Positions 1 through 64,000 of a stretch of 64,000 nucleotides of DNA are shown here, piece by piece. Numbering within the stretch: the first letter of the stretch is position 1; each line of letters begins with the position of its first letter. This DNA is from a virus. The notes beneath the pieces are model-generated. The model made no database searches. It was given only the letters and a program-made list of their open reading frames with translations, and was not told the DNA's origin. The stretch is from positions 1-64,000 of the IMG/VR virus record IMGVR_UViG_3300042308_001511. One strand, given 5' to 3'. The position numbers and the translations under genes are program-made.

Positions 1-1
1 A

Positions 2-469
2 GTTGGTGACTTACTAATATGTAACTCAAAAGGTCACAAAACTCTGACTTATGGTAAGATGTACCGTATCGAGGATCTCATATCTAAAAAGAACAAATAC
101 TACGTAGAGAAAAAGATAAAACTCGAGGGTGTTCCTAGATCATTCTCGTTCAACAACTGGAACTGGCGGAAACTCACAAAAGATGAACAAAGAGATATAC
201 ATTTATTAGAAGTTCTCGATAACCAAACACCAGATATAGTAAAGGAGGTTATAAGAGATAAATTCTCGGCAATGCCTAATCCGGAAGTTGAATTATTCAA
301 GGCTATAAGTGAGTCTATGGTTGACCGTAAAAGACACCACTTTGGATTGGTGGAGTGGTATTGTAGAACAACACCAGGTAAGAGGATGAATGCAAAACCT
401 GAGGACTTTGATAGAATAATGGATATGTCACTACGTGAAATTATTGAATTGATTGATGAGACAAAATAA
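2..469 (+). CDS. Hypothetical protein, 5' end cut by the window
   Basis: The reading frame is open from the first bases of the window through a stop at 467-469, so the ATG at 59 is probably internal and the true start lies outside. Just before that ATG the frame reads LTYGKMYRIEDL, a short segment like the LTxGKxYxV stretch of small phage proteins (compare LTVGKEYTV in the gene at 13604). The rest is charged and soluble, with no signal peptide or membrane segment and no domain I recognise. A strong hairpin terminator follows at once, so it ends its transcription unit. Confidence 0.75.
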   Translation, partial: VGDLLICNSKGHKTLTYGKMYRIEDLISKKNKYYVEKKIKLEGVPRSFSFNNWNWRKLTKDEQRDIHLLEVLDNQTPDIVKEVIRDKFSAMPNPEVELFKAISESMVDRKRHHFGLVEWYCRTTPGKRMNAKPEDFDRIMDMSLREIIELIDETK

Positions 470-470
470 A

Positions 471-495
471 AAAACGGACATTTGTCCGTTTTTTA
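471..495 (+). terminator. Rho-independent terminator
   Basis: Ten-bp stem AAAACGGACA / TGTCCGTTTT with a 2-nt loop and a T run, directly after the stop of the plus-strand gene. Confidence 0.85.
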
Positions 496-512
496 TTAAA
501 GATTAATAAATA

Positions 513-542
513 AAAAAGTCGCATAATTTTATGCGACTTTTG
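513..542 (-). terminator. Terminator, probably bidirectional
   Basis: Stem AAAGTCGCAT / ATGCGACTTT flanked by A and T runs on either side. It sits 3 bp beyond the end of the minus-strand S1-like gene and back to back with the plus-strand terminator, forming a convergent boundary. Confidence 0.8.
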
Positions 543-544
543 TT

Positions 545-1672
545 TTATTTGTCCATTGTTAAGAATATCTTTCTCGATGATCTATCTACGGAAAGAACTT
601 TAACTTTTACGGATTGGCCAGCAGTGAATTTCTTACCGATTTTTTCCATCTCAGATGTGTGTATCAATCCTATGGTCTCATCGTCTAAGTTAACAAGTGT
701 TCCGAATTGCTTAGAGTCTTTCACTGTTCCTTCAATAACTTGACCGTTTTTGATTGTGTCCCATAACGTCTCTCTCAAAATTTGAGTAAGTATTATTTTG
801 TCTCTTGAGTGATCTCCTTTGTTGTTCTTAACAACTTCTTTTATATAGAAGTCAATTTCAAAACCAGGTTTTATCTCATTTAGTTTCTCTTGCCAATCTG
901 GATGAACGTTAGCTTTATGTATCATTCCTGTTAGACACGTGTCGAATTCTACGAATACTCCGAATGGTGTAGTTCCTGTTACGTGACCGGTGTATACTTT
1001 ATTGAACTCAAGTTCTTTTATTGCTTCCGGTATAAGTGTTTGTAGATATTTTCTTCTCGAAACTATGTAAGTTTTCTCATATTCTGAGAATGATTCAATC
1101 GCAACCTCGATAGATGTTCCAACAATTGAGTTTGGATCATAGAGTTTGTTTATTCCTGCTAATGTGTTAGGCATAAATCCTGGTAGTGTAACTCCACCAT
1201 TGTGGATTTCCATTTCGTATCCAGCAGGGTTTAGTGCTTTCACAATTGCAATTACTGATGCACCTTCACCTAAAGATTTGAGGTTTTCGTGTGCTCTGGA
1301 CTCATAAAGTGTTGAAATACTACCTCTGATTATGTAGTTATTGTTGTTGTTAACCTCAACTACCAAAACGTCAATCTCGTCACCAACTTCTGTATTTTTG
1401 AGGTATCTTGATTCGTTGTTCCTGTTATCTACTCTTACATAGTCTTTGTATCCAGGTACTTCGAACACAAAATGATCGTCATTAGAGCCAATGTATTTGG
1501 CAGAGACAACATTTCCTCTTTCAGGAAGTTTTATGTCCATCGTGTCGTATAGTTTCGACATTTCGATGTACTCTTTGGTGAGCCTTCTGGCTGCCATAGA
1601 TTTTTTCTTCCCTAATCTGTTATCATCCTCAAAGAGGTATGCCAGATCTTCGTTTCCAATTTTAGTCTGCAT
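545..1672 (-). CDS. S1-domain RNA-binding protein (ribosomal protein S1-like)
   Basis: The 375-aa protein is mostly tandem S1-type OB folds at about residues 52-118, 136-207, 224-300 and 308-374. The third and fourth are clearest: FGVFVEFDTCLTGMIH and FGTLVNLDDETIGLIH match the FGxFV...GLIH core. Bacterial S1 has six domains and holds mRNA on the 30S subunit; this version is shorter, with a charged 50-residue N-terminus. Bacteroidota depend little on Shine-Dalgarno pairing and are thought to use S1 and A-rich leaders, and the genes here also lack SD sites. I infer a role in directing ribosomes to phage mRNA, or a general RNA-binding role. Translation use is not proven by sequence. Confidence 0.85.
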   Translation of the reverse strand: MQTKIGNEDLAYLFEDDNRLGKKKSMAARRLTKEYIEMSKLYDTMDIKLPERGNVVSAKYIGSNDDHFVFEVPGYKDYVRVDNRNNESRYLKNTEVGDEIDVLVVEVNNNNNYIIRGSISTLYESRAHENLKSLGEGASVIAIVKALNPAGYEMEIHNGGVTLPGFMPNTLAGINKLYDPNSIVGTSIEVAIESFSEYEKTYIVSRRKYLQTLIPEAIKELEFNKVYTGHVTGTTPFGVFVEFDTCLTGMIHKANVHPDWQEKLNEIKPGFEIDFYIKEVVKNNKGDHSRDKIILTQILRETLWDTIKNGQVIEGTVKDSKQFGTLVNLDDETIGLIHTSEMEKIGKKFTAGQSVKVKVLSVDRSSRKIFLTMDK

Positions 1673-1724
1673 GTTTTTATTTTTTAGTGTTATGATGTTT
1701 ATATTACTTTTACCGAACTTGTTT

Positions 1725-2111
1725 TTAGTTTCTTCTGTTTATTTTAGATCTTCTCATATAATCTCTCAACCTTGCTGCTTCTTCGTACTTTTCTTCTATT
1801 AGGAATCTGTCTAATTTTTCGTTCAGGTATTCCTCTATTTCATCGGGTGTCCTGGTTCTTTTCTCCTCAAATAGTGATTCGTAGTATTCGTTCATACTTG
1901 ATATATCTGCGAAATATATCACTGGTAGGTTTTTAGATGATCCACCTTCTTCACTTTTTAAATCAGGTAGTTTACCACTCCTAGTCACCGATTCTATGAA
2001 TTCTTCGGTTAGTGCGGAGTTCTCTATTAGGTATTTTGCTAGATGGTACGGTCTATTCTTAAACATCTTTAGAAGTATTACAAGGTTTCTGTAAATTTCC
2101 TCTCTTTCCAT
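1725..2111 (-). CDS. Small protein with C-terminal UVR motif
   Basis: The last third (about residues 98-122) reads LDRFLIEEKYEEAARLRDYM, a good match to the UVR motif of UvrB, UvrC and McsA, a helical hairpin used for protein-protein contact. The first 90 residues are helical and charged and match nothing I know. There is no nuclease or ATPase motif, so it is not itself a repair enzyme. It might be an adaptor, as McsA is for McsB/ClpC. The leader is A/T-rich without an SD site. A second UVR-like motif occurs at the end of the gene at 38599-40302. Confidence 0.75.
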   Translation of the reverse strand: MEREEIYRNLVILLKMFKNRPYHLAKYLIENSALTEEFIESVTRSGKLPDLKSEEGGSSKNLPVIYFADISSMNEYYESLFEEKRTRTPDEIEEYLNEKLDRFLIEEKYEEAARLRDYMRRSKINRRN

Positions 2112-2140
2112 AAGAGTTATATTTTTGTCTAATACGAAGT

Positions 2141-2830
2141 TTATATTTTCTCGAAGTAGAGATTGAAGAAGTAGTCAAATTTGAATTGAGAACTATGTTG
2201 TAGTTGATCAAATAAAATCCTTATATTATTCTGGTTGAAGTCTGATATTGTCTGGAATTTGTTCGTTTTATTTACATCCATTACAACAGAAGGTGACCAT
2301 TTATTTTGATATCTAAGTACACTCTGACTTCTTAAATCCACATATTCTACATATAAGTCCACTCTAACAAGTGAATAACGATTATTTACGTTTAGTTCAA
2401 CGTATTTTTTAACAGCAGTATCTATGTCATTGTATATTGTCATCTGTGTCCTAACACCCTCAAGAGTTCTGTTACTTTTAAGTTTAGCGAATAAGTATTC
2501 ATTTAGTATTTTTGACACATTTATGTCAATTATCCACCTTGTGTTTTTTTCTTTCTTACTTTGTGTTTGTGTATCATCTATGGTGATTGTATGATTCAAA
2601 CCCATACTATCCGCAGATGAGTATAATTTAGGTGGAAGTGTGGTTTCCGTTACTTTGTCTATCTGTTCACCATTAAATCTTTGATTCCATATCATATTCT
2701 CGTTACCTATAAGCAAAGAGTCTTCAACCTCGAGCATCTTTGCACCAAAGAATGTACTCTCTTCGGACATACTTAATGTTCCGTTTACCTTTTTATAAAC
2801 ATATTCTGGTGAAATGTAGTTACGTCTCAT
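2141..2830 (-). CDS. Hypothetical protein of the virion gene cluster
   Basis: A 229-aa soluble protein of mixed alpha/beta character, with the segment SVVMDVNKTNKFQTISDF near the end and no catalytic motif, signal peptide or membrane helix. Its ATG overlaps the stop of the preceding 111-aa gene by 4 bp (ATGA), so the two are translationally coupled. Both follow the 1698-aa structural protein on the same strand. The position suggests a tail or baseplate part, a completion protein, or an assembly factor; nothing in the sequence decides which. Confidence 0.7.
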   Translation of the reverse strand: MRRNYISPEYVYKKVNGTLSMSEESTFFGAKMLEVEDSLLIGNENMIWNQRFNGEQIDKVTETTLPPKLYSSADSMGLNHTITIDDTQTQSKKEKNTRWIIDINVSKILNEYLFAKLKSNRTLEGVRTQMTIYNDIDTAVKKYVELNVNNRYSLVRVDLYVEYVDLRSQSVLRYQNKWSPSVVMDVNKTNKFQTISDFNQNNIRILFDQLQHSSQFKFDYFFNLYFEKI

Positions 2831-3162
2831 TTGTTAGTCTCTATATAGTATTCCAAATCCCATGTGGATTTGAATATGAAGAAGTCTGAGTATGCGTATC
2901 CAAACTCATCCAACATTGGATATATCGAGTTTGTATCCTTTACCTCTGCTAGTTTGAGTACACTACTCAGTCTGTTTACTTTTCTAAACTTCCTTTCCTT
3001 TATCATACCGAAGTTTGTCAATGTTGTATCGAATGTATAATTACCCTGTAGAGGTCTAACATATGAGACCTTTTCGGTGTAGTTTTTAGTAGTACTAAAG
3101 AAAGTGGCTGCCATACTTTTTATTCTATTTATTATATGCTTATCCGTGTAGCGGATAAGCAT
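2827..3162 (-). CDS. Hypothetical protein, coupled to its neighbours
   Basis: A 111-aa protein, rich in aromatic and basic residues, starting MLIRYTDKHIINRIKSM. It starts 6 bp after the stop of the 1698-aa gene and its stop overlaps the next start, so it belongs to the same late operon. No domain is recognised. Confidence 0.7.
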   Translation of the reverse strand: MLIRYTDKHIINRIKSMAATFFSTTKNYTEKVSYVRPLQGNYTFDTTLTNFGMIKERKFRKVNRLSSVLKLAEVKDTNSIYPMLDEFGYAYSDFFIFKSTWDLEYYIETNK

Positions 3163-3168
3163 TATTTA

Positions 3169-6100
3169 TTATGAGTAAATAAATACTCCGTTTATATTAT
3201 ATTTTTTCTCTTGTATCGTATTCACTGTGTAGTATCCGTTGTTTGCTGTTAATCCCAATACGTCTTTAACAATGACATTCGTTGCCACACCTTTTTGTTT
3301 TCCTAAGTAGTAGTCTGTTATCGAGAAAGCCGCACCATCTACAGAGAATTCATATGGTGGGTTTCCTCCAGTCGCACCTAATTGGAGGTTGTATGTGTTT
3401 ACTGACGGATCGAACGCATCATAAATGTCCATAGTAAGTTTAGGATACACTTGCATTAGTCCAATTGTTACGTAACCTGCACTAGCCGGATACTTTATCT
3501 GAAGTCCTTTATGTCCATTTTGAAATGATTCGATAATTTCCTCGTTTGTTATAGCTCTTTCATAAAATCTAATAGAATGTATTGCACCATTGAGAACACT
3601 AGTAGGAATTGTATCTAAATTCGTAAAATCTAAAGGTCCGCCAATTGTGAATTTAGTTTCTGATGTAATGGATTTACCCGCTACATTAGTAGTGTTTATG
3701 TGTGTTAGTGAAGTTGAATCGTCTGTTGTTTGATTTCGACCATCTACGTAAACCTCTAATGTTGTAATTCCATTTTTATCAGTTACTCTGAATAATAAGT
3801 GGTACCATACGTCTACTTCCAATATCGGTTCAGAATAAACTGAACCATCTAATAAATTACCTGTACTACTTTCAAACTTTGTTGTCATAAAAGCTCTACC
3901 TGCCTCGAATCCGAATAAAGTCTGACCATCACCAACAAACACTCTGTAAGATTGAACGTCGTTAGACTTTACTATGAATTCATAACTCCTGGATAATGAA
4001 TCTAAAAGTATTTTATTGGTCACCATCAGTGATTTTGCCGATGATCCACCATATATTTCTATATACTCACCCGGATACAAATCGGTTTTCTTCTTTTTTG
4101 GTGTATTAGAAGTTATTACTAATTCTGCATATCCTTCACCCGCAGTATCAAACCAAATACCTAATTCGGTGTTGAAATATCCTTCCTCGAGCTTGAAAAC
4201 TGACCCTTTAATTACATTTGAAAACTTATCTCTCACTTTATAGTGGAAGTCTATTCCGGTAACAGCTAATTCCAATTCGTCACTAACCTGTTTTAGATAT
4301 TCCAATGAGGTACTATAGGATGCACTAGGATATAAAGTTATCGATTGTTCGGTAAATGAACCGTTCATACCTATTGTAAGTGTGACATTCTGTGTTGTAC
4401 TTAGTTCAAACGATAAATCTATTACGTTATAAAACACTGGGTTGTCCGAATTGAATAACTCAACTTCATAGAATAATGGCATATAGTTACCACCGAATCT
4501 ATATATTTTATTATCCTTTATGTTTATAGTATTTCCGTAATTTACATACTCTACAATGTTGTTTTCGGTTTTTATTATCTCGGCACCTATGTTAGTTCCA
4601 TTGTAATAGTTAAGCTGATCAGTATTACTTATTTTACTATCTATTAGAACTTTACCAGGTTTGAGTTTTATTTGGTTTACTGCTAAATATTCTAAAGAGT
4701 CTATTCTTACATTAAGGCTCTCCGGTCTTTCTGCAACAATAATGAATGGTAGATTTTCCAGTCCATCACCGAATTTGTATTCACTAACTTCACCATTCTC
4801 CTTAATTACAATGTATTTTAGGTAGTCCGAAAAACCACCCTTTCTCGATAAATCATTTATACAATTTATAAAGTTAGATGCAATCAATGTATTAGATGTT
4901 TTATTATAAAGTTTATCTCTTTCGGTATTTTTTAAATTCGGTATTGTGTTGTCGTTTACATATATGTTAACGAGTATATTTTTATACTTTTTGTTTATGA
5001 ATATATTAATACCACTCTCAAGAGTAGAACTTCCTGGATTACTTATCATCCGGTAGATTGAGTTGTTAAGATATACGTAAGGATTTCTTGTCTTTGTATA
5101 AATCAAATCTGTATCTGCTACAAAACTATAAATTCGAGTCCACAATGACGAATTAGATGGAATTGTCCCTGATGGAATGTTTATACTACTATTCATATTA
5201 GCATAAAGAACATCTTTGTAAACTACATAGGACATACCAACGTATTGTTTGTTTGGAAGCCATAGATTGATTATAGACCATTTCATATTTGAAAAGTCAC
5301 TTTCGGAAATTGACCAGAATTTTTCTCCAGGTATGTAAATATTATTATCTATATCTGAAGTCCAAAACTTTTTATCATAGTATACTTTGACACCTTTTGT
5401 GTAACCTAACCTTATATGTCTTCCAGATCCTTCAGGCACTTCAATTGTACGCATTGCCAATATAGGATTCCAAAAATCAATTTTTCCCATATCATTCGAT
5501 AAGTAAAAATAATTACCATCTTTGTAGACAACGTCGAACTTGTTGTACCTACCAGACTTCTCAACCATCTTTTGTGGTTGCCAAAAAACATTTCCTATTT
5601 TATCATCTTTAGTTTCCGAATAGAGAACCCAATCTCCTGCACCAGATGTAAGAACATCACCTTTGATGTTCGTCATAGCATTTATGTCTTTATTTGCAAT
5701 CTGTGCCATCAGATTATGTGGTGCTGTGCGAACCTTTTCTACTCCACCACTTTTATTTTTAGCGAGTGTTATGTATAAGTCTTGACAAATTGTGTCTGTT
5801 GTTGCTCTGTATAATACACCACCACTTATGACTATTTCGTTTTTTTTATAGTTTTTTTTAGGTGACCATTCCTCTATAACATCCCAAATCATTCCGTTAT
5901 CTTCTGATGTCAGAAGTATAGAAAATTTATAATCTTCAAATGTGTTTCTTATTGATGTGTTTATTACGTCTATCTTTCCGTTGTTGAATTTTATATTACC
6001 AACGTCATAGATAGAAAATTTTATTCCCCTGAATAATGTATAATTCGGAGTTCCTACATCACCTTTTAGAAATTCAGAGTATTTTCGAGTTTTCTTCTGG

Positions 6101-8265
6101 ACTAAACCGTTTTCGAAAATTGATATTTGATTAAAAATACTATCGAAGTAATCTATCTCACCACTATGTGTTCCGGTTTTATCAGTATACGTAGTCTTTC
6201 CATAGTATCTATCGAAGTCGAATTTGTAGTCGTAGTCAACATCCGTTCCTAAGTTACCCTGTATATGTAGTGAATGAAATACATAAGAGTTTGATGGTGG
6301 GTTAACTGTATAAAAGTAATCTAAATTTCTACTTTGTCGGGAAGGAAGATGATAAAAACTATCGGTAGTTCGATTGAAATTTTCTAATATATCTGAGTTG
6401 TTTGCACAATACGGATAATCGTACGCAGATAGTGATCCTTCGTAACACCACCTACAATATACCGGATTCTTCCTCCATAATTGTGATACCTCTCCAAAAT
6501 CAACTTTGAACGTCTCTTGGTTTGCAGTATATTCAGAAGATACTGGTATATTAACTACCTTATTTTTATAGATATAGTCATCTAAAAGCTGAGGTCTCGT
6601 CTCAGTATTTAGGTCTGTGAAGTAAAGTTTTGTCTCCTCGGTCTCTGATATTTCATCCTTTAGTTCATATTCAAATTTTGACAATTCAGTTTCGATAATT
6701 CTTGTATCAAAGTCCTTTATATCGGTGAATTTTATCCTATAAATTGGAAAGTATATTGGTGCGTTATTCGAATCTACCGCAAAAGATGCAGTTTTTGTGT
6801 ATGCTGAATTGTTTTTGTTAACATAGTATTTATAAGTATCTTTCCCGAACTCGAATTTGTGGTCACAATTTACTTTTATACCAGAACCTTGTTTTACTAA
6901 TTTGTGATATACACCATCTATTTCAACCACCCAAACATCCGCTCTTTCGAAGTCATCTATTGTATGATAACTTCCATTTTCGTTCAAAATCATATTGTTG
7001 GAATCTATTATTCCGTAGTTTGAGTTTAACATAGATTCTTTCCCACTCAAATCTGCGTCGGATATTATTCTCCATTTATCAACAAATGTACTTGTTTTCT
7101 CATCGGTTGAGTAGTTACCACCTATTTCATTGCCTATGTCTTCCATTATGACATTCGAACTTACTACATCACCAAATTTATTTTTACTTAAACTAAAGTT
7201 ATTTTGAGTATCTGTTTCTACTTTCTTTACAGATGCTTTCATCTCGTAGATGAACTTCTCTACTTTATAGTATTTGTTTTCCAATTCTACGTAGTAAACC
7301 TTATCATCTGACCAACCTTCTAAAAAAGGAATTCCTGATGGAGAGTTTAGTATATTTCCTTCAATTATCTCTACGTCCGTTCTTAGTTTAGGTGGCATAT
7401 ATGGTGATATTGATGAAACCATATCCATTGAATCTAAATAAAATCCGTAGTATCTATTTATAGACCATTTCCTCAATGAATATTCATCCGCCGGTGTATC
7501 ATCAAATAGAAAGTTTAGGTTAAGTATGTTCGGAAAAACAATTTTATTATTCAGATATCCATCAAATATCAATTTTTCGAATTCGAATATCTCCTGTTCG
7601 TTAGTGAGTGTATCATCCATAAAAAGAGATTTTGTGATGTATCCACCCGATTCAAAATCTATTCCATTCCATTTCGAAAATTCTAAAGTATCGTAACTCA
7701 TTTCGAACGGTGTATCTGGGAAGAATTCATTTTCGTTAAAGTTTATGTTTAACCATTCTCCTAATGGTGTCTTTTTACTTAAGTCAAAAAGACTTACAAC
7801 TTTCATTTTATCTAATATCTCAGATTTGAAGTTATCTTTGTCTAATTTAACAATTCCTGGACCATCAACTCTAAATATTATGAAGTTTGATGGAAGTTTG
7901 TTTCTGAAAATATAGAGTGGTGCAAAGTACTCGTACTCTTCAGCGTAGTTTTTATTGTTAGTTATGTTTTTCGCACCGTATTGGTATATTTCGTCAAACT
8001 GGTCTACGAACTCTGTTGACATCGAGTCCGAGTCCATATCATATTTTATATGATATGCTGTACTGGACGGAAGCCCTTTATAGAAGTACGGTATCAATTC
8101 GTCATAATAGTTCGATTTGTTGAAAACGACTTTTTTATATCTGGATAGGGATAGTTCTGGCATAGAGTCTATACTCTCCAGACTAAGTCCGTAGTCTTTC
8201 TCGACAACAATCTTAACATTTGTAGTGAGGCCCGGATTTGTCCTCATTATGGCGAAACTTTTCAA
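3169..8265 (-). CDS. Very large virion protein with LamG-like, CBM-like and SprB-like modules
   Basis: 1698 aa. Three short modules of the W..Y..G..V.Y....Y.A type resemble CBM5/12 chitin-binding folds: WSPKKNYKKNEIVISGGVLY near 795, RYNKFDVVYKDGNYFYL near 900, LPNKQYVGMSYVVYKDVLY near 1000. Residues about 1400-1580 look like a LamG/concanavalin jelly roll (WYHLLFRVTD, LEVYVDGR, IGGPLDF, IHSIRFYERAITNEEI). The end, near 1600-1690, has GGNPPYEFSVDGAAFS and VKDVLGLT, like SprB repeats of Bacteroidota gliding adhesins. The N-terminal 700 residues are unrecognised. I infer a baseplate-periphery or tail protein that binds surface glycan. Two small genes follow it in the operon. No clear phage promoter motif lies directly before it, so it is probably read through from the 1052-aa gene. 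Confidence 0.8.
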   Translation of the reverse strand: MKSFAIMRTNPGLTTNVKIVVEKDYGLSLESIDSMPELSLSRYKKVVFNKSNYYDELIPYFYKGLPSSTAYHIKYDMDSDSMSTEFVDQFDEIYQYGAKNITNNKNYAEEYEYFAPLYIFRNKLPSNFIIFRVDGPGIVKLDKDNFKSEILDKMKVVSLFDLSKKTPLGEWLNINFNENEFFPDTPFEMSYDTLEFSKWNGIDFESGGYITKSLFMDDTLTNEQEIFEFEKLIFDGYLNNKIVFPNILNLNFLFDDTPADEYSLRKWSINRYYGFYLDSMDMVSSISPYMPPKLRTDVEIIEGNILNSPSGIPFLEGWSDDKVYYVELENKYYKVEKFIYEMKASVKKVETDTQNNFSLSKNKFGDVVSSNVIMEDIGNEIGGNYSTDEKTSTFVDKWRIISDADLSGKESMLNSNYGIIDSNNMILNENGSYHTIDDFERADVWVVEIDGVYHKLVKQGSGIKVNCDHKFEFGKDTYKYYVNKNNSAYTKTASFAVDSNNAPIYFPIYRIKFTDIKDFDTRIIETELSKFEYELKDEISETEETKLYFTDLNTETRPQLLDDYIYKNKVVNIPVSSEYTANQETFKVDFGEVSQLWRKNPVYCRWCYEGSLSAYDYPYCANNSDILENFNRTTDSFYHLPSRQSRNLDYFYTVNPPSNSYVFHSLHIQGNLGTDVDYDYKFDFDRYYGKTTYTDKTGTHSGEIDYFDSIFNQISIFENGLVQKKTRKYSEFLKGDVGTPNYTLFRGIKFSIYDVGNIKFNNGKIDVINTSIRNTFEDYKFSILLTSEDNGMIWDVIEEWSPKKNYKKNEIVISGGVLYRATTDTICQDLYITLAKNKSGGVEKVRTAPHNLMAQIANKDINAMTNIKGDVLTSGAGDWVLYSETKDDKIGNVFWQPQKMVEKSGRYNKFDVVYKDGNYFYLSNDMGKIDFWNPILAMRTIEVPEGSGRHIRLGYTKGVKVYYDKKFWTSDIDNNIYIPGEKFWSISESDFSNMKWSIINLWLPNKQYVGMSYVVYKDVLYANMNSSINIPSGTIPSNSSLWTRIYSFVADTDLIYTKTRNPYVYLNNSIYRMISNPGSSTLESGINIFINKKYKNILVNIYVNDNTIPNLKNTERDKLYNKTSNTLIASNFINCINDLSRKGGFSDYLKYIVIKENGEVSEYKFGDGLENLPFIIVAERPESLNVRIDSLEYLAVNQIKLKPGKVLIDSKISNTDQLNYYNGTNIGAEIIKTENNIVEYVNYGNTINIKDNKIYRFGGNYMPLFYEVELFNSDNPVFYNVIDLSFELSTTQNVTLTIGMNGSFTEQSITLYPSASYSTSLEYLKQVSDELELAVTGIDFHYKVRDKFSNVIKGSVFKLEEGYFNTELGIWFDTAGEGYAELVITSNTPKKKKTDLYPGEYIEIYGGSSAKSLMVTNKILLDSLSRSYEFIVKSNDVQSYRVFVGDGQTLFGFEAGRAFMTTKFESSTGNLLDGSVYSEPILEVDVWYHLLFRVTDKNGITTLEVYVDGRNQTTDDSTSLTHINTTNVAGKSITSETKFTIGGPLDFTNLDTIPTSVLNGAIHSIRFYERAITNEEIIESFQNGHKGLQIKYPASAGYVTIGLMQVYPKLTMDIYDAFDPSVNTYNLQLGATGGNPPYEFSVDGAAFSITDYYLGKQKGVATNVIVKDVLGLTANNGYYTVNTIQEKKYNINGVFIYS

Positions 8266-8296
8266 ACCAACTATTTTTTTTTATTCATACTTTTTA

Positions 8297-11200
8297 TCAA
8301 GGATTTAAATCGTTCTTGATTATGTATGGTTGAGTGAATGACTTCTGTTTATATGCGGCAGTTCTATTCCTATTGATTATAAACGTTACCGTAAATTTGA
8401 AAGGTGTTTGATCTGATTGATTCTGTAACATAAATTTCACACTTTTTATGTGTTTAACTGACGTTTTAGATTCCGATAGATCCACATATTTGAATCCTTC
8501 ACCGTTTGCACTATTATCCAGAGCATTCAATTTGAAGAATATTTTTACCGGTATAGCAATATCATCACCAGCATTTAAACTTCTTGATTTTGATTGGTTC
8601 AACTCTCTTATATTATTAAGTGATGTTGTTACTGGAAGGACTGTTGTTAGCAGTTTTTGTCTTGAATCTGATTGTCCATCGGTGTCTATCCATTTAGAAT
8701 TCTCGGTTATCTTAAGGTTATTGCCTATAAAGGACATCTTAGTTGTGTCTCCGTATGCGATATTGTATTGTTCTGAACCGAGAGATTTTACAATTGAGTT
8801 ATTACCATTCTGTGTGAATTGATTTCCAATGTTCATACCCAAAGAATTACCTTTGTCATAATTAACCGACCAAACGAATTGGTTGTCCATCTGTGTTTTG
8901 GTAACACCTCCGTCTTCACTAACTATAAGGTTGTCATTGGTATCTAACCAGAATACCTGAGGTGAGTCTGATTTGAATATGTCTATGTTACTGGTATATT
9001 GACTACTAGAAAGTAGACCTAATGATGAGTCAGAAGATACGTTACTAACCTTTATAACAAATTTGTCTATTACGTATATGTTATTCTGATATACTCTGTT
9101 CTTACCAATATTTGTATCTTCGTAAGGTGTACAGAAGTCTTCACATTCTAAGTTGAATTTCGTTTCTGAACCATTTGAAACTACAACCTCTTTAGAACCA
9201 TCTTCTATTATAGAAACCTTTAATGTTCCTTTTGTCTGTTGTATCTTTTCTTCTAACATTTTTATTCTGTCTTGAAGAGATTTAAGATATTCGTATAAAT
9301 CTAATGCATTACCACTTGAGTCTGTGAACTCAGATAATATCTTGCTGGATTTATGATGAAATGTCTTATTACCTAATGTTGCTTGATCAGAAACGTGATC
9401 AGTTACGCCAATAGTTGCCAAATCAGTCATCACTGATGTTTTGAGCTCTTCTTTGTTGGCCTCACTCGCAATCGATTGGTTTTGGTTTATATTGTTAACC
9501 AACTCCGCAGGGAAGTCCATTTCCATTATATCTGACCAATCAGACTCAACTGGAGATTCTGGCCAACCCGCTTCAGAAATAGATTTTATTCTAAATTGAA
9601 CCTTTTCATTTGGTTGTATTGGTATATCTATCTGGTTTATATTTGGAATATCTGCATTTGATAAATCCTGTTTTTCCCAAGTGTATGCACTTGTAGATGG
9701 ATCGTAAAGTCTCCTTCTCGCAGGTGTTTTCATTTCATTCCAATTTGAGAACGCACCAGTGTTTTGCGTGTTGTCAATATTGAAAGTAGTAATCTGTGGT
9801 TCTCTACCATTGTTACTTAGATATTTGTACTGAACTAAAAATTGTACAATCTCTTGTGATTTTGTTCCGTTAACAATTGTAGGATCTGGTATTGACCAAA
9901 AACCTCTTATCGCAAATTTAGGATCAGACTTACTTAGTGGATTCTTAGAAAGATCCAATATTTCTTGAGTAACCGTCGACATAAGTTTGGACTTTGAGTC
10001 CCTTTTCCTTGTTAGGTCATCAATTTCGAGTTGTGCTTGTTTTTTTGCAGACTCGGATTTAAACTTCTCGACTTTGGCTTTTTTATTCCTATCTATTATA
10101 GCTTGGTTTAATTGCTCTATCTCTGACTTAAGTGTCTTCTGATAATTACTCTTTTGTCTCAATAATTTAGAGTCTGGTGTATCAGTTAGATGTGTATTGA
10201 CCTGAACCACATTGAAGTTTGTAGAAACTAATGTTGGTGATACCGGAGTTCCTGCTTGAGAGTTTGGTATCTTTTTTGCAACCATATCCTTCAATAATGT
10301 TCCGTAGTCATACACAAAGTTTGTGTAGTAATCTTCCATTATTGTTCCGTTACCAGTTGGACTATTTAGTGTAAGATCATTCGTATAAAAACCAGTTCCT
10401 GTACTCCAATCTTTTGACATTATATGGTTATCGTCGTTTATAGCTTTTGCAAAAACTATGTTCCTTTCGTTATATCCTATACTTATCTTTACCTTTTTGT
10501 TACTAATAACTGGTGAGTAAACTTTAAGTGTTCCGACACCTTGAACTATTGGATCCATACCTTCGATACGTTCCACTCTTATTCTGGGTAATGCCGCGGC
10601 CGTCGAAATTTCTATTACTTTGTATCGAGTGTTAGTCTTAGCCATATTAACTATAAGTTCACTTCCTACTTCTAACTTTGCAATACCACCTGTTGAATTA
10701 TCAATGTAGTCAAGTGTATTTAGAGGATACCACAATTTCCTGTTTATCCTGTCTTCGACTGGCTGACTAACCGAGAACTCTCCCATATATTTTAATTCGT
10801 TAGGTTCAAGTTCGAATATCTGTTCGTCTATCTTTGGATTCTGTCCGTCTGCTACACCCGGTGTAGACTTATGCCAAGTTTCGAAGTCTGTTATATTTAT
10901 TGAAGAACTTCTATATGCTGCGTTAAAACTATTTAGTGCTGATTGTCCCGTAGCGGTTAGATTACCAACTCCATCCCTTTCAAACTCTACTATGTACCTT
11001 CTTACTAATATTCTTCTAACGTTATCCTCTATTTGACTTTGTAAATCTATTTCAACAGATAACATTGGATTTAACATTGAGTCGAAAAACCAGTTGTTAC
11101 TGGCTTTGAATTGTGTAACTGATCCAAGTGTTGAGATTGCAGAAGGATCTCTGTTTAAGTCTACTGCTACAACTTTTTTAAAGTTACCTGGTGAAGTCTG

Positions 11201-11455
11201 TATTAGAGACCCGGTTGTGTCGATGTTGTTCATCGCCTTTATGTTATTGTCGAGACGGCTTATCTCAGACTTTAGCGAAGAAATCGTTGGTAGGCTGTAT
11301 GTTCTTGGTACGCCGTTCTCGTCCAAAAGACTGACCTGTACGGACTCTTTTGTACTTGTGGTAACCTCGCTCAGCTTGCTTAGGATGTCAATCACGTTTT
11401 TATTGAGCGATAAAACTTGCTCGGCCACTTTCGGGAAACTCGATTGAATAGGCAT
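8297..11455 (-). CDS. Large virion protein with coiled coil and FN3-like region (baseplate or fibre)
   Basis: 1052 aa. A long charged coiled coil lies at about residues 430-500 (repeating EIEQLNQAI, KKQAQLEIDDLTRKRD). A fibronectin type III-like segment follows (about 510-640, VQFRIKSISEAGWPES), then a second short coil near 715-740 (LQDRIKMLEEKIQQ). The N-terminus is also helical. This architecture fits a trimeric baseplate-attached protein, but no named T4 homologue is evident. It heads the minus-strand operon: a TTTAATATATA element sits 22 bp before its ATG, and the 1698-aa gene follows after 31 bp. Confidence 0.75.
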   Translation of the reverse strand: MPIQSSFPKVAEQVLSLNKNVIDILSKLSEVTTSTKESVQVSLLDENGVPRTYSLPTISSLKSEISRLDNNIKAMNNIDTTGSLIQTSPGNFKKVVAVDLNRDPSAISTLGSVTQFKASNNWFFDSMLNPMLSVEIDLQSQIEDNVRRILVRRYIVEFERDGVGNLTATGQSALNSFNAAYRSSSINITDFETWHKSTPGVADGQNPKIDEQIFELEPNELKYMGEFSVSQPVEDRINRKLWYPLNTLDYIDNSTGGIAKLEVGSELIVNMAKTNTRYKVIEISTAAALPRIRVERIEGMDPIVQGVGTLKVYSPVISNKKVKISIGYNERNIVFAKAINDDNHIMSKDWSTGTGFYTNDLTLNSPTGNGTIMEDYYTNFVYDYGTLLKDMVAKKIPNSQAGTPVSPTLVSTNFNVVQVNTHLTDTPDSKLLRQKSNYQKTLKSEIEQLNQAIIDRNKKAKVEKFKSESAKKQAQLEIDDLTRKRDSKSKLMSTVTQEILDLSKNPLSKSDPKFAIRGFWSIPDPTIVNGTKSQEIVQFLVQYKYLSNNGREPQITTFNIDNTQNTGAFSNWNEMKTPARRRLYDPSTSAYTWEKQDLSNADIPNINQIDIPIQPNEKVQFRIKSISEAGWPESPVESDWSDIMEMDFPAELVNNINQNQSIASEANKEELKTSVMTDLATIGVTDHVSDQATLGNKTFHHKSSKILSEFTDSSGNALDLYEYLKSLQDRIKMLEEKIQQTKGTLKVSIIEDGSKEVVVSNGSETKFNLECEDFCTPYEDTNIGKNRVYQNNIYVIDKFVIKVSNVSSDSSLGLLSSSQYTSNIDIFKSDSPQVFWLDTNDNLIVSEDGGVTKTQMDNQFVWSVNYDKGNSLGMNIGNQFTQNGNNSIVKSLGSEQYNIAYGDTTKMSFIGNNLKITENSKWIDTDGQSDSRQKLLTTVLPVTTSLNNIRELNQSKSRSLNAGDDIAIPVKIFFKLNALDNSANGEGFKYVDLSESKTSVKHIKSVKFMLQNQSDQTPFKFTVTFIINRNRTAAYKQKSFTQPYIIKNDLNP

Positions 11456-11477
11456 ATCTTTTATTTTTGGTTTTCCG

Positions 11478-11488
11478 TATATATTAAA
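11478..11488 (-). promoter_or_regulatory. Phage promoter-like element TTTAATATATA
   Basis: The minus strand reads TTTAATATATAC, 22 bp before the ATG of the 1052-aa virion gene. The same 11-mer recurs at many gene fronts in this window. Confidence 0.55.
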
Positions 11489-11521
11489 TCAAATCCCTTC
11501 CGCGAAATAACTATTTTTATC

Positions 11522-11529
11522 TATATTTG
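11522..11529 (+). promoter_or_regulatory. Possible host-type -7 box TATATTTG
   Basis: TATATTTG fits the Bacteroidota -7 consensus TAnnTTTG and lies 16 bp before the ligase ATG. I see no convincing -33 TTG at the right distance, so this is weak. Confidence 0.3.
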
Positions 11530-11545
11530 TACAAAACACAAAACT

Positions 11546-13426
11546 ATGATTGAGGATTTAAGAAAACGAATTATTGAAGCCAATGAGGCTTACAGAAATG
11601 GTGATGCAATAATATCCGATATGGAGTTTGATGCACTATTAGACGAATTGACACTATTATCACCTGATGACGAATTACTATTAAAGATAGGACATAACGT
11701 AACAGACGATACTAGAAAAATGAAACTGCCTATTCCGATGGCATCAATGAACAAAATTAAGACAATTGATGAAATAAAAGATTGGCATAGACTTAAACTT
11801 ATACCTAGTGCAGTAGAAGTAATATGTACACCGAAATATGACGGATTATCTTTGTGTGTTAATGAGATTACCTGTGATGCAATCACACGAGGTGATGGAA
11901 CTTACGGTCAGAAATCTACCGAACACTACAGATTTATAGGTAATCACCTATACGACCAGAGAGAACCGGAATTTCAACAAAATACAAATGCATTTGGTTG
12001 CGGTCCTTTCGCCTATACATACGGTGAAGTAATTATGCCGAAATCGGTATTTTTAGAAAAATATGCAACAGAATTCGCAAATCCAAGAAACCTCGTAGCA
12101 GGTTTAATAAACTCAAAGACCATATCTGACCCTTTGAAAGATTGCCAATACATAAAATATGGTGCAGTTCTTCATGCAATTCAACAAAACCTATTCACAA
12201 CTAAAGCAGAACTTCTTGATTCACTTAATAATGGACAAAAGAAACAAGTACCTTACTACGTCTCTCCAATCACAGAACTTACAGAAGAGACATTGATTAA
12301 TTTATTTCATATGTGGTCTCAGGAATTTGAGATTGATGGAATTATTATCGAAGTCAACAACCTTGCAACACAGAAAACTTTAGGCAGAGAAGCAACTACC
12401 GGTAATCCTATCTACGCAAGAGCATTCAAACACGAGAGTTTTGAACAGAAAGCAGAGTCAACCGTTACCGGAATAAGTTGGAATATCTCAAAACAAGGTC
12501 TTCTAAAACCAATTGTACACATTAATCCTATCGGATTAGATGGTGTTACCGTTTCTAATGTTACTGGTAACAATGCTCGTTTTGTAAAAGATATGGGTAT
12601 TGGTGTAGGTGCCAAAGTAATAGTGAAAAGATCTGGTATGGTTATACCTAAAATTATCGATGTTGTGAAGACTGTTGATTTCACAGAACCTATCATCGAA
12701 GGTGTTGAAATTGGATGGAACGATGCCGGAATTGAATTGATAACATTGACCGAGACCGATGATCAACAATTGAAAAAGATTGTGGCATTCTTTGAAATTT
12801 TAGAAGCGGATAATGTAGGTGAAGGTGTAATCAAACAACTTTGGGACGCTGGATTTACAACAGTGAAATCGATACTTACTGCGAATGTTTCAGACTTTGA
12901 GAAGATTGAAGGATTTGGTAAGAGAAAAGCAAAAATTGTATTCGACTCTATCAAAAAATCCACAACAAATATACAATTGTCTAAGTTACAACACGCATCC
13001 GGTGTGTTTACGGGACTTGGCTCAAAAAAACTGGCATTACTCGAACACTTCTCACAGAAACCTACCATTGACCAGGTTATGGAGATTGAAGGTTTCGCGG
13101 AGATTTCTGCTAAGACATACGTTGATAATTTTGACAACTTTGTAGAATTTATACAGGGTCTTCCGGTCACAATCGAGGAGAAGAAAGAGGTGGTTCTTGA
13201 AGGAACTGATTTGGAAGGTATGGTTGTAGTTTTTACTGGAGTACGTGATAAAAAATCAGAAGAGGAGATTATTAGTAGAGGGGGTAAAATAGGATCTAGT
13301 GTAAGTAAAAATACTACACATCTTATTTGTAAAGATCCGGATAGTGGATCATCCAAATTAGAAAAGGCAAAATCTTTAGGAGTTAAGATAATGAGTTTAG
13401 ATGATTTAAATTCTTTATTATATTAA
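11546..13426 (+). CDS. ligA: NAD+-dependent DNA ligase lacking the zinc finger
   Basis: Seals nicks in duplex DNA using NAD+. The 626-aa protein has the Ia domain (YRNGDAIISDMEFDALLDEL), the adenylation motif PKYDGLSL with the nucleotide-accepting Lys, the downstream TRGDGTYGQ, an OB fold ending GMVIPKIIDVV, helix-hairpin-helix repeats, and a C-terminal BRCT domain (VVVFTGVRDK). The four-Cys zinc finger that normally follows the OB fold is missing; the chain runs into ITLTETDDQQLKKI instead. It is somewhat shorter than typical LigA (about 670 aa). I chose ATG 11546 over the upstream in-frame start at 11417 because homology begins there and the longer form would run into the divergent gene. 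It opens the plus-strand block, divergent from a virion operon. Confidence 0.93.
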   Translation: MIEDLRKRIIEANEAYRNGDAIISDMEFDALLDELTLLSPDDELLLKIGHNVTDDTRKMKLPIPMASMNKIKTIDEIKDWHRLKLIPSAVEVICTPKYDGLSLCVNEITCDAITRGDGTYGQKSTEHYRFIGNHLYDQREPEFQQNTNAFGCGPFAYTYGEVIMPKSVFLEKYATEFANPRNLVAGLINSKTISDPLKDCQYIKYGAVLHAIQQNLFTTKAELLDSLNNGQKKQVPYYVSPITELTEETLINLFHMWSQEFEIDGIIIEVNNLATQKTLGREATTGNPIYARAFKHESFEQKAESTVTGISWNISKQGLLKPIVHINPIGLDGVTVSNVTGNNARFVKDMGIGVGAKVIVKRSGMVIPKIIDVVKTVDFTEPIIEGVEIGWNDAGIELITLTETDDQQLKKIVAFFEILEADNVGEGVIKQLWDAGFTTVKSILTANVSDFEKIEGFGKRKAKIVFDSIKKSTTNIQLSKLQHASGVFTGLGSKKLALLEHFSQKPTIDQVMEIEGFAEISAKTYVDNFDNFVEFIQGLPVTIEEKKEVVLEGTDLEGMVVVFTGVRDKKSEEEIISRGGKIGSSVSKNTTHLICKDPDSGSSKLEKAKSLGVKIMSLDDLNSLLY

Positions 13427-13454
13427 CTATTACTTTTTAAGTCTTTTCATATGG

Positions 13455-13589
13455 TTGGTTAGTTCATCTAACCATAAATTTGATGAGTTTTTAGAAAAAG
13501 AAGAAATATCAAAGCGATCCAAATATATTGAAAAATTAATCAGAGATGATATGGAAAAAAGGGGTAAAGACGTTAGTAAAGATTTTTAG
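13455..13589 (+). pseudogene. Ribbon-helix-helix-like fragment without a normal start
   Basis: This frame reads KFDEFLEKEEISKRSKYIEKL and ends RDDMEKRGKDVSKDF before a stop. The ISKRSxYIEKLIRDDMEKRG stretch resembles the helical half of a ribbon-helix-helix DNA-binding domain. There is no ATG upstream in frame before the ligase end; only TTG at 13455 is available. The beta-strand half of the fold is missing or unrecognisable. It could be a decayed gene, a TTG-started small protein, or chance. It lies between the ligase and the GC-richer gene pair. Confidence 0.35.
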
Positions 13590-13603
13590 AAGGAAATAGG
13601 AAT

Positions 13604-13918
13604 ATGAACGGATTTGAAAATGTAGTATTTCCACACATAAGATACATCATCGGCAACGAGACGAAAAACTCCAGATTGAGATACTACCTGGGCGGGGAGC
13701 CGCCTGAGAACGACTGCCGACTTACCGTCGGAAAGGAATACACGGTCAGTTTCCTTTGGTACTCACCGGACGCCAAAACCGATAGGAAATACGTATGGAC
13801 CTGCAAGTCGGAAGAGATAAACGAGCATGGTACCAACCGCTACGTCAACGTGGATCCGAAGAACTTCGGCACAAAGTCGGATCTCAGGGAAAGAAGGATA
13901 AACGAAATAATTGATTGA
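13604..13918 (+). CDS. Hypothetical protein in a GC-richer island
   Basis: 104 aa with the stretch LTVGKEYTVSFLWYSPDAK in the middle; no known domain. It has a purine-rich SD-like leader (AAGGAAATAGG), unlike most genes here. Its third positions are markedly richer in G and C (GACTGCCGACTTACCGTCGG) than those of the ligase before or the sigma gene after. Together with the next gene it looks like a recent acquisition or a gene pair under different codon pressure. The next gene starts 1 bp after its stop. Confidence 0.75.
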   Translation: MNGFENVVFPHIRYIIGNETKNSRLRYYLGGEPPENDCRLTVGKEYTVSFLWYSPDAKTDRKYVWTCKSEEINEHGTNRYVNVDPKNFGTKSDLRERRINEIID

Positions 13919-13919
13919 T

Positions 13920-14528
13920 ATGTTGATGAGATACAACCACGGTGACGTGCTACAGCTACTTCCCGTAATGCACAACGACGGCAGTCAGTCGTTCATGTTA
14001 ACCGCTACCTTTTTCTACAACCAGGCGAGAATGGTCTGGGACATCGGCGACACGCTCGCACAGGCTTACCAGATTGAGAAAAGAAAACAAAAGGAGCATA
14101 GGATTGGCACGTTCGGGCACGTCAGACTCTGTGGTGCTAAGAACCTGCGTACCGGCCAGGTCGGTATCGTTAAGTTCGGTGTCACGCTGAGGAGGAAGAT
14201 ATCCGATTACTACAGAGAGAACGGATTGAGGATGGACAGAATCGGGCAGGAAGAATACCAGTACCATTCCGAGATTCACGTATCGATAATCACCGAGACT
14301 ATTAGAAACTTAGGCGTAGCTAGCTACGACAAATCGAGTGTCGGCTACTGCGGTTTTCCTTACGAGAGCATAAATCCTACCAGTTTCTCGTCACTGAACA
14401 TAGACGATTTCATCTCGAACCACGGCTTGCAAAGGCACTGGCACACAATAGACAGCGAGACCGACGGCTTACTATCCGCCGTCCGTTCCAACAAACGTAA
14501 CGAAAAACTCGAAAAGATAGGAATATGA
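13920..14528 (+). CDS. Hypothetical protein, possibly GIY-YIG-like, in a GC-richer island
   Basis: 202 aa from the ATG at 13920; a TTG-started form at 13911 would overlap the previous gene. The centre (HVRLCGAKNLRTGQVGIVKFG followed by VTLRRKISDYY) is loosely like the MUG113/T5orf172 branch of GIY-YIG nucleases, where a KxGvT...R...Y segment follows the first strand. No clear GIY/YIG pair or catalytic Glu could be assigned, so the nuclease idea is weak. Codon use is GC-rich like its partner. The stop overlaps the start of a 47-aa gene (ATATGA). GIY-YIG genes are often mobile, which would suit the odd base composition. Confidence 0.7.
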   Translation: MLMRYNHGDVLQLLPVMHNDGSQSFMLTATFFYNQARMVWDIGDTLAQAYQIEKRKQKEHRIGTFGHVRLCGAKNLRTGQVGIVKFGVTLRRKISDYYRENGLRMDRIGQEEYQYHSEIHVSIITETIRNLGVASYDKSSVGYCGFPYESINPTSFSSLNIDDFISNHGLQRHWHTIDSETDGLLSAVRSNKRNEKLEKIGI

Positions 14529-14668
14529 TGTTTTACAACGAGGATTTACAAAATAAAATAACTTCTTATGGAAGAGGTATCATAAAAGAATACCTTATGT
14601 TCGTTAGAAAAGAAGAAAGAAAACAAAAAATAATCAAAATTTGGTCAAATAAAATCGATTCTAACTAA
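14525..14668 (+). CDS. Small basic protein, 47 aa
   Basis: ATG at 14525 overlaps the stop of the previous gene. The peptide begins MMFYNEDLQNKITSYGRGII and ends in a Lys/Arg-rich helix (KEERKQKIIKIWSNK). Codon use is AT-rich, in contrast to the two genes it is coupled to. No domain. The overlap is the main support for its being real. Confidence 0.5.
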   Translation: MMFYNEDLQNKITSYGRGIIKEYLMFVRKEERKQKIIKIWSNKIDSN

Positions 14669-14783
14669 ACTTTTAGTTATATTTATCGTATAAATTATGT
14701 GCAAATGGCACATAGAAGGCAGAAGAATTTATAAATAAGTGGAATTGACTACGAAGTCAAATAATAAAAAATAAAAAGCAAAT

Positions 14784-15395
14784 ATGATGGTAAACAACGG
14801 GTTATTTAGTGAACAAGAAAAAGTATTCGTGGAAAGAACTGGTAAGGACTTTTCAACATTATACAAAAAGTATTATCCAAAACTGATTTATTTCACGTCC
14901 AAAATGCTAGAATCCAATAAAATGGATATACAGTATGCAGAGGATATATCAACAGATTCTTTTCTTACCGCATTCGAGAAGATTGACAAATATGAAAAAG
15001 AGAAGGCGCAATTCTCTACCTGGCTATTTACAATAGCAAAAAACCTTGCGCTACAATCAATCAAAAATAATAAGAAACAAATTTCACTCGACGTAGAATA
15101 TGACGATGAGGGTACAACAATGAAAGACTTTATTCAGGAAGACGATAACAACTCAGTCGAGAGACAAGCAATTAGTGAGATAAAGGCTAAAATAATGGTT
15201 GATAAAATATATGAGCTGAAAGAACCTTACAAAACCGTTATCGAGATGCGTGAGATTAAGAAGATGGCTTACAAAGATATTTCTGAAATGTTAGGTAAAA
15301 ACTTATCTACTATAAAGAGTCAAATTCGAAATGGAAGAGCTATACTTGTAAAAGAGACAGAAGCAGAATTTTCCAAAATTGATGAATCGTTCTAA
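14784..15395 (+). CDS. ECF-type RNA polymerase sigma factor
   Basis: 203 aa with region 2 (FSTLYKKYYPKLIYFTSKML, then AEDISTDSFLTAFEKID and FSTWLFTIAKNLA) and a C-terminal region 4 helix-turn-helix (YKDISEMLGKNLSTIKSQI). Regions 1 and 3 are absent, as in ECF/group 4 sigmas. It should redirect host RNA polymerase to phage promoters, the job T4 gp55 does for late genes. The 115-bp leader holds a TATAAATA octamer and two small inverted repeats (TTGAC/GTCAA and TGTGC/GCACA), so it may be regulated. Tandem ATGs begin the frame. A terminator follows, so it is probably monocistronic. Confidence 0.9.
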   Translation: MMVNNGLFSEQEKVFVERTGKDFSTLYKKYYPKLIYFTSKMLESNKMDIQYAEDISTDSFLTAFEKIDKYEKEKAQFSTWLFTIAKNLALQSIKNNKKQISLDVEYDDEGTTMKDFIQEDDNNSVERQAISEIKAKIMVDKIYELKEPYKTVIEMREIKKMAYKDISEMLGKNLSTIKSQIRNGRAILVKETEAEFSKIDESF

Positions 15396-15416
15396 ACAGA
15401 AACAACAAATAAAAAT

Positions 15417-15444
15417 AACCGCCTTCCAATTAGGCGGTTTTTTA
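15417..15444 (+). terminator. Rho-independent terminator
   Basis: AACCGCC / GGCGGTT stem with a 9-nt loop and a T6 tail, 21 bp after the sigma gene. Confidence 0.85.
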
Positions 15445-15461
15445 CTAACCTCAAAATAATT

Positions 15462-16028
15462 ATGGCAAACAACTTACAACTACCAAAAGAAAGACAAATC
15501 TATTTCACAAAACAAGTAGATCAGTCATCAATCGCCGAACTTACAAGGCAAATTATAGAAATAAATGAAGATGATAGACACTTAGAGAAACTCTATGCAG
15601 TTTATGATCTTGAGTATAAACCAAAACCAATCAAAGTCTATATTGATTCATATGGTGGTGCTGTATACCAATGCTTCGGTTTATTATCAGTGATTGAAAG
15701 AAGTCAAACTCCTGTTCATACAATTGTAACTGGTTGTGCAATGAGTTGTGGTTTCCTTATATTACTCGCAGGACATAAGAGGTTTGCTCACAAAATGTCA
15801 ACTCCATTATACCATCAAGTTTCCACAGGATTCTTTGGTAAAGTACAGGATATGGAAGAGAAATTAGAAGAAGCCAAAAGATTACAGACACAGATTGAGG
15901 ATTACACTAAATCCAGAACCAAAATTGCTAAGAAGAAACTCAGAGAAATACTTGAAAACAAAAAAGATTGGTATATGAGTGCCGATGAAGCGTTGGAACT
16001 TGGTGTAGTTGATGAAATATTAGACTAA
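15462..16028 (+). CDS. clpP: ClpP-family serine protease
   Basis: 188 aa, close to the usual ClpP length. The catalytic triad is visible: Ser95 in GCAMSCGFLILLAG, His118 in PLYHQVS, Asp169 in KKDWYMSADEALELGVVDEI. The glycine-rich oxyanion strand YIDSYGGAVYQ at about 60-69 also fits. It lacks a signal peptide. Two roles are plausible: a partner for the host ClpX or ClpA unfoldase, or a head-maturation protease, since some phages use ClpP-fold enzymes for that. The setting among sigma, thioredoxin and smpB genes favours the first. The presence of capsid-targeting-like leaders elsewhere keeps the second open. Confidence 0.88.
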   Translation: MANNLQLPKERQIYFTKQVDQSSIAELTRQIIEINEDDRHLEKLYAVYDLEYKPKPIKVYIDSYGGAVYQCFGLLSVIERSQTPVHTIVTGCAMSCGFLILLAGHKRFAHKMSTPLYHQVSTGFFGKVQDMEEKLEEAKRLQTQIEDYTKSRTKIAKKKLREILENKKDWYMSADEALELGVVDEILD

Positions 16029-16040
16029 AAACTAATTGAT

Positions 16041-17345
16041 ATGGAACTGAAAAGACTTGCAGAGGAGGCGATTGATTATTTAAAAAGTAGGTGGTCGCTT
16101 CCCGAGCAGGGCCTTCTTGCTGGAGGATCACTTGCTAATACAATTTGGGCACTTAAAAACGGAACAGAACCACTAATAAATGATATCGATGTATTCGTCT
16201 ATGTTGATCACTTAGACTTTATAGACCCTAATGATAGAGAGACACTTTTCAGATACACCGAAAAAGAGGTAGATTATTACGACGATTATAACGGATATCG
16301 AGAGCATCCTTATGATAAAAAGTTCTACGCTATAAAGGAATCTACACGTGACGGTATAGTAAACACAATAACCTATGATGCGTCAGATGATGATCCGATG
16401 ATGATATTAGAATCATTTGATCTTAGTTGTACAGGTGTAGGTTATGAATTAGAGACCGGAAAGTATTTATGGACACAGGACTTTGAAGATTTTGTAAATA
16501 CTGGTAAGATAAAAGTCAGTAACATCGGAACTCCATCACACACCGCGATAAGACTCGTAAAGAAGTCCAAAGATTTGGGTGTAAAAATGGACGAGTTCGA
16601 AATGAAGTTACTTATGCATGCTATTGATTACAACTTTACAGATACAGTAAAAAGGTACTTCAAACAAAAACGAATGGACGACTACATCAGTGTAGAAGAA
16701 CTAATTTCAGAATACCTTGTACCATACCGAGTAGAAGAGGTAGAGAAGATGATACTTTTGAAATATGATACAGAAGAGAGGATATATGGTCTAAAAAGAA
16801 AATATTCGACTGATTCAGAGGAAGAAACCAACACAGCATCTGTTATTTTTGACGACGGTGATATCGATTTTTTTGATAAAATTCTATTAGAAGATAAAAC
16901 TGTATTTGGTGACGACAACATATTTAGAATTATGACCGGTAAAGATTTTCTAAGCTATATGAGAAACGTTTATGGTGACGAACAGAAGATGATACTTTTT
17001 AAAGGATTAGTTCCTCTATTTGGTGCTAAAAACTACTTCGATGAAATTCCGAAAGAAGAAGATTCTAATATGATTTGTTTATTGTCATCAGTCTCACCAT
17101 TGATTACAAAAGCACTAAAAGGAATGACAATTTCACAACAGATATGTGCTGTAAAAACGACATTCAGCGCATTTGATGATAAGACGGTTTCACTTGCCTT
17201 ATTAGAAAGCGGTAGAATAGTTGAACAATGGATGGACGAATCGGATTTACTTCTGATGGAACTTTCAGTAAGAAAAGATATTTTCGGAAGAATAGAGAGT
17301 CGAATAAATTCGTTCTATGAACTTTTAGGAAACGACATAGTATAA
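16041..17345 (+). CDS. Putative nucleotidyltransferase-fold protein
   Basis: 434 aa. Near the N-terminus LLAGGSLANTI (GGS at 28-30) followed by NDIDVFV (DID at 48-50) matches the GG[ST]...DxD signature of the polymerase-beta nucleotidyltransferase fold, which binds Mg-NTP and transfers a nucleotide to protein, RNA or a small molecule. A following GTPSHTAIRLVKK suits the next part of such enzymes. The second half, rich in acidic residues, is unassigned. It starts 12 bp after clpP and is followed by thioredoxin after 22 bp, so it is in an operon. The substrate cannot be told from sequence. Confidence 0.65.
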   Translation: MELKRLAEEAIDYLKSRWSLPEQGLLAGGSLANTIWALKNGTEPLINDIDVFVYVDHLDFIDPNDRETLFRYTEKEVDYYDDYNGYREHPYDKKFYAIKESTRDGIVNTITYDASDDDPMMILESFDLSCTGVGYELETGKYLWTQDFEDFVNTGKIKVSNIGTPSHTAIRLVKKSKDLGVKMDEFEMKLLMHAIDYNFTDTVKRYFKQKRMDDYISVEELISEYLVPYRVEEVEKMILLKYDTEERIYGLKRKYSTDSEEETNTASVIFDDGDIDFFDKILLEDKTVFGDDNIFRIMTGKDFLSYMRNVYGDEQKMILFKGLVPLFGAKNYFDEIPKEEDSNMICLLSSVSPLITKALKGMTISQQICAVKTTFSAFDDKTVSLALLESGRIVEQWMDESDLLLMELSVRKDIFGRIESRINSFYELLGNDIV

Positions 17346-17367
17346 TACTAAAATAAAAAAGAAATAT

Positions 17368-17688
17368 ATGGTTGCTTTTATAACAGAATTGAACAACGAC
17401 AACTACAAAGAATTCATCAAAGAAGGAGTAGTATTGGTAGACATTTGGGCTTCTTGGTGCAATCCTTGTCGCACAATATCACCAATTGTAGATAAAGTAT
17501 CTGCTGACTACCAAGGTAAAGCTAAAGTTGGAAAACTTGAAGCCGATCCAAATAGAGAACTCGTTTCCGAACTTGGAATTAAAAACATTCCTACATTACT
17601 TGTTTATAAAGACGGAGAGATTGTTGATAGATTAGTTGGTGCAGTTCAGGAAGATAAGATTACTGAGTCATTAGACGCACAAATCTAA
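17368..17688 (+). CDS. trx: Thioredoxin
   Basis: 106 aa, the standard size. The active site is WCNPC (Cys31, Cys34), a variant of WCGPC, followed by the conserved KxP-like region and the cis-Pro loop IPTLLVYKDGEIV. It reduces disulfides in the cytoplasm. The obvious phage uses are electron supply to the ribonucleotide reductase encoded at 51806-54352, whose C-terminal Cys pair needs it, or a processivity role as in T7, which uses the host protein. The next gene starts 1 bp after its stop. Confidence 0.95.
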   Translation: MVAFITELNNDNYKEFIKEGVVLVDIWASWCNPCRTISPIVDKVSADYQGKAKVGKLEADPNRELVSELGIKNIPTLLVYKDGEIVDRLVGAVQEDKITESLDAQI

Positions 17689-17689
17689 T

Positions 17690-18202
17690 ATGTACAAAAC
17701 ACTCGAAATATTGAATTATGAAGATAAAGTCCGCCGTATAGCGGATCTTATCTCGTTTAACGAGCCTTATGTTACCGTACTGGGTCACGACTCACACGGT
17801 GAGAGTATGATTGATTCCGTTCTCGAAAAACTTGGTGGTGATTACGTGGTTTCAATATACGACGTAGACGACCTAAGACAGGTACATAGGGACAGGAGGA
17901 TAGATAGTGTAATCAACGAGTGTGAAGAAGTCTCAAACATTCATCCAAACTTCCTTGCGATACGGTTAGAGAGAAAGATTGATGATACAATGTTGCAAGA
18001 CTTAAGAATCAAAGTCCGTCGGATATCACATCAGGCACACGAGATTGGTATCAGGGTGATATTCATATCACAGGTGAATAAAACTTTACCAGGAGACTCA
18101 CAGATGTCTTTCGTCGGTGGTATCCAGGTTATTTACGGAGCAGACCTGGCAATCGTCGCCATAGGAGAGAATGTCAAAGTGATTAAGAATAGATACGAAT
18201 AG
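17690..18202 (+). CDS. RecA-fold protein with degenerate Walker A
   Basis: 170 aa. VTVLGHDSHGESM at about 28-40 sits where a Walker A (GxxxxGKS) should be but has Glu in place of the Lys. The second half looks like the core of RecA/DnaB/RadA ATPases: IGIRVIFISQVNK is the beta-strand and sensor SQ, and GGIQVIYGADLAIVAIG then VKVIKNRYE match the gGxxxxxxAD...xKNR tail. It is therefore probably a catalytically dead RecA-fold protein, perhaps a regulator or partner of an active one. It is coupled to thioredoxin by position, and smpB follows after 23 bp. Confidence 0.6.
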   Translation: MYKTLEILNYEDKVRRIADLISFNEPYVTVLGHDSHGESMIDSVLEKLGGDYVVSIYDVDDLRQVHRDRRIDSVINECEEVSNIHPNFLAIRLERKIDDTMLQDLRIKVRRISHQAHEIGIRVIFISQVNKTLPGDSQMSFVGGIQVIYGADLAIVAIGENVKVIKNRYE

Positions 18203-18225
18203 AAGAACTTTTATAATTTAGAGCC

Positions 18226-18666
18226 ATGATGATAAAAAACAGAAAAGCATACCATGAGTACACAGTACTCGAAGATTTTGAGTGTGGTTTAATACTTACT
18301 GGTTCAGAGGTTAAGTCAATACGTGGTGGTGACGTAACTATTGGTGACTCTTTTGCTTATTTCAAAGCAGGTGAGATATTTGTGAAGAATATGAAAGTTT
18401 CACCGTATAAACAAGCACATAAAGCAGAGAAACACGATGAGAACCGTGAAAAAAAGTTACTTCTAAAAAAAAAGGAAATCGCTAAGATTGACAGGATGAT
18501 GGAAGAGAAGGGAACTACAATGATCCTACTTGATCTACACCTTAATAATAACCGAATAAAAGCGAAAATTGGTGTCTGTAAAGGTAAGAAACTTTGGAAC
18601 AAAAAAGAGGACATCAAACGACGTGATATTGATCGAGATATGAAAAGAGAGATTAGTCAAAGATGA
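18226..18666 (+). CDS. smpB: SsrA-binding protein SmpB
   Basis: 146 aa, the usual length. Diagnostic stretches are NRKAYHEYTVLEDFECGLIL, TGSEVKSIRGG, VSPYKQAH, REKKLLLKKKEI and the basic tail IGVCKGKKLWNKKEDIKRRD. SmpB carries tmRNA into stalled ribosomes, adding a degradation tag. I find no tmRNA gene in the window, so it should act on host tmRNA, on a phage one elsewhere, or independently. Its stop overlaps the next start by 4 bp. The nearby ClpP-like protease is a functional neighbour, since tagged proteins go to ClpXP. Confidence 0.95.
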   Translation: MMIKNRKAYHEYTVLEDFECGLILTGSEVKSIRGGDVTIGDSFAYFKAGEIFVKNMKVSPYKQAHKAEKHDENREKKLLLKKKEIAKIDRMMEEKGTTMILLDLHLNNNRIKAKIGVCKGKKLWNKKEDIKRRDIDRDMKREISQR

Positions 18667-19022
18667 GTAAGACCGAAGATGAGCTCAATGTGTTGGTAGA
18701 AATATTGAGTAAGGCCAACACAGAAGAAGAGATAATAGAACATTTACGAACAATGGTTAAGGGATTTAGTCCATCAATGTATATTGAATTCGTTCGTTCA
18801 AATCCATACTTCAAATCTTTATTTGAAGATGTGCGTCAAATTGTTTTCGAAGACATTGAAAAGATGAAGGATGCTATAAAGGATGAGATATTGGCCATAG
18901 ACAAAGAGAGATCTCACGATGATGAGGCTATGCAAAAACTTAGTAATTTAAAAATTGAGTGTAAGATGCTTTTGGTCGATTTGATTGAAAAAGAGAAAGA
19001 GATAATGGCTATAAAGATTTAG
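18663..19022 (+). CDS. Hypothetical helical protein coupled to smpB
   Basis: 119 aa, strongly acidic and helical, with a coiled coil over the last 50 residues (LSNLKIECKMLLVDLIEKEK). No domain recognised. ATGA overlap with smpB implies translational coupling, and SAH hydrolase starts 25 bp after its stop. Confidence 0.7.
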   Translation: MSKTEDELNVLVEILSKANTEEEIIEHLRTMVKGFSPSMYIEFVRSNPYFKSLFEDVRQIVFEDIEKMKDAIKDEILAIDKERSHDDEAMQKLSNLKIECKMLLVDLIEKEKEIMAIKI

Positions 19023-19047
19023 CCACATATAAAAATAAAAAAAAGTA

Positions 19048-20361
19048 ATGGTAGAAACAAATGAAAGACTTGCCTACAAAGTGAAAGATATGTCACTAGC
19101 AGAATGGGGAAGAAAAGAAATTACACTTGCAGAAGCTGAGATGCCTGGACTTATGGCACTAAGAGATGAATATGGAACTACTAAACCACTAACCGGATCT
19201 AGGATTGCGGGTTGTTTACATATGACAATTCAGACAGCAGTTCTTATTGAGACATTGGTTGAATTAGGTGCACAAGTTTCTTGGTCATCTTGTAACATAT
19301 TCTCTACACAGGATCACGCTGCTGCTGCGATTGCTGCCGCCGGAATTCCAGTTTATGCTTGGAAAGGTATGAATGAAGAAGAATTCGATTGGTGTATCGA
19401 ACAAACATTGTATGCATTTGAGGGTGGAGAACCTTTGAATATGATTCTTGATGATGGTGGGGATTTAACAAATATGGTATTTGACAGGTATCCTAATTTA
19501 GCAGCAGGTATCAAAGGTCTTTCCGAAGAAACTACAACCGGAGTTCATAGATTATATGAGAGAGTTAAGAATGGAACTCTTTTAGTTCCTGCAATTAACG
19601 TAAACGACTCAGTTACTAAATCAAAGTTTGATAACAAATATGGTTGTAAAGAGTCTTTGGTTGATGCAATTAGACGTGCAACTGATATAATGATGGCTGG
19701 TAAAGTTGCAGTTGTTTGTGGTTATGGTGACGTTGGTAAAGGATCTGCAGCATCTTTACAAGGTGCTGGTGCAAGGGTTATTGTTACTGAGATTGATCCA
19801 ATCTGTGCTCTTCAAGCAGCTATGGATGGTTATGAGGTAAAGAAACTGGATAACGTTATTGACAGAGTTGATATTGTGGTTACGGCAACTGGAAACAAAG
19901 ACATTGTTAATGAGAAACACTTCCGAAAAATGAAGGATAAGACAATTGTATGTAATATCGGACATTTTGATAACGAGATTGATATGGCTTGGTTGAACAC
20001 AAACTACGGTTCTACAAAGAACGAAGTGAAACCACAAGTTGACATCTACAATGTAGAAGGAAATGACATCATTATTCTCGCAGAAGGTAGATTAGTAAAT
20101 CTCGGTTGTGCAACTGGACATCCATCATTTGTTATGTCAAATTCTTTTGCAAATCAGACATTAGCACAAATTGAACTTTGGACGAACTATCAAAACTATG
20201 ATAATCAGGTTTATGTTTTACCTAAGAAGTTAGATGAAAAGGTTGCTATGTTACACCTTTCTAAAATCGGTGTAGAACTTGATGTACTTACTTATGAACA
20301 GGCCGAGTATATCGGTGTGTCGGTAGAAGGACCATTCAAAAACGATGAATATAGATACTAA
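19048..20361 (+). CDS. ahcY: S-adenosylhomocysteine hydrolase
   Basis: Converts S-adenosylhomocysteine, the inhibitory by-product of methyl transfer, to adenosine and homocysteine. 437 aa, near the usual bacterial size. Seen: substrate-domain segments ([30 protein letters not shown]), the NAD loop [14 protein letters not shown] (GxGxxGxG), [11 protein letters not shown], and the C-terminal DEYRY that reaches the partner subunit. All look intact. It is rare in phages. With the DNA methyltransferase at 46202 it suggests that the phage keeps methylation running in infected cells. It ends the plus-strand block at a bidirectional terminator. Confidence 0.95.
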
Positions 20362-20374
20362 ATATCTAAAAATA

Positions 20375-20404
20375 AAAAGCCTCGACTTAGTCGAGGCTTT
20401 TTTT
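20375..20404. terminator. Bidirectional terminator
   Basis: Twelve-bp stem AAAAGCCTCGAC / GTCGAGGCTTTT with a TTA loop lies between the convergent SAH hydrolase and glycosyltransferase genes and can serve both. Confidence 0.85.
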
Positions 20405-21362
20405 ATACAGTTGGACCATCAAAAACTTTTGGTTCTTCACCTTCTTTGATTAGTTGACTTTTTGGTGGAGTAGGTTTTGTTACAAATTCACCTACTTTCA
20501 AAGATTGTATTATTACATCAACATCGAACATCTCCGCAGTAGAAGAAACAATCTGTGTTGGATCACCAACTATATCGTATGGTTCATAAATACTATTCTT
20601 TAAATCACCTGCTTGAAAATTACCATATATGTTATCATGTATATCATATCCTAATACAATTGGACTATTACAACCCCATAATACCGTTGATTTTAGACCA
20701 AAAGCCGCGGAAGCGTGTTGTATAAAAGAGTCAATAAGTAATCTTCTATCTGAGTGAAGGAGCATAAGAGCAGTTTGTCTTAGACCTGTTATATATGATT
20801 CTGCATTATTCAATTGTATTTGATCATGTCTCCTAATTTGTATTACTCTAAACTCATCACAAAGTTCGTCAATAACTTTTTGTACTATAGATGGTGGTAT
20901 ATCTCTGGCCCAAGAGTATTTATGTTGTTGATTTTCTGAACCACCAAAAGCGTTGACCATAAGTATTGGTCTTTCGTCTTTATTTATCATTTTCTGACAG
21001 AAGTCGTTTTCTAATTGTGTAAAATACATCTCTGGAATAGGACCATCCCAATTAACACCACATAATTCACACCATATATCAGTTACATGTCTTCTTCTGT
21101 ATATGTAGTCAGTGGTTTTATATGGATCGTGAAGAAATATTAAAGAGTTTTTATCATCGATGAAGTCGCTATAGAAATACTGCATCGTTCCAAAATGTAT
21201 TACTTTATGAACTCTTTGATTATTTAGCCATACATCTGTATGTGCAGTAACGACTACTATTTTTCGATTAGGATATGTTTTGTTGATGGCTCTTACAACC
21301 GCAGTTGCCATTACATTTTTACCAATACCACCTTCAATTTGAATAACTACGTAACTACTCAT
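20403..21362 (-). CDS. GT9-like (heptosyltransferase-type) glycosyltransferase
   Basis: 319 aa. The N-terminus IQIEGGIGKNVMATAVVRAI followed by KIVVVTAHTDVWLNN is typical of GT-B enzymes of family GT9 (ADP-heptose:LPS heptosyltransferases). Later, RRLLIDSFIQHASAAFGLKS, with its SxxQHASAA, corresponds to the nucleotide-sugar loop, and TVLWGCNSP to the following strand. A proline-rich 30-residue tail follows. It sits directly before a fibre gene cluster, so it may glycosylate the Ser/Thr-rich fibres or change host surface sugars; both are inference. The front has GTAATATAAC, a weaker form of the phage element. Confidence 0.7.
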   Translation of the reverse strand: MSSYVVIQIEGGIGKNVMATAVVRAINKTYPNRKIVVVTAHTDVWLNNQRVHKVIHFGTMQYFYSDFIDDKNSLIFLHDPYKTTDYIYRRRHVTDIWCELCGVNWDGPIPEMYFTQLENDFCQKMINKDERPILMVNAFGGSENQQHKYSWARDIPPSIVQKVIDELCDEFRVIQIRRHDQIQLNNAESYITGLRQTALMLLHSDRRLLIDSFIQHASAAFGLKSTVLWGCNSPIVLGYDIHDNIYGNFQAGDLKNSIYEPYDIVGDPTQIVSSTAEMFDVDVIIQSLKVGEFVTKPTPPKSQLIKEGEEPKVFDGPTV

Positions 21363-21407
21363 ATAACTAAATTTTTTATAGTTATATTACTATTATGTTT
21401 TTAGTTC

Positions 21408-23183
21408 TTATATGTAAAGTGGTATTTTTAAATCTACATTATTTATTTTTGCACATAGGAAATGACTGAATGTTCCAGCAGATGCCGTTCCAATCCAGCT
21501 ATATGTTGATGCTAAAACCAATTGGTTATTAGCAGTTGGTAGTGCACAATAACCAATTACGATATTGTTACAAAATGCGGCATAAGTTACTCTCGTATCA
21601 GAACGAGAACCTATTGTAATATTTCTACATCCACCAGTACTTGAACCTGCACAATAACCAATTATAATACTATCACACAAATCAATCGCAGTAGTACTCG
21701 TTGAGTTCTTACCTGCATCAAAACCTATTATAACATTACACTTACCACCACTTCCTGAACCTGCACGAGCACCAATAACAACACTTTGACCTCCTAGTGC
21801 ATCTGATTGATGGCCAACCGCAACACTATAACATATATCAGTGTTTGTTGTGACACCGTTTATAGAACCATAAACTCCAGATCCCTGACCAACAAATGTA
21901 TTACCACATCCATTCGTCAAATCACGACCAGCATCATTACCAATATAGACGTTTGAAATACCATTTGAGTTAAACATACCAGAACAAACACCAACGAAAG
22001 AATTTAAACATCCAGAATTATTACATGAACCAGATTGTAATCCAACAAATGTATTTTCACAACCTGTATTATTTTTCAAACCTGAACAAACACCAACGAA
22101 TACGTTACTTCTACCAGTGGTTGTACAGAATCCTGAACACATTCCAACGAATGTGTTTGAATTACCTGTACTTATGCAATATCCGGCACCAAACCCAATA
22201 ATTGTACTCGATGTACCTGTATAAAATGCACCTGATTGAAGTCCTGAACCTGCACATGCACCAACGAATACGTTACCTGAACCACTTGTTGCGTTTCTAC
22301 CCGAACAGAATCCAATGAATGTGTTACACGCACTTGTGTTAAGATATCCCGATTGATATCCTACATTAACACTACCACCTGTCAAAGTGTTACACGCACC
22401 TGCACAAGATCCCAACATCACATTTGCATTACCACTTGTATTTTTTGTACCGGCTTGGTATCCAACAAAAGTATTATCTGCCGCTGTAGTTACACACCCA
22501 GAAAGGTTTCCTACAAACACGTTTTTATTTGCGGCGGCGTTGGCAGCGTTACAACCAGCTTCGTGACCTATAATAACGTTTTCCGAACCTGACGAGTTAA
22601 GTCCTGCCCAAGATCCGATAAAAGTACTTTTGCACGCACCCAAACTTGAGTTTCCTGCCTGAAATCCAACAAAGGTATTGTGACCAAGTGACCCTGTTTT
22701 ATTTGCACCCGCTTCTGTACCTATGAACGTATTACACTCTCCTGATGTATTACTAGCACCTGATTTGAATCCTACGAATGTGTTACAATTTGCGGTGTTA
22801 GTCGCACTAGATCCTGCACACGCACCCAAAAAAGTATTACCCGACTGTGTTGTTAGTGCATGTCCTGCAGTAAGACCTAAGAATGTATTATTTGTTCCGG
22901 TTACGGGAACAGAACCTCCTATTTCGTTGAATGATAGATTACCTTTTGGATAATCAACTAATCCGAATCCAGTAAGACCAGTAGCCACACTAAGTTGTAC
23001 AGAAAAATAAGGTTGTGCTGCATTAATACTTCCTGAACCCGAACCGGTTCCAGCGGTCGCCCATCTGACTATATTATCATTGCCCAGTACGAGGTATTTT
23101 GTCGATTGTGTGGATCCTGATGCTGTCGCTACAGATGCTGTTGCTATTGCAAGACCTTTCCTTATATAAAATTCGTTAGCCAT
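21408..23183 (-). CDS. Cys-rich beta-roll tail fibre with NTFIG repeats
   Basis: 591 aa. After about 100 residues the chain is a run of some twenty 18-23-residue repeats of the form NTFxGxxAGxxxxxG (for example GNTFLGACAG, CNTFVGFKSG, NVFVGACAG). Such repeats build a beta-roll or beta-prism in trimeric adhesins and fibres. About 28 cysteines sit at repeated places (CNTF, xCxG), which is unusual for a phage fibre. The N-terminus (EFYIRKGLAIATASVATASG) is likely the attachment part. The end (INNVDLKIPLYI) is short, with no chaperone domain. A TTAATATATA element lies 38 bp upstream. Confidence 0.8.
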   Translation of the reverse strand: MANEFYIRKGLAIATASVATASGSTQSTKYLVLGNDNIVRWATAGTGSGSGSINAAQPYFSVQLSVATGLTGFGLVDYPKGNLSFNEIGGSVPVTGTNNTFLGLTAGHALTTQSGNTFLGACAGSSATNTANCNTFVGFKSGASNTSGECNTFIGTEAGANKTGSLGHNTFVGFQAGNSSLGACKSTFIGSWAGLNSSGSENVIIGHEAGCNAANAAANKNVFVGNLSGCVTTAADNTFVGYQAGTKNTSGNANVMLGSCAGACNTLTGGSVNVGYQSGYLNTSACNTFIGFCSGRNATSGSGNVFVGACAGSGLQSGAFYTGTSSTIIGFGAGYCISTGNSNTFVGMCSGFCTTTGRSNVFVGVCSGLKNNTGCENTFVGLQSGSCNNSGCLNSFVGVCSGMFNSNGISNVYIGNDAGRDLTNGCGNTFVGQGSGVYGSINGVTTNTDICYSVAVGHQSDALGGQSVVIGARAGSGSGGKCNVIIGFDAGKNSTSTTAIDLCDSIIIGYCAGSSTGGCRNITIGSRSDTRVTYAAFCNNIVIGYCALPTANNQLVLASTYSWIGTASAGTFSHFLCAKINNVDLKIPLYI

Positions 23184-23221
23184 TTGTTACCTAATTTTTT
23201 CACTGTCCAAAACAGGTAGTA

Positions 23222-23232
23222 TATATATTAAT
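23222..23232 (-). promoter_or_regulatory. Phage promoter-like element ATTAATATATA
   Basis: 38 bp before the ATG of the Cys-rich fibre gene; same core TTAATATATA as at the other sites. Confidence 0.5.
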
Positions 23233-23253
23233 CTTTGTATGTGTGTATTTAAA

Positions 23254-23284
23254 AAAGAAGAGCGACATTGTCGCTCTTCTTTTA
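23254..23284 (-). terminator. Terminator of the giant fibre gene
   Basis: AAGAAGAGCGACA / TCGCTCTTCTT stem with A/T flanks, 12 bp past the end of the 2709-aa gene and before the promoter element of the next gene. Confidence 0.8.
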
Positions 23285-23295
23285 TTCTTTTTTAT

Positions 23296-26200
23296 TTATA
23301 CTGCTCTTATTATAGCTTTTATTGTCCATATTCCACCACCAACTGCCGTTGTTGCACTAAGTAATACGTTTGTGCCCGAAAGTGAAACATTTAATGTTAT
23401 AGCACCAGTGCCAGATCCTATGTCTTGTGTACTCGTCTCATTGTATTCGAGATTAGTACCGTTCCATATTGCAACTATAGTCCCTGCTCTTGTACTCAAA
23501 CCACTCTGAACGTTGTAGTCTATGTGTGCCGATGTGTATGTTGTTGCACTGAATTGGTAGATTGTTGAATTTACAAGTCCTGCTGCTCTTACTTGTTTGG
23601 TAGTTGTATATAATGAAGGTGCTTGGTAGTCTCCCATCACAATTGTGTTGTCCGAGAATGCTTCGAATACCGGAATACCAGATATATCATTCACAGAGAA
23701 AAGTGATCCGACTAAGTTATCTGTTGCTGTTAGTATTTCACCTGCAACACCATCTGTTTTTATAATCGTAGAGTTTGCAATATTACTTCTTACGTGTAAT
23801 TCTGCAGTAGGTACGGTTAGACCGATACCAACATTACCGAAACGATCAACACGCATTCTCTCAGTACCTCTTGTTCCAATCACAACATTGTTGTTCATAT
23901 CATCAACAGTTGAGTATCCTGTTATATCTATGTATGTTTTTCCACTACCGGGGTTTGTACCACCACCTGCAGATATTCTAAGGAATCCATCATCATAATT
24001 AGAACCAGAAGCACCATATGCTCTTATCTCACCATTTGTAAGTGTTCCCGCAGAAACGGTTGGTCGTAAAGACGTGTTATTTAGTCCAGAAAGAACGTTT
24101 ATTGAACCTGCAACATCTAATTTAGCACTAGGAGATGCTGTACCTATACCCACATCACCACTTGTAGAGATTACGAATTGTGTTGTGTCTGGATTCGTAA
24201 AATCTTCTACTACGAATGCATTACCAGTTCCGGTTTGTGTAATTCTTACTAAATCGGTTGTGGTTGAACCTGATGCTATTATTGCAGATACTGTGTTAGA
24301 TGTAATATGAAGTCTTGCAGCAGCTGATAATGTACCAATACCAACATTATCACCATTTAGATAAATAGAACTTGTTGCGGATAAGTTATTCACACTTCTC
24401 CAATATGGTACATAATTTACAACACCAGAACCAGTAACACCATTTACTGCTGCAAGTATATTAGAATATGTTAACCAAGAACCATGCCCAGTTGCATCAG
24501 ATACAAGTGCTTTATTTACACCTTGTGTTGTATCTTGAAGTCTGAATCCAGTTGCAACAGAAGATGCCCAGATGTGCATTTTTGCAGTGTTAGAGAAAGT
24601 ACCAATTGAAACTCCACCACCATCTGCTTGCATAATGATTGGTTTCGTTCCGCCTACTCCTCTGGTTGCCGCATACATATAAGCAAAATCCATTCTTTGG
24701 TCTACACCCATAACAAAGTAATCACCACCTGTAGAAGGACTACCTATCATAAGTGCGTGTAATGCATTCGTTCCTGCACTATACGAAGTACCTAATGGTC
24801 CAGTGTTTATTGAAAGATAAGATGTTGGGTTTATTGCGGTATTAGAATAATCACCTATACCGACGTTTCCATCTGATGCAATTCTCATTCTTTCTAAAAC
24901 ACCATTTGATGCAATTGCTCTATTTCCAGTTGATATTGTTCCAGTTCTGAATACTAACGAACCTGCCTGAGTTGCACCTGCAGTTATAGATCCTACACCT
25001 GCTACTGAATAAGTCCCATTCATAAATTGAACTAATCCATTTACTGCAGTATTTGTTGTAGATACAACATTTCTCGAAAGAGATAACACTGAATCGTCAC
25101 CAGCGAAATTTATATGTAATGGTGATATAGGTGTAGTAGTTCCTATACCAACATAGTTATTTTCACCTTCTAACGTCATAACAGTATTTGTGTTATCGTT
25201 GAAGTTTAGTCTATATGATTGTGTTGAACCAGAATCGGTGATGTTCCATTGTTTGTGTGATGATGTTGCACCACCATTTGTTTGATTTGCAATATATAAA
25301 CTTTCTAAAGAAGAACCACCTAATGATATTGGAAAAGTTGCACGTGATAACCATCTTACATTCAATGGATCAATTGTTTGTGTTGATTTTATAAGTTCTC
25401 CAGACGCCCATGTCCATCCTAAACTATAACCAAGTGTCTTTTCAACGTAGATTCTCATATCGTGTCCTGGTGACTGATCAATTGAGAAAAGTCCTTCTAA
25501 GTAATAAATTGTTGATGTTGTTGTAGGATTTTCGTTTTTGACAATTCTTACTTCCTTAATGTAATTCGCGTTTCCGAATTTTTGTAGAGAAAGTGTTGTT
25601 ACGTCAGTATAGTCTTTATATGCGTCTATTACATATGTAACTGGTAAATAGTTTCCACCTGTGTAAGAAATAATTATTCTTATATTACCTCGTCCTGATG
25701 GGTTGGAAACGGAACCAATTTGATACCAATATTGTTCAGTTATGTTTGTAGATGATATTGATGCCGTCCCCACATATTCAACCGTAAGTGGACCTGCAAT
25801 AGTAACAGATCCTGTTGCAGAAAATGTTCCAGTAAGGTTAAGTATTGAACCATCAAATGTTAGATTTTGTTCTGCTGTTACATTTGGTGATGTTCCGTTT
25901 AATGTTATTATACCATTATTAGTATTTCCAGTCAATGCTAATGAACCTGTAGGTCCAATTGGACCAGTAGAACCTTGTGGTCCTTGTGTACCGGATGTTC
26001 CTGATGATCCTGATGTTCCACTTGAACCGGATGTTCCTGATGATCCTGACGATCCACTTGTTCCTGAAGATCCTGACGATCCACTTGTTCCTGATGATCC
26101 TGACGATCCTCTTGTTCCTGATGATCCTGACGATCCACTTGTTCCTGACGACCCAGAAGTACCAGACGACCCTGATGTTCCTGACGACCCTGATGTTCCT

Positions 26201-29200
26201 GACGACCCAGAAGTACCAGACGACCCTGATGTTCCTGATGATCCTGACGATCCTCTTGTTCCTGACGATCCTGACGACCCTGATGTTCCTGATGACCCAG
26301 AAGTACCAGACGACCCTGATGTTCCTGATGTTCCTGATGACCCAGAAGTACCAGACGACCCTGATGTTCCTGATGACCCAGAAGTACCAGACGATCCACT
26401 TGTTCCTGATGATCCTGATGACCCAGAAGTACCAGACGACCCTGATGTTCCTGATGACCCAGAAGTACCAGACGATCCTGATGATCCTGATGATCCTGAC
26501 GATCCTCTTGTTCCTGACGATCCTGACGACCCAGAAGTTCCACTTGAACCAGATGTTCCTGACGATCCTGACGATCCTGACGACCCTGATGTTCCGTTTG
26601 TACCATTACCGCCTGACGCACCTGCTAAGTTTACTGTCCAACTATTATATGTGTTTCCTAAACCAACACCACTATTTACACTCACAACTAAAACTCCTGT
26701 TCCAGAATTATAAGAGGTTACAGTCGCATTCATATAATCGGCACCACTCGAAATAAGAACCGTTTGATTAGGAGTATATGCTAAACCTGTTCCAACTGTA
26801 AATGTCTTACTTCCAGATGATACTATAGTATTAGATGTTGTAGATGTAGTTGCATATTTGTCACTTTGACCTGAAGATCCACTCGACCCTGATGTTCCAG
26901 AAGACCCTGAACTACCAGATGTTCCTGTTGTTCCTGAACTACCAGATGTTCCTGTTGTTCCTGAACTACCAGATGTTCCTGTCGATCCTGAACTACCAGA
27001 TGTTCCTGAAGATCCTGATGTTCCTGAAGATCCTGATGTTCCTGAAGATCCTGAACTTCCTCTGGTTCCGGATGATCCTGATGATCCAGATGTTCCTGAA
27101 CTACCAGATGTTCCTGAAGATCCTGAACTACCAGATGTTCCTGATGATCCTGACGACCCTCTTGTTCCTGACGACCCAGACGTTCCACTTGACCCAGATG
27201 TTCCACTCGAACCTGATGTTCCACTCGAACCTGATGTTCCTGAAGATCCACTTGGCCCAGATGTTCCTGATGATCCTGACGACCCAGACGTTCCACTTGA
27301 CCCTGATGATCCTGATGTTCCTGATGTTCCACTCGAACCTGATGTTCCACTCGAACCTGATGTTCCACTCGACCCTGATGTTCCAGAAGATCCACTTGTT
27401 CCTGACGACCCAGATGATCCTGATGATCCAGATGTTCCTGATGTCCCACTTGAACCAGAAGTTCCGGATGATCCGGATGTTCCTGAAGATCCTGAACTTC
27501 CTCTGGTTCCGGATGATCCTGATGATCCAGATGTTCCTGATGTCCCACTTGAACCAGAAGTTCCGGATGATCCTGATGTTCCTGATGATCCTGATGTTCC
27601 TGAAGATCCACTTGACCCAGATGTTCCTGATGTTCCTGAAGATCCACTTGAACCAGATGTTCCTGATGTTCCTGAAGACCCACTTGTTCCTGAAGACCCA
27701 CTTGTTCCTGAAGACCCACTTGTTCCACCTAAACTTATTGATGATTTGTATCTAACTACTCCATCAGTACCCAAAACCAAAATGTTGGTTTCTGTTGTTC
27801 CGACTACTCCATTGTATATTGTAAGACTATTGACTGAAGTATTTCCTGAGAAAGTTGCATTACCAGTCAAAGTTAATGTATTGTTATCGAATGTTAAGTT
27901 ATTTCTTGCTATTGCACTATTTGAAGATGCACCATCCGCAGTTAGTATTCTGTTAGGTCCAGGTGTAGTTATACTATTGAATCCGGTTCCACTTGTTCCT
28001 GACGACCCAGATGTTCCTGAACTACCTGAAGATCCTCTTGTTCCCGAACTACCTGAAGATCCACTTGTTCCTGAACTACCTGAAGACCCACTTGTTCCTG
28101 AAGACCCACTTGTTCCTGATGTTCCTGAACTACCTGAAGATCCTCTTGTTCCCGAACTACCTGATGACCCACTTGTTCCTGAACTACCTGAAGATCCACT
28201 TGTTCCTGATGAACCAGATGTTCCTGATGAACCAGATGTTCCTGATGTTCCAGAACTACCTGAAGATCCTCTTGTTCCTGATGAACCAGATGTTCCTGAT
28301 GAACCAGATGTTCCTGATGTTCCTGATGACCCTGCCGACCCTGAACTACCTGAAGATCCTGCAACACCTACATCACCAATAATACTAACTAGCCAATCAT
28401 CATAAGTACCTGTACCTACTACATAATCAACATTTACTAAAATATCGGTTGTTTGTGGATTAGTTATACTGGAAGCTATCTGTCCCTCCATATAAGTTGT
28501 CGCACTGTTCCAAATTCGAACTCGTGTTCCTTGTGTCCAACCTAAGTTTACGATTGGTGAACTAGGGTTAATAGGTAGTGTTTTTGAACCGGTTGTTAAA
28601 CTCAAAGAACTTGCACTATATGATAAACTCATAATTGGTCTTGTTCCAGATGTTCCGGATGATCCACTAGAACCTGATGTTCCTGATGTCCCACTTGACC
28701 CACTGGTTCCTGATGTTCCTGAAGATCCTGAACTTCCTCTAGTTCCAGATGATCCACTAGAACCTGATGTTCCTGAAGATCCACTTGTTCCTGATGACCC
28801 AGATGTTCCTGAAGATCCACTTGTTCCTGATGTCCCACTTGACCCACTGGTTCCTGAAGATCCTGAACTTCCTCTAGTTCCAGATGATCCACTAGAACCT
28901 GATGTTCCTGAAGATCCACTTGTTCCAGATGTTCCGGATGATCCTGCACTACCGGAAGAGCCTGATGTCCCACTTGAACCGGATGATCCTGATGTTCCTG
29001 ATGATCCACTAGAACCAGATGTTCCTGATGATCCTGAACTTCCGCTGGTTCCGGATGATCCTGATGTTCCTGAAGATCCTGAACTTCCTCTGGTTCCTGA
29101 TGATCCAGATGACCCAGATGTTCCTGATGTCCCACTTGAGCCTGATGTTCCTGATGAGCCTGATGTTCCTGATGAGCCTGATGTTCCTGATGAGCCTGAT

Positions 29201-31425
29201 GTTCCTGAAGATCCACTTGTTCCTGAAGATCCACTTGTTCCTGATGACCCAGATGTTCCCGAAGATCCACTTGTTCCAGATGTTCCAGATGATCCACTAG
29301 AACCTGACGTTCCTGAAGATCCACTAGAACCAGATGTTCCGGATGTTCCAGATGATCCGGATGTTCCACTTGTCCCAGATGACCCTGAACTTCCTCTGGT
29401 TCCAGATGACCCGGATGACCCTGATGTTCCACTAGAACCAGATGTTCCACTTGATCCAGATGTTCCACTTGATCCTGATGTCCCACTTGATCCTGATGAA
29501 CCACTAGAACCAGATGTTCCACTAGAACCTGATGTTCCTGATGATCCACTAGAACCTGATGTTCCAGATGTTCCAGATGATCCGGATGTTCCACTAGAAC
29601 CAGATGTTCCTGATGTTCCACTAGAACCAGATGTTCCACTTGACCCAGATGACCCTGAACTTCCACTTGACCCAGATGATCCGGATGTTCCACTAGAACC
29701 AGATGTTCCTGATGTTCCACTAGAACCAGATGTTCCGGATGTTCCGGATGTTCCACTAGAACCGGATGTTCCTGATGTTCCAGATGATCCACTGGTCCCT
29801 GATGATCCTGAACTTCCTCTGGTTCCGGATGACCCGGATGACCCAGATGTTCCACTAGAACCAGATGTTCCACTTGACCCAGATGTTCCACTTGACCCAG
29901 ATGTTCCTGATGATCCACTAGAACCAGAAGTTCCGGATGTTCCTGATGATCCTGAACTTCCTCTTGTTCCTGAACTTCCGCTTGTTCCTGAACTTCCGCT
30001 TGTTCCTGATGTTCCACTTGACCCCGAAGATCCAGAAGAACCTGACGATCCGCTTGTTCCTGATGTTCCACTGGTTCCTGATGACCCACTGGTTCCAGTA
30101 CTACCGGATGTTCCTGACGATCCACTGGTTCCTGATGAACCGGATGTTCCAGTACTACCGGATGATCCTGAAGACCCCGAAGTTCCTGATGTTCCTCTGG
30201 TTCCTGATGTTCCTGATGACCCTGAAGATCCTGATGTTCCTGATGACCCACTGGTTCCAGTACTACCCGAAGATCCCGAAGTTCCTGATGAACCAGATGT
30301 TCCTGATGAACCGGATGTTCCACTGGTTCCTGACGATCCACTGGTTCCTGATGACCCACTGGTTCCTGACGATCCACTAGTTCCAGTACTACCCGAAGAT
30401 CCCGAAGTTCCTGATGAACCACTGGTTCCTGATGACCCTGATGACCCTGATGTTCCTGATGTTCCTGAAGACCCTGAAGACCCGGATGATCCTGATGAAC
30501 CACTGGTTCCTGATGTTCCTGATGATCCATCACCACCAGATGCACCATCCAAATTTACGGTCCATGATGCAGATGAATTAGTAGGACTTCCTACAACACC
30601 GGACGATAGTGGGTGTAGTGTGTTTCCTTTTGCTGCAACAATTTGTCCTGTTGTTTTGTTATATGAAGTTATTGTTGCTTCTATATAGTTTAGACTATCT
30701 ATTGCAAATATTATAGATTGACCTGGACTATATGCTAAGCCAGTTTCAATTGTTAGTGTCCAATTAGATTGTGATGAGTCTATAGTAAGTGTGTTTACAC
30801 TTCTGTACCTATCACCGGAACCTGTTGCACCCACCGGACCTGTTGCACCTGTTACACCACCACCAAAGGTCGCATTTGAGAGTGACTCACCTATATAATA
30901 GTAAATCTCAGCTGTTACGGGTATTGGTCCAGTTGTTTTTTCTTGCCAGAAAATACCCGATTGATATTGATGTATCCAGTTTCTCGCATCATCTGCAACA
31001 ATCTGTGTTGAAGTTCCATCAAAAACTTTTATACCATATAGAGAACCATAAGAGTTAGATATTGCATTATTTACTCTTACACCAGGATATATTCCAACTA
31101 AAGAACCTGTATTATATGCAAATGAAAGACCAGTCTTTGGATCTGTTCCTGAAGGAGCTACAGATGGCCACTCTAAGAAGTATCCGTGGTTGTTAGAAGA
31201 AGTATCTACAACAAAATCCGCAGTTACTAAAAGTGCAATTCCATTTGTCACTGCAGAACTTGGATCGTTTGAAGGTATAACACTTGTCCAAACGTTGGTA
31301 GAACTAACGTTAAAGAATATACCTTCGGCTTCACCACCAAGATCTTTATTGATATCGGTGTTTGATTTACCTAAAAGGTTTTTGAATGCTATATTCGCCT
31401 GGTTGTTCGGTTCTATTCCTGCCAT
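23296..31425 (-). CDS. Giant tail fibre with long collagen-like Gly-Ser/Thr-Ser rods
   Basis: 2709 aa. Four triplet-repeat rods (about 295-925, 1020-1145, 1232-1518, 1605-1813) are built from GSS and GTS, with rare GTR, GST, GPS and GSA. Arg is almost the only charged residue and recurs in the unit GTRGSSGSSGTSG. G-X-Y periodicity suggests a trimeric collagen-like helix, though proline is nearly absent. Small globular modules interrupt the rods. Three (about 210-290, 925-1015, 1518-1600) look homologous (LAYSPGQSIIF, LGWTQGTRVRIW, LAYTPNQTVLIS, each ending in a W-V/L motif). The C-terminal 890 residues hold receptor-like modules with NVGIGTxxPxxxLHV signatures. No S74-type self-cleaving chaperone is seen. 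Promoter element 22 bp upstream. Confidence 0.85.
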   Translation of the reverse strand: MAGIEPNNQANIAFKNLLGKSNTDINKDLGGEAEGIFFNVSSTNVWTSVIPSNDPSSAVTNGIALLVTADFVVDTSSNNHGYFLEWPSVAPSGTDPKTGLSFAYNTGSLVGIYPGVRVNNAISNSYGSLYGIKVFDGTSTQIVADDARNWIHQYQSGIFWQEKTTGPIPVTAEIYYYIGESLSNATFGGGVTGATGPVGATGSGDRYRSVNTLTIDSSQSNWTLTIETGLAYSPGQSIIFAIDSLNYIEATITSYNKTTGQIVAAKGNTLHPLSSGVVGSPTNSSASWTVNLDGASGGDGSSGTSGTSGSSGSSGSSGSSGTSGTSGSSGSSGTSGSSGTSGSSGSTGTSGSSGTSGSSGTSGSSGTSGTSGSSGTSGSSGTSGSSGSTGTSGSSGTSGSSGSSGTSGTRGTSGTSGSSGSSGSTGTSGSSGTSGSSGTSGSTGTSGSSGTSGTSGTSGSSGSSGSSGSSGTSGTSGSSGTSGSSGTRGSSGSSGTSGTSGSSGSSGTSGSSGTSGSSGTSGSSGTSGSSGSSGTRGSSGSSGTSGSSGTSGTSGSSGTSGTSGTSGSSGTSGTSGSSGTSGSSGSSGSSGSSGSSGTSGSSGTSGTSGSSGTSGSSGTSGTSGSSGSSGTSGSSGTSGSSGSSGSSGTSGSSGTSGSSGTSGSSGTSGSSGSSGTRGSSGSSGTSGTSGSSGTSGTSGSSGSSGTSGSSGSSGTSGTSGSSGTSGSSGTSGSSGTSGSSGTSGSSGTSGSSGTSGSSGTSGSSGTSGTSGSSGSSGTRGSSGSSGTSGSSGTSGSSGSSGTSGSSGSSGTSGSSGSSGTSGSSGSAGSSGTSGTSGSSGTSGSSGSSGTRGSSGSSGTSGSSGTSGTSGSSGTSGSSGTSGSSGTSGSSGSSGTRGSSGSSGTSGTSGSSGTSGTSGSSGSSGTSGTRPIMSLSYSASSLSLTTGSKTLPINPSSPIVNLGWTQGTRVRIWNSATTYMEGQIASSITNPQTTDILVNVDYVVGTGTYDDWLVSIIGDVGVAGSSGSSGSAGSSGTSGTSGSSGTSGSSGTRGSSGSSGTSGTSGSSGTSGSSGTSGSSGSSGTSGSSGSSGTRGSSGSSGTSGTSGSSGTSGSSGSSGTSGSSGSSGTRGSSGSSGTSGSSGTSGTGFNSITTPGPNRILTADGASSNSAIARNNLTFDNNTLTLTGNATFSGNTSVNSLTIYNGVVGTTETNILVLGTDGVVRYKSSISLGGTSGSSGTSGSSGTSGSSGTSGTSGSSGSSGTSGTSGSSGSSGTSGSSGTSGSSGTSGSSGTSGTSGSSGSSGTRGSSGSSGTSGSSGTSGSSGTSGTSGSSGSSGSSGTSGSSGTSGSSGTSGSSGTSGSSGTSGTSGSSGSSGTSGSSGSSGTSGPSGSSGTSGSSGTSGSSGTSGSSGTSGSSGTRGSSGSSGTSGSSGSSGTSGSSGTSGSSGSSGTRGSSGSSGTSGSSGTSGSSGTSGSSGSTGTSGSSGTTGTSGSSGTTGTSGSSGSSGTSGSSGSSGQSDKYATTSTTSNTIVSSGSKTFTVGTGLAYTPNQTVLISSGADYMNATVTSYNSGTGVLVVSVNSGVGLGNTYNSWTVNLAGASGGNGTNGTSGSSGSSGSSGTSGSSGTSGSSGSSGTRGSSGSSGSSGSSGTSGSSGTSGSSGTSGSSGSSGTSGSSGTSGSSGTSGSSGTSGSSGTSGTSGSSGTSGSSGTSGSSGSSGTRGSSGSSGTSGSSGTSGSSGTSGSSGTSGSSGTSGSSGTSGSSGSSGTRGSSGSSGTSGSSGSSGTSGSSGSSGTSGSSGTSGSSGTSGTQGPQGSTGPIGPTGSLALTGNTNNGIITLNGTSPNVTAEQNLTFDGSILNLTGTFSATGSVTIAGPLTVEYVGTASISSTNITEQYWYQIGSVSNPSGRGNIRIIISYTGGNYLPVTYVIDAYKDYTDVTTLSLQKFGNANYIKEVRIVKNENPTTTSTIYYLEGLFSIDQSPGHDMRIYVEKTLGYSLGWTWASGELIKSTQTIDPLNVRWLSRATFPISLGGSSLESLYIANQTNGGATSSHKQWNITDSGSTQSYRLNFNDNTNTVMTLEGENNYVGIGTTTPISPLHINFAGDDSVLSLSRNVVSTTNTAVNGLVQFMNGTYSVAGVGSITAGATQAGSLVFRTGTISTGNRAIASNGVLERMRIASDGNVGIGDYSNTAINPTSYLSINTGPLGTSYSAGTNALHALMIGSPSTGGDYFVMGVDQRMDFAYMYAATRGVGGTKPIIMQADGGGVSIGTFSNTAKMHIWASSVATGFRLQDTTQGVNKALVSDATGHGSWLTYSNILAAVNGVTGSGVVNYVPYWRSVNNLSATSSIYLNGDNVGIGTLSAAARLHITSNTVSAIIASGSTTTDLVRITQTGTGNAFVVEDFTNPDTTQFVISTSGDVGIGTASPSAKLDVAGSINVLSGLNNTSLRPTVSAGTLTNGEIRAYGASGSNYDDGFLRISAGGGTNPGSGKTYIDITGYSTVDDMNNNVVIGTRGTERMRVDRFGNVGIGLTVPTAELHVRSNIANSTIIKTDGVAGEILTATDNLVGSLFSVNDISGIPVFEAFSDNTIVMGDYQAPSLYTTTKQVRAAGLVNSTIYQFSATTYTSAHIDYNVQSGLSTRAGTIVAIWNGTNLEYNETSTQDIGSGTGAITLNVSLSGTNVLLSATTAVGGGIWTIKAIIRAV
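25985..26608 (-). repeat. Triplet-repeat tract 4 (rod nearest the C-terminus)
   Basis: Degenerate 9-bp units encoding GSS/GTS; on the plus strand they read GATGTTCCTGATGATCCTGAC and variants. Synonymous variation between units suggests old expansion with drift or selection against exact repeats. Confidence 0.85.
26870..27728 (-). repeat. Triplet-repeat tract 3
   Basis: About 860 bp of the same 9-bp coding units. Includes the only GPS triplet noticed, and ends at GTTGTTCCTG variants (Gly-Thr-Thr) next to the globular module. Confidence 0.85.
27987..28362 (-). repeat. Triplet-repeat tract 2
   Basis: Shortest rod, about 375 bp. It contains several copies of the higher-order unit encoding GTRGSSGSSGTSG, so part of it grew by unit duplication. 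Confidence 0.85.
28643..30536 (-). repeat. Triplet-repeat tract 1 (longest rod)
   Basis: About 1.9 kb of 9-bp coding units, some 630 codons. Long stretches recur nearly exactly, making this a likely site of length variation and assembly error. Confidence 0.85.
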
Positions 31426-31447
31426 AGTTATAACTTAATTGTTAAAC

Positions 31448-31458
31448 TATATATTAAA
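31448..31458 (-). promoter_or_regulatory. Phage promoter-like element TTTAATATATA
   Basis: 22 bp before the ATG of the giant fibre gene; exact 11-mer match. Confidence 0.55.
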
Positions 31459-31484
31459 TCTCCAACCGGCTTATTTACAATTAC

Positions 31485-34382
31485 CTATCCCCACGCAAAG
31501 GTTAATCCAGTAAAGTTTCCGGTGAAGCCCTGTGCAACCGTAATCTTAATTACTACATAACCACCAGACGTTGAATTATTTCTGGAACCAATACCTAGAC
31601 CCCAGATTGCACCAAATGCTTTACCTGCACCACCGGATGCCTTCCAAGCGCCTCTTCCATCATCCCAAGGTCCTGGTAAAGTTTCGTTGTATGCGTTGTA
31701 ACAATCTAACCAACCAGTTGTAGGAGTCGACGTTCCTGGTAACTTCATTTCAACCCATATATTATTTGTACCGGTTATTGGCGTAGTCTTTGCAACAAAA
31801 GTTCCTCCAGAACCATTTATAGTTATTTTAAAGCTACCGTATGTCGTTGCGTTGTAAAAAGACCTTATGTAAGTTCTTACACCTGTTGTAGTTGAATAAT
31901 TCCTGTTTGTGATTCCGTAGTTTGGATTTGTTGTTGTACTTGTTCCTATTCCACTAAAATTAGTCGTTGGGTATATAAGAGAACTATTATATACCTGAAG
32001 ACCGGTATTATGATATGTGTTTGTGTCGTTCAATGATTGTGCACTATCCCACAAACCTGAGGTTGTGTTAAGTGTTGTTATGTTAGAAATCAAACTATAA
32101 CTAAGTCCAGCACCCTCACCTTTTAGTCTGAAGTTCTCGTCATCGAAGCCTTCGGTTGTTGAGTTATTGGAAGAAGCGATAATGTTGTCCAAAAATACGT
32201 TGGTTATAGATTGTGCACCTCCGGTAGTATTTCCCTGTAGTGTTCGTTTGGCATTTACGGAAATACCCAATGTGTCATTTAGACGTCTTTTACCACTTGA
32301 TATTATGTTGAACGTCAATGGAGAACCACTATTGAAATCTGTAGAAAGAACTGTATTTCTAAGTTCGTTTCCTGCACTATTTACTAAAGAATCTATTCTA
32401 CTTACTGTTATTATAGGATTTGTTCCAGCGTTTCCTGTATTACTAATATCGTTGTATGATATTGCATTCGAATCTGGGCTATATGTGTTTCTGTAAAGGT
32501 TTGCTATTGTAGCATTGTAATTTAAAAAACCTCCTGTGTAATATTCTATACCAGAAAGATATTTAGAACCATTCAAAGTGTATCCAGTTATTGATGATGA
32601 GACGTATGAAGTTGCGTCTGTGTTGTTATCTTGTATGAATTCAAATCTTGTCAATGTTCTAGTAAATGCAGGATTTGTAGATTTATGTTCTGCAATTATG
32701 TAATTATATCCGTTCCTTATTCTGACATCGTTTGCCTTCACAACCCATGTACCTGTTCTACTTATAAAAGCTGGTGTTGATGTTACGAAAGGAGATCCGG
32801 TAGGAAATTTCGAAAATGTTGCTGCAGATAAAACGAATCCACTAATTGTATTTGTCGATGTATTGTTTATTGTGTTATCTGTAGAAGATAAACTCGCTGT
32901 TGATACTATTACACCATTTATACTAAGTGTTAAGTTTCCTACTTTAGCATCACCAAATGAATATGCTGCATATGCTGGAGTTGGTACTCCTGTATGTAAT
33001 GGTGTATTAGTTGCTAATGTTCCTCCTATGTCGTTTGTATTAGATGCTGCATATACTGAAAGTCTTTTTCCTGAAGATGACCATAAAGAATCGACATTAA
33101 CTGGTGATGGTGCGGTATTTGCACCAAAATATGTTGAACCAGATATTGGATTTGAATCGTCAAAACTTAGTTTTCCGTTTACACCACCTGTTCTTGAACC
33201 TGACCAGTCACCTGCGAGTATAGAAGGTGCTGCAGAAGGAACAAGTGCTAAGAAAAGTTCGTTAAACCTATCTACTGCAGTTCCTATTGGTGTACTCGGA
33301 CTGAAATCTGTAAAAACACCATCGGTATAAGTACCATCACCAGCCTCAGCCGGTCCAATAACACCACCAGTAACCGCATTTGTAGTTACTGATGATCCAT
33401 TACTATCAGGTTCACCCATATATCCATCAAAGTTCCAACCTCTTTGTAAGAGTATATAATCTGTTCTGAAGTTTGCACTTGAACCTGATGCACCACCGGC
33501 CATTCTAAGTGTCATTGATTGTATTAATGACATATTGTTTCCAAATTTAGAAGTAGGTACAACTACATGTTGCCAAGAGTTTACTACATCTCTCTGAAGA
33601 CCATAAGTCATAAGATTCAATGTATTCCCGAATACTGCTGCACCATTTGCAGTACCTTGAATCTGAACAAAAAGACTTTTATTATCTGGAACAATTGATG
33701 TGAATTTTACCCTCATCGAAAGTGAACCAAATATTGACGCTGTTAAACCACTCAAAGGTCTTGTAAACTTTACTCCAGTTCTGTAGTCTGTTCCTAATTG
33801 AACACATGAACCAGATTCATAATCATCTCCACCAAAGTTGGCATCGAAACTTCCGTATTGTGATCCGGATAATTGATATGGTGTTACATTCCATTGTCCG
33901 TTGTTTGCATATATTGTCTCACTTGAACCGATTTTTGTTGCACCTGCTTGGATGTATGCGTATTGAACGAGTATCTGACTTTCGCTTATAGTCGGTAATG
34001 GTGGTGTAGTTCCTGGTTCGCCCTTAACTATTGAAAGTGTACCTCCTTCGTTTATAACAACCGCGTCAATCCTATCCATAGAATCACCATTTGAAAAAAT
34101 AAGGTTAGGTGAACCCGCAGATATACTAAGATTCTCTCCAGTGAATGTATAATATAGTTTACTTGTACTAAAAGTCATGCCTTCGCCAAGGTTGTACCAT
34201 TCAAGACCACCACCCATAAGTCGTTTGTGTGGTTTTACCAGACCATCAACGTAGTTTTTATCAACTAACGATAACTTAGAAAACGTTCCACTATAGTCGA
34301 AATCGTACTTTACTGGTCCGTTGAAAGGGTATCTCAAAAACTCTTCGACCACCTCTGTATTGCCATACCTTGATTTTTGCAT
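31485..34382 (-). CDS. Tail fibre or spike protein, 965 aa
   Basis: Ser/Thr/Gly/Asn-rich beta-type protein without Cys clusters or membrane segments. Near the N-terminus FSKLSLVDKNYVDGLVKP shares the pattern SLVxKxYVD with the beta-helix spike gene upstream (TNSLVTKAYVDAAG), a motif frequent in phage fibres and perhaps an attachment module. The remainder is probably a series of jelly-roll domains (EYYTGGFLNYN, VEMKLPGTSTPTTGWLDCYN near the end); I could not name them. It begins 15 bp after the stop of the spike gene, so the two are co-transcribed. Confidence 0.75.
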   Translation of the reverse strand: MQKSRYGNTEVVEEFLRYPFNGPVKYDFDYSGTFSKLSLVDKNYVDGLVKPHKRLMGGGLEWYNLGEGMTFSTSKLYYTFTGENLSISAGSPNLIFSNGDSMDRIDAVVINEGGTLSIVKGEPGTTPPLPTISESQILVQYAYIQAGATKIGSSETIYANNGQWNVTPYQLSGSQYGSFDANFGGDDYESGSCVQLGTDYRTGVKFTRPLSGLTASIFGSLSMRVKFTSIVPDNKSLFVQIQGTANGAAVFGNTLNLMTYGLQRDVVNSWQHVVVPTSKFGNNMSLIQSMTLRMAGGASGSSANFRTDYILLQRGWNFDGYMGEPDSNGSSVTTNAVTGGVIGPAEAGDGTYTDGVFTDFSPSTPIGTAVDRFNELFLALVPSAAPSILAGDWSGSRTGGVNGKLSFDDSNPISGSTYFGANTAPSPVNVDSLWSSSGKRLSVYAASNTNDIGGTLATNTPLHTGVPTPAYAAYSFGDAKVGNLTLSINGVIVSTASLSSTDNTINNTSTNTISGFVLSAATFSKFPTGSPFVTSTPAFISRTGTWVVKANDVRIRNGYNYIIAEHKSTNPAFTRTLTRFEFIQDNNTDATSYVSSSITGYTLNGSKYLSGIEYYTGGFLNYNATIANLYRNTYSPDSNAISYNDISNTGNAGTNPIITVSRIDSLVNSAGNELRNTVLSTDFNSGSPLTFNIISSGKRRLNDTLGISVNAKRTLQGNTTGGAQSITNVFLDNIIASSNNSTTEGFDDENFRLKGEGAGLSYSLISNITTLNTTSGLWDSAQSLNDTNTYHNTGLQVYNSSLIYPTTNFSGIGTSTTTNPNYGITNRNYSTTTGVRTYIRSFYNATTYGSFKITINGSGGTFVAKTTPITGTNNIWVEMKLPGTSTPTTGWLDCYNAYNETLPGPWDDGRGAWKASGGAGKAFGAIWGLGIGSRNNSTSGGYVVIKITVAQGFTGNFTGLTFAWG

Positions 34383-34397
34383 TTCTTTTCTTTATTT

Positions 34398-36812
34398 TTA
34401 GAATTTAGGAACGAACAGGTAAGGATCATATATGAACCCACTTGGGTCGAACAGATCCGTTATGTTATTACCATTGTCTTTGTTAGACCTCACGTTATGT
34501 AATCCAATAGTGTAATCAGAGAACGTACAATTTATGAAATCACCCAATGCTCCCGGACTATATCCCAATGAGTTATAGATTCCTATCATAGACTCAACTC
34601 TTTCAACTTTTACTATACTTGAGTCCGTTAGTCCGTTATAAACAGTCGAGTTGCTTATATACATACTTGCACTCGAGCCCATATAGATTGATTGTGTGAA
34701 AGTTCCGAGTCCTTCACTCTTTATAAGAGAATTACTTATCCTTAGGTCAGAGAAGTTGTTTACGTCATAAACTGCTTCTTTCATACTAAAGATGTTTCCT
34801 TCAACTATAACTTGACTTTTACCACCATCCGAAAGGTATATTCCGTATGAATTATTTCCATTTACATCACCTTTCATCGTTAAATTTCCAGATGCTATAT
34901 GTAGTGCTGCGTTATTTCCACCACTCGTTGTCGAAATATCAGAAACGTCTGCGTTTATTTTAATTGTTCCGGTAGAGGAATCACCTATTCTAACTGCGTG
35001 TACTATACCATTTATCACACCACTATTACCTATAACACCATCAGAATATATCGATTTTGCTCTAATTGTAGAACTTCCCGAATATCCATTTTGGAAAAAT
35101 ATAGTTTCGTACGCACCCATTACATAATCAGTCAAAATTAAATTCAAATTTGTGTTACCCTCCACTGAGAGTCCGTATCCTGAACCTGATTTGGTTTTGG
35201 CACTTCTACCTTCTATGGTTACGTTACAATTCGTACCGTATAACCTACCTATTGCCTGTGTTACGTCTATAGTATCGAATTCGAACCTAATTGTAGAACC
35301 GAATGCTACGACAAGAGGTATAAGTGAAACGTTCGTTCCAAAAAACGATGCATTACCATATATGTTTGCTGTCACCGAATAGTAATCACGAAATCCGTTC
35401 TGTGTGAATTTTACACCGTGATCACAATAGTAATCTACGTTATTCTCCAATCTGGCAACTGATGTATAATCACCTTTTCTAAGCCATATCATCGCCCTAT
35501 CTAACGAACTATAATTACTCGAAGTAACGCCTAACATTGCAGAACTAATTGTTTGATAAGGTTTGTTTGGTTTATTTAAAGCACCAGTTATGTCATTTCC
35601 TTCGTTAGGATCCACATATGCAATCAAATGAGTGTTATAAGAACCACCTGCAGCATCTACATAAGCTTTCGTTACTAACGAGTTTGTTGCGAAAGTAGCA
35701 CTATAGTCTGTCGAATATTTAAGACCTTGAAGGTCTCTGGTAGTTATAGATGCTGTTCCAAAATCTACTACGTATGCTTCTGATTCTTGGTAGAAACTAT
35801 TAGTTCCTACAATTAGAATTCCTTGAGTTGCACCTATACCACCACTAGATATTAATATTCTATCCGAACCTCCATTTCCTGTGTGGTCGAGACTTATTAT
35901 GTTTCCATTAACTACCGTGGAAATATTACTACTTGTTCCTAATATAAAGGATTGTGCAGTATCCATTATTATCGAATTTGGCCCCGAATAGTTACCAACT
36001 AACAAAACTTCAGAAAGTGATGGTTTAGAAACAGAAAATGATGCCCAAGAAGCCGTTCCGTTTCCGTTTGTTGTAAGTATTTGATTAGATAAACCATCTA
36101 CATTTGGTAAAGTATATGCGTTATTTATGTTAACCCAGTTTCCGAGATAAACATAATTAGAACGACTTGCAGTTAAACCTGCGCCACCAATTATTACAGA
36201 GTTCATTACACCATAAGATGTGGTTGAACCAAATGTGTTTATATGTACATATGCTTTGTTTACGGAACCAACACCATTATACGTCTTTCCTGATTCGAAA
36301 ACACTTATTTTTCCGTCTGTCCCTATTGTTGTATCTTTATGACCTATTGAAATTTTATTTTCATAATTCTCTATAAAAGTTGAGTAAGTAGTTGTTCCAA
36401 CATATGTCGAGAATGTTCTATGACTTATTTCGATCTTCCCTGTCATAGTTGAATTATCAACATAGAGCCCAACACCACTAAGTGAAGTTCTATTTGTAGT
36501 GGTTATTCCGGAAGCAGTTACCGATATGTTTACTGAACTTGTTGAACCGTAGTCTAATTGTATAGTTCCAGAACCATTTATGGATGTTATTCTGGATGCT
36601 GTTCCCATTTTTATTGAGTAAGTACCAGAGTAGTTGCCATTTGTTAATGTAGTTTCGAGATCCTGTGATGCGGATAGTGGTGTTATAACACCATTCTCAT
36701 CTTTCTGTTTTAGAATTCCGTCTACATCATAGCCAATTGTGTAACCTATTCCGGAAGGCGTCGCCGCGACGGTCGCCATATCGATATAGCTATTGAATAT
36801 AACCTGACTCAT
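34398..36812 (-). CDS. Right-handed beta-helix tail spike
   Basis: 804 aa. From about residue 390, IAYVDPNEGNDITGALNKP then PYQTISSAM is the typical opening of parallel beta-helix spikes and DUF1565-type proteins. It is followed by many short strand turns (CNVTIEGRS, NLTMKGDVNGNN, LRISNSLIKSEG) that fit successive coils. The N-terminal half is beta-rich with the SLVTKAYVD attachment-like motif near 375. Such spikes often cleave or bind host polysaccharide. No catalytic acid pair could be assigned. A TTTAATATATA element sits 23 bp upstream, making this the first gene of the spike operon. Confidence 0.8.
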   Translation of the reverse strand: MSQVIFNSYIDMATVAATPSGIGYTIGYDVDGILKQKDENGVITPLSASQDLETTLTNGNYSGTYSIKMGTASRITSINGSGTIQLDYGSTSSVNISVTASGITTTNRTSLSGVGLYVDNSTMTGKIEISHRTFSTYVGTTTYSTFIENYENKISIGHKDTTIGTDGKISVFESGKTYNGVGSVNKAYVHINTFGSTTSYGVMNSVIIGGAGLTASRSNYVYLGNWVNINNAYTLPNVDGLSNQILTTNGNGTASWASFSVSKPSLSEVLLVGNYSGPNSIIMDTAQSFILGTSSNISTVVNGNIISLDHTGNGGSDRILISSGGIGATQGILIVGTNSFYQESEAYVVDFGTASITTRDLQGLKYSTDYSATFATNSLVTKAYVDAAGGSYNTHLIAYVDPNEGNDITGALNKPNKPYQTISSAMLGVTSSNYSSLDRAMIWLRKGDYTSVARLENNVDYYCDHGVKFTQNGFRDYYSVTANIYGNASFFGTNVSLIPLVVAFGSTIRFEFDTIDVTQAIGRLYGTNCNVTIEGRSAKTKSGSGYGLSVEGNTNLNLILTDYVMGAYETIFFQNGYSGSSTIRAKSIYSDGVIGNSGVINGIVHAVRIGDSSTGTIKINADVSDISTTSGGNNAALHIASGNLTMKGDVNGNNSYGIYLSDGGKSQVIVEGNIFSMKEAVYDVNNFSDLRISNSLIKSEGLGTFTQSIYMGSSASMYISNSTVYNGLTDSSIVKVERVESMIGIYNSLGYSPGALGDFINCTFSDYTIGLHNVRSNKDNGNNITDLFDPSGFIYDPYLFVPKF

Positions 36813-36835
36813 ATTTGAAATTTATTTGTTGCAGG

Positions 36836-36846
36836 TATATATTAAA
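36836..36846 (-). promoter_or_regulatory. Phage promoter-like element TTTAATATATA
   Basis: 23 bp before the beta-helix spike gene; exact 11-mer inside TTTTAATATATACC. Confidence 0.55.
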
Positions 36847-36870
36847 ATGTCACGTGACCTTTTTGAAAAA

Positions 36871-37239
36871 TCAATACTTAGTTATAGGCATATCGGAAGT
36901 TACCTGAACTTTGAATCCGTAGCCACTATCTTCGTCTGATCCATATCTTGTCTCGGTATAATATCCACCTCTACCGTCAAAACTAACAGGTCCTTGTGAA
37001 TTTGGTTTGTTAGTACGTTGTAATTTCTCATTCCTAATCTTTGCATCCTCACGTGCAATCATCTCTTCAAACGTAAGTCCTTCATCCGTTTCAATCGGAT
37101 TATGTGAGTCTGTAGGTGAGTTTGTCGGATTTTTATAACCGTATTTCCTCATCAATTGTTCGGCTTCCCATGAATCTATCTGAGGTGATTGGTTTATTTC
37201 TGTTTGTTGGTTCTGTATTATCCTAACATCTGGTTTCAT
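36871..37239 (-). CDS. Hypothetical protein, 122 aa
   Basis: Polar, Gln/Asn-rich, probably partly disordered (NQQTEINQSPQIDSWEAEQL), with a Gly/Tyr-rich end. I prefer ATG 37239 to the TTG at 37245. It begins 7 bp after the stop of the 184-aa gene, so it is its operon partner. No domain recognised. Confidence 0.65.
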   Translation of the reverse strand: MKPDVRIIQNQQTEINQSPQIDSWEAEQLMRKYGYKNPTNSPTDSHNPIETDEGLTFEEMIAREDAKIRNEKLQRTNKPNSQGPVSFDGRGGYYTETRYGSDEDSGYGFKVQVTSDMPITKY

Positions 37240-37246
37240 ACACAAT

Positions 37247-37801
37247 CTATCTTTTTTTAACTATAAATATTCGGTTACCCTTATCTTCAACTAAATATCC
37301 GTCTATTGGATTCCTATCAAGGAATCTTTTATATAATTTCGTTCTCTTTGTCAATCCGGACTCACCATACTTAGATAATCCTTCGAGACGAAGCATACGT
37401 GTCTCTGGTCGATTCGATAAAAAATTTGTTGTTATATCACCTAAAACCGTTGCAACAACTTTGTATATGTTTGTAGGAACAATCTTTTCAATACTCCAAA
37501 ATCTATCGTTCCATTTGTTTATTTTAGCACTACGGTTGTTCAACAGTACGAATGAACCATCAGTATCAACGGTAACTTCTGATTCATCAACTTCAACTAG
37601 GTATATCACCTCCCAACTATCACCAACTCTTTTAGAAAATTCGGGACCAATTGTATCGTTTTTGAAAACGACCAGGAACTTATTTCCAAAGTCATCTACA
37701 AACTCATACTTTACGTTCGTATCTTTTTCATCAACGACTAAAGAGTCGTAGTGTAAATCTAAATCTTCGTTCATAGAATAAAAACTTTTTAGGTATTGCA
37801 T
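37247..37801 (-). CDS. Hypothetical protein with capsid-targeting-like leader
   Basis: 184 aa. It begins MQYLKSFYSMNEDLD, a member of the M(K)xxxxF..F/M.E leader set described in the findings. The body is beta-rich (SWEVIYLVEVDESEVTVDTD) and ends in a basic segment. No known domain. A CATAATATATA element ends 4 bp before the ATG, so a transcript from it would have almost no leader. Divergent from the RuvC-like gene, with only 43 bp between. Confidence 0.7.
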   Translation of the reverse strand: MQYLKSFYSMNEDLDLHYDSLVVDEKDTNVKYEFVDDFGNKFLVVFKNDTIGPEFSKRVGDSWEVIYLVEVDESEVTVDTDGSFVLLNNRSAKINKWNDRFWSIEKIVPTNIYKVVATVLGDITTNFLSNRPETRMLRLEGLSKYGESGLTKRTKLYKRFLDRNPIDGYLVEDKGNRIFIVKKR

Positions 37802-37805
37802 AAAC

Positions 37806-37816
37806 TATATATTATG
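37806..37816 (-). promoter_or_regulatory. Phage promoter-like element, short spacing
   Basis: CATAATATATA on the minus strand, 4 bp before the ATG of the 184-aa gene; the spacing suggests a leaderless mRNA. Confidence 0.45.
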
Positions 37817-37828
37817 GTATCGATTCGG

Positions 37829-37839
37829 TTTTATATATA
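37829..37839 (+). promoter_or_regulatory. Phage promoter-like element, short spacing
   Basis: TTTTATATATA ends 5 bp before the ATG of the RuvC-like gene, a variant of the common element. Confidence 0.4.
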
Positions 37840-37844
37840 AAACT

Positions 37845-38570
37845 ATGAAATACAATGTAGTATCATTAGATCAATCACTTATATCAACCGCATTAGTAGT
37901 CGAAGGACCTTCTGGTATAAGAATGATAAATTATTGCCGTGAATCCGCAGCTGCCGGTAAAAAAGGTATGAAAAAATGGTTTAAACTAGCGGAACAACAC
38001 GTCGAATATCGTTTCATCGAATATAGAGAATATGCTAATTATTCGGAAGGTGAAATTATAAAACTGAAAGATTACGACCGAATAACAGATATGATAATCG
38101 ATGACATATTGGCAACGATTGACATAAATATACCTACAAAAGTGGGTATTGAAGGATACTCCTATGCGAGTTCGGCAGGTGATATAATTGACCTTGTTAC
38201 ATTTTCTACCTTACTTAGGAAAAAACTTTTTGACCGTGTATCAGAAGATATAACTGTTTTATCACCAGCAACACTAAAACTCGAAACGTGTAAACTCACA
38301 TACGATCCAATAGTAACCGAAACTGGTAAGAAAGTGAAAAAGTTAAAATACGAATGGAGAAACAATATGGGTATTGCCGGAGGAAGTTTTACAAAAACGG
38401 ATATGTTGATGGCCATAATTGATAACAAATCAATGCAAGGTGGTTGGGCAGAACATTGTCGTCAGGTAAAAGATGATTTACTTTCGGTATCCACAATTCC
38501 TAAACCATACGAGGATATAAATGATGCCTTTTTAATATACAACGTAATTAAATCAGAAAAGCCAGTTTAG
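37845..38570 (+). CDS. RuvC-like (RNase H fold) nuclease, probable junction resolvase
   Basis: 241 aa. First strand VVSLDQSLISTALVV with Asp9, then TKVGIEGYSYASSA with Glu103, then a helix FSTLLRKKL and VLSPATLK, and a C-terminal DINDAFLIYNV with Asp224/Asp227: the acidic set and order expected of a RuvC-type active site. It should cut branched DNA, such as Holliday junctions, during replication or before packaging. T4 uses the unrelated endonuclease VII. An insertion with basic residues (GKKVKKLKYEWRNN) could bind DNA. It is monocistronic, with a strong terminator shared with the convergent gene. Confidence 0.8.
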   Translation: MKYNVVSLDQSLISTALVVEGPSGIRMINYCRESAAAGKKGMKKWFKLAEQHVEYRFIEYREYANYSEGEIIKLKDYDRITDMIIDDILATIDINIPTKVGIEGYSYASSAGDIIDLVTFSTLLRKKLFDRVSEDITVLSPATLKLETCKLTYDPIVTETGKKVKKLKYEWRNNMGIAGGSFTKTDMLMAIIDNKSMQGGWAEHCRQVKDDLLSVSTIPKPYEDINDAFLIYNVIKSEKPV

Positions 38571-38586
38571 AACTGGCTTTCTTTTT
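38557..38586. terminator. Bidirectional terminator
   Basis: AAAAGCCAGTT / AACTGGCTTT stem with a TAG loop at the junction of the convergent RuvC-like and 567-aa genes; it overlaps the last codons of the former. Confidence 0.85.
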
Positions 38587-38598
38587 TATATTATAAAA

Positions 38599-40302
38599 TT
38601 ATCTCCTTATTTTGGATTCGTTTATTCTTTTGAGTTCAATGTCCCAAACCCTTTTAGCCTCACCTTTCAAGAATGTATTTTTGAGGTATCCTGCAAGTTC
38701 GTAGTCCTCATCACGAACTGCCCTCTGTATCTCGTCCTGTATCTCTGCGGCAGTCATATCTTTGTATTCTTTATTATTTACCTCTTCCGGTTCTTCTTCA
38801 CCGGAAAGTGTTTGTCTTACAAGTCTATCAATCTCCGACTCAGGCTCTTCATCAGTCTTATATTCACCTTCTGATTCACTACCGAACTTTTGTTCCATCT
38901 CCCAGTTTCTCATCGCCTCTTCGTATTCTCCCCAGATTTTGTTGAATTCTGCGATTATCTTCTCAATCTCGTACTTAGCTTTACTCTCTGAGAACTTTTC
39001 TCTGTTGAGTATGAAACGTATCTTGCCGTTCTCCTCGGTTTTGTCGAACGATGAGAAAATCTCCTTCGTCATTTCGAGAAACTCCTCGTCGGTAAACTTA
39101 CCACCTCTTCCTTTGTCGAGTGCGAGTGAACCAAATATTCTCTCTTTCGCATTAGGAAATGTCGCTGCACCAGCACAATTGTTTACAAAACTAGAAAACA
39201 TTTGGTTAGCAAGAGGACCGTATCTGAACTCTTCTGCTTCATCTCTGTATGAAGAAGTAGCTCTTTTTATCTCTTTCGCCAATTCTGGATCCATTTTAAT
39301 CGCCGCAGATTGTAGAAGTATGTGAACTCCTTTTGTTGCCTCGTGTATCAACATAGGGAAATCTATTCCGTATGCCCTAATGACAATCTTGTTGTAGTCA
39401 GTATTCTCTTTTAGTAGAGACAAATTATTTAGCTTGTTTGAAAGTGATTCCCATTTAACACTTACAGAACCTGCTAATCCCTCTGGTGCATCTTTGAACA
39501 TTGCTTGTTTCCGTCCAATTGGAATGGTCCAGTCAAGTTTGTCTGCCTCGTCGGATATACCACACCACAATTTTAATATTCTCTCACCTTTCTCTTTACC
39601 GAATATCTTTTCGATACCATTCTTAGCGGTTTCCGATAGGCTTATTATGTCCTTGGTCGCCTTTCCAGCACCCTGTGTTATTGTGTTCAAGAGCTTCTTC
39701 TTATCAATCGCCAGTTTAACTTCTTTGTTAGATAATGTCTCAACATTTTCTTCTTCTGATTGTGTCGCTTCTTCTGGTTGTGTCGCTTCTTCTGGTGTCT
39801 CATCATCATCAAAAAAACTGAAGAAATCATCTTCTTCCTGTTCCTGTGATTGTTCCTCATCTGATTGTTCAGACTCTTGTGCGAACTCGTCCTGAGTCTC
39901 TTCCTCTTCTTCATCAGGTACCTCCTCTGCTACTTCCGACTTCTGTCTTAATTCTGGCATCTCAGAGATTACACTCTTTACCAACCTTATGTCAAGTTCT
40001 ACCGGCTTCTGTGATGCCCTCAACACAAAACCGAACTCTTCCATTATGACTTCTTTAGCAAGTTCATTAAGTTGTTTATACCTTTCTTCAACCTCTTTCT
40101 TACTACCCTCGTTCATCATCTCAGAGGATTGTGCCATCAGCGAACGGATGTTGCTAGGTCCTTCTCGGTCGATTCTGACTCCGAGGTTCTTTCTAGCCTC
40201 TTCCTCAGCAGACGACATAAAGTCAGATGGAAGACCTTTCGATTTTTTCAAGTTTGCCTCAACTAAAAACTGGTCGAAATCTTTTAATGTTTTCTTTTTC
40301 AT
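38599..40302 (-). CDS. Acidic protein with capsid-targeting-like leader and C-terminal UVR-like motif
   Basis: 567 aa. It begins MKKKTLKDFDQFLVEANLKK; LVE at 13-15 followed by Ala fits the (L/I)xE cleavage rule of the T4 head protease. Residues about 130-210 are extremely acidic (runs of Glu/Asp with two EEATQ repeats), and a second acidic stretch lies near 490. The last 50 residues include AVRDEDYELAGYLKNTF, a UVR-like hairpin. The middle (about 230-420) is folded but unrecognised. Leader plus acidic low-complexity suggests an internal head or scaffold-core protein. ATG is preceded directly by CTATATAA. Confidence 0.65.
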   Translation of the reverse strand: MKKKTLKDFDQFLVEANLKKSKGLPSDFMSSAEEEARKNLGVRIDREGPSNIRSLMAQSSEMMNEGSKKEVEERYKQLNELAKEVIMEEFGFVLRASQKPVELDIRLVKSVISEMPELRQKSEVAEEVPDEEEEETQDEFAQESEQSDEEQSQEQEEDDFFSFFDDDETPEEATQPEEATQSEEENVETLSNKEVKLAIDKKKLLNTITQGAGKATKDIISLSETAKNGIEKIFGKEKGERILKLWCGISDEADKLDWTIPIGRKQAMFKDAPEGLAGSVSVKWESLSNKLNNLSLLKENTDYNKIVIRAYGIDFPMLIHEATKGVHILLQSAAIKMDPELAKEIKRATSSYRDEAEEFRYGPLANQMFSSFVNNCAGAATFPNAKERIFGSLALDKGRGGKFTDEEFLEMTKEIFSSFDKTEENGKIRFILNREKFSESKAKYEIEKIIAEFNKIWGEYEEAMRNWEMEQKFGSESEGEYKTDEEPESEIDRLVRQTLSGEEEPEEVNNKEYKDMTAAEIQDEIQRAVRDEDYELAGYLKNTFLKGEAKRVWDIELKRINESKIRR

Positions 40303-40316
40303 TTATATAGTTGTTT

Positions 40317-40502
40317 TTATTCGAAATATGAGTCAATATCATTCTTCTCGGATTTGTCAAGATCAGAATATATTTTTGAAAGTCTTTCAACAACCTCATC
40401 AGAACCTGACATAGGAAGTTTATCTACCGGTTTATTTACAGACTTAGTCTTTGTCACAACCGCAGTTTCGAAGAACCTTACGTATTTGTTCAGGTATTTC
40501 AT
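40317..40502 (-). CDS. Small protein with capsid-targeting-like leader
   Basis: 61 aa: leader MKYLNKYVRFFETAV, then a basic linker and an acidic helix (DEVVERLSKIYSDLDKSEK). The leader carries the FFE variant of the head-protease-like site. It precedes the 567-aa gene by 14 bp on the same strand and has the 11-mer promoter element 22 bp upstream, so it heads that transcription unit. Confidence 0.65.
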   Translation of the reverse strand: MKYLNKYVRFFETAVVTKTKSVNKPVDKLPMSGSDEVVERLSKIYSDLDKSEKNDIDSYFE

Positions 40503-40524
40503 ATCTTAGTGTTTTTTTGTAGGT

Positions 40525-40535
40525 TATATATTAAA
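40525..40535 (-). promoter_or_regulatory. Phage promoter-like element TTTAATATATA
   Basis: Exact 11-mer, 22 bp before the 61-aa gene, inside TTTTAATATATAACC. Confidence 0.55.
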
Positions 40536-40588
40536 ATGGTTTTGTGCTATTTAACATTTTATATATAGAGAAAATACAACGATATAAA

Positions 40589-41185
40589 ATGAAGAAATTC
40601 TCAGAAATCAAAAAGATAAAGAGGTTCAACGAAGCGGATGACGCTAATGATTTGAAGAACCTTTCAATCGAGGAGCTTAGAAAGCTTGCTGAAAAAGAGG
40701 GGCTTATAAAAAATGATGAAAACGAATCTAACGAAGATGAGAATTCACTTACTAAGCAACTTGTGGAACAACCGGTCGAAAATGAAAAGAATGAAGACAA
40801 TACATCAAGTAATCCTTCTAAATTCTTTTCTAAACTTTTCGAAAGTCGTGAGATGGCACATATTTACCACTTACAGGTTAATGGTGAGATGGGATCTCAT
40901 GCAAAACATACGGCACTTGGTGATTATTATGAAGGTGTTTTAGGTTTTATTGATGATATCATAGAAATATGGCAAGGTCAATATGGTATTATTGAAGAAT
41001 ATGATACTATCGATACTACAGAAACAAAAACTAAAGATACTATTGAATACTTTAATGAATTGGCAAGATTTATTAAGGAAGAAAGAAAATGTATTCCTGC
41101 GGAAGACACACATCTACATAATATTGTTGACGAAGTAGTTGCACTCGTATACAAAACATTGTATAAATTGAAATACAACAAATAA
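40589..41185 (+). CDS. Hypothetical protein with capsid-targeting-like leader
   Basis: 198 aa from ATG 40589; the in-frame ATG at 40544 would place the promoter-like TTTTATATATA inside the coding region, so I reject it. It begins MKKFSEIKKIKRFNEADD (FNE site), continues through an acidic, probably disordered 60 residues, and ends in a folded helical domain (LHNIVDEVVALVYKTLYKLK) that also has AKHTALGDYYEGVLGFIDDI. This domain resembles ferritin-like phage proteins of unknown function in which His and Glu recur on helices. The metal-binding idea is only a suggestion. Followed by a strong terminator. Confidence 0.65.
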   Translation: MKKFSEIKKIKRFNEADDANDLKNLSIEELRKLAEKEGLIKNDENESNEDENSLTKQLVEQPVENEKNEDNTSSNPSKFFSKLFESREMAHIYHLQVNGEMGSHAKHTALGDYYEGVLGFIDDIIEIWQGQYGIIEEYDTIDTTETKTKDTIEYFNELARFIKEERKCIPAEDTHLHNIVDEVVALVYKTLYKLKYNK

Positions 41186-41213
41186 AAAAAGCCGACACTT
41201 AGTCGGCTTTTTT
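41185..41213. terminator. Bidirectional terminator
   Basis: AAAAAAGCCGAC / GTCGGCTTTTTT, 5-nt loop, between convergent genes; it overlaps the end of the 85-aa minus-strand gene. Confidence 0.85.
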
Positions 41214-41456
41214 GTTTATGTCTATTGTTCCGTAGAAGTTATTGTTGACCTGTGTTATGGCATACCTACTCTTCACTGAAGTTTTCGGGGAAAAGAAGTT
41301 GTCTTCTTTAGATGGGAAACCCCATAGTTCACTCATCAAAGACATCCTCCTTTGTGCGACCCAGTTGCCCAATTTGATGTTTTCTGCCATAACATATCGT
41401 GCCCATACGTATCCAGCTTCTAAACCTCCAGACTTTTTACCTACGACTTCACTCAT
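41199..41456 (-). CDS. Hypothetical protein, 85 aa
   Basis: Begins MSEVVGKKSGGLEAGYVWARY; contains Trp/Tyr-rich and basic segments (GNWVAQRRMSLMSELWGF). No known domain. Its end lies inside the terminator stem. It follows the 105-aa gene on the same strand after 40 bp. The composition would suit a small virion or assembly protein. Confidence 0.6.
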   Translation of the reverse strand: MSEVVGKKSGGLEAGYVWARYVMAENIKLGNWVAQRRMSLMSELWGFPSKEDNFFSPKTSVKSRYAITQVNNNFYGTIDINKKAD

Positions 41457-41496
41457 TTTAAAAATAATTCAATTAATTATTATGTGAATTTTTTAA

Positions 41497-41814
41497 CTAT
41501 TTGTTTTCGTCGAATAGATATTGTCTTCCATCATCAGAGTAAGATTGTAGACTTGTAACTGCGTTGTCAACTTTGTCTATTGCTTCGTCGATTGACCTTT
41601 TGACAATTCGAAGAGCATTTATTGTTGAATCTATTTGGTCCTCTTCTTTACCATCTGGTATTTGATATTCAACTAATTCGTTTATTAGTGAGTCTGTAGT
41701 GGTTTGTCTGTCCTTCAGTTGTGCTACGAAGTCTCCTAATTGATCTAATATTTCTCCTACCCTGTCATCGTCCATTCTTTTGACTTCTGACTCGTTGAAT
41801 CTCTTTATCCTCAT
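41497..41814 (-). CDS. Coiled-coil protein with capsid-targeting-like leader
   Basis: 105 aa beginning MRIKRFNESEVKRMDDD, which shares KRFNE exactly with the leader of the gene at 40589. The rest is a helical heptad-type segment (QLGDFVAQLKDRQTTTDSLI, then INALRIVKRSIDEAIDKVDN). Divergent from the gene at 41848 with a 33-bp A/T-only spacer. Confidence 0.65.
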   Translation of the reverse strand: MRIKRFNESEVKRMDDDRVGEILDQLGDFVAQLKDRQTTTDSLINELVEYQIPDGKEEDQIDSTINALRIVKRSIDEAIDKVDNAVTSLQSYSDDGRQYLFDENK

Positions 41815-41830
41815 AAAGTGTGTATAAAAT

Positions 41831-41841
41831 TTTAATATATA
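41831..41841 (+). promoter_or_regulatory. Phage promoter-like element TTTAATATATA, short spacing
   Basis: Exact 11-mer on the plus strand, 6 bp before the ATG at 41848; the near-palindromic AT region could also serve the divergent gene. Confidence 0.5.
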
Positions 41842-41847
41842 TAAAAT

Positions 41848-42528
41848 ATGAAAAGAGGTAACAAACTAATTCTCGAATTCACCGAATTCAATCTTCAGCG
41901 TTTCAATGACACTTCGGCACAACCTGCAGCACACGTAGATGATCCGAGTCTTTCTACAAACGCCTTTGATAAACATCAAGACGCAATACGTGCTGCAATG
42001 TCAAGATTAGACGATATTATGCACAGACTTGGTGGAACGAGTGTATATAAGAATCTTAGGAGTAAACTTGCATTGGAAAAACAGGACGTCAAAAATCTTG
42101 TAATACAAAGAATAGTTAAGATAAATAGTATATCTTACAACGCTTATATAAGTTTTGTAGTAGATGGTGAACAATACTGGGGAGTAGTTGAGAATATAAC
42201 CGGAACCGATCCAGTTATGAAGTCAGAAGTCTTCAAAGATCAAAGTCTTTATCAAGCAACAGAATGGGTTATAAAGATTAAGGGTATCATTATAAAAGCC
42301 ATAAAAGATTGGTTGAAGCCTGAACCAGGAATGTACAAATTGTTAGAAGATGATATATACTGTTACTCTGTCGAAACTGGGAAACAATTAGAAATGAAAT
42401 CTGGTATAGAAATCGAACTAATTAGATCACACGCAAACTATATTCTTGTAGAATATAGTGGTGATAAATATGAACTAAAAGGTGATAACTATATCTACTT
42501 TAATTGGTGGTTCGAAAAAATTGACTAA
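41848..42528 (+). CDS. Hypothetical protein with capsid-targeting-like leader
   Basis: 226 aa. The leader MKRGNKLILEFTEFNLQRFN includes ILE and a second RFN like other members of the set. After a short Pro/Ala linker comes a helical segment (AIRAAMSRLDDIMHRLG), then a compact beta-rich domain (YISFVVDGEQYWGVVENITG) and a C-terminal SH3-like stretch (EIELIRSHANYILVEYSGDK). No named family. The last codons overlap the convergent gene by 4 bp, and no terminator is visible there. Confidence 0.65.
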   Translation: MKRGNKLILEFTEFNLQRFNDTSAQPAAHVDDPSLSTNAFDKHQDAIRAAMSRLDDIMHRLGGTSVYKNLRSKLALEKQDVKNLVIQRIVKINSISYNAYISFVVDGEQYWGVVENITGTDPVMKSEVFKDQSLYQATEWVIKIKGIIIKAIKDWLKPEPGMYKLLEDDIYCYSVETGKQLEMKSGIEIELIRSHANYILVEYSGDKYELKGDNYIYFNWWFEKID

Positions 42529-44051
42529 AATTTGAATCTGAATAACGCACTAATTGCACCAATTGTATATAACGCTGCTATTTGATTAGATTCATATACT
42601 CTTAACTTCTTCTGTGCCCAATAACCATCGGGTGAAGAAAGCATAACATCGTAACTAATAAACCTACCCGTCATTATATCATTACCAAATGGATCATATA
42701 TTGCAGAAAGTGGTCCATAATCATAGTCGTATATGAAGAAAAATATGTCACTACCAATTATGTTTTGTCTCATTACGTCTAATTTCAACTCTTTCTTTTC
42801 AACTACCAATTTATCAATTGATCTCAACAAAGAATTGTCTGCAATTGTAGATGATGTAAAACCGTAGAAGAAAGGATATACTCCAGTTATTGATGCAGTT
42901 GCTGTATTCGATTCGAGACCATCACTGGCGGTTATCCTAAATACGGTTGTGTTCTGTTCTATCGGAACTATTGCAATTCCTTTAGCAAGTCCTGTTACAG
43001 TTCTCGATGTACCCTTAATTGGTGGTATTTGGTTTGGATTCATATTCGACAACGCCGTTGGATATGTATCGTTTGACCGTTTGGTTATTTCGTACCTAAT
43101 ACTTATGTTTGGAGTGGAACCTATTTCTGGATACTCCATAGTCGGATCAACTAATCTAAGTGAACAAGTAGGTGGAAGATACCCATATACCATTCTTTCT
43201 AAAATATCAAAGATTGATCTATTACTGAAATTTTCTCCTAAGTTTATGTCACCTATATCTACAGGACAATATCTTGAATCTGAGAAGTCAAGTGAGTATC
43301 CGTTCAAATATGTCTCTAAACCATAAATCGGAACGACAGTGTTGGTCGCACCATAATATTTTGGATCTGTTGGTGTTAAACCCACTAAGGAAACTATTCC
43401 TGATGTATAAGTTAGTGCTCTAACTTCTGTTGTGTTTGTTTGATTTAGGTCCTGTATGTTTGAATATGTTATACCATTTATCGTCACATATCCACCCGGA
43501 TCGTTAGCACCTGGTCCTTTAGATAGAACGTTTATGTCACCCTGTGGATTTATAATTGATAAATCTAACCACCTATTACCTGCATTATTCGAAATCTGAC
43601 TTGCCTCTACCGATGGTTGTAATGAAACTATTGCAGATTGTGTACCTGTAAGAAAGGACATAACGGTTTTGTATTGTGTCCTAGATATATCACTTTTTGT
43701 GTTGTAAATTGTTATATCATTTGCAGATAAAATAGATGTATTAACTACTTCTTCTCCTAGATAGTGTCTTTTACCAAAATAAATTGGCATCTTCAGGTTC
43801 TGGTTAGTATTACCAATACCTATAAAATATTTATTACCAACTAAGTTTTCTTTGAAAGGTACACTATCATATAATGAAAGTATAGCATTTCTCAATTTTT
43901 CTGGATATATTAGTTTAGATGTATTATCCGGAATATCTGTAAAAACAGCGTCTTCTGTGAAATGATATGACTGAGTTGCAGGATTTGACAACTGCAGTGT
44001 GCTACCCACCGTTACCCATGCCGTTCCGCTATAGTTACTATACGTTGCCAT
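42525..44051 (-). CDS. Virion protein, paralogue of the next gene upstream
   Basis: 508 aa from ATG 44051, which overlaps the stop of the upstream gene (TGATG); the longer in-frame start at 44093 would overlap it more and lacks homology. The first 130 residues align with the 545-aa neighbour: DIPDNTSKLIYPEKLRNAIL, YFIGIGNTNQN, GKRHYLGEE, IYNTKSD and SFLTG all have counterparts there in order. The later part has a cadherin/Ig-like tandem (ITASDGLESNTATASITGVY). Likely a tail or baseplate decoration protein from gene duplication. Confidence 0.75.
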   Translation of the reverse strand: MATYSNYSGTAWVTVGSTLQLSNPATQSYHFTEDAVFTDIPDNTSKLIYPEKLRNAILSLYDSVPFKENLVGNKYFIGIGNTNQNLKMPIYFGKRHYLGEEVVNTSILSANDITIYNTKSDISRTQYKTVMSFLTGTQSAIVSLQPSVEASQISNNAGNRWLDLSIINPQGDINVLSKGPGANDPGGYVTINGITYSNIQDLNQTNTTEVRALTYTSGIVSLVGLTPTDPKYYGATNTVVPIYGLETYLNGYSLDFSDSRYCPVDIGDINLGENFSNRSIFDILERMVYGYLPPTCSLRLVDPTMEYPEIGSTPNISIRYEITKRSNDTYPTALSNMNPNQIPPIKGTSRTVTGLAKGIAIVPIEQNTTVFRITASDGLESNTATASITGVYPFFYGFTSSTIADNSLLRSIDKLVVEKKELKLDVMRQNIIGSDIFFFIYDYDYGPLSAIYDPFGNDIMTGRFISYDVMLSSPDGYWAQKKLRVYESNQIAALYTIGAISALFRFKF

Positions 44052-45688
44052 CAGAATTTTATTACAAAGTTGTTCGGCTCTGATATAGAGCAAGTAAGAC
44101 CACTAACCCATACTTTCCATTGTGACGTCTGTCCGTTTACGGTCTTTCCACTATTTATAGTAAGACCTCCATTTCGTGTGGTTGCACTAAAGAATGAGTT
44201 TGTTAAATCGGATGAATTGTGAAGTATGAACCCATTAGGATCATACATCTTAGAAATTGGTGTTGTAAATGTATTCTTTTCATATATCACATAAAAGTAT
44301 CCACTACCAGAATAGTTATTGAGTGATACACTACCACTTACACCCGGATATGGTGATATTTGTTTTTTTAAACTTTTTACTATGTTATTGAATGACGTAG
44401 TTATCGTTGTATTGTTTGTAGTGTTTATTGTTCCTTGTGTCATTCCGTAGTATATTGGCCATATGTGATTAATAGGTGCGGTTGAACTATATGAGAATCC
44501 AGTAGGATATGCGTTCCATGTGTTTCCGGGCATATCAGTTGCATTGAAAGAGTATAAAGATTGTGTTGGTGATGATACAGATCCTGCAACAAGTGATGCG
44601 ATTCCTGAAAAAGATGCACCAGGTATACCTGAGAATGAAAGTCCACGGTAAGTTGAGAGTGTCTCTGTGTTTCCAGTTTTTGAAGTTATTATATAATCGT
44701 TTAAATAATCATATTGATCTCTTGCATAAAGTGTCAAATCCCAGTTGAAGTTTATGTTTGTAGTAGTTCCAATCTCTACAAAAGGAATTCCACTCAAAAC
44801 ACTACTTGCAGTAACACTTATTGATGGTGGAACTTTCGGGTATAGTATCTTACGTATAACTTCACTTAGTGGCCATTTGCCACCATTAAAGGATGTCGCT
44901 GAAAAAGAGAATCCTGCAGGAACTCCACCTACTGCAATAGGAGTCATTGTTGGATTCACAAACTCTAATTCATATCCGTTTAGACTAACAGTTCCACCAT
45001 ATATGTTTGTAACTTTACCAGCATCACCGAGTTGTGATATTGTAACGTTGGAAGAGTCCCACTTTAGATATCCATTAGGGTAGTTACCTACATATCTTAA
45101 TATTTTTCCATCTGTTGCACCAGCGTTATCACTTACCTTAGGAAATCTTATCCCATTCAATGCCACATATCCAGTATTACTATAAAGGTTTATACTTCCA
45201 CCACCCAACTGAGGATTTCTTACATTGAAATCTATGTTACCCGTAGATGTGTTGTATTCGGAACCAATGTATGGTGCTGTTGAAAAAAGTGAACTATATG
45301 TTCCTGCAAGGAATCCAATATTAGTAGAGTTCTGTGATGCTGAATCCGAACGTGTATTGTATACGAATATATCAACGTTTTCGTCATTTAGAAGTGAACC
45401 AGACATTATGTCCAGTGAACCATAACTTCTTTTACCAAGAACTATCTTTTGTTTTATGTCTCTGTTTCCGGGGTTACCAGAATCTATACCTATGTATTCT
45501 ACACCGGCTATAGTTCTCGTCTGTTTTATCGGAGAGGACGCCCAAGTTGTAAGTACCGCGTCTCTGACGTCACGTGGGCTTATTAACTTGCTGGTGTTGT
45601 CTGGGAGTTCCTTCAATATAGTAGTTATATCATCTTTGACCGATGACTCGAATTGAGTACCCATATTCACGCTGTAGGTTGCAGGCAT
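44051..45688 (-). CDS. Virion protein, paralogue of the next gene downstream
   Basis: 545 aa, sharing an N-terminal block with its neighbour (ELPDNTSKLISPRDVRDAVL, YIGIDSGN, GKRSYG, VYNTRSDSASQN). The middle has a phage-fibre-like strand (YVALNGIRFPKVSDNAGATD, KILRYVGNYPNG), and the C-terminal half is Ser/Thr/Asn-rich beta structure. The duplication and translational coupling suggest that both are incorporated together, perhaps as hetero-oligomers. The 11-mer promoter element lies 20 bp upstream, so the pair is a late operon. Confidence 0.75.
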   Translation of the reverse strand: MPATYSVNMGTQFESSVKDDITTILKELPDNTSKLISPRDVRDAVLTTWASSPIKQTRTIAGVEYIGIDSGNPGNRDIKQKIVLGKRSYGSLDIMSGSLLNDENVDIFVYNTRSDSASQNSTNIGFLAGTYSSLFSTAPYIGSEYNTSTGNIDFNVRNPQLGGGSINLYSNTGYVALNGIRFPKVSDNAGATDGKILRYVGNYPNGYLKWDSSNVTISQLGDAGKVTNIYGGTVSLNGYELEFVNPTMTPIAVGGVPAGFSFSATSFNGGKWPLSEVIRKILYPKVPPSISVTASSVLSGIPFVEIGTTTNINFNWDLTLYARDQYDYLNDYIITSKTGNTETLSTYRGLSFSGIPGASFSGIASLVAGSVSSPTQSLYSFNATDMPGNTWNAYPTGFSYSSTAPINHIWPIYYGMTQGTINTTNNTTITTSFNNIVKSLKKQISPYPGVSGSVSLNNYSGSGYFYVIYEKNTFTTPISKMYDPNGFILHNSSDLTNSFFSATTRNGGLTINSGKTVNGQTSQWKVWVSGLTCSISEPNNFVIKF

Positions 45689-45708
45689 CTGAATCTATGT
45701 TTTTTCGT

Positions 45709-45719
45709 TATATATTAAA
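45709..45719 (-). promoter_or_regulatory. Phage promoter-like element TTTAATATATA
   Basis: Exact 11-mer, 20 bp before the ATG of the 545-aa virion gene, adjoining the terminator of the preceding gene. Confidence 0.55.
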
Positions 45720-45755
45720 AAAGAAGTGCCCGGTGATGAACCGGGCACTTCTTAT
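45717..45755 (-). terminator. Terminator of the 133-aa gene
   Basis: GC-rich 13-bp stem AAGAAGTGCCCGG / CCGGGCACTTCTT, 7-nt loop, with a T run on the minus strand. Confidence 0.85.
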
Positions 45756-45764
45756 TAGTTTTTA

Positions 45765-46166
45765 TTAGTCAAAAAGAAACTCAATTTTTATTAGATCCTT
45801 TATTTTAGCAGTTTTTAACTCAAGCTCTTCAAACTTTACCTTATCAAAAGGTATCTCATTCTCTATATTCATAAGAGAGTTCATCTCTTCTGAGAATGAT
45901 TGTGGATTTATTATATTTACTGCACCTGGAATTACATTACCCGATTCGTCTAACGCTTGTGATGGATTACCTTCTTCATCTTTCTGTGTCCACTTATCAA
46001 GTATTTTTCGTTCCATTTTAATCTTATCCTCCACTATTGAGTTTAATTCTTTTATAATTCTGGTTAATTTGAACGCAGTTACTGCGTTTATGTCCATTTC
46101 TATAAGTTGGTTAAGTGCAGAAATCGTCTCTTCAGTTAATTGTGAATTTTTGACTACTAATGACAT
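45765..46166 (-). CDS. Hypothetical helical protein, 133 aa
   Basis: Mostly charged helix: LTRIIKELNSIVEDKIKMER near residue 37, later FEELELKTAKIKDLIKIEF. No known motif. It starts 35 bp after the stop of the methyltransferase gene on the same strand and ends in a strong terminator. It might be a chaperone or a small structural subunit. Confidence 0.65.
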   Translation of the reverse strand: MSLVVKNSQLTEETISALNQLIEMDINAVTAFKLTRIIKELNSIVEDKIKMERKILDKWTQKDEEGNPSQALDESGNVIPGAVNIINPQSFSEEMNSLMNIENEIPFDKVKFEELELKTAKIKDLIKIEFLFD

Positions 46167-46201
46167 ATTATTTTATTTTATTTTTTTATATTCTTATTTT
46201 A

Positions 46202-46909
46202 CTATTTGTTTAAAAGTTCTATTCTCGATTTGGCAATTTCATAATAACTAGAATCTCTTTCAACGGATATATGTTGACGTCCCGAAACTAAACAAGCATG
46301 TGCAACTGTTCCTGAACCTGAGAAAGTATCCAAAACTAAATCACCTGGATTTGAATGTTTCTCTAATATTTCCTTAATCAAAGAAATTGGTTTTTGAGTC
46401 GGATGATTCAGTTTCTCCCATTTTGTTATAGTAGGATGTTTGTAAATACCATTATCGTATTCTGAATTGAACGTCGGTTTCTTTCCTTTTACGAAAGTGA
46501 AAAAAAACTCTACCGAATTAGAAAGGTAGTTTCTCTTAGAGTTTATCGGAACTGGATTGGCTTTCTGCCATTGACACACTCTTGGTTGTTTGAAACCCGC
46601 AGTTTCTGCTAATTGTTTTAAAACACCTGCTTTCCAAAAATCGTAGAAGATTGCTAATGTTCCACCAGGTTTAAGTATTCTATAGTATTCTACCATAAGT
46701 GTGGCTATGTCTATATCCTCTCTATCCCAATCACCAAAATCCATAGTTATATCACCGTATTTTACGGCCATCTCTTCGGTTGTGTTACCACTAAATTGTC
46801 CGAATGCAGACTTTCTGGATATTCCATAAGGTGGATCAACCAATATAAGGTCGACCGACTTAGTAATTATATCAGGTAGAACGTTGAAACAATCATCGTG
46901 TATAAGCAT
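46202..46909 (-). CDS. DNA methyltransferase, beta-type amino-methylase
   Basis: 235 aa. Motif IV DPPYG (25-29) comes first and motif I FSGSGT (196-201) near the end, the order of beta-class N6-adenine or N4-cytosine methylases. HPTQKP before motif I is typical of this group. No target-recognition insert of any length is seen, so it is a compact, orphan enzyme with no restriction partner in the window. It should transfer methyl from SAM to phage DNA, probably for protection or regulation. SAH hydrolase at 19048 removes the by-product. Its front has the self-complementary CGAATATATATTCG. Confidence 0.9.
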   Translation of the reverse strand: MLIHDDCFNVLPDIITKSVDLILVDPPYGISRKSAFGQFSGNTTEEMAVKYGDITMDFGDWDREDIDIATLMVEYYRILKPGGTLAIFYDFWKAGVLKQLAETAGFKQPRVCQWQKANPVPINSKRNYLSNSVEFFFTFVKGKKPTFNSEYDNGIYKHPTITKWEKLNHPTQKPISLIKEILEKHSNPGDLVLDTFSGSGTVAHACLVSGRQHISVERDSSYYEIAKSRIELLNK

Positions 46910-46994
46910 ATTCGAATATATATTCGACGAGAGTCTGTCCCAAAAATATATACTTAAATACTTATCTAAAAGTGTTCAAAAAAAATTAGCTCAA

Positions 46995-47765
46995 ATGAGT
47001 CTACTTAAGAAAATACAAAATATGTTATCGAAAAGAAAACATATTGATGTAAAAATATTACCATCACAAGGTTTTTTTTACGAGTCGGATTTCAAGATTC
47101 ATATAAAGAGAGCAGAAGATGAAGACATTGCAGATTATGAAAATGAGTTCAATAAAGAAAACATTGGTGCTATATTGAGCAAATTAAAGATGATAGTTGA
47201 AAGAAACACAATAATTCGTGGTAATTATGACTTTAATCACATTAGAAGTATAGATGTTGTATATCTTTTTCTCGAAATTGTTAAGTTCACAAAAAATAAA
47301 TCTATTATTATAGAATATTGGGACGATGAAAATGGTACAAACAATAGTTTAGAATTCTCTACTGAGAATTTCAATTACTTCGAATTGGATGAAAATTTGT
47401 TGGAATCTTGGAATACCGAATTTAGGAGTTTTGATATCGATGGATACAAATACAAACTTCCTTCTATCGGAATAGAAAACTCAGTTACTGCGTATCTAAT
47501 AGAAAAGTCATACGAACAAAATGCTGAGAAGTTTAACGAATATAATTACAACTTCACGTACTTCCTCGGTAATAAAGATACGTTGAGTTTTCAGGAAATA
47601 GAAAATCTAATACAAATATTCAACTTCGATATAGATCGAGAAGAGAGAATTTTAATAGACAAAATTGTATCAAATATGAACTCGATACAGAAATATTCAC
47701 TAAGAAAAGGCAAGCGTGTTATAGATCTTAATGCCAAACTCAACCTGGAAAAAATCTGGAAATAA
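46995..47765 (+). CDS. Hypothetical protein, possible T4-like baseplate hub/assembly protein
   Basis: 256 aa from ATG 46995; the track-length frame from 46884 would overlap the methyltransferase start and its first 37 residues look non-native. MSLLKKIQNMLS is followed by ILPSQGFFYESDFKIHIKRA and an acidic helix. An LPSxGxxY...I.I.RA opening is seen in the T4 baseplate family that includes gp26, so I suggest a hub or assembly role with low confidence. No catalytic motif. Its end abuts the convergent 265-aa gene with no terminator between. Confidence 0.6.
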   Translation: MSLLKKIQNMLSKRKHIDVKILPSQGFFYESDFKIHIKRAEDEDIADYENEFNKENIGAILSKLKMIVERNTIIRGNYDFNHIRSIDVVYLFLEIVKFTKNKSIIIEYWDDENGTNNSLEFSTENFNYFELDENLLESWNTEFRSFDIDGYKYKLPSIGIENSVTAYLIEKSYEQNAEKFNEYNYNFTYFLGNKDTLSFQEIENLIQIFNFDIDREERILIDKIVSNMNSIQKYSLRKGKRVIDLNAKLNLEKIWK

Positions 47766-48563
47766 CTATTTGACAAACATTCTAGGCATACCTTTCTCAC
47801 CCTCAGGTATGATTGCTAGAAACTCTTCCTCATCGTGTCCTCTCTGAAGACCAAATTCAACCGTATCATACATTACATTCACTGGACGATCATCGTCGTT
47901 CAGGAGTCTCCTTGCACGTGCCAGTTGTGTATCCGATGACTCTTTTGTGTAAGTCTTCACAACGAAGTAGTCGGTACCCAACTTTTTGTTGAATTTAGAC
48001 AACTCTTCCTCAACCCTAACCTTCAAATCCTTTATGTAGTCTTTGTCGAACGAGTAATCGAGTGAGAAGAACTTCAACCTTCCTTGTTGTATCAACACCG
48101 AACCGAATACCGGTTTGAGTTCTTTTTGTAAAACAGGATCTAAGTTTATCTCCTTTATAGGTCTAAAACGGTATGCTACACCAAGTCTTTTGAGTTCGTC
48201 TATATGTTTGTACTCGACGAAAGAATGTGCCCATACACCTCCGGTGAACATTGTTTGACCAGTACGTATAGCGTTCTTATTGAGGAAGTCTTCTGCTTCT
48301 TTTCTACCGGTCTCCATCTCGGTCGGTTTCCTGTAAAGTCTATATGGTTTGAGACTACCGTCACCTTCTTCTTTGTGAACAAAATAGTCGTCCTCTGAAA
48401 CCTCGTCGTATTTGTAGTCTGTTATGGACTTCCTGAGGTATTCCATCGCGTCTTCTTCACTAGCGAACCAACGACCGACAATGTATCTATTATCAAAAGG
48501 TGTCAGATCCATTTCGTCATACGTAAGTTTCTCAAAAAGTGTGTAGTTCAATAAGTGCTTCAT
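47766..48563 (-). CDS. Hypothetical protein with capsid-targeting-like leader
   Basis: 265 aa beginning MKHLLNYTLFEKLTYDEMD (LFE site). The body is alpha/beta and charged, with RWFASEEDAMEYLRKSITDY near residue 31 and a run RARRLLNDDDRPVNVMYDTV later. No family assigned. Higher GC than its neighbours, as also in the adjacent Ro60 gene. The 11-mer element ends 5 bp before the ATG, which would give a leaderless mRNA. Confidence 0.65.
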   Translation of the reverse strand: MKHLLNYTLFEKLTYDEMDLTPFDNRYIVGRWFASEEDAMEYLRKSITDYKYDEVSEDDYFVHKEEGDGSLKPYRLYRKPTEMETGRKEAEDFLNKNAIRTGQTMFTGGVWAHSFVEYKHIDELKRLGVAYRFRPIKEINLDPVLQKELKPVFGSVLIQQGRLKFFSLDYSFDKDYIKDLKVRVEEELSKFNKKLGTDYFVVKTYTKESSDTQLARARRLLNDDDRPVNVMYDTVEFGLQRGHDEEEFLAIIPEGEKGMPRMFVK

Positions 48564-48568
48564 ACCGT

Positions 48569-48579
48569 TATATATTAAA
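48569..48579 (-). promoter_or_regulatory. Phage promoter-like element TTTAATATATA, short spacing
   Basis: Exact 11-mer, 5 bp before the ATG of the 265-aa gene. Confidence 0.5.
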
Positions 48580-48603
48580 AAGAAAACGGGACTTTCGTCC
48601 CGT
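48579..48603 (-). terminator. Terminator of the Ro60 gene
   Basis: ACGGGAC / GTCCCGT with a TTTC loop, then T-rich on the minus strand, 5 bp after the stop. Confidence 0.8.
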
Positions 48604-48607
48604 CTCT

Positions 48608-50050
48608 CTAAAGCTCGATTGCTTTGATCTCGTTGACAAGTGCGTTCCTGTCTGTCTTCAACAACTCCATAACATCAAAGACTTTTTCTGAGAATCCTGC
48701 CAAACAATATACCTGATTCTCCGGAAATTGCATTGTTGAATATCCTGCTAAATCCCAAGAGAACACGTGTGGGTTAGCACCAGTTTTCTTTTTCCACTCG
48801 TTGAACTGCTTGGTAGGTGTGTCGTAACCAATCCAACCTTGCATATCACTCAAAATTATGATATTATCATAGGACTTCTTCGCAGTTTTGAAGATGGAAG
48901 GGAAGTTTGTACCACCTCCGCTGAACCTGAACGAGTTTCTAATTGACATCACTGAGTCGAGTGGATTATAACTCATATAACGAGCAGACTCCGCGAAAGT
49001 CATTACATCACACGAGTTTACTTTTGCCAAAACCGCACCGAAAAGGCTAGCAATTTCAGATGGTTTACCCATCATAGATCCAGAAACGTCCATAACAACA
49101 AGACAGTTGTCTAGTTTAGGTACGTTCACAACGGATACCTCGAGTGCCTGGTTGATTGCCACGAGTACGTCCCTTACCTCCTTAGATCCACCAAGTCTCG
49201 AAATCTCGTCGTAAGCTGTTGCGAACCTAAATGGAAGTACCTTACTCTTAGAAATCAGTCTCGCATCAACTAACATCTCACATGCCGCAGTAACCGTATC
49301 TGGTGCTTGTTGGATAATGTTTCTGAGGTTTCTAAGAAGTGCGAAATATCCAATCTTCCTGGTTGATACAAGTTCTGCCCAGGCATCAGACTTCAACTGT
49401 TCGAGTTCCTCCGCATTTCCAGCAACCTGACCTGCCGCCGAAAGTTTTGCTTCCCATGTGTCGGTACTCTTCAACTTATCAGTGATAAGTAAAGAAAGTG
49501 CCTCTTTGTTCCTATCAGTAGGAATTGGATGCACGATGTTCACAACATCGACCAATTTGAAGTCTCTGTTCGACATTTTGTACTTTGCAATCTGGTAGTC
49601 ATCGAACTTGTCGAATGCAGCAGCGAACCCCTTTTTGATGGAGTTAGGAAACTTCACCTTACCTTTCCCGTTTTTAGAAAGGTAGTATGATAGGATCTCT
49701 GTCATATCGTCCGGTCTGGAAACAACCTTCTCATAGAAGGATTTACCCCACTCAGCACCAGAAACCAAAGGTGCAATTTCACCTGCCAATGCATGTGTAA
49801 TTGATCTCATTCCGAACCTATCTCTTGCATAAATCGCAGCTTTAGCCGCGAATACAGGATCGACTTTCGAAAGAAGTGACTTCACCTCGGACAATGTATC
49901 CGATGAACCACGATAGAACTGGTCACTAACGAACGACGTTAGTAATACAGAAGCGAGAGCTAACTCGTCTGATTGTTTGTAAGCCTTACCACCAGCTAGG
50001 TTTTCAGTAAGTGTTTTCGCCTTAGGCGACTTTGTGTTGAACTTTGCCAT
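48608..50050 (-). CDS. rsr: Ro60/TROVE-domain RNA-binding protein (Rsr-like)
   Basis: 480 aa from ATG 50050 (MAKFNTKSPKAKT). The track-length frame from 50122 would begin inside a terminator hairpin, so I reject it. Residues about 15-300 form the helical TROVE/HEAT ring (FVSDQFYRGSSDTLSEVKSL, AIYARDRFGMRSITHALAGE, GYFALLRNLRNI). The end is a vWA domain with a MIDAS (VVMDVSGSM near 320, GGGTNF near 380, ILSDMQGW near 405). Ro60 rings bind misfolded RNA ends in the centre and Y RNA outside; in bacteria they act with PNPase in RNA decay. A structured RNA candidate lies directly upstream on the same strand. Codon use is GC-richer than the average here. Confidence 0.93.
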   Translation of the reverse strand: MAKFNTKSPKAKTLTENLAGGKAYKQSDELALASVLLTSFVSDQFYRGSSDTLSEVKSLLSKVDPVFAAKAAIYARDRFGMRSITHALAGEIAPLVSGAEWGKSFYEKVVSRPDDMTEILSYYLSKNGKGKVKFPNSIKKGFAAAFDKFDDYQIAKYKMSNRDFKLVDVVNIVHPIPTDRNKEALSLLITDKLKSTDTWEAKLSAAGQVAGNAEELEQLKSDAWAELVSTRKIGYFALLRNLRNIIQQAPDTVTAACEMLVDARLISKSKVLPFRFATAYDEISRLGGSKEVRDVLVAINQALEVSVVNVPKLDNCLVVMDVSGSMMGKPSEIASLFGAVLAKVNSCDVMTFAESARYMSYNPLDSVMSIRNSFRFSGGGTNFPSIFKTAKKSYDNIIILSDMQGWIGYDTPTKQFNEWKKKTGANPHVFSWDLAGYSTMQFPENQVYCLAGFSEKVFDVMELLKTDRNALVNEIKAIEL

Positions 50051-50072
50051 ATATCTTATAAAAATTAGTATC

Positions 50073-50104
50073 AAAAAAAAGACCGATGTACATGTACATC
50101 GGTC
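50073..50104 (-). terminator. Perfect 24-bp palindrome with T8: terminator of the RNA gene
   Basis: 50081-50104 is an exact palindrome (starts GACCGATGTACA and is self-complementary), followed on the minus strand by eight Ts. It lies between the RNA candidate and the Ro60 ATG, 22 bp before the latter. Confidence 0.85.
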
Positions 50105-50319
50105 TAATAGGAATGCAGACAAGAAAATTTAGCCTAAGCGATACAGAGAATTCTCCCGAAACTCTGCCGGTCATTAAGGTTTGACCTACCTGCCTTTCTT
50201 TTATCGGAAACAAGGCTTTTCCTATGAGCTTATCGTCCTCCAGACGGGCATTTTCACTAGTCCCGCGGTTCCTTTGACCCGGGCATTCGTGGCTTTGCTG
50301 CCGCTAAGCGTTTTCTCTT

Positions 50320-50358
50320 TATAGTTTAGAATTGTCTTACGAAGTATCTTAAACTATA
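50320..50358. repeat. Inverted repeat at the presumed RNA promoter/5' region
   Basis: TATAGTTTA (50320-50328) and TAAACTATA (50350-50358), 9-bp perfect arms 21 bp apart. It could be an operator or an outer stem of the RNA. Between it and the next gene (50497) I see only AT-rich sequence with a weak GGATATATAAC element near 50473. Confidence 0.6.
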
Positions 50359-50496
50359 GCTATGTCTGCGTTCAATATCGACCGAGTAAGTCGAGATAGG
50401 GTGTGTGTCAAATTATTTCAGAAAATCGAAGTAACCCTTTTCTCTCACTACGGCTATTGTCTTAGTTATTGTTATATATCCTCTTTTTTACTTTGT

Positions 50497-50805
50497 TTAA
50501 GAGTTTTGAGGATTTTTTATAGTTTTTATTTCAATTTTGTAAAAGGTACCTTTGCTTTTGTTTTTAGTAGTAGTCTCGTGACAGATTCTCTTTCTCACTG
50601 ACTCACCCTTCAATTTCAGTATTGTTATAGCCTTCTCAATCGACTCTTTGTCGTTGGTTGCGGTTTTTGTAGTTAGTTTGCCCCATCTGTAAGTAGGGAA
50701 TGATGGTTTTATAACGACCTTCATCTCTTGCTCTGATCTCGGTATTGCTTCCCAGATTTCTTGCGAGGTCATCGTTCTCCATACATACTTTACCTTTTCT
50801 TTCAT
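50497..50805 (-). CDS. Hypothetical protein, 102 aa
   Basis: From ATG 50805 (MKEKVKYVWRTMTSQEIWEA); the longer frame from 50853 would run through the upstream terminator. Basic, beta-rich, with a Lys-rich tail; no named domain. The front reads TATTATATTTG, in which TATATTTG matches the Bacteroidota -7 box, with TTTG about 16 bp before it. That spacing is somewhat short for a host-type promoter. Confidence 0.6.
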   Translation of the reverse strand: MKEKVKYVWRTMTSQEIWEAIPRSEQEMKVVIKPSFPTYRWGKLTTKTATNDKESIEKAITILKLKGESVRKRICHETTTKNKSKGTFYKIEIKTIKNPQNS

Positions 50806-50821
50806 CGTTCTACAAATATAA

Positions 50822-50850
50822 TAAAAAAAAGAGTGCCAAACGACACTCTT
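50822..50850 (-). terminator. Terminator of the 215-aa gene
   Basis: AAGAGTG / CACTCTT with an 8-nt loop and a T8 tail on the minus strand. Confidence 0.8.
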
Positions 50851-50869
50851 CATATATTTTTATGAATAT

Positions 50870-51517
50870 TTATTCGACGTTCTGTGGAACATCCACTTGT
50901 GCGTCTTTGAAACGGTACGTTATGTCAGTACGCTTTCTCCTGTTTTCCGGATCGTACTCAAAGACCTTTATATGTGGATACTTTTTCAAGTATTCCGAAA
51001 TTTTACTCTCTATCTCTAAAGCACGGTTTCTATTTGAATTTGACCGCTCTAGGTTTATTGACATTATATACCTACCGAGGTTTGGTATGTCCTGAAAGAT
51101 ACGTTCCTCGAACTCTGTCTCCAACACTGGATCAGTTGGTAGGTCAAGTCCGTGTTTTGTTCCTCTTTTCCCTGATTTCACTTCGTCGAAGTTGGACTTC
51201 GAGAAATTCCTGGTTTTATCCTGCTTAATGGCTGAACCAAGCTCGTCCGCTGGATAAGGTCTTATACCAGCACGCATAAGCTTGTCTGCATCCAACTCGA
51301 TAATCTCTGATATACCAGCACCGTCGTGTGAGAAGTCTATGTTCCTCGTAACTGATATGGACTTATTCTTTCCGTGTGTTACTCTGGTTGGCTTACCACA
51401 CCTCAAAAGGTCGCTATCCAGTATGGCAACGAACCTGGTGGTCAGGTGGTATAGAGGCTGTCTTGATCCTTCGAGATAAGACTCCTCGATAAACTCTACG
51501 AATGTTTGTATTTTCAT
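50870..51517 (-). CDS. Possible ADP-ribosyltransferase-like protein with capsid-targeting-like leader
   Basis: 215 aa. Leader MKIQTFVEFIEESYLEG, with IEE. Then PLYHLTTRFVAILDSDLLRC (a YHxTs opening), ISVTRNIDFS, then IIELDADKLMRAGIRPY and TEFEERIFQDI before a strand and a basic tail. H...(S/T)R...E order of this kind occurs in ADP-ribosyltransferase-fold proteins and in many phage proteins of unknown role. I cannot confirm the active site. If right, the parallel is T4 Alt, an ADP-ribosyltransferase carried in the head. A TATATATT element ends 4 bp before the ATG; a terminator follows. Confidence 0.55.
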   Translation of the reverse strand: MKIQTFVEFIEESYLEGSRQPLYHLTTRFVAILDSDLLRCGKPTRVTHGKNKSISVTRNIDFSHDGAGISEIIELDADKLMRAGIRPYPADELGSAIKQDKTRNFSKSNFDEVKSGKRGTKHGLDLPTDPVLETEFEERIFQDIPNLGRYIMSINLERSNSNRNRALEIESKISEYLKKYPHIKVFEYDPENRRKRTDITYRFKDAQVDVPQNVE

Positions 51518-51521
51518 AAAA

Positions 51522-51532
51522 TATATATTATA
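51522..51532 (-). promoter_or_regulatory. AT-only divergent promoter region, short spacing
   Basis: ATAATATATA-type element 4 bp before the 215-aa gene; the same 23-bp AT tract lies directly before the plus-strand 66-aa gene at 51541. Confidence 0.4.
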
Positions 51533-51540
51533 TTTACTAA

Positions 51541-51741
51541 ATGGAAAAACAAATAAAATACGAGAGAGATTACGTCCAGTACCTCATAGAGAACAAAAAG
51601 TCGATTGACACCGAACTTCTCGATAAGTATTTCCTTAATGAGATTGAGTTCCAGGAACTAATCGATACGGTAGAATTAGATGATATACTTTCATTTCAAA
51701 GTTTTGTGAAATCTAAAAAGATAGATTCTTTATTGGGTTAA
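51541..51741 (+). CDS. Small hypothetical protein, 66 aa
   Basis: Acidic, helical; includes YFLNEIEFQELIDTVELDDI. No domain. It is supported by the divergent promoter region, good coding character, and a terminator after its stop. Confidence 0.65.
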   Translation: MEKQIKYERDYVQYLIENKKSIDTELLDKYFLNEIEFQELIDTVELDDILSFQSFVKSKKIDSLLG

Positions 51742-51746
51742 AAAGA

Positions 51747-51770
51747 AAAAGACAGATTTATCTGTCTTTT
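51747..51770. terminator. Bidirectional terminator
   Basis: AAAAGACAGA / TCTGTCTTTT with a TTTA loop, between the convergent 66-aa and nrdA genes. Confidence 0.8.
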
Positions 51771-51805
51771 CTTATTTATGTTATGTCCCTCAACCTACAC
51801 AGGTT

Positions 51806-54352
51806 TCAGGCACCACACGCCTCGCAATCGGACGGATTATCAAGTGAACACGAGATTTCGGCCATTTGTTCATCAACCGTTTTAGTCTCCTGAACCGTGA
51901 ACTTAACTGCATCGGATGCTGATTTGTTTCTAAGATAGTAGATACCAGTTTTTAGTGTATATCTCTTATCTCTGTAACACTTAGGATTTCCTTCCTCATC
52001 ATAAATGACTTGGATGTTATCACCCTGTGGGATAATTGCTTTACCATCCTCACCAATCATAAGATTTCTTCTTCCCCATCCATAAAAGTGCATAGCAGTA
52101 AGTTTAGCGAAGTTTGGTGAATCCATAAATATGTTCATCGATTGTGTCTGATCAATGAATGCACCTCTTTCTGCCGCCATCTCAATCACATCTCTCTGTT
52201 TGATTTCGTAAACAGTTTTGAAAATTTCTTTTAGATTCGTTGGTATTTCAGGAATATTCTGAACAGATCCGTTCTCTGTAATGATTTTCTTTCTTAGTGT
52301 CTCGTTCCATATTCCTAATTTCACAAGTTCTTTCACAAGGTATTTATTTACTAATATGAAAGTTCCAGAAAGAACACTTCTTGTATACATATTTGATGTC
52401 TGTGCTTCACAAGATGCTTCGTTTCCTAAGATAGATGCAGTGGATGCAGTTGGCATAATACATGTCGTAAGAGAGTTTCTAACACCATATTTCTTAACTT
52501 CTTCTCTTAGTTTTTCCCAATCCCATCTTTTACCTGGTTTTGTTCCCCAAAGGTCAAATTGAAACTTACCTTGTGAAATTGGAGATCCTTCGTAAGATGC
52601 ATAAGTTCCCTGAGTCTTAGCTAAATCACAAGAAGCTTTTATAGAAGCATAATAGATAGTTTCGAATATCTCTTTATTCAATTGTTTAGCATCATCTGAC
52701 TCATATGAAATACCCAAAGTGAAGAATACATCTGCAAGACCTTGTACTCCAAGTCCAACTGGTCTGTGACAAAGGTTTGAGAACTTAGCGGCCGGAGATG
52801 GATAATAGTTGACATCAATAACATTGTTCAAATTTACAATTGCATCGTAAGCAATATCATAAAGTTTGTTGAAATTGTAAGTTTTGTTTTTATTGATAAA
52901 CTTAGGTAGAGCAATTGATGCAAGGTTACAAACCGCAGTCTCATTCACTTCATTTTGTCCCCAGAACTCACCAAGATTCAAAGACTCTAATTTTGCTTTA
53001 TCCTTCAATATCTCTTTACCAAATTCAGTAACGCCTGTACATTCTACAATTTCAGCGCACAAATTAGACGATTTGATGTTTCCAATATTTGATTGGTTTG
53101 ACTTCTCATTGATAGCATCTTTATAAAGTAAATAAGGTGTACCTGTCTCAATTTGTGATTCGAGTATTTTGTTCCACACTTCTCTGGCTTTTACAACTTT
53201 TTTGTATTTACCTTCGGACTCATATTTGATGTATAGTTCAGCGAACTTTTCACCATAAGTATCATTTAGACCCGGACACTCATGTGGACACATTAGTGAC
53301 CAATCTGTATCAAGTTCTACTCTTTCCATAAAAAGGTCATTCATCCACATCGCTAAAAATAAATCCCTAGCTCTCAATTCCTCTTTACCTTGGTTCTTTC
53401 TAAGATCTAAGAAGTCCATTATGTCAGCATGCCATGGTTCCATATAGATTGCCATAGAACCTTTTCTTTTGCCACCACCTTGATCCACCGCACGTGCAGT
53501 CTCATTGTAGATTTTCAAGAAAGGAACAATACCGTTAGAAGTTCCATTTGTTCCAGCGATGTAAGTACCTGTTGCTCTAACTTTATTGAAAGCAATTCCA
53601 ATACCACCTGCATTCTTAGAAATAAGAGCAGCTTCTTTAAGAGTATCAAAGATACCTTCAATAGAATCACCTTGTGTATCGAGAAGGAAACAAGATGATA
53701 ACTGAGGTCTAGGTGTACCTGAGTTGAATAATGTTGGTGTTGCATGAGTGTAGTAACCCTCTGACAATTCGTTATAAGTCTTTACAACCTTTTCCATATT
53801 CTCACCCCAAATTTGAAGTGCGGTTCTCATATACATATATTGTGGTCTTTCTGCAACTCTTCCGTTTATTTTAAGAAGATAAGATTTTTCCAAAGTTTTG
53901 TATCCAAAGAAGTCAAAGTTATGGTCTCTTGAATGTACAATTGCAGAATCTAATTCATCTGCGTGTGTCTTAACTAAGTTTCTGAAATTGAGTGAAACTA
54001 TTGGAGAGTGTTTACCTGTTCTTGGGTCTACATATTTGTAGAGGTCATCAACTGTTTCTGAGAAACTTTTTTTGGTTTCTTTGTGCAATGCTGTTATCGC
54101 TAACCTTGCAGCAAGTACTGAATAGTCTGGATGTTTTGTAGCCAACGATGCTGCAGTTTCCATCGCAAGTTCATCGAGTATAGACGTTCTGATGTCTGGT
54201 GTTATACCCTCGATTACCTTTTGTGCTATTTCGAATGGAACGATCCACTTTTGGTCCAGACCATAAGTCTGTTGTGTGATTCGATCCACGATTTTGTTGA
54301 AGTTTACGGCTTCTTTTTTACCGTTTCTCTTCGTTACTTTTATCATGCTCAT
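51806..54352 (-). CDS. nrdA: Ribonucleoside-diphosphate reductase, class I large subunit
   Basis: Reduces NDPs to dNDPs. 848 aa. N-terminal ATP-cone (MIKVTKRNGKKEAVNFNKIV), then TPTLFNSGTPRPQLSSCFLL with the first active-site Cys, AGGIGIAFNKVRATGTYI, NLCAEIVE (radical and substrate Cys region), PTASTASILGNEASC, and a C-terminal CEACGA whose CxxC accepts electrons from thioredoxin. All signatures look intact, and the ATP-cone implies dATP feedback. No nrdB is present in the window; it must be elsewhere or come from the host. The phage thioredoxin at 17368 is a likely reductant. CTAATATATA element 20 bp upstream. Confidence 0.95.
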   Translation of the reverse strand: MSMIKVTKRNGKKEAVNFNKIVDRITQQTYGLDQKWIVPFEIAQKVIEGITPDIRTSILDELAMETAASLATKHPDYSVLAARLAITALHKETKKSFSETVDDLYKYVDPRTGKHSPIVSLNFRNLVKTHADELDSAIVHSRDHNFDFFGYKTLEKSYLLKINGRVAERPQYMYMRTALQIWGENMEKVVKTYNELSEGYYTHATPTLFNSGTPRPQLSSCFLLDTQGDSIEGIFDTLKEAALISKNAGGIGIAFNKVRATGTYIAGTNGTSNGIVPFLKIYNETARAVDQGGGKRKGSMAIYMEPWHADIMDFLDLRKNQGKEELRARDLFLAMWMNDLFMERVELDTDWSLMCPHECPGLNDTYGEKFAELYIKYESEGKYKKVVKAREVWNKILESQIETGTPYLLYKDAINEKSNQSNIGNIKSSNLCAEIVECTGVTEFGKEILKDKAKLESLNLGEFWGQNEVNETAVCNLASIALPKFINKNKTYNFNKLYDIAYDAIVNLNNVIDVNYYPSPAAKFSNLCHRPVGLGVQGLADVFFTLGISYESDDAKQLNKEIFETIYYASIKASCDLAKTQGTYASYEGSPISQGKFQFDLWGTKPGKRWDWEKLREEVKKYGVRNSLTTCIMPTASTASILGNEASCEAQTSNMYTRSVLSGTFILVNKYLVKELVKLGIWNETLRKKIITENGSVQNIPEIPTNLKEIFKTVYEIKQRDVIEMAAERGAFIDQTQSMNIFMDSPNFAKLTAMHFYGWGRRNLMIGEDGKAIIPQGDNIQVIYDEEGNPKCYRDKRYTLKTGIYYLRNKSASDAVKFTVQETKTVDEQMAEISCSLDNPSDCEACGA

Positions 54353-54372
54353 ACTCTAATTTTTTTGTTGTT

Positions 54373-54383
54373 TATATATTAGG
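54373..54383 (-). promoter_or_regulatory. Phage promoter-like element CCTAATATATA
   Basis: 20 bp before nrdA; core TAATATATA as elsewhere. Confidence 0.5.
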
Positions 54384-54442
54384 CCGTTTTTTGGATTAAA
54401 ATATATTCAGTTGAAAATTTGTGATTTTTTACAGTTCTATGT

Positions 54443-55348
54443 TTATAAAAAATCGATGTTGTTAAGTTTATTCAGGTTATGTTTGAACTTTGTGTTATTT
54501 AGAATTTTGGTTATCTCACTTATGTGTATGAAGTATATTCTCTCGTAAGAATCAACTTTAAACTCACTGGTCTCATAATATGTTTCCAATACAACACCCG
54601 TTATTGAAACACAGTGACCCCAACCATCATCCTGTATGAATTCAATTTCGGTTCCTTCATAAATATTTCTATTCATAACTTCATTTGAGTTCTGGTTTTT
54701 ACCGATGTGTTCTTGTAGTTCATTTATTATCATATTTCTCCATTTGTTGTCTAAAAGTTTAAACATATTGAACAAATTATCTGAGAAATATACAGCAAGC
54801 TCATTGAATAATTCTACGTTTGTAAAACTTTCTTCTTCTAATTGAACTTTTAGAAGATTGTAATATGTGTTAAAGTCTGCTCTGGATGGTTTGCGTCTGT
54901 TATTCATAAAGTTTAGTTCTGTTTGTTCACAGAGTATTGTATAAACTTTTTCCTTAACTAACTTTGATCTAACATAGCTCTCATTATCTATTGATTCGAA
55001 GTAGTAATTTGATGATTTATCAACTTCTATAGACTCTTTATGATAGTATGCGAATCCGTCTAATTCGTCTTCATCCATAGGAGTTTCCTTCTTACCTTTA
55101 AATATTGAGTCATATTTAAGTGAGTGCTTACCCTCCATTTTGTGTTTTGATAAGACTATACTTTCATCATCTTCTGTAGGTGATTTTTCTTCGTCTTCAT
55201 CGAGATTCAAATCTTCGTCATCAATCTCTATCATTATGTCGAGGTTATCGTCATCATCTAAGATTTCGTCATCGTCTTCCTGTACGTCATCGTTGTTTTC
55301 TGGCAATTCTTCGTATAATTCTTCATCATCATTAACCCGTTTATTCAT
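54443..55348 (-). CDS. Hypothetical protein with acidic N-terminus
   Basis: 301 aa. Residues 5-65 are almost only Asp/Glu (DDDEILDDDDNLDIMIEIDD), typical of a DNA-mimic or disordered acidic tail. The remainder is a helical domain followed by a small beta segment near the end (DDGWGHCVSITGVVLETYYE). No named family. It lies between nrdA and the replicative helicase and starts 45 bp after the helicase stop, so it may be a replication accessory factor; that rests on context only. Confidence 0.65.
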   Translation of the reverse strand: MNKRVNDDEELYEELPENNDDVQEDDDEILDDDDNLDIMIEIDDEDLNLDEDEEKSPTEDDESIVLSKHKMEGKHSLKYDSIFKGKKETPMDEDELDGFAYYHKESIEVDKSSNYYFESIDNESYVRSKLVKEKVYTILCEQTELNFMNNRRKPSRADFNTYYNLLKVQLEEESFTNVELFNELAVYFSDNLFNMFKLLDNKWRNMIINELQEHIGKNQNSNEVMNRNIYEGTEIEFIQDDGWGHCVSITGVVLETYYETSEFKVDSYERIYFIHISEITKILNNTKFKHNLNKLNNIDFL

Positions 55349-55393
55349 AGAATTTTTATATTTTTTATTATATTTGTTATTTTTGATTTGGTT

Positions 55394-56725
55394 TTATTGA
55401 TCCAAAAATTGATCGTTCTCTAATGTTAGATAAGTTGGATTTAAGTTCAATTTTATCTGAGCTCTCGAGAAATCACCATCCCTCTGTTTTAATAGTTTGA
55501 ACCTGTAGATATTCTGTCTTTTCATCTCCTCTGTTCTTATTATAGCAAAAAAGGTATCTGCCGTTTCTGCAATCGCCTTAGATTCTGGAACAGATTCAAG
55601 TGTTATATCTGCTGAGTTCCAAGCATCTTTGGCAACTTGTACTCCGGTGATGACTGGTGCTCCCCATTTGGCACCTATCGCTCTTAGACCCTCTGCAAGT
55701 GATTTTCCTTTGGTATATAGGTTATCTGCAATTGCACCCTTTGTTGCGGCAATAAGTGTGATGTAATCCACCACAATCATGTCTATTTTTATACCTCTCT
55801 TCTCCTTTAACTTCTGTATATAATTATCAAAGTCAGAAACTGTTGCAGTTCCTGCTGCCCAGAACTTAGTTATAATTTTTCCGACTTTCTTATCAAAGAG
55901 ATCACCACCAGATTGACTACTAAGTGATGAAATCCTTTTCTTTATCATTTCTGTGTCCTTTGAGAGTGTATCGTAGTCATTGATTGGTATCTGAAGTCTC
56001 ATAGCACCCAGCCTCTTCATAACCTTTCTCTCACTCATCTCAAGTGTTATGTAAAGAACGTTATGACCCATATTAGCAGATTTCACAGCAAAGTTCTGCA
56101 TCCATAAACTCTTACCTCCATTAGTTTGAGCCATAATTACGTTTAGTGTGGCAATATCCCATCCACCACCGAGCATATGATCTATTGTTTCAAATCCACA
56201 CTTAACTTTAAATTTTGCAGAATCTTGAACGTGATTTTCTGGTTCGTCAAAGTCAGAACCGAGATCATCTTCGTCAACGAAATTTGTAGAAGACATCTCA
56301 TCTACGATGTTTTTTATACGGTTAGCTGCCTCTATTGCTTTTTCGAAATCTGATATATTGTCGAGACCTCTTGTCTCATCTATGATATCAACGGTTCCGT
56401 TCTTTAACCTATTGGAAAGTAACCACCCATTGAACTTTGGTTCTATAAAGTTTTTTTCATCATATTCTCTCAAATCCACCTGTAAGATTGACTTTAGTAT
56501 TTCTTTAGTGATGATACCTTCTTTGTCATCTATATTGACCATATCGAGTATTTGTCTTGGTGTAGGAACCGCTATATCTGATCCGGATATCATATATTTC
56601 CTTATAACACCATAAACAAATTGTATTTCGGAATTTCTGAAAAAATGTGGTTGTACAAGTTCAAAATATTTCTTATTTTTGAGTATGTAATTGAAGTAAA
56701 CCTTCTCTAATTGTGGGGTAGTCAT
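55394..56725 (-). CDS. Replicative DNA helicase, DnaB/T4 gp41 type
   Basis: 443 aa. N-terminal helical domain (about 1-140), a linker, then the RecA-fold motor: CGFETIDHMLGGGWDIATLN, Walker A AQTNGGKS (about 199-206), NVLYITLEMSERKVMKRLGA, Walker B KIDMIVVDYITLI, the VITGVQV strand (SQ in relatives; here GVQ), and the arginine-finger region RFKLLKQRDGD. The C-terminal size and the WDIATLNVIMA strand are closer to T4 gp41 than to DnaB. It unwinds DNA 5' to 3' at the fork as a hexamer. No primase gene is recognised nearby. Confidence 0.92.
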   Translation of the reverse strand: MTTPQLEKVYFNYILKNKKYFELVQPHFFRNSEIQFVYGVIRKYMISGSDIAVPTPRQILDMVNIDDKEGIITKEILKSILQVDLREYDEKNFIEPKFNGWLLSNRLKNGTVDIIDETRGLDNISDFEKAIEAANRIKNIVDEMSSTNFVDEDDLGSDFDEPENHVQDSAKFKVKCGFETIDHMLGGGWDIATLNVIMAQTNGGKSLWMQNFAVKSANMGHNVLYITLEMSERKVMKRLGAMRLQIPINDYDTLSKDTEMIKKRISSLSSQSGGDLFDKKVGKIITKFWAAGTATVSDFDNYIQKLKEKRGIKIDMIVVDYITLIAATKGAIADNLYTKGKSLAEGLRAIGAKWGAPVITGVQVAKDAWNSADITLESVPESKAIAETADTFFAIIRTEEMKRQNIYRFKLLKQRDGDFSRAQIKLNLNPTYLTLENDQFLDQ

Positions 56726-56805
56726 AAATTAAATGTCTTTATAAGATATTATATGACACCGATACTCTTGGTTTGCAACCAAAAGTCTATTTTTAGTACC
56801 GATAT

Positions 56806-57702
56806 TTATTGTTCCTTTATAAGGTCGTGACCATCACCGTCAATATCACCAACTTTTTTTATAAGTGGTACCTCTATATCTTCGACTTCTTTTTTTAGTC
56901 TTTCTCTATCCTTATTAGAAATTTTGAGTACATCTTTTAGTTTGTTCATAAAGAAACCGATACCGTGTTTGGCCATCAATGCGGTTATACCGGCGGAGAA
57001 CATAGCCAGATTCATAAGGAATGTTTCTAAGTCCATATTGTAAATACCGATAATTGCATTTATACCATTCATTACCGGGACTAACATAGCCGTATATGAA
57101 ATCATATCTATGAATCCGGTCCTTAGTGCTGCATTTCCACGCATAAAAAATTCTAATGTATCCATCAGACCTATCTTTTTGATTCCCTTTATGAGTATAA
57201 AGAAAATCTTTTTAGTTGCCTTTAAACACTCTACGACTTTTGACAAAACCGAACTATCTGATCCGTTTTTACTTCCGGTATTTGCGTTAGGGAATCCGGC
57301 GAGTTGTAGTTCAGAAAGTATTAACTTAACTTCAGCAAGCATCTGTTTTCTGTGTCCATCTTCGTTACTTTTAGAGTGTTTCTTTTCTTCGAGAACTATT
57401 AAGTAAACAGCTGCTATTGTTAGAAGTACAACCGTACGTGTATCCATTGCTGGTGCGGTCTTCGATATTAGATTATCTACTATAGGATAAAGTGCACCAA
57501 TTCCTGCACCAAAAGTTCCTATAAGGTTGAAATTAAGTTTAATATCTCCTTTTACTCCGGATTTGAACTTATCAATCTCCTCAGTTTGTATCTTTTTATA
57601 TTCTTCTTTGTTAACCGACTCATTTATAGCGGTGTCCATATTTTTGAAGAAGTCCAGAGCCATTTCTCGACCCAGGTTGTATTCGTCGAATTTTCCAATC
57701 AT
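56806..57702 (-). CDS. Hypothetical membrane protein
   Basis: 298 aa. Hydrophobic segments near 58-80 (LIGTFGAGIGALYPIVDNLI), 90-108 (VVLLTIAAVYLIVL), 198-218 (YTAMLVPVMNGINAIIGIYN) and 225-245 (FLMNLAMFSAGITALMAKHG), separated by charged stretches; four probable membrane helices. Acidic N-terminus and a basic, then acidic C-terminus (DIDGDGHDLIKEQ, an EF-hand-like run). No lysis family (holin) matches with confidence; the length is long for a holin. A TAATATATA element lies 4 bp before the ATG. Confidence 0.65.
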   Translation of the reverse strand: MIGKFDEYNLGREMALDFFKNMDTAINESVNKEEYKKIQTEEIDKFKSGVKGDIKLNFNLIGTFGAGIGALYPIVDNLISKTAPAMDTRTVVLLTIAAVYLIVLEEKKHSKSNEDGHRKQMLAEVKLILSELQLAGFPNANTGSKNGSDSSVLSKVVECLKATKKIFFILIKGIKKIGLMDTLEFFMRGNAALRTGFIDMISYTAMLVPVMNGINAIIGIYNMDLETFLMNLAMFSAGITALMAKHGIGFFMNKLKDVLKISNKDRERLKKEVEDIEVPLIKKVGDIDGDGHDLIKEQ

Positions 57703-57706
57703 ACTT

Positions 57707-57717
57707 TATATATTATT
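57707..57717 (-). promoter_or_regulatory. Phage promoter-like element, short spacing
   Basis: AATAATATATA on the minus strand, 4 bp before the membrane-protein ATG. Confidence 0.45.
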
Positions 57718-57777
57718 GTAAGAATTTCGCTTTTTGGTATTAGAAAAGAAATATATACTAAAAAATAAATCTAAAAG

Positions 57778-58323
57778 ATGAAATTAAAAAACATAAAGGC
57801 TTTCGAAGAATTTTTCTACTTTGATCAAGAAGAAGAAAGAGCTTCAAACGAAAGACCAGAAACGGATAGTTGTCCGGATTGTGGAGACGACGTTGCAACA
57901 TGTGATTGTGTAGATTACGATGACGAATTGAGAGATTACGTAAAACCATCAAATCGTGAAGAGGAAATCTATGGTGACGATGATGATTATGATAAAAATT
58001 TCGAGTTAGCACCAGTAGGTGAAGAAGACTCTGAGTATGATGAGGAAGAAGAAGAGGAAGAAGACGATACTAATAAACCATGGGGTGATGAAGGTATCAG
58101 ACTCGAAAGATTCTCAACATTCAACGAAAAGAAGAAAGCTCCTAAGAAGGATGACGAAAAAACTCCTAAAAAACCAGACTTCAAAGACTTCGACAAAGAC
58201 GGAGACACAGAAGAGCCTATGACTAAAGCACTCAAAGACAAAGGTAGTAAGAAGTTTGAAAAACCTAAGAAAGGTGAAATTCCTGCGGCACTAGCAGCAT
58301 ACCAGAAAAAGAAAAAGAAATAA
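57778..58323 (+). CDS. Acidic protein with capsid-targeting-like leader and Cys cluster
   Basis: 181 aa beginning MKLKNIKAFEEFFYFDQEEE (FEE). CPDCGDDVATCDC at about residues 39-51 may bind one metal ion. Next comes an acidic run (EEDSEYDEEEEEEEDD) and then a Lys-rich C-terminus (KKAPKKDDEKTPKKPDFKDF, ending KKKKK). Opposite charges in two halves would suit an internal head protein that packs with DNA, but this is inference. Terminator follows. Confidence 0.65.
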   Translation: MKLKNIKAFEEFFYFDQEEERASNERPETDSCPDCGDDVATCDCVDYDDELRDYVKPSNREEEIYGDDDDYDKNFELAPVGEEDSEYDEEEEEEEDDTNKPWGDEGIRLERFSTFNEKKKAPKKDDEKTPKKPDFKDFDKDGDTEEPMTKALKDKGSKKFEKPKKGEIPAALAAYQKKKKK

Positions 58324-58325
58324 AT

Positions 58326-58353
58326 AAAAGCCCACTCGATTGAGTGGGCTTTT
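58326..58353. terminator. Bidirectional terminator
   Basis: AAAAGCCCACTC / GAGTGGGCTTTT with a 4-nt loop, between convergent genes. Confidence 0.85.
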
Positions 58354-58356
58354 TAT

Positions 58357-60024
58357 TTATGCCTCAAATTTCACGTTGATCTTTTTTATCGCTAGCTGGA
58401 ACCATTCCGGAAGAAAGTGCGAACTATGTCTCATAACATCACCAAATCCACCATCTATTATTATCGTGTCTGCGTAATCTATATCAGACCTTACGGCACG
58501 ACCAGTCATTTGTATCAATCCACAGACGGTTTTCCATGAGTACCAGTCAGAGTTTGTGTGTTGTCGCATCTTATTTTTTTGTGACGCAAGTGATGGATAT
58601 GGTACTTTGGCAATCACCTGAAAACGTGCTTTGTCGTTGTCGAAACTAACACCAGTATCCATAGATGGTGAAACTATCACCGTTGCATCCTCTGTCTCAC
58701 AATGTTCTCTTAGAACTTCATCTTTGTTGCTAGAGTCGTGGAATCTAAGTCTTTTGTCTTTAACCGACTTCTGAATCCATCCGGATAGTTCGAAAGAGTT
58801 TGTATGTATTATTCCTTTTTTATTTTTGTACTTATCGAGAAGTTTGCTTATATAAGGAATGTAATTTTTGAATGTCTCATCTTTACTTTTGTAAGACATC
58901 TTTCCTAAGGGCATATAATAGATTGGTCTATTTCTTAATGGGAAAGGAGATTCTATGGAGTAGAATGCTGCCAAATCTGCATCAAGTCCGTTGAGTTGAC
59001 AAAATAAGTTTTTATCAAGTATAGTTCCGGACATAAGAAAAACCATATCATAGTTACTAAAAACATATTTGTCTAAATAATCACTTGCCCATATAGGTTC
59101 AAGTGAAAGTTCTTTCTGACGTGTTTTTTCGTTCCAGTTACTTTCGAGTACCCAGTTGTCTGGATTCTCTTTGTATTCTTTCAAAAATACATCTATTTTA
59201 ACTTGTAACTGTTTTAAGTCTGTAATAAGGTTCATCAGTTTTACATCAGAGTTCTTTTTACCGAGTACTTTGTCTATCTTTAGGTCCCTTTTGTCAGTTT
59301 TTTCACTTCTTCCTGCAGTGACTAAACCTTTCTCCATACCTTCTAATGAGTCTAATATATCACCATTCAACTCCTTTAGAAATTCTACATAAGTTGATAT
59401 ACTTGAAACTGACTTCAACTTCTTCATAAGTCCGTATTCGTTACCCAATTTATATCTCTTTAGTGTTGTTTCTGTTATCTTTATTGATATAAAGTTAGAC
59501 ATTACATCATCAAATTCGTGTGCTTCGTCAACTATAAGAACCCTAGACCCTCTACTTTCTAATAATTTGGGACTATATATGGCGTAGAGTATGTATAGGT
59601 AAAAGTTTGTCAGAGATACTGTTCCTGACATATAACCTTCTCTTGCACTAGCGTATGGACATTCCTCACACCTTGTTTTGTTCAATCGGTTGAACTCGGC
59701 ACCCTGTGCACATGAACACGAATAAGCTTCACACTCATAGTTCTCCTTTCCCTTCAAATCACATATGGATGTATATGTCTCAGAGTATTGATCCTGTAGT
59801 ATCTTACTATTTGTTATCACATCTACCCTCGCCATACGAGAAACATTCTTTCGGTACCAGTCTGCAATCATAAGTGCTAGGTGGCTTTTGCCCACTCCGA
59901 CGGGGAGGTTCAAAAGGAAGAATTTAGTGGTTGGATTTTTCTTCCATTGTGAGTCAACAAACTCGAGAGCTTCTCTTTGAGCTTTTCTCGGTTTATATAT
60001 CCCTAGGTCTTTTTTGAGTGACAT
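58357..60024 (-). CDS. DinG/XPD-like superfamily 2 helicase with FeS-type Cys cluster
   Basis: 555 aa. Walker A LPVGVGKSH (about 40-48), DEAH box LIVDEAHEF near 165, late motifs VIVSPSMDTGVSFDND and IQMTGRAVRSDID (motif VI). Between Walker A and DEAH come closely spaced cysteines (YECEAYSCSC, then RCEECPYAS); four of them probably hold a 4Fe-4S cluster as in XPD and DinG, which unwind 5' to 3' and act on R-loops, bubbles and damaged DNA. T4 has Dda and UvsW instead, so this helicase is a different choice. The divergent front is shared with the 59-aa plus-strand gene. Confidence 0.88.
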   Translation of the reverse strand: MSLKKDLGIYKPRKAQREALEFVDSQWKKNPTTKFFLLNLPVGVGKSHLALMIADWYRKNVSRMARVDVITNSKILQDQYSETYTSICDLKGKENYECEAYSCSCAQGAEFNRLNKTRCEECPYASAREGYMSGTVSLTNFYLYILYAIYSPKLLESRGSRVLIVDEAHEFDDVMSNFISIKITETTLKRYKLGNEYGLMKKLKSVSSISTYVEFLKELNGDILDSLEGMEKGLVTAGRSEKTDKRDLKIDKVLGKKNSDVKLMNLITDLKQLQVKIDVFLKEYKENPDNWVLESNWNEKTRQKELSLEPIWASDYLDKYVFSNYDMVFLMSGTILDKNLFCQLNGLDADLAAFYSIESPFPLRNRPIYYMPLGKMSYKSKDETFKNYIPYISKLLDKYKNKKGIIHTNSFELSGWIQKSVKDKRLRFHDSSNKDEVLREHCETEDATVIVSPSMDTGVSFDNDKARFQVIAKVPYPSLASQKNKMRQHTNSDWYSWKTVCGLIQMTGRAVRSDIDYADTIIIDGGFGDVMRHSSHFLPEWFQLAIKKINVKFEA

Positions 60025-60107
60025 TTCGTTTTTTTTGTGTTTTTTATAAAAAATTATACAGTATTTTCGAAAAATAGTTTAGGAAAAGAGGTTTTTTACA
60101 TTTTTGA

Positions 60108-60118
60108 CATAATATATA
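60108..60118 (+). promoter_or_regulatory. Phage promoter-like element with upstream TTGA
   Basis: TTTTTGACATAATATATACAG: the core CATAATATATA is 18 bp before the ATG of the 59-aa gene. Confidence 0.5.
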
Positions 60119-60136
60119 CAGAAAAATATAAAAATT

Positions 60137-60316
60137 ATGCACATCCTTGACTATGATGAGTTCAACATCTACACAAGCGAGGCAGATGTTGTTAGCTACG
60201 TTGAGCAACTGATCGAGGAGGGCATAGAGCTGAAGGAAGATGCTTATGACAAATGTCTAGTTCACTTCGGCGAAAACCTCCGGAGTTTGATTGACTCTAT
60301 CTTCGTCGCTGAGTAA
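60137..60316 (+). CDS. Small acidic protein, 59 aa
   Basis: Begins MHILDYDEFNIYTSEADVVS and ends SLIDSIFVAE. Helical and acidic. Codon use is GC-richer than the flanks (ATCGAGGAGGGCATAGAGCTG), real-looking, with its own promoter element and terminator. No known family. A single expressed small gene facing away from the helicase, possibly an inhibitor or modifier of a host protein; this is inference only. Confidence 0.7.
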   Translation: MHILDYDEFNIYTSEADVVSYVEQLIEEGIELKEDAYDKCLVHFGENLRSLIDSIFVAE

Positions 60317-60343
60317 AAATACCATCCAACGATGGTATTTTTT
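60315..60343. terminator. Bidirectional terminator
   Basis: AAAAATACCATC / GATGGTATTTTT with a CAAC loop, between the convergent 59-aa and 101-aa genes; the latter's stop lies at its edge. Confidence 0.85.
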
Positions 60344-60647
60344 ATTCTAAGATATTGTCTATCTGTCTGTTGCGTCTTATCGTTTTGAGCAGGTTTTTAA
60401 GTTCCTTTTCCTCGAACTTCAACCGATTCTTGCTACTCTTACCGAGTTTCTCTTTACACCATTCACCCGGTTCACAGAACCTACCGACCGGAAATTTGTG
60501 TAGCAGGTAGAAGTCTTGGTTGTCCCAATTATCGAGATCTTCGCAGTAGGCCACTATCGCGTCGTCGTATTCGGTCCACACAGACCTTATCTCAGGAAGT
60601 GCCTGACCACGTTGACAGGATATTATGTAGACAAATTGTTCTTTCAT
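60342..60647 (-). CDS. Hypothetical protein, 101 aa, coupled to the polymerase fragment gene
   Basis: Begins MKEQFVYIISCQRGQALPEI; Lys/Arg-rich C-terminus (KELKNLLKTIRRNRQID). ATGA overlap with the polymerase N-terminal gene. It has no polymerase motif, so it is not the missing half. No family recognised; it could be a partner for the split polymerase. Confidence 0.65.
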   Translation of the reverse strand: MKEQFVYIISCQRGQALPEIRSVWTEYDDAIVAYCEDLDNWDNQDFYLLHKFPVGRFCEPGEWCKEKLGKSSKNRLKFEEKELKNLLKTIRRNRQIDNILE

Positions 60648-62170
60648 ATCTGCGATTCTAATTTTTTTATCTCATCGAGAACTGCTTTTAGTTCTTCTTT
60701 TCGATCCATCATTATCTTTTTGTTCTTTTTCCTATCCGCATAAACGTCTTCAAGCATAATAAGTGTAGGTGACATTCGTTTCTCAAATACAACTCCGTTC
60801 ACACAAAGAACGTGTTTATCATAATCTATCTCACGTCCGTTATCACAATGTGTTAGTTTCTTAGTATCCTGTACTCCAACAAAGTTTTCTGGTGCGATAA
60901 AGAATTGCCTTTGAGTTGTTGGATAAAGTGAGGCAAAATCGTATGTCACGCACCATCTGTTCATTCCAACCACCGGATCTTTTACCCACCCACCAGCTAA
61001 TGCTGACTCACCTTCACCTTTACCTTCTTTGAAAAGTACTATGTTATCCATTTCTCGGAATCTACCTCTCAAAACACCTTCAGTGATTGCTAATGATGCC
61101 AATGCGTTGTTCATCTGTGAAACAACGTCTACAATTTTTATTTTAGATAATGAAGAGATTGCATATACAATAGATATGTAATTTTTAGAGTCATGTATCT
61201 TTTGAACCAACACAGAATCGACGGCGTTGTAATACATAAATGTTTCGAAGTCATCCTCATATAATTTCTGTAAAGATCCTGTATATTTTATCTTCTCAAC
61301 ACCAACCAATTTATTCGATACGAAATCCAGTGAAGATGACTCTTTAACTTTTATGGATGTGTCACATATCTCATATAGTTGCATATAGTCAAAAATCATT
61401 CGATGCATAGGTACTTCGAATTCAGTTCCCCATATTTTATTCATTCTTTTGAGTGGTGATGATTCTGCTGGATTTATTGTCCATTCTTTCCCGTTCATCC
61501 ATTTGGTTATCTTCCTAGCTCGGTTGACAAGGTATAACCAGTCATAGTTGAGGAAGTTCCAACCGGTCATCAAAGGCATTTTTGGTGCCATCTTATGGAA
61601 GAATGTGTAAAGCATTTCAAATTCGTCTTCGTACTTAACATATTTGAATTTATAATCTACACCAAACTTCTCAAAGTATTTATTTGTGTTCTTCTGTATT
61701 CTAAGTTGCATATCTTCTGGCATGTCTTTTAGTCCCAGAAGTATTATTTTATCATCATATACTATGGATATAGACAGAACCTGTGTAGATGCTCCTTCTT
61801 TAACAACATTTCCTTCGGCATCTTTAACGTCTGCCGGTTCTGGAAATCCGTCAACAATCTCGGTCTCGATATCAAGGAAGTAAACTTTCGGAAGGTTGAA
61901 CTCAAAAAGCTCTTCCTGTTCCTTTGCTGGTAATCCATCTAAGAACTCGTAGATTGCGTACCTGTCAGGTCTGTCGACCTCTATTTGTTTAACGTGTTTT
62001 CCATCCCACGATTTGTAGTCTGGGTGTCTTTGTGGATCATTCTCTTCACACGTTACATATTTCATAGGATTCTCCCAGTCGTAGTATTTTAGTTTTATTT
62101 CTCCAGATTTGTCTACGTAGCTGGCTACCAGTTTTTTTGTATGTGTTAGGTATTGTGTCTCTATAAGCAT
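60644..62170 (-). CDS. Family B DNA polymerase, N-terminal part only (exonuclease and motif A)
   Basis: 508 aa, about half a T4 gp43. Present: Exo I FLDIETE (Asp100, Glu102), Exo II region GWNFLNYDWLY, Exo III YNAVDSVLV, and palm motif A VTYDFASLYPTTQR near 410. The chain then goes through ALDEI-type helix (KKLESQI) and stops. Motif B (KxxxNSxYG) and motif C (DTDS) are absent here, and I find no ORF with them anywhere in the window. Genes for split B polymerases are known in T4 relatives (43A/43B), and Rhodothermus phage RM378 is reported to have separated halves. The N-terminal part should carry the 3'-5' proofreading activity. Confidence 0.9.
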   Translation of the reverse strand: MLIETQYLTHTKKLVASYVDKSGEIKLKYYDWENPMKYVTCEENDPQRHPDYKSWDGKHVKQIEVDRPDRYAIYEFLDGLPAKEQEELFEFNLPKVYFLDIETEIVDGFPEPADVKDAEGNVVKEGASTQVLSISIVYDDKIILLGLKDMPEDMQLRIQKNTNKYFEKFGVDYKFKYVKYEDEFEMLYTFFHKMAPKMPLMTGWNFLNYDWLYLVNRARKITKWMNGKEWTINPAESSPLKRMNKIWGTEFEVPMHRMIFDYMQLYEICDTSIKVKESSSLDFVSNKLVGVEKIKYTGSLQKLYEDDFETFMYYNAVDSVLVQKIHDSKNYISIVYAISSLSKIKIVDVVSQMNNALASLAITEGVLRGRFREMDNIVLFKEGKGEGESALAGGWVKDPVVGMNRWCVTYDFASLYPTTQRQFFIAPENFVGVQDTKKLTHCDNGREIDYDKHVLCVNGVVFEKRMSPTLIMLEDVYADRKKNKKIMMDRKEELKAVLDEIKKLESQI

Positions 62171-62221
62171 CTAATTGTGTATTTGTTGTTGTTTATATTT
62201 TTGACTTTAACTATGTTTATG

Positions 62222-62734
62222 TTAGAAGTCACAGTCGTAGTAATCCAATATTCCACCATCACTCTTTACGAATATTAGTTCGTCGCGTCTTACAAGTTGA
62301 TAATCATAATGCCTTCCTAATTTGAACAGCGTTCTTATGAAAGGTATTCCTTCACCTTCGTTAACTTGTTTTTCTTCTATCATTAGACAAAGTATTTTTC
62401 TGTCTTCCTCAGGATTGTAATTAACTACTTCATCTTCATGATCTCTTTCGAGTCCTTTTTTACCATATGTTATGAATGTTGATTCAAGTCTTTCACCACT
62501 AGGTGTATACTCTATCCATACGTTGTCACCTATTTTTATATTGACATCTTCATCCTTTAAATAAACCCTTGTCCAGAAGTATACTTTCTCAGGTGTTACT
62601 TCTACCTGTATTTCACTTACATCGTCACTCAAATCGGTGGTATCTACATCCTGTAGTTGTTCTCTTACAAAGTCGTAAAGAGATATTGGATCTCCAGACC
62701 CAATAATGTATTCCTTTTCAGTACTAGTTTCCAT
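62222..62734 (-). CDS. Hypothetical protein, 170 aa
   Basis: Acidic, beta-rich (EIQVEVTPEKVYFWTRVYLK, NVWIEYTPSG). No known motif. It overlaps the 94-aa gene upstream by 11 bp and precedes the polymerase gene, so it belongs to the same unit as the genes up to 63571. Function unknown. Confidence 0.65.
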   Translation of the reverse strand: METSTEKEYIIGSGDPISLYDFVREQLQDVDTTDLSDDVSEIQVEVTPEKVYFWTRVYLKDEDVNIKIGDNVWIEYTPSGERLESTFITYGKKGLERDHEDEVVNYNPEEDRKILCLMIEEKQVNEGEGIPFIRTLFKLGRHYDYQLVRRDELIFVKSDGGILDYYDCDF

Positions 62735-63008
62735 TTTTTTCGTTTGTTTTTTTATATTCTAACCAAGACTCCAAACTTTCGTAGTCTCTTGATTTACCCG
62801 CATCAAATGCTGCATTCAATTCTTTATAATTGTATTTTGGTATCGTCTTTGGTATTTCATAATTGTGGTTTCCATTCGACACAAAAGCTTGAAATAGTTT
62901 CATCTCCTCATTATATGGTCCATATTTTTCCTCGTTACGGTTGTTTATTTCGATTACGATTTGGTGTGAAGGATTGTTAGGGTCAAGACCCTCGTTCAAT
63001 TTGCTCAT
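62724..63008 (-). CDS. Hypothetical protein, 94 aa
   Basis: Begins MSKLNEGLDPNNPSHQIVIE; Asn/Glu/Lys-rich. ATGA overlap with the 188-aa gene and 11-bp overlap with the 170-aa gene. No domain recognised. Confidence 0.6.
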   Translation of the reverse strand: MSKLNEGLDPNNPSHQIVIEINNRNEEKYGPYNEEMKLFQAFVSNGNHNYEIPKTIPKYNYKELNAAFDAGKSRDYESLESWLEYKKTNEKNGN

Positions 63009-63571
63009 ATTATCTCGTTTATTTTTTTGTTTCTTACATATGCCTTAGTCCACTCTTCAAGACTCAACACACCGAAGTCTGGATCCTCCACGTTGTGCTC
63101 ACTACGTACAGGTGATCTAGGCAGCAAAGTAGCATACCTATTTTCCTGGTGTCGTATGTATTTGTCATAGTTTATACAATAACCTTTGTCGGTATTGTTG
63201 TTTTTGTCAGTATCCAATAAAAACTCTAAAACAAATACATCACACGGAATACTCCTAATAAGACGTACATACTCTACAAACGGATAGTCATCTATCAGAT
63301 TGTGTATCATAAGACCTTCAACAAATACAAAAGTGTTAGGTTCCTTCTCTACGAGTTCACGGACTAATGTCAATCTTTTTGAGTCCTCAACTATGTCGGT
63401 TGAAAGAGTGAATTTCCACGTGAACTTCGAGTCAGGATATGGCATAACCTTCTGAACTTCTCTATGTGTGAGAAGAATAGATTGGTAGCCAGAGGTTTCA
63501 AGTCTCTTAGTCATCTCGATAAAAAAATAGGTCTGACTATTTGTGTCAAGCTTTATTAGTGTGTTCGGCAT
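63005..63571 (-). CDS. Hypothetical protein, 188 aa
   Basis: Alpha/beta protein with strands such as YQSILLTHREVQKVM, NTFVFVEGLMIHNLI and CDVFVLEFLLDTD, an order that hints at a P-loop kinase or Rossmann-like fold, but no Walker A is present at the N-terminus (PNTLIKLDTNSQTYFFIEMT). It starts 32 bp after the stop of the glycosylase gene. Function unknown. Confidence 0.6.
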   Translation of the reverse strand: MPNTLIKLDTNSQTYFFIEMTKRLETSGYQSILLTHREVQKVMPYPDSKFTWKFTLSTDIVEDSKRLTLVRELVEKEPNTFVFVEGLMIHNLIDDYPFVEYVRLIRSIPCDVFVLEFLLDTDKNNNTDKGYCINYDKYIRHQENRYATLLPRSPVRSEHNVEDPDFGVLSLEEWTKAYVRNKKINEII

Positions 63572-63603
63572 GACTATTATAAAGAGTAATCAACGGTAAG
63601 TTT

Positions 63604-64000
63604 TTAGTAGGGACAATACGGAATCCACTTTTCTTCAAACCAGAAAGTTCTTCCGGTGCTATCCTTTACCCCAACTCCTTTTTGGTAGAATACCCACTCA
63701 GAAAAGTCTTTTACATCACCACCGTTAGGATTATGCCAGTCTCTGAGTTGACCTCCATTATATTTGTATGCTTGTAATGGAATATCACAACACATATCGA
63801 GTATGTCTGGTCTTTTGTTTATAACATCTCTGGCTTTATCGAACGGATTTTCACCTAAGTAATAAAGTATAGTCGAACGAAGATAGTTGCCAATTCCATT
63901 AAAGTATTTCTGATCCAACAACGCCTCACAGATTGGTTTGTCGAATACCTTTTTGTGTAGGTTATTTAGTACATTTTCTTTAAAAACATCAAATTCTTTA
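63604..64000 (-). CDS. Fpg/Nei-family DNA glycosylase, C-terminal part, zincless-finger type
   Basis: Open to the right edge, so the N-terminus with the catalytic Pro/Glu is outside. Seen: the helix-two-turn-helix ALLDQKYFNGIGNYLRSTIL followed by YYLGENPFDKARDV, then an Arg-containing beta hairpin KDSTGRTFWFEEKWIPYCPY. In Fpg and Nei this hairpin is a four-Cys zinc finger; here the Cys are missing but the GRTFWF is kept, like the zincless finger of NEIL1 and some viral Nei proteins. It removes oxidised bases and nicks the strand. The TTG at 63921 is internal, not a start. Confidence 0.85.
   Translation of the reverse strand, partial: KEFDVFKENVLNNLHKKVFDKPICEALLDQKYFNGIGNYLRSTILYYLGENPFDKARDVINKRPDILDMCCDIPLQAYKYNGGQLRDWHNPNGGDVKDFSEWVFYQKGVGVKDSTGRTFWFEEKWIPYCPY

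What the first reader, a model, noticed from the sequence alone, without database searches (positions are those of the whole stretch)
48608..50497. Phage Ro60 gene with a co-oriented structured RNA directly upstream: a candidate phage Ro-Y RNA pair
Seen: a full TROVE + vWA protein, and upstream on the same strand about 300 bp of GC-richer, hairpin-rich, gene-free sequence that ends in a perfect 24-bp palindrome plus T8 just 22 bp before the ATG. Known: bacterial rsr genes usually neighbour Y RNA genes, and Y RNAs gate access of RNA to the Ro ring and tether it to exonucleases; many carry a tRNA-like part. Inference: the phage makes its own Ro-Y particle to sort or destroy RNA during infection. 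I could not draw a certain Y-RNA fold, so the RNA may be a new class.
Basis: partly seen in the sequence, partly recalled or inferred. Interest (0 to 1): 0.88.

Follow-up and report, generated by a model that had tools for sequence, protein, structure and literature searches.

The report
Huge-phage Ro protein with Y RNAs
A very large virus of bacteria carries its own version of the ring-shaped Ro60 protein together with two matching small 'Y' RNAs, one of which holds a large knotted RNA domain that matches no catalogued RNA family, suggesting the virus builds its own RNA-handling particle during infection.

Summary
Window 48608-50050 (-) encodes a full Ro60/Rsr protein: TROVE plus vWA, and a predicted fold whose 13 significant PDB matches are all Ro60 proteins.

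The 446-bp gap upstream holds not one RNA but two tandem Y modules, M1 (50379-50456) and M2 (50115-50369), ending at one terminator before the Ro ATG. Both have a recurrent Ro-linked anatomy: lower stem, UAGYGA-like linker, 9-11-bp upper stem, UACUUC, apical part, AAUUUUCU-like linker. A covariance model trained only on other phages finds M1 (E=8e-6) and bacterial rsr-linked RNAs. 62 of 67 related phage loci carry at least two such motifs upstream of Ro.

M2's apical part is a ~190-nt structured domain with a covarying pseudoknot. It sits where bacterial YrlA carries its tRNA mimic, matches nothing in Rfam 15, and is conserved in about 22 mahaphage-like loci. A model built without the window finds it at E=4e-43. 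M2 and Ro co-occur in 8 of 8 records and are both absent from 5 other mahaphages. It is not coding.

Phage Ro genes and phage Y RNAs were already known. The M2 effector domain appears new. What the particle does is inferred, not shown.

The parts
48608..50050 (-). Ro60/Rsr homologue, 480 aa: TROVE ring plus vWA with intact MIDAS-type DxSxS motif
   Evidence: Translation; Pfam and PHROG; phmmer to 9L5Y/9KOP and 2NVO; AF2 pLDDT 83.9; Foldseek: all 13 PDB matches at E<=0.001 are Ro60
50379..50456 (-). M1: simple Y module (lower stem, UAGUGA, upper stem GAGAAAAGGGU/ACCCUAUCUC, UACUUCG, GACUUACU linker)
   Evidence: R1 covariance model built without this clade: 31.6 bits, E=8e-6, best in the window and only good hit in the 344-kb record; arms
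50115..50369 (-). M2: Y module with a large apical domain
   Evidence: R2 model built without the window and L003: 158.2 bits, E=4.1e-43, single copy in the record
50363..50369 (-). M2 lower stem 5' strand GCAGACA, pairs with 50115-50121 TGTCTGC
   Evidence: Compensatory variants in relatives
50348..50356 (-). M2 upper (Ro-binding type) stem 5' strand TAGTTTAAG, pairs with 50130-50138 CTTAGGCTA
   Evidence: Pairs kept with changes, e.g. TAAATTGAG/CTCAGTTTA in L049; 98.5% of cells paired in A6
50340..50346 (-). Conserved TACTTCG of M2 (M1 copy at 50427-50433)
   Evidence: TACTTC invariant in 25 modules of other phages and in M2 relatives
50139..50339 (-). M2 apical domain: P3, P4, P5, pseudoknot, P6, P7; no Rfam match
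   Evidence: Pair counts; arms; Rfam negative
50192..50222 (-). H-type pseudoknot: P5 GGAAA/TTTCC (50218-50222/50206-50210), loop GCCTT (50212-50216) pairs with AAGGC (50192-50196)
   Evidence: Loop/downstream arm covary: CAG/CTG, CAT/ATG, TATC/GATA, GTTT/AAAC, TAC/GTA, GCCTT/AAGGC; 3 of 3 pairs changed on both sides in A6
50122..50129 (-). 3' linker AATTTTCT of M2 (M1 copy GACTTACT 50385-50392)
   Evidence: Conserved in 25 modules of other phages
50072..50105 (-). Intrinsic terminator: 26-bp palindrome plus T8, ends the M1-M2 unit 21 bp before the Ro ATG
   Evidence: terminator-like hairpin plus T-run also between M2 and Ro in the relatives printed

Best explanation
The phage encodes a Ro60 (Rsr) ring protein and, directly upstream on the same strand, two Y RNAs in tandem (M1 and M2) that are its cognate RNAs. 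Each is expected to dock on the outside of the Ro ring through the lower stem, linkers and upper stem. M1 is a minimal Y RNA. M2 presents, in the apical position where bacterial YrlA carries its tRNA mimic, a roughly 190-nt pseudoknotted domain. I propose that this domain is the effector or gate arm of the particle: it recruits a nuclease or other RNA-handling partner, or controls which RNAs enter the ring, so that the infected cell's structured or damaged RNAs (rRNA, tRNA, mRNA) are sorted or degraded for the phage. Shown here: gene, anatomy, covariation, conservation, co-occurrence. Inferred from the Ro60/Y RNA literature: binding to Ro and gating or tethering. Guessed: the partner and the substrate.
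For: The Ro fold matches only Ro60 proteins, including the phage phiLo Ro60 dimer 9L5Y. GNTACTTC motifs stand near 50 of 80 bacterial rsr loci (94 against 5.3 expected), and 62 of 67 viral loci have at least two in the 600 nt upstream of Ro, against 0 of 67 inside Ro and 1 of 66 downstream. 139 of 219 phage sites have the two-stem structure, against 7 with shuffled downstream sequence. Covariation in 25 other-phage modules: 97% of cells paired, score 0.89 against 0.21 shuffled. R1 finds M1 in the window, one module in each of 25 clade loci not used for training, and bacterial rsr loci (19 of 29 at E<=1, 12 at E<=0.01). M2: 14 pairs with changes on both sides against 5.1 shuffled, 0/500; found in the window at 4e-43 by a model without it. 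M2 and Ro co-occur in 8 of 8 records and are both absent from 5 mahaphages. In LR756502, otherwise syntenic, the site holds unrelated ORFs. All 7 viral contigs with the M2 3' motif are Ro contigs.
Against: No transcript, binding or infection data. Ro binding of this module is taken from the published lower-stem site of bacterial Y RNAs, whose primary papers (Chen 2014, Sim 2020) I could not open. The modules for R1 were selected partly for pairing, so the A4 covariation value is inflated; the unseen clade and bacterial loci are the cleaner test. M1 has an imperfect upper stem. R1 does not itself score M2 as a hit. M2 has a competing local pairing of its upper-stem strand (AACUAU...) in many relatives. 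No RtcB in the record, and no phage-encoded nuclease partner was looked for. A Y module in a tRNA cluster of Ro-less LR756502 shows that such modules can exist without a phage Ro.
Confidence: 0.8

Rival explanations
1. M1-M2 is mainly a cis-acting leader of the Ro gene: Ro binds the modules in its own 5' region and the terminator before the ATG acts as an attenuator, giving autoregulation rather than a stable particle.
For: Same strand, directly upstream, with a strong terminator between M2 and the ATG.
Against: In crAss-like, Atuin and Microcystis phages the modules lie wholly or partly downstream of Ro; other copies sit in tRNA clusters far from Ro; a 190-nt conserved pseudoknotted domain is more than an attenuator needs. 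It could coexist with the main explanation.
Confidence: 0.1
2. M2 is chiefly a decoy: its apical domain, like the tRNA mimic of YrlA, titrates a host anticodon nuclease, toxin or other defence RNase, with Ro serving to stabilise it.
For: Relatives carry tRNA-like Y modules, permuted or in normal order, and a decoy role for YrlA has been suggested (PMC7790460).
Against: The M2 domain is not tRNA-like: no tRNA or YrlA match. No target is known.
Confidence: 0.15
3. The region is a known structured RNA (RNase P-like, tmRNA-like, group I intron) or a small coding gene that merely lies beside Ro.
For: A GUGAAAAAGUCC stretch in relatives superficially recalls RNase P CR-I; short ORFs exist.
Against: No Rfam match in window or relative; no conserved frame; the ends of M2 are explained by the Ro-type stems.
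Confidence: 0.03

Closest known systems
Bacterial YrlA (Y RNA-like A, RF02553) with Rsr
   Same: Ro gene beside it; Ro-binding-type stems at the base; a compact structured domain in the apical position; bacterial rsr-linked modules share UACUUC and both stems with M1 and M2
   Different: YrlA's apical domain is a permuted tRNA mimic (T arm, closed acceptor, D arm). M2 instead has a roughly 190-nt pseudoknotted domain without tRNA features; M1 has a bare loop
Deinococcus radiodurans Rsr-Y RNA-PNPase particle (RYPER)
   Same: Ro60 protein of the same family (2NVO match) with an adjacent noncoding RNA; proposed tether/gate logic
   Different: No PNPase link was tested; two modules and a larger domain; phage-encoded
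Phage Ro/Y RNA cases already reported: mycobacteriophage YrlA (Chen 2014, cited in PMC12282133), Listeria phage CKA15 putative Y RNAs (PMC12282133), phage phiLo Ro60 structure 9L5Y, TROVE in some jumbo phages (PMC7824862)
   Same: Phage Ro protein, with co-oriented noncoding RNA nearby in some cases
   Different: None found in the papers searched describes the M2 domain or tandem Y arrays in mahaphages

Membership tests
Ro60/Rsr protein | TROVE domain | tested here: met
   PF05731 E=1.3e-17, above cut-off
Ro60/Rsr protein | C-terminal vWA with DxSxS metal site | tested here: met
   vWA_Ro60 6e-5, below the curated cut-off; D321/S323/S325 invariant in 32 relatives
Ro60/Rsr protein | Ro60 fold | tested here: met
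   All 13 PDB matches at E<=0.001 are Ro60 proteins
Bacterial Y RNA | Encoded beside a Ro gene | tested here: met
   Directly upstream, same strand; conserved in relatives
Bacterial Y RNA | Ro-linked stem module shared with bacterial rsr-associated RNAs | tested here: met
   R1 hits M1 and 12 of 29 bacterial rsr loci at E<=0.01; M2 shows the same stems and linkers
Bacterial Y RNA | Bound by Ro/Rsr and accumulates as a small RNA | not testable with these tools
   Needs expression and binding experiments
YrlA (RF02553) | tRNA-like apical domain | tested here: not met
   No tRNA or YrlA match in the window; relatives elsewhere do carry such domains
YrlA (RF02553) | Match at the Rfam gathering score | tested here: not met
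   None; but the model also misses bacterial rsr-linked RNAs and gives one only 25.7 of 69 bits, so this test is weak
Vertebrate Y RNA (RF00019) | Rfam match | tested here: not met
   No match up to E=10

The most novel reading that the evidence does not exclude
M2's apical domain is a previously undescribed class of structured, pseudoknotted RNA (about 155-240 nt) that replaces the tRNA mimic as the effector arm of a Y RNA in a lineage of mahaphages, giving a phage-specific Ro ribonucleoprotein with its own partner or substrate.
Probability: 0.6. Interest if true: 0.82.

Novelty: new variant of a known kind. Interest (0 to 1): 0.73.

Why it matters
What bacterial and phage Ro particles do outside Deinococcus is an open question. 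A compact cassette (Ro plus two Y RNAs) that appears or disappears as a unit between close huge phages, whose protein has a crystallised phage relative, makes the question testable. The M2 domain would be a third kind of Y RNA effector arm, beside the simple loop and the tRNA mimic. The module model may also explain 'tRNA' annotations beside phage Ro genes, and finds Y-like RNAs that Rfam's YrlA model misses.

Tried and rejected
Rfam scans of the window and of a relative gave only chance-level matches. I first placed M2's upper stem on a local hairpin (UAGUUU/AAACUA), which would have put the insert in the wrong place; the structure scan and the compensatory changes moved it to the distal CUUAGGCUA strand. 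The resemblance of GUGAAAAAGUCC to RNase P CR-I was dropped because it is not conserved across the M2 set. A motif hit on a contig without Ro (L217) was a chance match. An Rfam check for an intron in the split Ro gene of L066 gave nothing. Chen 2014 and Sim 2020 are not in the paper library. No paper for 9KOP/9L5Y was found.

Full report
THE OBSERVATION. The window is part of a 344,083-base virus record. On the minus strand, 48608-50050 encodes a 480-residue protein with TROVE (E=1.3e-17) and a weak vWA_Ro60 match. AlphaFold2 with 32 relatives gives mean pLDDT 83.9, and all 13 PDB matches at E<=0.001 are Ro60 structures, including 9L5Y, 'Ro60 dimer from Thermus phage phiLo', and the Deinococcus protein 2NVO. 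Between its ATG and the next same-strand gene lie 446 bp that fold better than all shuffles (z=-3.0) and end in a 26-bp palindrome plus T8.

A RECURRENT MODULE. Upstream DNA of related phage Ro genes shows a repeated unit: a lower stem of 4-7 bp; a 6-nt linker like UAGUGA or UAGCGA; an upper stem of about 9 bp; then UACUUC; a loop or an inserted domain; the upper-stem 3' strand; an 8-nt linker like AAUUUUCU; and the lower-stem 3' strand. Of 67 viral loci, 62 have at least two GNTACTTC motifs in the 600 nt upstream of Ro, none has two inside Ro, and one of 66 has two downstream. Of 219 phage sites, 139 have the two-stem structure, against 7 when the downstream sequence is shuffled. Twenty-five simple modules from phages outside the window's clade pair in 97% of cells, with covariation 0.892 against 0.210 (shuffled) and at most 0.202 (slid). 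Selection for pairing inflates these last values; the tests on unseen sequence below do not have that fault.

LINK TO BACTERIAL Y RNAs. Eighty bacterial rsr loci were fetched. In their flanks GNTACTTC occurs 94 times against 5.3 expected, and the phage-trained model R1 finds modules in 19 of 29 of them at E<=1, 12 at E<=0.01. Many carry, after UACUUC, a T arm, closed acceptor and D arm, i.e. the permuted tRNA mimic of YrlA; a Cellvibrio example matches the middle of RF02553 at E=8.5e-4. RF02553 itself reaches its cut-off in none of 18 such loci, so its silence in the window says little.

THE WINDOW'S TWO MODULES. R1, built without this clade, finds M1 at 50379-50456 (-) with 31.6 bits, E=8e-6. 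It is the only good hit in the whole record, and R1 finds the corresponding module in all 25 clade loci tested. M2 at 50115-50369 (-) has lower stem GCAGACA/TGTCTGC, linker TAGCTA, upper stem TAGTTTAAG/CTTAGGCTA, ATACTTCG, about 200 nt of apical domain, and linker AATTTTCT. The M2-trained model R2 weakly recognises M1 too (E=0.0017), tying the two together.

THE M2 DOMAIN. In 15 relatives (window and L003 left out) 96.8% of cells pair; 14 pairs show changes on both sides against 5.1 in shuffles (0/500), and sliding the partners drops pairing below 50%. The domain has P3 around GCGACAGC, P4, a P5 hairpin whose loop pairs downstream as an H-type pseudoknot, P6 and P7. The pseudoknot arms read CAG/CTG, CAT/ATG, TATC/GATA, GTTT/AAAC, TAC/GTA and, in the window, GCCTT/AAGGC. 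Some relatives (L030, L031, L036, L038, L046, L066) lack P5 and the pseudoknot. R2 finds the window at 158 bits, E=4.1e-43, once in the record, and four more divergent relatives at 82-96 bits. A further set (L041, L042, L044, L047) has a clearly different insert. Nothing in Rfam 15 matches.

NOT CODING, AND TIED TO Ro. M1-M2 is 92.7% identical to L003 while the Ro gene is 79.6% identical; indels are 1-2 nt and M2 lengths are even mod 3. M2 is present in all 8 Ro-bearing records searched whole and absent, with Ro, from LR756502, LR756501, LR756504, LR756500 and Lak-C1. LR756502 is syntenic on both sides (DnaB, ribonucleotide reductase, then orf46884 and methylase), but unrelated ORFs occupy the Ro-Y site. 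All 7 viral contigs with the M2 3' motif are Ro contigs.

THE PHAGE. DnaB and ribonucleotide reductase are closest (79.9-82.2%) to LR745206 (634 kb) and LR756502 (642 kb). By length these correspond to two of the complete genomes reported at 634 and 642 kb in the 'huge phages' study, which placed its largest genomes in the Mahaphage clade; [quoted passage not shown] The match by length is my inference. The present record is probably a fragment.

HOW IT MAY WORK. [quoted passage not shown] PMC8058203). M1 and M2 have the base for binding; M2 adds an apical domain where YrlA has its tRNA mimic. I therefore read M2 as an effector or gate arm. Binding and partner are inferences. No RtcB gene is in the record, which gives no support to an RtcB repair-operon setting.

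NOVELTY. Phage Ro genes, phage YrlA (mycobacteriophages) and candidate Y RNAs of Listeria phage CKA15 are in the literature (PMC12282133; PMC7824862). The searches found no description of the M2 domain or of mahaphage Y arrays; the library lacks most subscription papers. I file it as a new variant of a known kind.

Noticed in passing
L203-L209 (LR745206 342959, 369033, 388895; LR756502 402448; G001 257507; G003 197820; G005 263151): Further Y modules sit inside tRNA gene clusters of mahaphage-like records, some simple, some with tRNA-like inserts that ARAGORN partly calls tRNA-Leu or tRNA-Ile; LR756502 has one although it has no Ro gene.
   Followed up: partly
L066, L068, L096; HNH ORF at L066:3507-4181: The Ro gene is interrupted after about 157 codons by an ORF resembling an HNH homing endonuclease; no Rfam match to an intron.
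   Followed up: partly
L006:9201-9267: The third Y module upstream of this Ro gene carries a tRNA in normal order (52.5 bits), not the permuted YrlA form.
   Followed up: no
L011, L017, L020, L026: GenBank tRNA genes annotated just beside phage Ro genes overlap or adjoin Y modules and may be misread tRNA-like Y RNA domains.
   Followed up: no
window ~50470-50516 (-) and same place in L009, L030-L032: A hairpin followed by GATATATA(A)CA precedes M1; its arms differ but still pair between relatives (ATCCTC/GAGGAT, ATCCACC/GGTGGAT). Possibly a promoter or the upstream gene's terminator.
   Followed up: no
L109, L119, L148 and other bacterial rsr loci: Bacterial rsr genes also often have two to four tandem Y modules, which Rfam's YrlA model does not report at its cut-off in the loci scanned.
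   Followed up: partly
L041, L042, L044, L047: A sister group of phages has a different large insert in the second Y module, perhaps a further apical domain type.
   Followed up: no
G000:C1:81021-81130 (+): The 344-kb record has only one marginal tRNA hit (29.4 bits) although relatives have large tRNA clusters; the record is probably incomplete.
   Followed up: no
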